From the NCBI GenBank assembly GCA_026770585.1, contig MU646909.1:149592-170022 (forward strand): DNA of 20,431 bases, in the 5' to 3' direction. Below the pieces are notes generated by a model. It saw only the letters and a list, made by a program, of their open reading frames with translations, was not told the DNA's origin and searched no databases. This DNA comes from Baffinella frigidus (taxonomy: Eukaryota > Cryptophyceae > Cryptomonadales > Baffinellaceae). Positions within the stretch are counted from its first letter, which is position 1; every line of letters begins with the position of its first letter. A program made the translations under genes and the position numbers. Of the stretch, positions 1 through 20,431 are shown piece after piece.

Positions 1-50
1 GGTTTTTGGTTTTAGTGTTTAGGGTTTAGGGTTTGGGGTTTGGGGTTCAC

Positions 51-97
51 CGTCATCATCCCAGAAAATGATGGGTGTCGTTTCCTGGACCACACAC
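51..97 (-). CDS. Exon 34 in window: linker continuation
   Basis: Encodes CVVQETTPIIFWDDD, with split codons at both ends and the frame continuing from exon 33. The acceptor is AAACCAG|GTGTGT and the donor GACG|GTGAACCC. The next exon lies before base 1. Confidence 0.68.
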
Positions 98-2704
98 CTG
101 GTTTTGGGTTAGGGTTTGGGGTTTGGGGTTCAGGTCTTGGGGTTCGGGTTTGAAAGTTTGGGGTTGTACCCCATGCCCAGATCGCGGCACTGCTCCTCAT
201 CCTCGGCGATCTGCTCCTTGGGGCTCCAGTCCCAGTCCTGGTTTAGCGTTTGGGGTTTAGGGCTTAGGGTGTGGGGTGTGGAAGCTGTGGTTTAGGGTTT
301 AGGGTTTAGGATTTGGTTTTTGTTTGGGATTTTCATTCGGGTTTTTGTTTTAGGGTTCAGGGGTTAGGGTTTAGGTTTTAGGGTTCAGGGTTTTAGGGTT
401 TAGGGTTTGTTGTTCAGGGTTATAACCCAGCGCTCCGAGCCATCGTTCCAGTTCCAGCAGTCGATGTCGCCTGGGTTCGGGTTTGGGGTTTGGGGTTTGG
501 GGTTTGGGTTTTGGGTTTAGGGTTTAGGGTTTAGGGTTCAGGGTTTAGGGTTTAGGGTTTGAGAGTCTAGGGTTTAGGGTTTAGGGTGTAGGGTGTAGGG
601 TTTAGTGTTGAGTTCATTGTTGAGTGTTGAGTGTCGAGTGTTGAGTGTTGAGTGTTGAGTGTTGAGTGTTTAGGGTTTAGGGTTTAGGGTTTGGGGTTTG
701 GGGTTAAGGGTTCAGGGTTAACCGCACAGCTGGCACTCCCCAGCGGAGTTGGGCAGGGTGCCCGGCTTGCACGTGCAGTTGCCTGCCAGTGTTTGGTGTT
801 TGGTGTTTGGCTTTTGGTGTTTGGCTTTTGGTGTTTGGTGTTGGGGGTATGGGGTTTGGTGGTTGGGGTTTGATGTTTGGTGGTTGTTGTTTGGTGGTTG
901 GCGTTTGGCGTGTTGGGTTTGGCGTTTGTGGTTGATGGTTTAGGGTGTAGGCTTCAACGACGTTGGGTATCTCTGTTTCCGTGGCCAACAGATGGGAAGT
1001 AGAGCTTCAGCTTTCGGGGTTGTCCACCTTGCGCCTGGCTCCCAAGCGGCGCGATCTGGAACGCCGGACAGCCGCGGCACGTCTCCTCCTCCTCGGCGGC
1101 CACGGCCCCGGAGTAGGTGTTGAAGTCACACAGGATGCACGGGGTCGTCGTGTCGAGGTCCTTGAAGGTTCTGTGCGTTGGGGGTTTGGGGTTTGAGGTT
1201 TGGGGTCTGGGGTCTGGGGTCTGGGGTCTGGGGTCTGAGGATTGGGGATTGGGGTTTAGGGGTTTAGGGGGTTTGGGGGTTAGGGGTTGAGGGGTTTTGA
1301 GGTTTAGGGATTTGGCCCAGCCTCCCGCGTTCCTCGGGGTTGAGAGTTCAGGGTTCAGGGTTCAGGGTGTACGTGTTAGGGCTGAGGGTTGAGGGGCACG
1401 CACCCAGCCGGGCACGCGAAACAAAGGTTTGCCTTGGTAATGCTCAGGCCGTCCGTGAGGCTGGTCGAGGAGACTGCGGCGCCCCTCGAGTACGTTGCAA
1501 AGCGGTAGTACCTGCAGGTTTGGGGGTTGGGGTTTGGGGATTTGGGGTTTGGGGTTTGGGGTTTGGGGTTTGAGGTTTTGGAGTTCTGGGGGTTGGGGAT
1601 TTGGGGTTTGGGGTTTGGGGTTTAGGATGCAGTGTTTGGGTTTTAGGGTTCAGGGTGTGGTGACTAAGGTTTGGTGATTAGGGTTTGGGTTTATGTTTTA
1701 GGGTTTAGGGTTTGGGGTAGTACTCGTCGAGCAGCGCCAGCTCCGAGAGGAAGATGTCTGGGTTGGGGTTTAGGATTTAGGATTTAGGATTTAGGGTTTA
1801 GGGTTTGGGGTCTAGGGTTTAGGGTGTGAGGATTTAAGGTGTATGGTTTAGATTCAGGTTTAAGGTTTCAGGGTTTAGGGTTTAGGGTTTAGGGTTTAGG
1901 GTTTCGGGTTCAAACCAGGGGTGCGGACGAGCGACGTCACGAAGCCCGAGGTCAGGCGGACCTGGTTTGGGGTTTGAGGTTTAGGGTTTAGGGCTTCGGG
2001 TTTAGGGGTTAGGGTTTAGGGTTTAGGGTTTAGAGTTTGGGGTGTAAGGTGCAGGGGTTAGGGTGTAGGGTGTAGGGTTAAGTGCACCTTGCCGGGTGCG
2101 GCGGTCTTGCCCTTCAGCGCATCCTCCTGGTTTGGGGTTTGGGGTTTGGTTTTCCGGGTTCCGGGTTTCGGGTTCCGGGTTCTGGGTTCTGGGTTTCGGG
2201 TTCCGGGTTTTGGGTTCCGGGTTCCGGGTTCCGGGTTTCGGGTCTCAGTTTTTGGGTGTAGAGTGTACCTCCCCGCGCGTGGCGTCCCACGGGACAATGT
2301 GCGAGCCGCGCACCAAGACGTCCTGCCCCGACGTGTCGTTCCCGGCGTAGGTCACCTGCTCCGGGTGAACGGCTTAGGGTTTCGGGATTCGGGATTCGGG
2401 ATTCGGGAATCGGGATTCGGGCACCATCAGGTTCTGCTCCCCCCCCCGGCCGTGTCGTTCCCGTGGGTGACCTAATCCGAGGACATGTTCAATTCAAATG
2501 ATTTCAGTGAAAGTTGCTAATGAAAGTTACTACACGGAATGATCATACTAGTAACAATAAATCGTTCTCGCATAAATTTTCGTTGGTTTCAGGATTCGGT
2601 ATTCGGGATTCGGGATTCAAGATTGAGGTTTAGGGTTGTGACCTGCATCGTGTCGCCGCCTATGTTGTCAAAGTAGTCCGCGCGCAGCGTGTGCCATCCC
2701 TGGT

Positions 2705-2736
<32 letters not shown>

Positions 2737-5700
2737 GGTTTGGGGTTTAGGAATAAGGGATGCGGGTTTAGGGTTTAGGGTTTAGGGTTTAGGGTTTGGG
2801 GTTTGGGGTTTGGGGTTTAGGGTTTAGGGTTTAGGGTTGACGATTGAGGGTTTAGGGTTTGAGTTTAGGGTCTAGGGGTTGGTGTTCACCGACTGGAGCT
2901 GCACAGAGGCAGAGCGCGTCCGGACCCCGTGCAGCCCCGAGTTGTCCACCACCTTGGATTCAGGGTTCAGGGTTCAGGGTTTAGGGTTTTGTGTTTTGTG
3001 TTTAGGTTTTAGGGTTTGGGGTTTAGGGCTGAGGGTTGAGGGCTTAGGGTTTAGGGTCTAAGGTTTAAGGTTTAGGGTACCTTGGCCCCGTCCACCCACA
3101 GGTGCGACCCGTCGTCCGACCGCGTCGAGAACGAGTACTCGCCCCCCGTCCGGATCTCAAACACCCCCTCCCACACCCCCACCATGGACGACCGCTCGTA
3201 CCCAGGGAGCTGTTCCGTGAACGCTGCTTCGCTTCGGAAGTCGATTACGGGGAACACCCCCTGAGCGGACACTGCTCGCGTTTCGTAGGCCACTCTGCCC
3301 CACCTCTCCACCTTCTCGAAGGCCACGTTACCTGGTAGTGTTCGGGGTTTAGTGTTTAGCGTTTAGGGTTGAGTGGTTGGTGTTGAGTGTTTAGTGTTTA
3401 GGGTGTAGGGTGTAGGATGTAGGGTGTAGGATGTAGGGTGTATGGTGGTGGGTGGTGGGTGGTGGGTGGTGGGTGGTGGGTGGTGGGTGGTGGTGGTAGG
3501 AGTAGGGCGTAGGGTGTTTACCCCAGTACTCCTCAGCGTACTGCATGCTATTCCCGTCCATGTCCGGATTGTAGATGAACGACGCCTTGAAGCCGTCCTG
3601 CGCGCCCATGTTTCCGGGAGATTCAGGGGACTCACATATATTAGGAGAAACACAGACATATATTAGGCATACAAAGCATATGTCAGGCATAAAACGCATA
3701 TATGTCAGACATAAAATGCATATATGAGGGATGAAACGCCGTACTTCTCAGAGTACTGCATGCTTTCCCCGTCAGTTTTTGGATCGTGGATGAATGACGT
3801 CTTGAAGCCGTCCTGTGCGCCAAGGGTTTGGGGTTTACGGTTTACGGTTTAAGGTTTAGGGTTTAGTGTTGAGTGTTTGGGGTCTAGGGTTTAGGGTTTA
3901 GGGTTTGGGGTTTAGGGTTTAGGGTTGAAGGTTTAGGGTTGTCGCACGCACCGCCACAGACGACCATGAGAACGATTCAAGGTTCAGGGGTCAGGGTTTA
4001 GGGTTCAGGGTTCAGGGTTCAGGGTTCAGGGTTCAGGGTTCAGGGTTCAGGGTTCAGGGGTCAGGGGTCAGGGGTCAGGGGTCAGGGTTTAGGGTTCAGG
4101 GTTCAGGGTTCAGGGTTCAGGGTTCAGGGTTCAGGGTTCAGGGTTCAGGGGTCAGGGTTCAGGGTTCAGGGGTCAGGGTCGAAGACTTAGGTTTGAGGGT
4201 TTAGGGTTTAGGGTTTACCGCCAAAGAGGACCACGAGTAGGTCCGCGGGACAACCTTGACGCTCGGCTGGATGTAGTACCTGATTTAGGGTTTCGGGTTT
4301 CGGGTTTAGGGTTTGGTTTTAGGGTTCAGGGTTTGGAGTTTGGGGTTCAGGGTTGGGGGTTCAAGGTTGAGGGTTGAGGGTTGAGGGTTTAGAGTTTAGG
4401 GTTTACGGTTTGGGGTTTGAGGTGTAGGGTTTGTGTTTTAAACTTTAGGGTTTAGGGTTTAGGGTTTAGGGTTTAGGGTTTAAGGTTTAGGGCCTAGGGT
4501 TGAGGGTCGGCTTTAGGGTTTAGGGTTTAGGTATTAGGGTTTAGGGTTTAGGGTTTAGGGTTTATGATAGAGTACCGCGACGCGCCCGTGAGGTTGGTCG
4601 CGTTCGTGCCGTTGAATAATACCCCCGCCACTGCCTCAACCTTGGATAGGGTTCAGGGTTTAGGGTTTGGGGTTTAGAGTTGAGGGTGTAGGATCTAGGG
4701 TTTGGGGGTTGGGGTTTAGCATGCAGGTTTTAGGGTTTAGGATGGAGGTTGTGGGGTTTACGGTGGAGGGTGAAGGTTTTAGGGTTTAGGGTTTAGGGTC
4801 TAAGGTTTTGGGTTTAGGGTGTAGGGTTTAGAGTTTAGGGTGTAGGGTGTAGGGAGTAGGGTTTAAAGTTTACGTTGTAGGGTTTAGAGTTTAGGGTTTA
4901 GGGTTTAGGGTTTAGGGTGTAGGGTTTAGAGTTTAGGGTTTGGGGTTTAGGGTCTAGGGTGAACCTTGGCGATGGGCTCGACGTCGAGCGACAAGTGGGC
5001 ACCTTGCACAAGCTCCACTTTGCCTCCGGTGTCGGGGCCTGGTTCAGGGTTCAGGGTTTAAGGTTTGGGGTTCAAGGTTTAGGGACAAGTACGCGCCGTG
5101 CACAAGCTCCACCGTGTCTCCGGTTTCGGGGTCTGGTTCAAGGTTTTAAGGTTTAGGATTTGGGCGACAAGTGGGCGCCTTGCACAAGCTCCACTTTGCC
5201 TCCGGTGTCGGGGCCTGTGTTCGGGTTTGAGGTTTAGGGTTTAGGGTTTAGGGTTCGGGGTTTAGGGTCTAGCGTATGAAATTTAGGGTTGAGGGTTGAG
5301 GGTTGAGGGGTTAGGGTTCGGGATTTGGGGTTTATGGTTTATGATTGGTTTATGGTTTATGGTTTATGGTTTATGGTTTATGGTTTATGGTTTATGGTTT
5401 ATGGTTTATGGTTTATGATTAAGGTGGTGGGTCTAGGGGGTACCCTGGTTTAGGGTTTAGGGTTTAGGTCTAGGGTTTACCGGAGTACTGGATCACAAAG
5501 GTCTCCCCTTCGGAGAGCTCGAACCAATCGCCACGCAGGGAATGGAAGCCCTGCCATTGGGTTCAGGGTTTGGGGTTGAGGGTTGAGGGTTGAGGGTTGA
5601 CGGTTTTGGGTTTTGGGTTTAGAGTTTAGGGTTTTGGGTTTAGAGTTTAGGGTTCAGGGTTTAGGGTTTAGGGTTTGGGGTTTAGGGTTTGGGGTTTGGG

Positions 5701-8700
5701 GTCTAGGATTTCGGGTTTACCTGCGAGAGGTAGATGGTTGCGGAGACGGAGCGGGGGGTATTGGGGCCTGATTTCGGGTTTAGGGTTTAGGGTTTAGGGT
5801 TTAGGATTTGGGGGTTAGGGTTCAGGGTTTCGGGTTTCGGGTTTAAACTTAAGGATTTGGGGGTTTAGGTTTAGGGTTTAGGGTTTAGGGTTTAGGGTTT
5901 AGGGTGTGGGGTTTAGGGTCCAGGGTTTAGGGTTTAGAGTATAGGGTGAATCGTTTAGGGTTGATGGTGTCGGGTTCGGACCGCCGTTCTTGACGAGAAG
6001 CATCCCCTGGATCCACAATCGCGATCCTAAGTTTCGGGTTGCGGGTTTAGTGTTTAGTTTTTCAGTGTTTCGTGTTTATTGTTTATTGTTTATTGTTTAT
6101 TGTTTAGTGTTTATTGTTTAGTGTTGAGTGTTGAGTATTCAGTGTTTAGTGTTTGGTGTTTAGTGTGATGATTGGGTGTTACCGTCGGAAGGAGGTGTAG
6201 AAGGTTTAGTCCCCAGCAGTCTCGATCGTGCGTGTTTAGTGTTCAGTGTTTAGTGTTTAGTGTTTAGAGTGTACTGTTTAGTGTTCAGTGTTTAGAGTGT
6301 ACTGTTTAGTGTTCAGTGTTTAGAGTGTACTGTTTAGAATTGACCGTCCATCGAGGAGGTGTAGAAGGTGTAGTCGCCATAATGAGTGTGATAATTAGGT
6401 GTTATAGTGTGATGATTAGGTGCTAGTGTGATGATTAGGTGCTAGTATGATCATTAGGTGTTACCGTCGAGCGAAGAGGTGTAGAAGGTGTAGTCCCCAG
6501 CCGTCTTGATGGTGATCAGCCCGGCGACGTGTCCCACAACCTGTTGTTTTGGTTTCAGGGCTCAGGGTTCAGGGTTCAGGGTTGAGGGTTCAGGGTTGAG
6601 GGGTTAAGGCATGGGCACTACCTTCCCGCTGAAGCCGGTTCCGGAAGACACCCCGTACCTGATTTAGGATATAAGGTTTAGGGTTCAGGGTCTAGGTTTT
6701 AGGATTGGGGATTGAGGATTGGGATAAAAAGTTCAGGGCTTAGGGATTATGGATGAGGGTTCAGGGTTCCATACCCGGCAGAGCACGCGCAATCGTCGAT
6801 ATCGCCGCTGCCGACACCCGACTGCGACTTGGCCGGGCAGCGCAGGCAGCTCTCCTCCCCCGGAGACCCAACAGACGACGAGTACTTGCCCGCCTCACAC
6901 GGGGTACACACACCCGGTCCGCTCCCAACCTGGTAAGTGCCCGCCACGCACGCTGTGCAGACCCCGCCGTCCTGGCCCGGGAACCCCGCGTTGCACACAC
7001 AGGCCTCCTGCACCACACTCCCAGACGGAGAGTCAGAGTCCGCAGGGCACGCCATGCATTGCTCGGAGGACTTGGCGGCGAATGCAGGAGAGTAGGTCCC
7101 GGCATCGCAATCGTTGCAGCTCGCATGTCCGCGCTGGTCCTGGTACGTGCCCGCCTCGCACGCGCCGCACTCGGTGTTGCTCGGCCCGTAGTACCCGAGA
7201 ACACACTCACACGCCGCCATCGATCCGCTCCCGGCATCCGACGTCGAGTTGGCAGGGCAGCTGAGGCAGGTAGTCTCTTCGACCGAAGCAACCGACTCTG
7301 AGTATTTCCCCTCGCCGCACGGCGTGCACGAGCCCATCCCTCTCTCCGGCTTGTACGTCCCCGCCTCGCATCCAACAACCGTCAGGTTTTCGCTTGTGAA
7401 GTCCACAACCTCCACCACCGAAGTCTCGCTGAACGCCACCCCACGACTCACCGCAGCAGCGTAGAAGAAGTCCGGCACATCCTTCACATCCTCCACACGC
7501 ACTGCCGGGTCCTTGAGAAACGACGCAAGCAGCCCCGGGACAAGGTGCGCTTGCTTGACCACCGCAGACAGAGATCTCCTCGCCGCCCCCGCGCCTGCTT
7601 CACCACCGTCCTCCACCTCTCTTCGGAGGTGCATCCCCCTCACCACCGTGTCCACATTGCCCGTGTCGGCCCCACGGTACATGACACGCATGACGTGCAC
7701 GAAGTCCAGACCCACGGACTCATACCAGTCCGCGCGCAGAGTGTGCACGCCCGCGGAGAGATACACCGTGCCAGTCTTCACGAGGACGTCGTGGTGCCCC
7801 GAGTTGTCCACCACCATGGTCCCGTCCACCCACAGGTGCGACCCGTCGTCGGACGTCAACACAAACGTGTACTCGCCCCCCGACACGATCTCGAATACCC
7901 CGTGCCACCCACCCACCTGGGGAGCCGCCACGAACCCAGGGTCCAGCGCCTTGAACGCAGCCTCACCCTCGTAGTCGATCGTCTCAGTCGTGTAGGTCGC
8001 GTCCACAGACAACCCCTTGGTCATCACCAAGCTGTAGTAGTCCGGGTCGTGCGCGACGTCCCGCCACTCCATGGTCTCGTCAAGCGCAAACGCCGCAACA
8101 AAGCCCCCGGCCAACTCCACCTGCTCCCACCCGACCCCAACCGCCCCCGACGATTCCTCCGCCGTCGCATAATGGAACCCCCTTACCAGCTCCTGTACCC
8201 AGCTGGTGTCCGGCCCGCCCATCTTCACGACCATCGCATCGGATCCCGGCAAGGCGTAGCTCTGGGCCCGCAGGGTGTGGAACCCCGCCGCAAGCGTCTT
8301 CAACACTGCTGCGGTGATCCCCGACGATGCCACCAGCTGCCCGTCCACCCACACCCGCGCACCATCCACCGACCGCGTCGAGAAACTGTAGTCTCCAGCC
8401 TCCACGATCTTGATCAATCCGTGCCACACCCCCAAGACAGGATACGGCCGGAACCCCGGGTCGCAGTCGCAGTCGAACTTCTCCGTGCTGCCCCCAAAAG
8501 AGTTGGTGTTCGCCGGGCACGACACACACGTGGCAGACGTCCCCGCTGAAAGCACCCCCGAGTATGTCCCCGCGCCACACTGCACACACCACCCGGACCC
8601 TGTCCCCTCCTTGTACGTCCCCGCCAAGCACGAGCAGCACTTGCGGCCGTTTTTCCCAGTGTAGCCCGGATCGCACATGCAGTCTTGGATGCTGCCACTC

Positions 8701-11700
8701 CCCGCAAGCGACCACGAATGGTCCGAGCAGTTCAGGGCCTCCACCAGTGAAGTGGTAGCTTCCAGCGGACAGTAGGTCCCCGCAGGGCACGGCTCGCAAG
8801 CCCCCGACCCGTCCCTAGACTTGTACGTGCCCGCCTCGCACTTAACGCACACGCCCCCGTCCGGACCAGTGAACCCCGGGTCGCAGACGCACGCCGCTTC
8901 CGCGCCGCTCTGTGTCGGCGGCGAAGAGCCGACCCTGCATAAATGCTTGATCCCGTCGCTGCACACCGCTCCTTCATCACACACCGTGCATTCAAAGGCC
9001 CCCGCCGCTCCCGAGTACGTCCCATTCGGGCACGACACACACGACCCGTTCCCCATCTCAGCCTTGAACTGGCCGATGCTGCACGCCGTGCACGCCCTCC
9101 CATCCGAGCCCTTGTATCCCGCGAGACACGTGCAGTCGCTCAAGACGGTGCTCCCCTCCTCCGAGCTTGAGTTGGCAGGGCACGCGCTGCACTGCGAGGC
9201 CATGATAGCTGTTTTGGCATCTGAGTACGTCCCTGCCGCACAGGGCACACACGAGCCCGCGCCACGCGCATCCTGGTACGTTCCCGGCGCACACTCCGTG
9301 CACACAGCCCCGTCGGCCCCGAAGTAGCCGGGCACACACTTGCAGTCCGCCACCGCGATGCTTCCCGGCGCGGCGTCCGTGTAGAGTGGGCAGCGAGTGC
9401 ACGCGGCAGCCGCGCCGTCGGAGTACATCCCGGCCCCGCACGAAACACACTGCGGCGTTGCCGGCTTCCTGCAGCACAGCACTCCGCCGCGCGAGGACCC
9501 GATCTTGACAACAGTCGCTGATTCCTTGTTTGAGTCCGACCCCGAGAGTTTGGTCCAGGTCCCAACGTTTCTGTCGCCCAGTGCCTTGGTCAACACCCCG
9601 CAGGCTAGACGTTCCTGCGTGATCCTGAAGTCCGCCGAGGACTTGCCGCAGCCCATGATGTCGTTGTAGCCGTCACTCTGTCCAGGGCCCTGCGGCCAGC
9701 ACTTCCAGAAAAGTCCGGGACCCGACTCAAGCGACCCATAGAACGTCCCCTCGGGCGCAAGGTTGCTGCAAGCGTCCGCTGTCATACCGTTGGACGCGAC
9801 CTCCTCCTCTGAGGCGCAGATGTCCCAGCCAGCTGCGCACGCCGACGCCCCGCTCAGAATGCCAGGCGCATCCCACGCTGTGTCGCACCCGACAACTTTG
9901 TCGCTGAAGATGACATCCGCGCTTCCGTCCGCGCACCCGTGCGTGGCCACGCTGTTCTCCCCATGAGATACACCCTTGAACTCCCCTGCTTTGCAGCTCG
10001 TGCACGTCGTGTTGGCACGTCCTTCAAACCCGACCATGCACGAGCAGTTGTGGAGCGACGTGCTTCCGGCGTTTGAGGTGCTGTGGGGTGGGCAGACATC
10101 GCACGCCCCGCTCCCCTTCCCACCCCTGTACGATCCCGCCTGACACGGCACGCAGTGGCCCACGGACCCAACGCCGGATCCCGCCAAGCAGCCCAGCGTC
10201 ACGTTCGCGATCGGCATCGCGGGAAGACTGTACACCTTGAGCACGTTATCAGCCTCGTGCTGCCAGTCGCTCCACTGCTGCGCCCACCTCACACACGATT
10301 TTGGTGCATCAATCTCGAGGCAGGCGTCCGGCGTCGACCAGGGGCACGCACTGACCGAGATACCCGGGCACTTGAAAGAGAGGAACGCGGAGTACGCCGC
10401 CAAAAACTGCTCGCGCCGATTGCTGCTGCCCCACACGGTCCCGTCGCACGGCGCAAACAAGATCCACACCATGTTGTCCAGCGGCTCCGACAGCTGCGGA
10501 ACCTCAGCGTGCCTTTGCGACGAAATCACAATCTCGCTCAGGCACGGGTCAGTCAACACCACCGCGCCCCCGCCGGGCAACGCCGCCACGGCAGCATACC
10601 CCGGAAACTGGCTGATTCCCATCACCACTTCCTCGGAGAATTCCATGCCTTTGCATGCCGGCTTGATCATGATTGGCAGGTTCCACAGCGTGCCGTCAAT
10701 CAGCGCTGACACCCTGTTCTCCCGTTCGGCCATCGTCGTCTGCGCCACAAGGAGGCTCCCATCCAACAAAGGCGCCACTCCAGACGGATACCAAGGATCC
10801 ACCGGCGCGGCCCAGTCGGTACTCAGGATGGTGTCGACGGTGTAGTTGTTGAGATGCACGACACGCACGCCGTACGCGTTCGCCACGAGGACAGACATCC
10901 CCCCGGCCCCGAACGCAATGCTGCGCGGGCGCGAAAACTGCTCCCCCATCGCGATGTTGAACAGCGGGGACCCCCACCGCTTCGCGAGCGTCACCACGCT
11001 CCCATCCTGCAACCTGATCACCCGGATCCGGTTCGTCCGGAATTCCGCAACCACGACCAGCAGCCCGTCCGGCGACACGGCGACGTCGTGCGGCTCCGAG
11101 AACATGGCGACCTTCGTCCCAGACTTGCCGACCGATCCCAACGCCATGGAGCCATCACAAATTCCCCGGCGCCCAATACCCAGCCGCACCTTCCCGGCGA
11201 GCGTCGTGACCACACCCTCGGGATACGACACCGAGCGGATCAGGTGGTTCGCCGAGTCCGCCACGTAGACGGTGCGCCCGTCAGGAGCAAACGCAACTCC
11301 GCGAGGGCGCCAGAACCGCGCCTCAGTCCCTTCGCCATCATCAGTCCCCGACGCCCGCTGTCCGGAAAGTTCCCTCCTCTCCCCCGTCTCGATCTCCACC
11401 ACGAAAAGCTTGTGGAACCCCATGTCACTCACGACAGCACGCTTCCCATCAGGTGCAACGGCAGCTCCCCAAGGCCGAAGCAACTCCACCCCCCCCCCCA
11501 TGCTCCACCAGTCAGTGACCCCATCGTCCGACAGGCATACCCCAGGGAACGTGTTGGACCCATTGCCCCAGCTGTGCCACGCCTTGCCCTCCCCACCCAC
11601 CAACACCACCTTGGTCTCGTTGCTCCCAGGCTCCGCACGGTCCCACGGCAGGTAGTTCACCTCCAAACCGTCGACCCACATCCACTCCTCGCTGGGCGTT

Positions 11701-14700
11701 GCACGCTGCAAGCCAACGTAGCACCGCAGCTCGCCGCACACGGCCCCGGCCTGCTCAGCCTGTCGCGGCGTGTGAAGCGACGCCAGATCGCCCCCCCCCA
11801 GCCGGCACCGCGCACGCACCTCATCCCACGTGCCCGCCTTGACCACGAACAGGGGCGAGGGCTCCGAGAGCCCGCGCGTCTTGAGACACACGCCTGGAAG
11901 ACTGGTCCAACCCGTGCCAGAATCGTGCCATCCCGTGCCCTTTGCGCCGACAAACACCACCTTGGTCCCGTCATCGCTCCAAGGATTCGACACGTTCCAC
12001 GGCGCGTAGTCGACGCGCGTCTCATCGGTCCACCCCCACTCATCCCCGGGCGTCTCGCGTTCCAGCCCGATGTAGCAGCGCGCGCCTCTGCATACCCCCC
12101 CCGCCTGCGCCGCCTGCTCGGGCGTGTGGAGTGACGCCAAATCCCCGCCGCCCTGGATGCACCGCGCGCGCACCTGGTTTGGGGTTTGGGGTTTGGGGTT
12201 CAGGGTTTCGGGTTTCGGGTTCAGGGTTCAGGGTTCAGGGTTCCGGGTTCCGGGTTTGGGGTGTCGAGTTGAGGGTTGAGGGTTGAGAGTTGAGGGTTGA
12301 GGGTTGAGGGTTCAGGGTGTGGAGTTCAGGGTTGAGGGTTGCAGGTTGAGGGTTGAGGGTTGAGGGTTGAGGGTGGAGGGTTGGTGCACCTGCCACCACG
12401 TCCCCGCCTCGACGGGGAACAGCTCCCCGGGCGCGAACGCAACTGCCTCCTCCTGGTGTGGGGTTGAGGTTTTAGGGTTTGGGGGTTTGGGCTTGGGGTT
12501 TGGGTTTGGGGTTTGGGGTTTGGGGTTTCGGTTTTCGAATTGAGGGTTGGGGGTTGAGGGTTGGGGTTGAGGGTTGGGGGTTGCGGGTTTGGGTGTTTGA
12601 ACCTCCTCCTCGAAAGTCGCGTTACGCGAGAGGTCGAGCTCCTCCTCCCGCAGGTCGAAATCGTGTTCTTTTTGATCAAAGTCCCAGTCCCTGGTCCGGG
12701 GTTTAGGGTTCAGGGTTTATGGTTTATGGTTGATGTTGTATTGTTTATTGTGTATGGTTGGTGGTGTATGGTTTATGGTGCATGGTTGAGCATTTAGGGT
12801 GTGGTGTGAAGGGGTTAGGGTGCAGCGTTCGCGAGCAGGGATCAGGGATCAGGGATCAGGGATCAGGGATCAGGGATCAGGGTGTAGGGGGCAGGGTTCC
12901 GGGTGGAGGGTGTCGGGAAGTACCAGCGCCACGTAATCATATCGAAGACCCACTTGCGCCATTTCTCCCCGTCACGCTGGCACAACCCCGCCCGGTTCTC
13001 AACGTAGAGATCAAAGCACGTACAGTTGGCCACATCCGTGCTCCCCTCCGGCGACGAGCGGAGCGGGAAGCATTCGATGCAGGTTTCCGGACCCGTAGCG
13101 GCCACGACGCCAGAGTACTTCCCGGTCCCGCACGCCTTGCACACGGTCGTCTCGTTGCCCCCCTTGTATGTCCCGGGTGGGCACGCAAAGCACAGAGGCT
13201 CCCTCTCGATCGAGATCTCCGCCAGCACGCTCGTCGCGCCCACAGTCAACCCCTTCTGAAGCGTCACAAACCCAAACAGGTCCACAACCTGCGCGAGCTC
13301 GCTGATGTGGACGGTCGTGCCCCTGACGAAGGACGCGGGCATCCCCGACACAAGGCGCACCTCCCTGCTGCTGTTCGTGGCGCTGGCGGAGTTGTTGATG
13401 TGCATCCCCTTCACAAACTCGTCCAAGTCCTCTGTATCGGCTCCGCGATACAGCACCTGCATGGTGTCCCCGCCGATAAAGTCGAAGTAGTCGGCCCGCA
13501 GAGAGTGGAACCCGGCCTCGAGCTCCACCTTGCCACTCCGCGTCTGGGCCCCGTGTCGCCCCGAGTTGTCCACCACCTTGGCCCCGTCCACCCACAGGTG
13601 CGACCCGTCGTCCGACCGCGTCGAAAACGTGTACTCGCCCCCCCTCTGGATCTCGAACACTCCCTCCCATACCCCCACCATGGACGATTGCTCGTACCCA
13701 GGGAAACGCTCCATCAACGCCGCCTCACTCCCGAAGTCGATGACGCCAAACACCCCCTCCGCGGTCACACCCAGCCCCTTACCGACAGCCACGGTGCCCC
13801 AGTACTCCTCGTCGTACTGGATGGCGTTGCCGTCCATCGTCGCGTCGTGAATGAACGACGCTCTGAAGCCCGCGTGCAAGCGGACCACCTCACCACCCGC
13901 GGACGCTGTGCAAGTATACGAGCAGTTCACGTCCACCGGCCAATGAAAGCCCTTGACCACAGCCGCTGTCCCGCTCGTGTCCGGCCCGTTGTACTCCACT
14001 ACCATCGTGGTGCCCTCTTGCACCTCAAACCAGTCCGCACGAACCTGGTTTCGGGTTTAGGGTTTAGGATTTGAGGTTCAGGGTTAAGGATTTCGGGGTT
14101 AGGGTTTAGGGGTCAGGATGTAGGGTTTAGGGTTTAGGGTTTAGGGTTTAGGGTTTAGGGTTTAGGGTTTAGGGTTTGGGGTTTAGGGTTGAGGAACCGT
14201 GTGGAAGCCCGCCGACAGGTGCAGAGTGCCATTCACAGTTCCCGGCGAAAACGGACCGCCGTTCCTCACCACCAGCACCCCATCGACCCACAGGCGCGAC
14301 CCGTCCAGCGAAGTAGTGAGGAACACGTACTCCCCAGCGCGCTCGATCTTGACGAGCCCGCTGACGTGCCCCACAACCTGTTGTTTTGGGTTCAGCGTTC
14401 AGCGTTCAGGGCTCAGGGATCAGGGTTTAGGGTTTAACGGTTAAGGCGTGGGCACAACCTTCCCGACGAAGCCAGCCCCCTCGGCAACGCCGTACCCAGA
14501 ACGACACGCACACTCGTCGATATCGCCGCTCCCGACACCCGACTGCGAGTTGGCCGGGCAGCGCAGGCAGCTCTCCTCCCCCGGAGACCCAACGCTCGAC
14601 GAGTACTTGCCCGCCTCACACGGCGTGCACACGCCAGGTCCGGTGTCAGCCTTGTATGTGCCGGCCACGCACGCTGTGCAAGGCCCGCCGTTCTGGCCCG

Positions 14701-17700
14701 GAAACCCCGCGTTGCACACACAGGCCTCCTGCACCACACTCCCAGACGGAGAGTCAGAGTCCGCAGGGCACGCCATGCATTGCTCGGAGGACTTGGCGGC
14801 GAATGCAGGAGAGTAGGTCCCGGCATCGCAATCGTTGCAGCTCGCATGTCCGCGCTGGTCCTGGTACGTGCCCGCCTCGCACGCGCCGCACTCGGTGTTG
14901 CTCGCCCCGTAGTACCCGAGAACACACTCACACGCCGCCATCGATCCGCTCCCGGCATCCGACGTCGAGTTGGCAGGGCAGCTGAGGCAGGTAGTCTCTT
15001 CGACCGAAGCAACCGACTCTGAGTATTTCCCCTCGCCGCACGGCGTGCATGAGCCCGTCCCTCTCTCCGGCTTGTACGTCCCCGCCTCACAGCCAACACA
15101 CGTCAGGTCGGCACTCGTAAAGTTGCCAACATCCACCCCCAAGACAGGATACGGCCGGAACCCCGGGTTACAGTCGCAGTCGAGCTTCTCCGTGCTGCCC
15201 CAAGTAGAGTTGGTGTTCGCCGGGCACGACACACACGTGTCAGACGTCCCCGCTGAAAGCAACCCCGAGTATGTCCCCGCGCGACACTGCACACACCACC
15301 CCGATCCTGACCCCTCCTTGTACGTCCCCGCCAAGCACGAAACGCAGACGCCTCCATTGGTACCTGTGTAGCCCGGATCGCACATGCAGTCTTGGATGCT
15401 GCCACTCCCCGCAAGCGACCACGAATGGTCCGAGCAGTTCAGAGCCTCCTCGATCGATGTTGCAGCCACCAGCGGGCCGTAGGTCCCCGCAGGGAACGGA
15501 TCGCAAGCTCCCGACCCATCCGTAGACTTGAAGGTGCCCGCCTCGCACGCAGCGCACACGCCCCCGTCCGGACCAGTAAACCCCGCATCGCAGATGCACG
15601 CCGTCTCCACGCTGCTCTGTGCCGTTGACGAAGAGCTGGCTCCGCATACGTGCTTGATCCCCTCGCTGCACCACGTTCCTGCACCACACACCGAGCATGC
15701 CCCTGCAGCCGTTGGCTCGAAGCCCCCGTTGCAAACACAGCTTGTAGCGGAAAACGAACCCACCGCCGACATGCTGTTGGCAGTACACAGGTTCCGCACT
15801 CCTCCAGAGCACCACCCACCCTCCTCGCACTGACGACACACACCGCCACGCGGCCCGTACCAGCCCGTCTCGCACACGCACGCCGAAGATGCGCTGCTCC
15901 CCACCGGCGATGCAGAGTTGGAAGGACAAGCCTCCGAGGAGTTGCCTCCAGAGCAGACAAAGCCCGCGGGGCACACCGTGCATTCCCCACCATCCTCACC
16001 GTAGTACCCCGCCCCACACTTGCAGTCCGTCAGCTCATCGCTTCCCGAACCAGCAGACGAATGTGTCGGGCAAGTGCTCACAACGCCGCTCTTACAGTAC
16101 GTTTCTGCCGGACACAGCGTACAATTGCCTCCCGGAGACCCTTCAAAGCCTCCGTTGCAAATGCACGACGTCGCAGATGAGCTCCCGTGCGGAGAGCTCG
16201 AGTCGGCAGCGCAAGCAAAGCTCTCAGTGCCCCCAGCGCACCACTCGTCCGGCGGGCAAACATGGCAGTCCCCCCCATCTGGCCCCACCGAGCCCGGAGA
16301 GCACTTGCAATCCGTCACCGCGCTGCTCCCCTCCTCCGCAGACGACGACTCCGGGCACGTGTTCTGCACCCCGCCGGCACACCATGACCCCGCCGGACAG
16401 ACTGCACAGGTCCCGCCAAGAGGCCCAAAGAACCCCAGAACACAAATGCAGTCATCCCGAGTCGTGCTCCCAGCACTCGAATCCGTGAGCGAAGGACAAG
16501 ACGTGCAAGTTGAGGACCCCGCCGCTCCCGAGTAGGTCCCCGCTGGGCACGACACACACGACCCGTTCCCCATCTCCGCCTTGTAGTGGCCGATCTTGCA
16601 CACTGTGCACGCCCTCCCATCCGAGCCCGTGTATCCCGCGAGACACGTGCAGCTAGTCACGCCGGTGCTCCCCTCCCCCGAGGTTGAGTAGGCAGGGCAC
16701 GCGCTGCACTGCGACGCCGACAATGCGCTCTTGTCCGAGTACGTCCCTGCTCCACAGGGAACACACCCGTCCGCCCCACGCGCATCCTGGTACGATCCCG
16801 GTGCACACGCCGTGCACGCAACCCCGTCAGCCCCGAAGTACCCAGGCACGCACGTGCAGTCCGCCGCCGCGATGCTTCCCGGCGCAGAGTCCGTGTGGAG
16901 TGGGCACGTCGTGCACGCGGCAGTAGTGCCGTCGGAGAACGTCCCCGCCTCGCACGAAACACAGTGCGCCGCGCCGATCTTGTCGGTGCTCCTGAACGCC
17001 CCTGCCTCGCACGTCACGCATTCCGGCACCTGGGTTAGGGTTTGGGGTTTGAGGTTTGGGGTTTGGGGTTTGGGGTTTGGGGTTTGGAGTTTGGGGTTTG
17101 GGGTTTGGGGTTTGGGGTTTATGGTTTATGGTATATGGTATATGGTGTATGGTTTAGGGTATAGCGTTTGGGGTGTAGGGTGTAGGGTTTAGGGTTTAGG
17201 GTTTAGGGTTCAGGAGTTAGGTTTTATGGTGTGGGGTTTCAACACCTCGCAGATAAAGACCCGCGGAGTAGAGCACAAGGAGACCCCCCACTTGAACGAG
17301 GCATCCACCCACTGGAGCCGCACGCAGTCCTCCGCCCCCATCCCGCTGTAAGGCTGTCCAGACCCCCAGTTGCTGAAGTTCGTCTCCGACCCGTCGGGCC
17401 AGACGTACGTACCCTCGGTCGCCTCGTCGTTCAAGCCGATCCACGTCTCGTCGGAAATCCCTGGTTTCGGGTTTAGGGTTTAGGGTTTAGGGTTTAGGGT
17501 GTGAGGTTGAGGTTTTAGGGTTTAGGGTTTAGGGTTTAGGGTGTACCGTCCATGAGAGCGTCCACCCTGTCTTGATCCTCCTGGTTTAAGGTTTAGGGTT
17601 TCGGGTTTCGGGCTTCGGGATTAGGGTTCAGGGTTTAGGGGTTTGGGGTTAGGGTATAGATTTTGGGGTTTAGGGTTCAGGGTTTAGGGTTCAAGGTTTA

Positions 17701-20220
17701 GAGTTTTGGGGTTTAGGGTTTAGGGTTCAGGGTTCAGGGTTTAGGGTTTAGGGTTTAGGATCAACCTGGGACCGGATCGTGGCCAACTGCCCACCCTTCG
17801 ACTCGCAGGAAGCTTTCGCCGCTGACTGCTTCAGCTTTGTCCGCACGAGCTCCATGGTCACCGACGAATCGCCAGCCCCCCCGGGACACACGCAGTCGAA
17901 CGGAGAAGAGCTCTTTTCAGGCGAAGCACTCCCTTTCGGGCACACCGTGCACGCATCGCCCCCCGTGCCGACACTGTAGGTATCAGCTGCACACGGCACG
18001 CAAAATCCGTCCGCCCCGAGCCCCTGTCCCGGGACGCACCCCAGACTCGCGCCCCCACTCCCACCCCCAAGCATGTTCTCAGAACCCCCGTATACTTTGA
18101 GGATGTTGGAGACTTGGGGCTGCCACGCCTCGTAGGCGAGCGTCCAATTCACGCACGCCCGCGGCAGCACGACGATGAGGCACGGGAAGGATGTGTTGGC
18201 GCACGCGGTTGTCAGGCTGCCCCGGCACTCCGACGCGATGTACGCAGAGTACGCCGCCACGAAATTGGACCGCGCCTTGGTGTTGTTCCACGACGAAAAC
18301 GGAACTTCTCCATCAGCCCCCCCCGCGCGACGCGCCCCTGATGAGGTCGTGCCGTTCTCCGTAAACGCCAAAGTCACGACGGAATCCAACTCCAGAGCCG
18401 CCTCAATCGGCTCAGCCTCGTAATGTCCCATAACAGTCTCTCCCTTGCAAGGGTCTGACACCAAGACCACCCCTCCGCCGGGCAAAACATCCACCCCGGA
18501 ATACCCCGGGAACGTGCTGGTCCCTGCCATGAAGTTGTCGACCGTGTCCAGCCCCCTGATGGTGCAGGTTTCTTTGACGAGCGAGAGCGAGGTGAGTTCT
18601 CCGTTGCGAAGCACTGCGACGTCGTTCTGCTCCCACCGTGTCGACCTGGGTGAGGGTTTAGGGTTTAGGGTTTAGGGTTTAGGGTTTAGGGTTTAGGGTT
18701 TAGGGTTTGGGGTTCAGGGTTCAGTGTTCAGGGTTCAGAAGAAGGGTTTAGGGATTTACGTCTGCGCGACAAGGACGGTGCCGTCCGAGCACGTCGCGAG
18801 GCCCGTTGCGTACCACGACTCATCGGTCCAGTCGAAGGTGTGCACAAGGGTCTCGGCGGTGAGGTCTGTGAGAAGCAGTTCACGCACGCCGTAAACGTCC
18901 GCCACCAGAACAGACACCCCCCCGGCCCCAAACGCGACGGCGCGCGGGTTCGAAAACTGCGCCCCCATCGCGATCCCGAACACCGGAGACTCCCACCGCT
19001 TGACAAGCGTCACCACAGTCCCATCCTGCACCCTGATCACCCGCACCCTGTTCGACCCGAAGTCCGCAACCGCGACCAGCAGCCCGTCCGGCGACACGGC
19101 GACGTCGTGCGGCTCCGAGAACATCGCCACCCTCGTCCCAGACCACGAGATCCACCCCAACGCCATGGAGCCATCACGAACTCCCTTGCGCCCGACGCCC
19201 AGCCGCACCTTCCCGGCGAGCGTCGTGACCACACCCTCGGGATACGACACCGCGCGGATCAGATGGTTCTCCGAGTCCGCCACGTAGACGGTGCGCCCGT
19301 CAGGAGCAAACGCGACTCCGCGCGGGCTCCAGAACCGCGCCGCCGTCCCTGCCCCATCGTCCGTCCCTGCCACCCGCTGCCCCGCGAGCACGCGCACGTC
19401 GCCCGTCGCGACCTCCATGACGAAGAGCTTGTTGCCCGCCGCGTCGCTCACGACGGCGCGCTTCCCGTCCGGCGCGAGCGCGGCGCCCCACGGCCGCACG
19501 GGCGTGTCTTCGTCGAGCTTCGTGAGCCACCACTTCCCTGCGTTGAGCGCGTCGTCCCGCAGGCACACCCCGAACCTGTGCTCCTCCACCAAGGTGGAGC
19601 TTCGCACCTGGTTTGGGGTTTGAGGTTTGGGGTTTGGGGTGTGGGGTTTAGGTTGAGGGTTTAGGGTTTGGGGTTCGGGGTTTGGGGTTTGTGTTCAGGG
19701 TTCAGGGTTTAGGGTTCAGGGTTTAGGGTTTAGTGTTCAGGGTTCAGGGTTTAGGGTTTATGGTTTAGGGTTTGGTGTTTAGGATTGTGTGTTGAGAGTT
19801 CAGCGGTTTAGGGTTTAGGCTTCAGGCGTCACACCCCGATGAGGGGGAGGCCAGCATAGATGATGCCCCCGCTCCCCGCATCCGTGGCCTGCGGCTCGCC
19901 CGTGCCCCACGGCAGGTAGTTCAGGTCCGTGCCGTCACCCCACGCCCACGCGCCTGGATTGGGGTTTGGGGTTTGGGGTGTGGGGTTTAGGGTTTGGGGG
20001 TTGGAGTTTGGGATTTGGAGTTTGGGGTTTAAGGTGCAGGGTTGGGGGTTGGGGGTTGGGGGTTTGGGGTTTGGGGTTTGGGGTTTGGGGTTTAAGGTTT
20101 AGGGTTGAGAGTTTGGGGTTAAGGGTTGAGAGTTTCGGGTTTACCACGCCCCGAGGCGAACGACCGCTGCAGTCCAACCCAGCACTCCGCAGCGGGGCAT
20201 ATCGCCCCAACGTGCAACGA
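51..20220 (-). CDS. Giant modular CTLD/NHL/EphR-like/PA14 extracellular protein gene, internal part (34 exons, both ends off window)
   Basis: I joined 34 GC-rich exons by GT donors and AG acceptors. Every junction preserves one open frame (about 4,397 codons), and several junctions rebuild conserved motifs. Transcript order (minus strand): CTLD, NHL beta-propeller, EphR-like repeat, CTLD, EphR-like array, two PA14 domains, EphR, acidic Trp/Asp linker; then a second module of two CTLDs, NHL propeller, EphR repeats, Cys-rich insert, EphR array, PA14 pair, EphR, two PA14s, EphR, acidic linker. By family knowledge, CTLD and PA14 bind carbohydrates or proteins outside the cell, EphR-like repeats are disulphide-rich spacers, and NHL propellers bind ligands. 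A surface or secreted adhesin or receptor is therefore inferred, but no signal peptide or membrane segment lies in the window. The two modules are paralogous, so the gene grew by internal duplication. A break into two genes near 12603-12924 is possible but not needed. The exact function is unknown. Confidence 0.82.
170..237 (-). CDS. Exon 33: acidic linker
   Basis: Encodes DWDWSPKEQIAEDEEQCRDL and then GMG, acidic and paralogous in place to exon 10. The acceptor is AAACCAG|GACTGG and the donor GGG|GTACAACC. Confidence 0.75.
427..470 (-). CDS. Exon 32: Trp/Asp linker
   Basis: Encodes GGDIDCWNWNDGSERW. Together with the next exon (DWDWSPKEQ) it resembles the WRW-DWDFDQKEH inter-module linker at 12603-12930. 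This suggests the end of module 2 and the start of a further module. The acceptor is ACCCAG|GCGACA and the donor GCTGG|GTTATAAC. Confidence 0.75.
723..782 (-). CDS. Exon 31: EphR-like repeat end
   Basis: Encodes NCTCKPGTLPNSAGECQLCG. Joined to the previous exon it gives GSQAQGNCTCKPG, the CxCxxG end of an EphR-like repeat. The acceptor is TGGCAG|GCAACT and the donor TGCG|GTTAACCC. Confidence 0.85.
783..1027 (-). repeat. Intron with GGTGTTT-type heptamers plus a unique patch
   Basis: A T/G-rich heptamer derivative (GGTGTTTGG..) occupies 793-950. About 70 bp of non-repetitive sequence (950-1020) lies just inside the donor. I do not recognise the unique patch; it is not part of the reading frame. 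Confidence 0.7.
1028..1170 (-). CDS. Exon 30: EphR-like repeat
   Basis: Encodes TFKDLDTTTPCILCDFNTYS, then GAVAAEEEETCRGCPAFQIA and PLGSQAQ. This continues CPAG into a standard EphR-like repeat (CPAGTFK...C..C...TYSG...C..CP). The acceptor is CACAG|AACCTT and the donor CAAG|GTGGAC. Confidence 0.88.
1404..1511 (-). CDS. Exon 29: PA14-like end and EphR-like start
   Basis: Encodes YYRFATYSRGAAVSSTSLTD, then GLSITKANLCFACPAG, aligned to GLTVGATSV...LCFACPPG in module 1. The donor GCTGG|GTGCGTGC falls inside CPAG|T. The acceptor is CTGCAG|GTACTACC. Confidence 0.88.
1724..1757 (-). CDS. Exon 28: 34-nt micro-exon
   Basis: Encodes DIFLSELALLDE (first and last codons split), matching HISELAQVVD in module 1. 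The donor ACGA|GTACTACC and the following exon start GTACTACC form an exact 8 bp direct repeat around the intron 1512-1723. Confidence 0.82.
1916..1961 (-). CDS. Exon 27: PA14-like start (VRLTSGF)
   Basis: Encodes VRLTSGFVTSLVRTP, matching VRLVSGMPASFVRGT of module 1. The acceptor is AAACCAG|GTCCGC. The donor CCTG|GTTTGAAC leaves one base of an Asp codon. Confidence 0.85.
2088..2126 (-). CDS. Exon 26: 39-nt linker exon
   Basis: Encodes EDALKGKTAAPGK in phase 0 on both sides. It occupies the place of NNSASATNSSRE in module 1. The acceptor is AAACCAG|GAGGAT and the donor GCAAG|GTGCACTT. Confidence 0.78.
2269..2355 (-). CDS. Exon 25: PA14 end
   Basis: Encodes VTYAGNDTSGQDVLVRGSHI and then VPWDATRGE, matching VLYRGADTEDLDEFVKGMHI in module 1. 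The acceptor is GAGCAG|GTGACC and the donor GGAG|GTACACTC. A frameshifted duplicate of its start lies at 2425-2471. Confidence 0.9.
2356..2642 (-). repeat. Intron holding a pseudo-exon and an AT-rich island
   Basis: The intron between exons 24 and 25 has GGGATTC heptamers at both sides, a frameshifted PA14 exon copy (2425-2471) and an AT-rich non-heptamer block (about 2476-2590). The near-repeat GCAGGTCAC / GCAGGTGAC spans its two splice sites. Confidence 0.75.
2425..2471 (-). pseudogene. Frameshifted duplicate of PA14 exon 25
   Basis: Minus-strand GTCACCCACGGGAACGACAC aligns with GTGACCTACGCCGGGAACGAC of exon 25, after an AG acceptor. A nine-G run puts the copy out of frame, so it meets TGA. 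One base fewer in the run would restore a GNDTAG...NLMV alignment to the parent frame. I infer a decayed exon copy, though a sequencing error in the homopolymer is possible. Confidence 0.65.
2643..2699 (-). CDS. Exon 24: PA14 GWHTLRADYFD segment
   Basis: Nineteen codons, GWHTLRADYFDNIGGDTMQ, matching GFHSLRADYFDFIGGDTMQ in module 1. The acceptor is AACCAG|GGATGG and the donor GCAG|GTCACAAC. Confidence 0.92.
2890..2952 (-). CDS. Exon 23: PA14 VVDNSG segment
   Basis: Encodes VVDNSGLHGVRTRSASVQLQ and Ser, matching VVDNSGRHGAQTRSGKVELEA of module 1. The acceptor is TCCAAG|GTGGTG and the donor TCG|GTGAACAC. The intron before it is bounded by the 7 bp repeat CCAAGGT. Confidence 0.9.
3081..3331 (-). 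CDS. Exon 22: second PA14 core
   Basis: Encodes the PA14 core: GVFPVIDFRSEAAF, GYERSSMVGVWEGVFEIRTG, GEYSFSTRSDDGSHLWVDGA, ending in Lys at CCAAG|GTACCC. It is strongly similar at DNA level to 13561-13830. The module 1 copy continues without an intron through the same CCAAGGT. Confidence 0.92.
3447..3488 (+). repeat. GGTGGGT heptamer array (6 copies)
   Basis: Six perfect tandem copies of GGTGGGT inside the intron 3332-3521. The period is 7, as in the telomere-like repeats, but the sequence is private to this intron. Confidence 0.9.
3522..3597 (-). CDS. Exon 21: second PA14, first strand
   Basis: Encodes DGFKASFIYNPDMDGNSMQY and then AEEYW, homologous to AGFRASFIHDATMDGNAIQY in module 1. The acceptor is taken as GCGCAG|GACGGC because that keeps phase. 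A duplicate at 3738-3812 has the same acceptor context but a length that would shift the frame. Confidence 0.78.
3738..3812 (-). pseudogene. Duplicate of PA14 exon 21
   Basis: Encodes DGFKTSFIHDPKTDGESMQY and then SEKYG, clearly a copy of exon 21, behind a similar acceptor (GCACAG|GACGGC). With the only visible donor (GGC|GTTTCATC) it is 75 nt instead of 76, so using it in place of exon 21 would break the frame. A decayed or non-productive alternative exon is inferred. Confidence 0.65.
3952..3977 (-). pseudogene. Fragment of exon 20 copy
   Basis: Minus-strand TCGTTCTCATGGTCGTCTGT encodes SFSWSSV, matching TYSWSSL at the end of exon 20, and is followed by a possible GT donor. No AG acceptor is visible upstream, so it is probably not spliced in. 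Confidence 0.5.
4001..4147 (+). repeat. GGGTTCA heptamer arrays (8 + 8 copies)
   Basis: Two runs of eight perfect GGGTTCA units (4001-4056, 4092-4147) separated by GGGGTCA variants. This is a one-base variant of the telomere-like GGGTTTA, amplified locally. Confidence 0.9.
4219..4279 (-). CDS. Exon 20: inter-PA14 segment
   Basis: Encodes YYIQPSVKVVPRTYSWSSLA, starting with one base that completes Arg. No module 1 homologue is obvious, since this linker is divergent. A broken partial copy (SFSWSSVA) lies at about 3952-3977. Confidence 0.72.
4576..4640 (-). CDS. Exon 19: inter-PA14 segment
   Basis: Encodes VEAVAGVLFNGTNATNLTG and then ASR, with two potential N-glycosylation sites. The acceptor CCAAG|GTTGAG carries the same 8 bp (CCAAGGTT) that spans the upstream donor, an exact direct repeat flanking the intron 4641-4964. 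Confidence 0.8.
4641..4964 (-). repeat. Telomere-heptamer intron with exact 8 bp flanking repeat
   Basis: A 324-bp intron of GGGTTTA/GGGTGTA heptamers. CCAAGGTT occurs at the donor (GCCAAG|GTTCAC) and again at the acceptor (TCCAAG|GTTGAG), an exact 8 bp direct repeat spanning both splice sites. No other feature is seen. Confidence 0.8.
4965..5038 (-). CDS. Exon 18: PA14 end
   Basis: Encodes PDTGGKVELVQGAHLSLDVE and then PIAK. With the preceding YSG it gives YSGPDTGG, the usual PA14 end motif. It is the most complete of three tandem copies and the only one with a donor (CCAAG|GTTCACC). Copies at 5084-5132 and 5164-5214 are truncated. Confidence 0.82.
5084..5132 (-). pseudogene. Truncated copy of exon 18 (copy 2)
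   Basis: Encodes PETGDTVELVHGAYLSL behind an acceptor CCAG|ACCCCG in the correct phase. The sequence runs into heptamer repeats with no donor matching exon 18. It is more diverged than copy 3. Confidence 0.65.
5164..5214 (-). pseudogene. Truncated copy of exon 18 (copy 3)
   Basis: Nearly identical to the matching part of exon 18 (one difference in about 54 bp by eye) and preceded by ACAG|GCCCCG. It is cut at the same point as copy 2 (GCGACAAGT on the + strand), indicating tandem duplication of a unit made of intron end plus exon start. Confidence 0.7.
5347..5416 (+). repeat. GGTTTAT heptamer array (10 copies)
   Basis: Ten perfect tandem copies of GGTTTAT (70 bp). The telomere period is kept but with an altered unit. 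Confidence 0.92.
5481..5550 (-). CDS. Exon 17: PA14 GFHSLRGDWFE segment
   Basis: Encodes GFHSLRGDWFELSEGE and TFVIQYSG. Module 1 has an intron inside the equivalent stretch (GFHT|VRADWFE), so intron positions differ reciprocally between the two copies. The acceptor is GGCAG|GGCTTC and the donor TCCG|GTAAACCC. Confidence 0.88.
5721..5767 (-). CDS. Exon 16: 47-nt PA14 micro-exon
   Basis: Encodes PNTPRSVSATIYLSQ (after two bases completing Gly), the PA14 strand before the G(F/V)HxLR motif; module 1 has PFSPGTVNGTLHLSA. The acceptor is AATCAG|GCCCC and the donor CGCAG|GTAAACCC. Confidence 0.82.
5982..6026 (-). CDS. Exon 15: 45-nt PA14 micro-exon
   Basis: Encodes SRLWIQGMLLVKNG, matching SRLWVDGVLVVRNG of module 1, where no introns interrupt it. 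The acceptor is TTAG|GATCGC and the donor GGCG|GTCCGAAC. Both flanking Gly codons are rebuilt by splicing. Confidence 0.85.
6183..6231 (-). pseudogene. Decayed copy of exon 14 with stop
   Basis: The minus strand reads TIETAGD, stop, TFYTS, matching TIKTAGDYTFYTS of exon 14; the Tyr codon has become TAA. It is still followed by a donor-like GACG|GTAACACC. Confidence 0.7.
6345..6380 (-). pseudogene. Partial copy of exon 14
   Basis: The minus strand reads GDYTFYTSSMDG, followed by GT. No acceptor is visible immediately upstream. It corresponds to the last 12 codons of exon 14. Confidence 0.65.
6465..6540 (-). CDS. Exon 14: PA14 first strands
   Basis: Encodes VVGHVAGLITIKTAGDYTFY and then TSSLDG, homologous to the start of the 14198-14377 exon. 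The acceptor CAACAG|GTTGTGGG is the same as in the module 1 copy. Two decayed copies of this exon lie just downstream in the following intron (6183-6231, 6345-6380). Confidence 0.88.
6541..6774 (-). repeat. Two short introns around exon 13
   Basis: Introns 6541-6621 and 6659-6774 consist of GGGTTCA/GGGTTTA-type heptamers. The first is shared with module 1 (14378-14458) and has AGGTAGTG / AGGTTGTG at its ends. The second is absent from module 1. Confidence 0.78.
6622..6658 (-). CDS. Exon 13: 37-nt PA14 lead-in
   Basis: Encodes YGVSSGTGFSGK, after one base that completes Gly. It aligns with YGVAEGAGFVGK, which in module 1 is part of the uninterrupted exon at 14459-17029. The acceptor is AATCAG|GTACGG and the donor AAG|GTAGTGCC. 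Confidence 0.88.
6775..12173 (-). CDS. Exon 12: 1,800-codon exon with two CTLDs, NHL propeller, EphR array, Cys-rich insert and PA14 pair (module 2)
   Basis: The longest exon, entirely open. Approximate layout (+ coordinates, read downward): CTLD 12173-11870 (GGGDLASLH, CYIGLE, WGWTD), CTLD 11870-11525 (CYVGLQR, WMWVDG, NYLPWD), NHL propeller 11480-10735 (PDGxxxxVxD blades), post-propeller region 10730-10200, EphR-like repeats 10200-9965, Cys-rich insert of unknown family 9960-9465, EphR array 9465-8455, two PA14 domains 8455-7530, a short PA14-like start, and a final EphR array 7385-6775. The acceptor is AAACCAG|GTGCGC and the donor GCCGG|GTATGG, within GYG. The module 1 copy of that last site (about 14504) has no intron. 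Confidence 0.92.
12390..12452 (-). CDS. Exon 11: linker end and CTLD start
   Basis: Twenty-one codons, EEAVAFAPGELFPVEAGTWWQ, in phase with VRARC of the next exon. The result LFPVEAGTWWQVRARC closely matches LFVVKAGTWDEVRARC, the start of the second CTLD inside exon 12. That match supports both splice sites. Confidence 0.85.
12603..12690 (-). CDS. Exon 10: acidic Trp/Asp linker between modules
   Basis: After completing a Trp codon it encodes DWDFDQKEHDFDLREEE and then LDLSRNATFEEE, a highly acidic, low-Cys linker. The end of module 2 has a counterpart (DWDWSPKEQIAEDEEQ at 170-237). The donor GAG|GTTCAAAC and the next acceptor share the direct repeat AGGAGGAGG. Confidence 0.72.
12924..14044 (-). 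CDS. Exon 9: PA14 C-terminus, complete second PA14, PA14-like start, EphR-like repeat, linker start
   Basis: Opens with VRADWFEVQEG and EYNGPDTSG, closing the PA14 of the previous exon. A full PA14 follows (LHAGFRASFIHD, GVWEGVFEIQRGGEYTFSTR, SDDGSHLWVDGAKVVDNSG, FHSLRADYFD, VLYRGADTED). After it come a short PA14-like start (VRLVSGMPASFVRG), an EphR-like repeat (CFACPPGTYKGG...C) and the Trp-rich end MITWRW. Module 2 spreads the equivalent coding over about 17 exons (51-5550). The donor is CGCTG|GTACTTCC. Confidence 0.9.
14045..14197 (-). repeat. Intron with eight perfect telomere-type TTTAGGG repeats
   Basis: Contains an uninterrupted run of eight TAGGGTT units (14121-14176), identical to the TTTAGGG telomere heptamer. 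The module 2 paralogue (GFHSLRGDWFE) has no intron at this point. Confidence 0.88.
14198..14377 (-). CDS. Exon 8: PA14 domain, N-terminal 60 residues
   Basis: Sixty codons, in phase at both ends. They carry PA14 landmarks: G(H)VSGLVKIERAGEY, TTSLDGSRLWVDGVLVVRNGG and LHLSAGFHT. The paralogous segment in module 2 is split over four exons (6465-6540, 5982-6026, 5721-5767, 5481-5550), whereas here the only break is at the end (FHT|VRADWF), where module 2 has none. Confidence 0.9.
14378..14458 (-). repeat. 81-bp intron with exact 8 bp flanking repeat
   Basis: AGGTTGTG spans the donor (GGGAAG|GTTGTGCC) and recurs at the acceptor (AACAG|GTTGTGGG). The orthologous-position intron in module 2 (6541-6621) has the same repeat with one change. 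It was therefore present before the modules duplicated, or was copied between them. Confidence 0.82.
14459..17029 (-). CDS. Exon 7: long Cys-rich EphR-like (GCC2/GCC3) array, module 1
   Basis: This 857-codon exon has no intron. It is a tandem array of roughly 50-residue Cys-rich repeats with CxxCxAGTYxxxxGxxxCxxC and SxxGSxxxxxCxCxxGYxGxxGGxC motifs, as in ephrin-receptor-like/GCC2_GCC3 repeats. The middle (about 15650-16450) holds six units of a variant with a WCxGG-type signature (SWCAGG, EWCAGG, TYCKSG, FVCSGG, GWCSGG, TWCSEG); module 2 has one. It ends ...GYGVAEGAGFVGK, the lead-in to a PA14 domain. The starting acceptor is CCCAG|GTGCCG and the donor AAG|GTTGTGCC. Confidence 0.9.
17030..17245 (-). 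repeat. Heptamer intron between exons 6 and 7
   Basis: GGGTTTG units followed by GGTATAT/GGTTTAT-type and GGGTTTA units, 216 bp. Nothing else is seen. Confidence 0.8.
17246..17460 (-). CDS. Exon 6: CTLD with WIGLND, WPDGS, EDCV and terminal Cys
   Basis: A textbook long-form CTLD C-terminal part: WIGLNDEATEG, YVWPDGS, NFSNWGSGQP, AEDCVRL, then C..P..FICE. It starts with two bases completing a Gly codon and ends in phase 0 at GAG|GTGTTGAA. The calcium-site triplet is not the standard EPN or QPD, so sugar specificity cannot be predicted. Confidence 0.9.
17461..17765 (-). repeat. Two heptamer introns (17461-17546, 17581-17765) flanking micro-exon 5
   Basis: Telomere-like GGGTTTA and GGGTTCA units on the + strand. 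The donor and acceptor of the larger intron share CCAGG and, after two differing bases, GATC. Confidence 0.78.
17547..17580 (-). CDS. Exon 5: 34-nt CTLD micro-exon
   Basis: Encodes EDQDRVDALMDG, with the last Gly split by the intron. It joins LATIRSQ upstream to ISDETWIGLND downstream, rebuilding the classic CTLD order SxEDxxxV...WIGLND. The acceptor is AAACCAG|GAGG and the donor GACG|GTACACCC. The motif that spans three exons is strong proof of the splice model. Confidence 0.85.
17766..18645 (-). CDS. Exon 4: post-propeller region, one EphR-like repeat, start of second CTLD
   Basis: First about 190 residues: a conserved post-propeller region with FPGYSGVDVLPGGG, FVAAYSAYI and a CVNW...W...NILKVYG tail, all found again at 10200-10730. 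A Cys-rich EphR-like repeat (CVPCAADTYS...CTVCPKGSASPEKSSSPFDCVC) follows. The exon ends with a CTLD start (ASCESKGGQLATIRSQ) cut at the donor CAG|GTTGATCC. Module 2 has no CTLD at the equivalent point; it carries a different Cys-rich insert there. Confidence 0.87.
18646..18759 (-). repeat. Intron with eight perfect telomere-type repeats
   Basis: Eight uninterrupted AGGGTTT copies at 18653-18708, then degenerate GGGTTCA units. It splits VAQT|STRW between the propeller and the post-propeller region; the module 2 copy is uninterrupted there. Confidence 0.88.
18760..19607 (-). CDS. Exon 3: CTLD C-terminus and NHL-type beta-propeller, module 1
   Basis: Begins with the last CTLD strand (HRFGVCLRDD). 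A propeller of NHL-like blades follows, with repeated (V/A)xxPDGxxxxVxD motifs: APDGKRAVVSD, FAPDGRTVYVAD, VSPDGLLVAVAD and GAGGVSVLVAD. It is closely similar at both DNA and protein level to 10735-11480 in module 2. The exon ends VAQ plus two bases at the donor AC|GTAAATCC; the first base of the next exon completes a Thr codon, matching VAQT in the paralogue. Confidence 0.88.
19608..20144 (-). repeat. Two heptamer introns (19608-19834, 19954-20144) flanking exon 2
   Basis: GGGTTTA, GGGTTTG and GGGTTCA units. Module 2 has no intron at the equivalent CTLD positions. Confidence 0.78.
19835..19953 (-). CDS. Exon 2: CTLD central part
   Basis: Translates to a CTLD core with WAWGDGTDLNYLPWGTGEP, the WxWxDG...YxxW...EP signature typical of this fold. 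It matches the CTLD at 11600-11700 (WMWVDG...NYLPWDRAEPG). The acceptor AG|GC joins the previous exon to make Gly. The donor is ATCGGG|GTGTGA, in phase 0. Confidence 0.8.
20145..20220 (-). CDS. Exon 1 in window: CTLD, N-terminal half
   Basis: Reads SLHVGAICPAAECWVGLQRS and then ASGR, matching the SLH...C...CYVGLQR core of the CTLDs at 11520-12173. The acceptor is AG before 20220 (+ strand CTGGTGTCGG) and the donor is GTAAACCC below 20145. It starts in phase 0 and ends with one base of a Gly codon completed by the next exon. The upstream exon lies outside the window or in the unassigned patch at 20393-20431. Confidence 0.75.
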
Positions 20221-20431
20221 CTGGTGTCGGGTTTAGGGTTTAGGGTTTGGAGATTAGAGATTAGGGATTAGGGTTCAGGGTTTAGGGTTTCGGGCGAAGG
20301 GAGGGTTTTGGGCGGGTTTCGGGCGGGTTTCGGGCGGGTTTCGGGCGGGTTTCGGGAGGGTTTCGGGAGGGTTTCGGGAGGGTTGAGGGTTGAGGGTCTA
20401 GCCTGCTGCGGCTGGTGGAATGACACGAGGT
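20221..20431. repeat. Terminal intron sequence with 11-bp minisatellite and an unassigned GC-rich end
   Basis: Heptamers, then six tandem copies of an 11-bp unit (GGGCGGGTTTC, later GGGAGGGTTTC) at 20310-20382. The last about 35 bases (20397-20431) are non-repetitive and could be the edge of an upstream exon, but I see no fitting GT donor, so I make no exon call. Confidence 0.7.

Follow-up and report, generated by a model that had tools for sequence, protein, structure and literature searches.

How new introns originate has long been debated, and fresh insertions accompanied by target duplications are available in few systems. Among introner families, target-site duplications were found in 49 of the 130 scored and terminal inverted repeats in 72 of the 177 scored (PMC9860276); this survey, by Gozashti et al. 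2022, removed low-complexity families. In Daphnia pulex, introns were gained at staggered breaks with direct repeats of 4–12 bp (PMC4202315). In the horse, telomeric repeats were inserted at double-strand breaks, and 3 of 66 loci show a direct duplication of the target; effects of such interstitial telomeric sequences on splicing were left open (PMC7215372). Half of the lineage-specific introns of the chlorarachniophyte Amorphochlora amoebiformis contain (AT)n repeats, and its telomere unit is TAACCC (PMC12730881). The telomere repeats of Amoebophrya strain A120 are TTTAGGG/TTTGGGG (PMC7789003). Finally, Rogers and Bendich 2025 reported direct repeats within 40 bp of the borders of 213 of 213 introns, in every class, using an equal-base expectation (PMC11782384). 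Direct repeats alone are therefore weak evidence unless controlled by re-pairing. These statements and the comparisons below refer to excerpts of the cited sources.

Here, we describe a stretch of 20,431 nt from Baffinella frigidus (GCA_026770585.1, contig MU646909.1, positions 149,592–170,022, forward strand), hereafter the window, which is spanned by part of one giant minus-strand gene. Its 34 modelled introns consist mostly of CCCTAAA-type repeats, and the gene offers recognisable filler as well as empty sites within one genome. Like the introners of Micromonas, Aureococcus, Symbiodinium, and Florenciella, these are many introns of one sequence kind with short target duplications, splice sites taken partly or wholly from the duplicated target, and presence/absence between gene copies; unlike them, they show no sign of terminal inverted repeats, lack a conserved body, vary in length, and have a telomere-like heptamer array as body (PMC9860276). 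As low-complexity sequence, they would probably have been removed from that survey. As in D. pulex, direct repeats occur at opposite ends (in a subset of the introns), internal duplications are present (in 4 of 34), and presence/absence varies between two gene copies, where Daphnia shows polymorphism; the window filler is telomere-like, whereas filler of a single repeat kind is not described in the Daphnia excerpts (PMC4202315). With horse and human interstitial telomeric sequences the introns share telomere-like arrays, an empty counterpart (here another copy of the gene within this genome), and target duplication in some cases; the excerpts imply no human array in a coding exon, whereas the window arrays are apparent introns between coding exons (PMC7215372).

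The A. amoebiformis introns are likewise lineage-specific, lie in several cases at AG|GN, and lack terminal inverted repeats; unlike for the window gene, target duplication is not mentioned in the excerpts (PMC12730881). Amoebophrya introners similarly have direct repeats of 3–5 nt across the exon/intron borders, but carry inverted repeats of 8–20 nt and mostly non-canonical splice sites (PMC7789003), whereas 33 of the 34 modelled window donors are GT and one is GC. The introns of Rogers and Bendich also carry a direct repeat close to or at each border, taken as an insertion mark; the window repeats differ in that they keep the splice-site register and were tested by re-pairing (PMC11782384).

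The gene and its heptamer-filled introns

Removal of the modelled introns yielded a single open frame of 4,444 codons with one stop, located in the end piece of the window (positions 1–97), which leads into the next array. The introns are 72–621 bp long. Their heptamer period is reflected in a lag-7 identity of 0.69, and the arrays are degenerate, the commonest units being CCCTAAA (169), CCCCAAA (85), and CCCTGAA (69). On the other strand, these are degenerate TTTAGGG/TTTGGGG/TTCAGGG, i.e., telomere-like. The sense strand of the introns contains 12.7 GT and 16.1 AG per kb versus 138.1 and 87.5 per kb on the antisense strand. A search of the window for opposite-strand arrays found none.

Target-site duplication, as scored in introners, was found in the window gene; terminal inverted repeats were not. 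Across the 34 introns, the longest complementary word averaged 4.35 versus 4.18 (sd 0.13) for re-paired ends, and the longest was 6. The introns have no common conserved ends (ACCAG terminates 15 of 34, and donors vary) and no common body beyond the degenerate heptamers. On these grounds and the variable length, a classical introner is not supported. Of the introner-like insertion proposed in the preliminary description, target duplication stands for a subset, in keeping with the empty and filled sites of two gene copies; no sign of terminal inverted repeats, or of a shared body other than the heptamers, was found.

Junction duplications

Chance sharing was modelled by re-pairing donors with acceptors among the 34 introns, which keeps the splice consensus. 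Exact sharing of at least 6 junction bases occurred in 7 of 34 introns (1.84 expected, p = 0.00025), of at least 7 in 5 (0.75 expected, p = 0.0005), and of at least 8 in 3 (0.12 expected, p = 0.00025). In-register matches at 6 or more of 8 positions were found in 19 of 34 introns (6.6 expected, sd 2.0, p = 0.0002), or in 18 of 33 against 6.3 when the paralogue at 6541 was dropped. The excess persisted under codon-phase permutation: 18 of 33 versus 8.03 expected for at least 6 of 8 (p = 0.0001), 6 versus 2.54 for at least 7 of 8 (p = 0.012), and 7 versus 2.78 for exact sharing of at least 6 (p = 0.004). Excluding 14378, 12453, 2356, and 12691, the ends of which were set by hand or taken over from the preliminary description, this permutation gave 15 of 29 versus 5.15 (p = 0.0001), where the 29 include 5039 and 3598, hand-joined from shorter pieces and sharing 2 bases each. 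Registers shifted by −12 to +12 yielded 0–3 introns each. The largest off-register excess was at +6 (3 introns versus 0.9 expected; 2 versus 0.1 for at least 7 matches), followed by +7 and +12 (3 versus 1.0 each); the two strong cases at +6, 12453 and 12691, both lie within coding repeats. When array flanks were compared irrespective of splice sites, at least 8 bases were shared in 5 of 34 (0.44 expected, p = 0.0003), two of them off register (AGGAGGAGG and GGGCGTGG). Near-junction repeats in any register showed a weak excess (p = 0.03–0.045). In the window gene, junction duplications exceed the splice consensus.

Three heptamer introns, like all introns here on the minus strand, carry perfect 8-bp duplications: 4641–4964 (CCAAG|GTT, CCAAGGTT; donor copy 4962–4969, acceptor copy 4638–4645), 1512–1723 (GTACTACC; 1716–1723 and 1504–1511), and 14378–14458 (AG|GTTGTG, AGGTTGTG; 14453–14460 and 14372–14379). 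Duplications of 7 bp flank the heptamer introns 12174–12389 (CAGGTGC, CAG|GTGC; 12386–12392 and 12170–12176) and 2953–3080 (CCAAGGT, CCAAG|GT; 3079–3085 and 2951–2957). Intron 6541–6621 (AG|GTAGTG / AG|GTTGTG; 4 bases exact, 7 of 8 matching) is a paralogue of 14378–14458, and hence no independent case. Intron 2356–2642 has the near-duplication GCAGGTCAC/GCAGGTGAC (GCAG|GTCAC / GCAG|GTGAC; 6 exact, 7 of 8 matching) and contains a decayed partial copy of its own downstream exon (aligned part 2445–2463). The eight junction repeats listed in the preliminary description all exist and seven are in splice register; the exception, AGGAGGAGG at heptamer intron 12453–12602, is displaced by six bases and falls within a GAG repeat of the coding sequence. 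Outside that list are the 6-bp duplication GGTACT (G|GTACT; 4571–4576 and 4275–4280) at heptamer intron 4280–4575 and 5-bp matches at 14045, 3332, 17030, 17581, and 5551.

The suggestion that the duplicated target supplies both AG and GT often applies. At 1512, 4280, 14045, and an intron at position 110029 of contig C291, which carries a second copy of the gene, the two ends have just GT or GGT in common, and the insert contributes A or AG; at 1512–1723, the target gives GT and the insert AG. A recurrent length of about 8 bp was not established as a fixed value. In a coarse-grid likelihood fit, approximately 40% of the introns carry a duplication of 5–8 bp, and lengths of 5, 6, 7, and 8 bp fit about equally (log-likelihoods 11.7, 12.5, 12.1, and 11.7).

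These lengths bear on introner-type transposition, in which a non-autonomous element with a heptamer-satellite body would be moved by a transposase leaving a constant 8-bp duplication. That the perfect duplications of the three introns are exactly 8 bp, with none longer in register, that a single sequence kind fills nearly all introns, and that arrays share one orientation along stretches of other loci all fit such an element. We nevertheless consider it quite unlikely, given no sign of terminal inverted repeats, no conserved ends, the range of intron lengths, a fit at 8 bp no better than at 5–7, and the occurrence of longer local duplications of 19–72 bp.

Filled and empty sites in a second gene copy

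Of the 17 introns in window positions 1512–6774, 12 are missing from the copy on C291; the comparison is between two copies within one assembly. Both empty and filled sites are present. At the site of intron 4641, C291 has no intron and the open frame aligns gap-free, with differing target bases. CCAAGGT, duplicated at intron 2953, stands once at the empty C291 site (93% identity) and once at an empty paralogous site at window position 13576. Conversely, an intron private to C291 (110029–110184; GATTG|GTTCGACCCTAA...CCTGAACCAG|GTTCGAGC) is flanked by GGTTCGA, a clean 7-bp duplication, where the window has GATTGGTTCGAGC once and no intron (88% identity).

Counterparts differ in what they retain. 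That of intron 1512 (C291:111677–111858) carries the identical duplication GTACTACC; that of 14378 (near 98947–99031) keeps 7 of 8 bases, as read by eye; that of 12174 (101238–101471) shares only CAGGT; and that of 4280 (110377–110546) starts with GTAAACCC and shares AG|GTA. Heptamer intron 6659–6774 has a decayed duplication: it starts with GTATGG, which equals the empty C291 site (GGGTATGG), and the downstream exon in the window reads GTACGG. Heptamer intron 5768–5981, starting GTCCG, is probably another case: the sequence is GCG|GTCCG at an intron-free paralogous site (14256), GCCCC in the downstream exon, and GGCCC at the intron-free C291 site. A comparison of intron starts with the nearest empty paralogue over 24 introns was weak, the three ranges giving p = 0.048, 0.074, and 0.18; for intron ends, p was 0.22. 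By hand count, introns missing from C291 were not richer in duplications (at least 5 shared bases in 4 of 12 versus 6 of 10 shared introns). For a subset of the introns, the data support insertion accompanied by duplication of a short target.

The introns are strongly clustered: an intron-free exon of 5,399 bp (6775–12173), the source of empty paralogous sites and with matches to C-type lectin, NHL, ephrin-receptor-like, and PA14 sequences, lies beside exons of mostly 34–90 bp, an arrangement that none of 20,000 random draws attained. This clustering would suit ancestral introns that cDNA recombination removed from C291 as well as from the long exons, with heptamers spread by microsatellite expansion and junction sharing due to consensus and chance. 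So would the matching intron positions in paralogous modules (6541/14378, 5551/2700, and 238/12691), the absence of the 12 introns from C291 in one stretch, and junction sharing that is no stronger in copy-specific introns and unseen in the sample of the genome elsewhere; the arrays could be a later microsatellite filling. Such a history is nonetheless unlikely: it does not predict junction duplications above the re-paired level, C291 has private introns, including the one with a clean duplication, and the start of intron 6659 equals the empty C291 site.

Introns containing copies of neighbouring exons

Four of the 34 introns (2356, 6027, 5039, and 3598) contain copies of the adjacent exon, of 19–72 bp. 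In intron 6027–6464, the tail of the upstream exon is partially copied two additional times (6192–6230 and 6345–6379). In 5039–5480, the initial ~53 bp of the downstream exon recur as two additional copies (5164–5214 and about 5084–5134), and in 3598–4218, 72 bp of the downstream exon recur in diverged form (3741–3812). These three composite introns each lack a counterpart in C291. Copies of distant exons did not score in any intron, except for matches to the array-bearing end piece of the window (1–97).

Such copies might reflect tandem duplication of an AGGT-containing stretch, or intron copying between modules by gene conversion. In line with transfer, the intron at C291:99981 starts with GTCACGACCCTAA, resembling the introns that module 2 has at this position (window, GTCACAACC; C291, GTCACTAC); exon-tail copies were also seen by eye just within introns of kinase genes on C2 and C82. 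As the body of most introns is heptamer and not exon, tandem duplication alone is insufficient to make them, and we regard this origin as improbable.

Proposed capture of telomere-like DNA at staggered breaks

Our best reading, with a probability of about 0.42, is that telomere-like DNA was caught at staggered breaks in exons and became GT-AG introns. Pieces of telomere-like array would enter exons at breaks, and filling of the staggered ends would leave direct repeats of ~5–8 bp around the insert. Where the target contained GT or AGGT, its two copies could act as splice sites. Inserts would survive in the orientation that places the C-strand (CCCTAAA) in the transcript, as this strand is nearly devoid of GT and AG and the other is full of both; with so few sites in the transcribed strand, the flanking duplicates would supply the splice sites. 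Splicing would then excise the insert like any other GT-AG intron, in most cases leaving the mRNA unaltered. Subsequently, the 5′ copy would decay and the arrays shift by local slippage.

The array content, the junction duplications, the GT/AG strand asymmetry, and sites filled in one gene copy but empty in the other are observed; we infer that the breaks were staggered, that a telomere or telomerase was the source, that splicing takes place, and that selection caused the orientation. A mark of telomerase, break nucleotides in register with the repeat, was not general among ~10 introns inspected by eye. In favour of capture are the junction duplications, the filled and empty sites at C291:110029, 2953, and 6659, the strand asymmetry, the heptamer period in one orientation, the abundance of such arrays in the genome, the exon copies in four introns, and the published horse and Daphnia cases (PMC7215372, PMC4202315). 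Against it are the lack of the mark in the loci sampled elsewhere, the introns missing from C291 being no richer in duplications, the weak comparison of intron starts with empty paralogues, and a possible later filling of old introns by microsatellite. Among the horse insertions, deletions (20 of 66) were commoner than duplications, which also counts against capture (PMC7215372). A splice-silent strand combined with a duplicated AGGT would be a simple rule explaining how an inserted repeat is immediately converted to an intron. It is rather doubtful that this amounts to a eukaryote creating spliceosomal introns in large numbers from telomeric-repeat DNA captured at staggered exon breaks, with target duplication alone defining the intron on a splice-silent C-rich strand, a class missed by surveys that discard low-complexity families.

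Elsewhere in the genome

A genome-wide pattern of duplications, for which the preliminary description proposed a test, was not supported in a small, poor sample of other loci. Among 47 arrays in 64.5 kb, flanks matched over at least 7 bp in 3 (2.06 expected), all in low-complexity or heptamer sequence; among 32 weakly modelled introns, none shared at least 5 bases (0.37 expected). The mean flank match at the 47 arrays was somewhat raised (4.91 versus 4.38, sd 0.18). Arrays at other loci keep a single orientation along stretches, and AGGGTTTAGGGTTTAGGG has 71,538 matches across the genome of 382 Mb versus 35 for the reversed control.

Gene structure and intron content

The window lies at C592:149592-170022 in an assembly comprising 382 Mb on 1,364 contigs, and its minus strand carries part of one very large gene. 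Removal of the 34 modelled introns left 4,444 open codons; the only stop is found in the terminal piece, where the sequence passes into another array. Five exons were submitted for Pfam analysis, yielding matches to C-type lectin, NHL, ephrin-receptor-like, and PA14 domains. No close relative was found in three protein searches (in two of them, among the best 120 of 144 and the best 120 of 273 matches); the second (best 120 of 273) included one Baffinella protein at 38% identity. Twenty-four of the 33 complete exons are 34-119 bp long, and the two longest are 2,571 and 5,399 bp. The 5.4-kb exon (6775-12173) is intron-free and adjoins window 1-6774, which carries 22 introns, approximately one per 73 bp of coding sequence. 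Loss of introns through cDNA is possible for this exon.

The introns are made up of degenerate heptamer arrays (lag-7 identity 0.69), detected also by tandem-repeat analysis. Their commonest coding-strand units are CCCTAAA, CCCCAAA, and CCCTGAA. Predicted donors are GT in 33 of the 34 introns and GC in one, and a G follows the acceptor in 32. A protein search with a read-through of heptamer arrays gave 13 matches, in which the sole named eukaryotic entries were 3 proteins from Baffinella frigidus, a cryptophyte; low-complexity runs of this sort are found in bacteria too, making the match weak. An 11-bp tandem repeat, GGGAGGGTTTC, was observed within a heptamer intron at 20299-20384 (7.8 copies, 96% match).

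Direct repeats at the intron junctions

The preliminary description reported 7-9 bp direct repeats spanning both splice sites of eight introns. All of these repeats were found in the window sequence. Seven of the eight are in register with the splice sites; AGGAGGAGG lies six bases off, inside a coding GAG repeat. To obtain the expected sharing, donors were re-paired with acceptors, retaining the splice consensus. This control carries the argument, since in the sections available of a 2025 paper, direct repeats are described near the borders of all introns examined (PMC11782384).

Exact sharing exceeded expectation at each threshold: at least 8 bases in 3 introns (0.12 expected), at least 7 in 5 (0.75 expected), and at least 6 in 7 (1.84 expected). 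Allowing for decay, at least 6 of 8 in-register positions matched in 19 of 34 introns, as compared to 6.6 expected. The excess persisted within codon phase (18/33 versus 8.03) and when four introns with hand-set ends were omitted (15/29 versus 5.15). When the register was slid from -12 to +12, every offset yielded between 0 and 3 introns, and +6, +7, and +12 were slightly above expectation; the +6 excess was dismissed as a signal because both of its strong cases sit in coding repeats. Using the array flanks alone, at least 8 common bases occurred in 5 of 34 introns versus 0.44 expected, two of the five being off register. For the window gene, the junction repeats are real and the observation is stronger than initially presented. 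As to the proposed recurrent length of about 8 bp, a likelihood fit favoured duplications between 5 and 8 bp long, with 6 bp fitting best, in approximately 40% of introns, and a fixed length of 8 bp was dropped. Duplication did not correlate with array purity or length (rho 0.12 and -0.08). Overall, these data support target duplication at insertion for a subset of the window gene's introns.

Empty sites within the window and in a second gene copy

Paralogous modules inside the window supply intron-free counterparts. For intron 2953-3080, the empty paralogue at 13576 reads GGGGCCAAGGTGGTGG, with CCAAGGT occurring once. Both intron 5768-5981 and the paralogous exon at 14256 begin with GTCCG, while the exon downstream of this intron now has GCCCC; either version encodes Gly-Pro. 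When the starts of 24 introns were formally compared with the nearest empty paralogue, their resemblance was no more than suggestive: p was 0.048 over the initial six bases and 0.074 and 0.18 over two further ranges, and for intron ends it was 0.22.

More informative is a second gene copy, located on contig C291. All five introns in window 12174-14458 are common to both copies, C291 having one extra (99981-100072). In window 1512-6774, 12 of 17 introns are absent from C291, which has two extra, at 109710 and 110029. Ten of these absences were established by junction alignment, that of 4641 by separate alignment, and that of 2127 by eye; among the five common introns, 2356 and 1962 were judged by eye. 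Junctions of the absent introns align uninterrupted, with 74-93% identity over all listed junctions. Of the twelve alignments listed, those for 14045 and 12174 fell in a different module and do not enter the count. The cleanest case is C291:110029-110184, where the window reads GATTGGTTCGAGCTC and C291 reads GATTGGTTCGA, a heptamer array, and then GGTTCGAGCTC. The start of intron 6659-6774, GTATGG, is matched by GGGTATGG at the empty site in C291, while in the window the exon downstream of this intron has GTACGG.

C291 retains the duplications of introns 12174 and 14045 only in eroded form, and its version of intron 4280, which begins GTAAACCC, shares just AG|GTA; the duplication mark therefore decays. 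Copy-specific introns did not carry more duplication than common ones: by hand count, at least 5 junction bases were shared in 4/12 and 6/10, respectively. This comparison is a point for an alternative in which the introns are older and were removed from some copies via cDNA. Some such losses are plausible because the introns are so strongly clustered, although as a general account we consider loss unlikely. Among the introns absent from C291, 5039, 3598, 2700, 6027, and 1758 have no usefully long duplication; C291 may have lost them, or they may have been inserted without duplicating the target.

C291:99981-100072 and window 2356-2642 occupy the same position in different modules and both begin with GTCAC; transfer between modules through gene conversion is possible.

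Exon copies inside introns

Four introns (5039-5480, 3598-4218, 6027-6464, and 2356-2642) contain 19-72 bp copies of the neighbouring exon, and a further copy of about 46 bp was seen by eye in C291. Except for matches to the end piece, which contains an array, distant exons gave no scoring copies. Such local duplications, differing in length, are more in keeping with repair than with a transposase. The copy at 3738-3812 is open and could be an alternative exon.

Arrays at other loci

Telomere-like arrays extend beyond the window gene: AGGGTTTAGGGTTTAGGG occurs 71,538 times in the 382-Mb genome, as compared to 35 for the reversed control. Heptamer introns occur in kinase genes unrelated to the window gene (C2:1189100-1190100 and C82:814376-815900), where, by eye, heptamer-rich introns carry short exon-tail copies just inside the donor; clear junctions are few.

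Junction sharing was evaluated in 64.5 kb from other loci: 13 kb around pattern matches and 51.5 kb of usable sequence from 20 positionally chosen 10-kb stretches, which were mostly N, pieces of 800 bases or less being dropped. At 47 array flanks, no credible duplication was found; at least 7 bp matched in 3 versus 2.06 expected, all low-complexity, and the mean match was somewhat raised (4.91 versus 4.38, sd 0.18). None of 32 weakly modelled candidate introns predicted there by a gene finder shared at least 5 bases (0.37 expected). Genome-wide junction sharing thus found no support in this small sample. The result at the candidate introns is a further point for intron loss, making it slightly less improbable and making large-scale intron gain from telomeric repeats slightly less credible.

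Two scans of viral contigs found no heptamer-array pattern, and a third gave 18 loci that held at most short arrays. A scan of prokaryote contigs gave 13 loci, which were bacterial heptamer-like runs or single matches; CCCTGAA and CCCCGAA runs in several bacterial MAG contigs bear no relation to introns.

Proposed origin of the introns

Our best explanation is that telomere-like DNA was captured at staggered breaks in exons, the target duplications supplying splice sites. We give this a probability of about 0.42, lowered from 0.45 by the result at the 32 candidate introns. Large-scale formation of new introns by this route is more doubtful. Both the staggered break and the telomeric origin of the arrays are inferred steps. 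The window introns behave like those gained at staggered breaks in Daphnia, as described in part of that report (PMC4202315), and their filler resembles interstitial telomeric sequences as presented in the available portion of PMC7215372. They also behave like introners, but that label was not earned: the inverted repeats that the available accounts describe in many introner families, though not all, are absent here. In the sections available of a large introner survey (PMC9860276), low-complexity families were discarded, so introns of this type would probably be missing from it. Among the open-licence papers listed in literature searches, none dealt with introns built from telomere-like repeats.

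The coding strand of the introns is poor in splice dinucleotides, with 12.7 GT and 16.1 AG per kb versus 138.1 and 87.5 on the other strand. With this strand in the transcript, the duplicated target, or else GT from the target and AG at the end of the insert, would provide nearly the only splice sites, which may be why the arrays found in the window have this orientation. Arrays at other loci mostly have one orientation per locus, which fits such a splice-silent strand.
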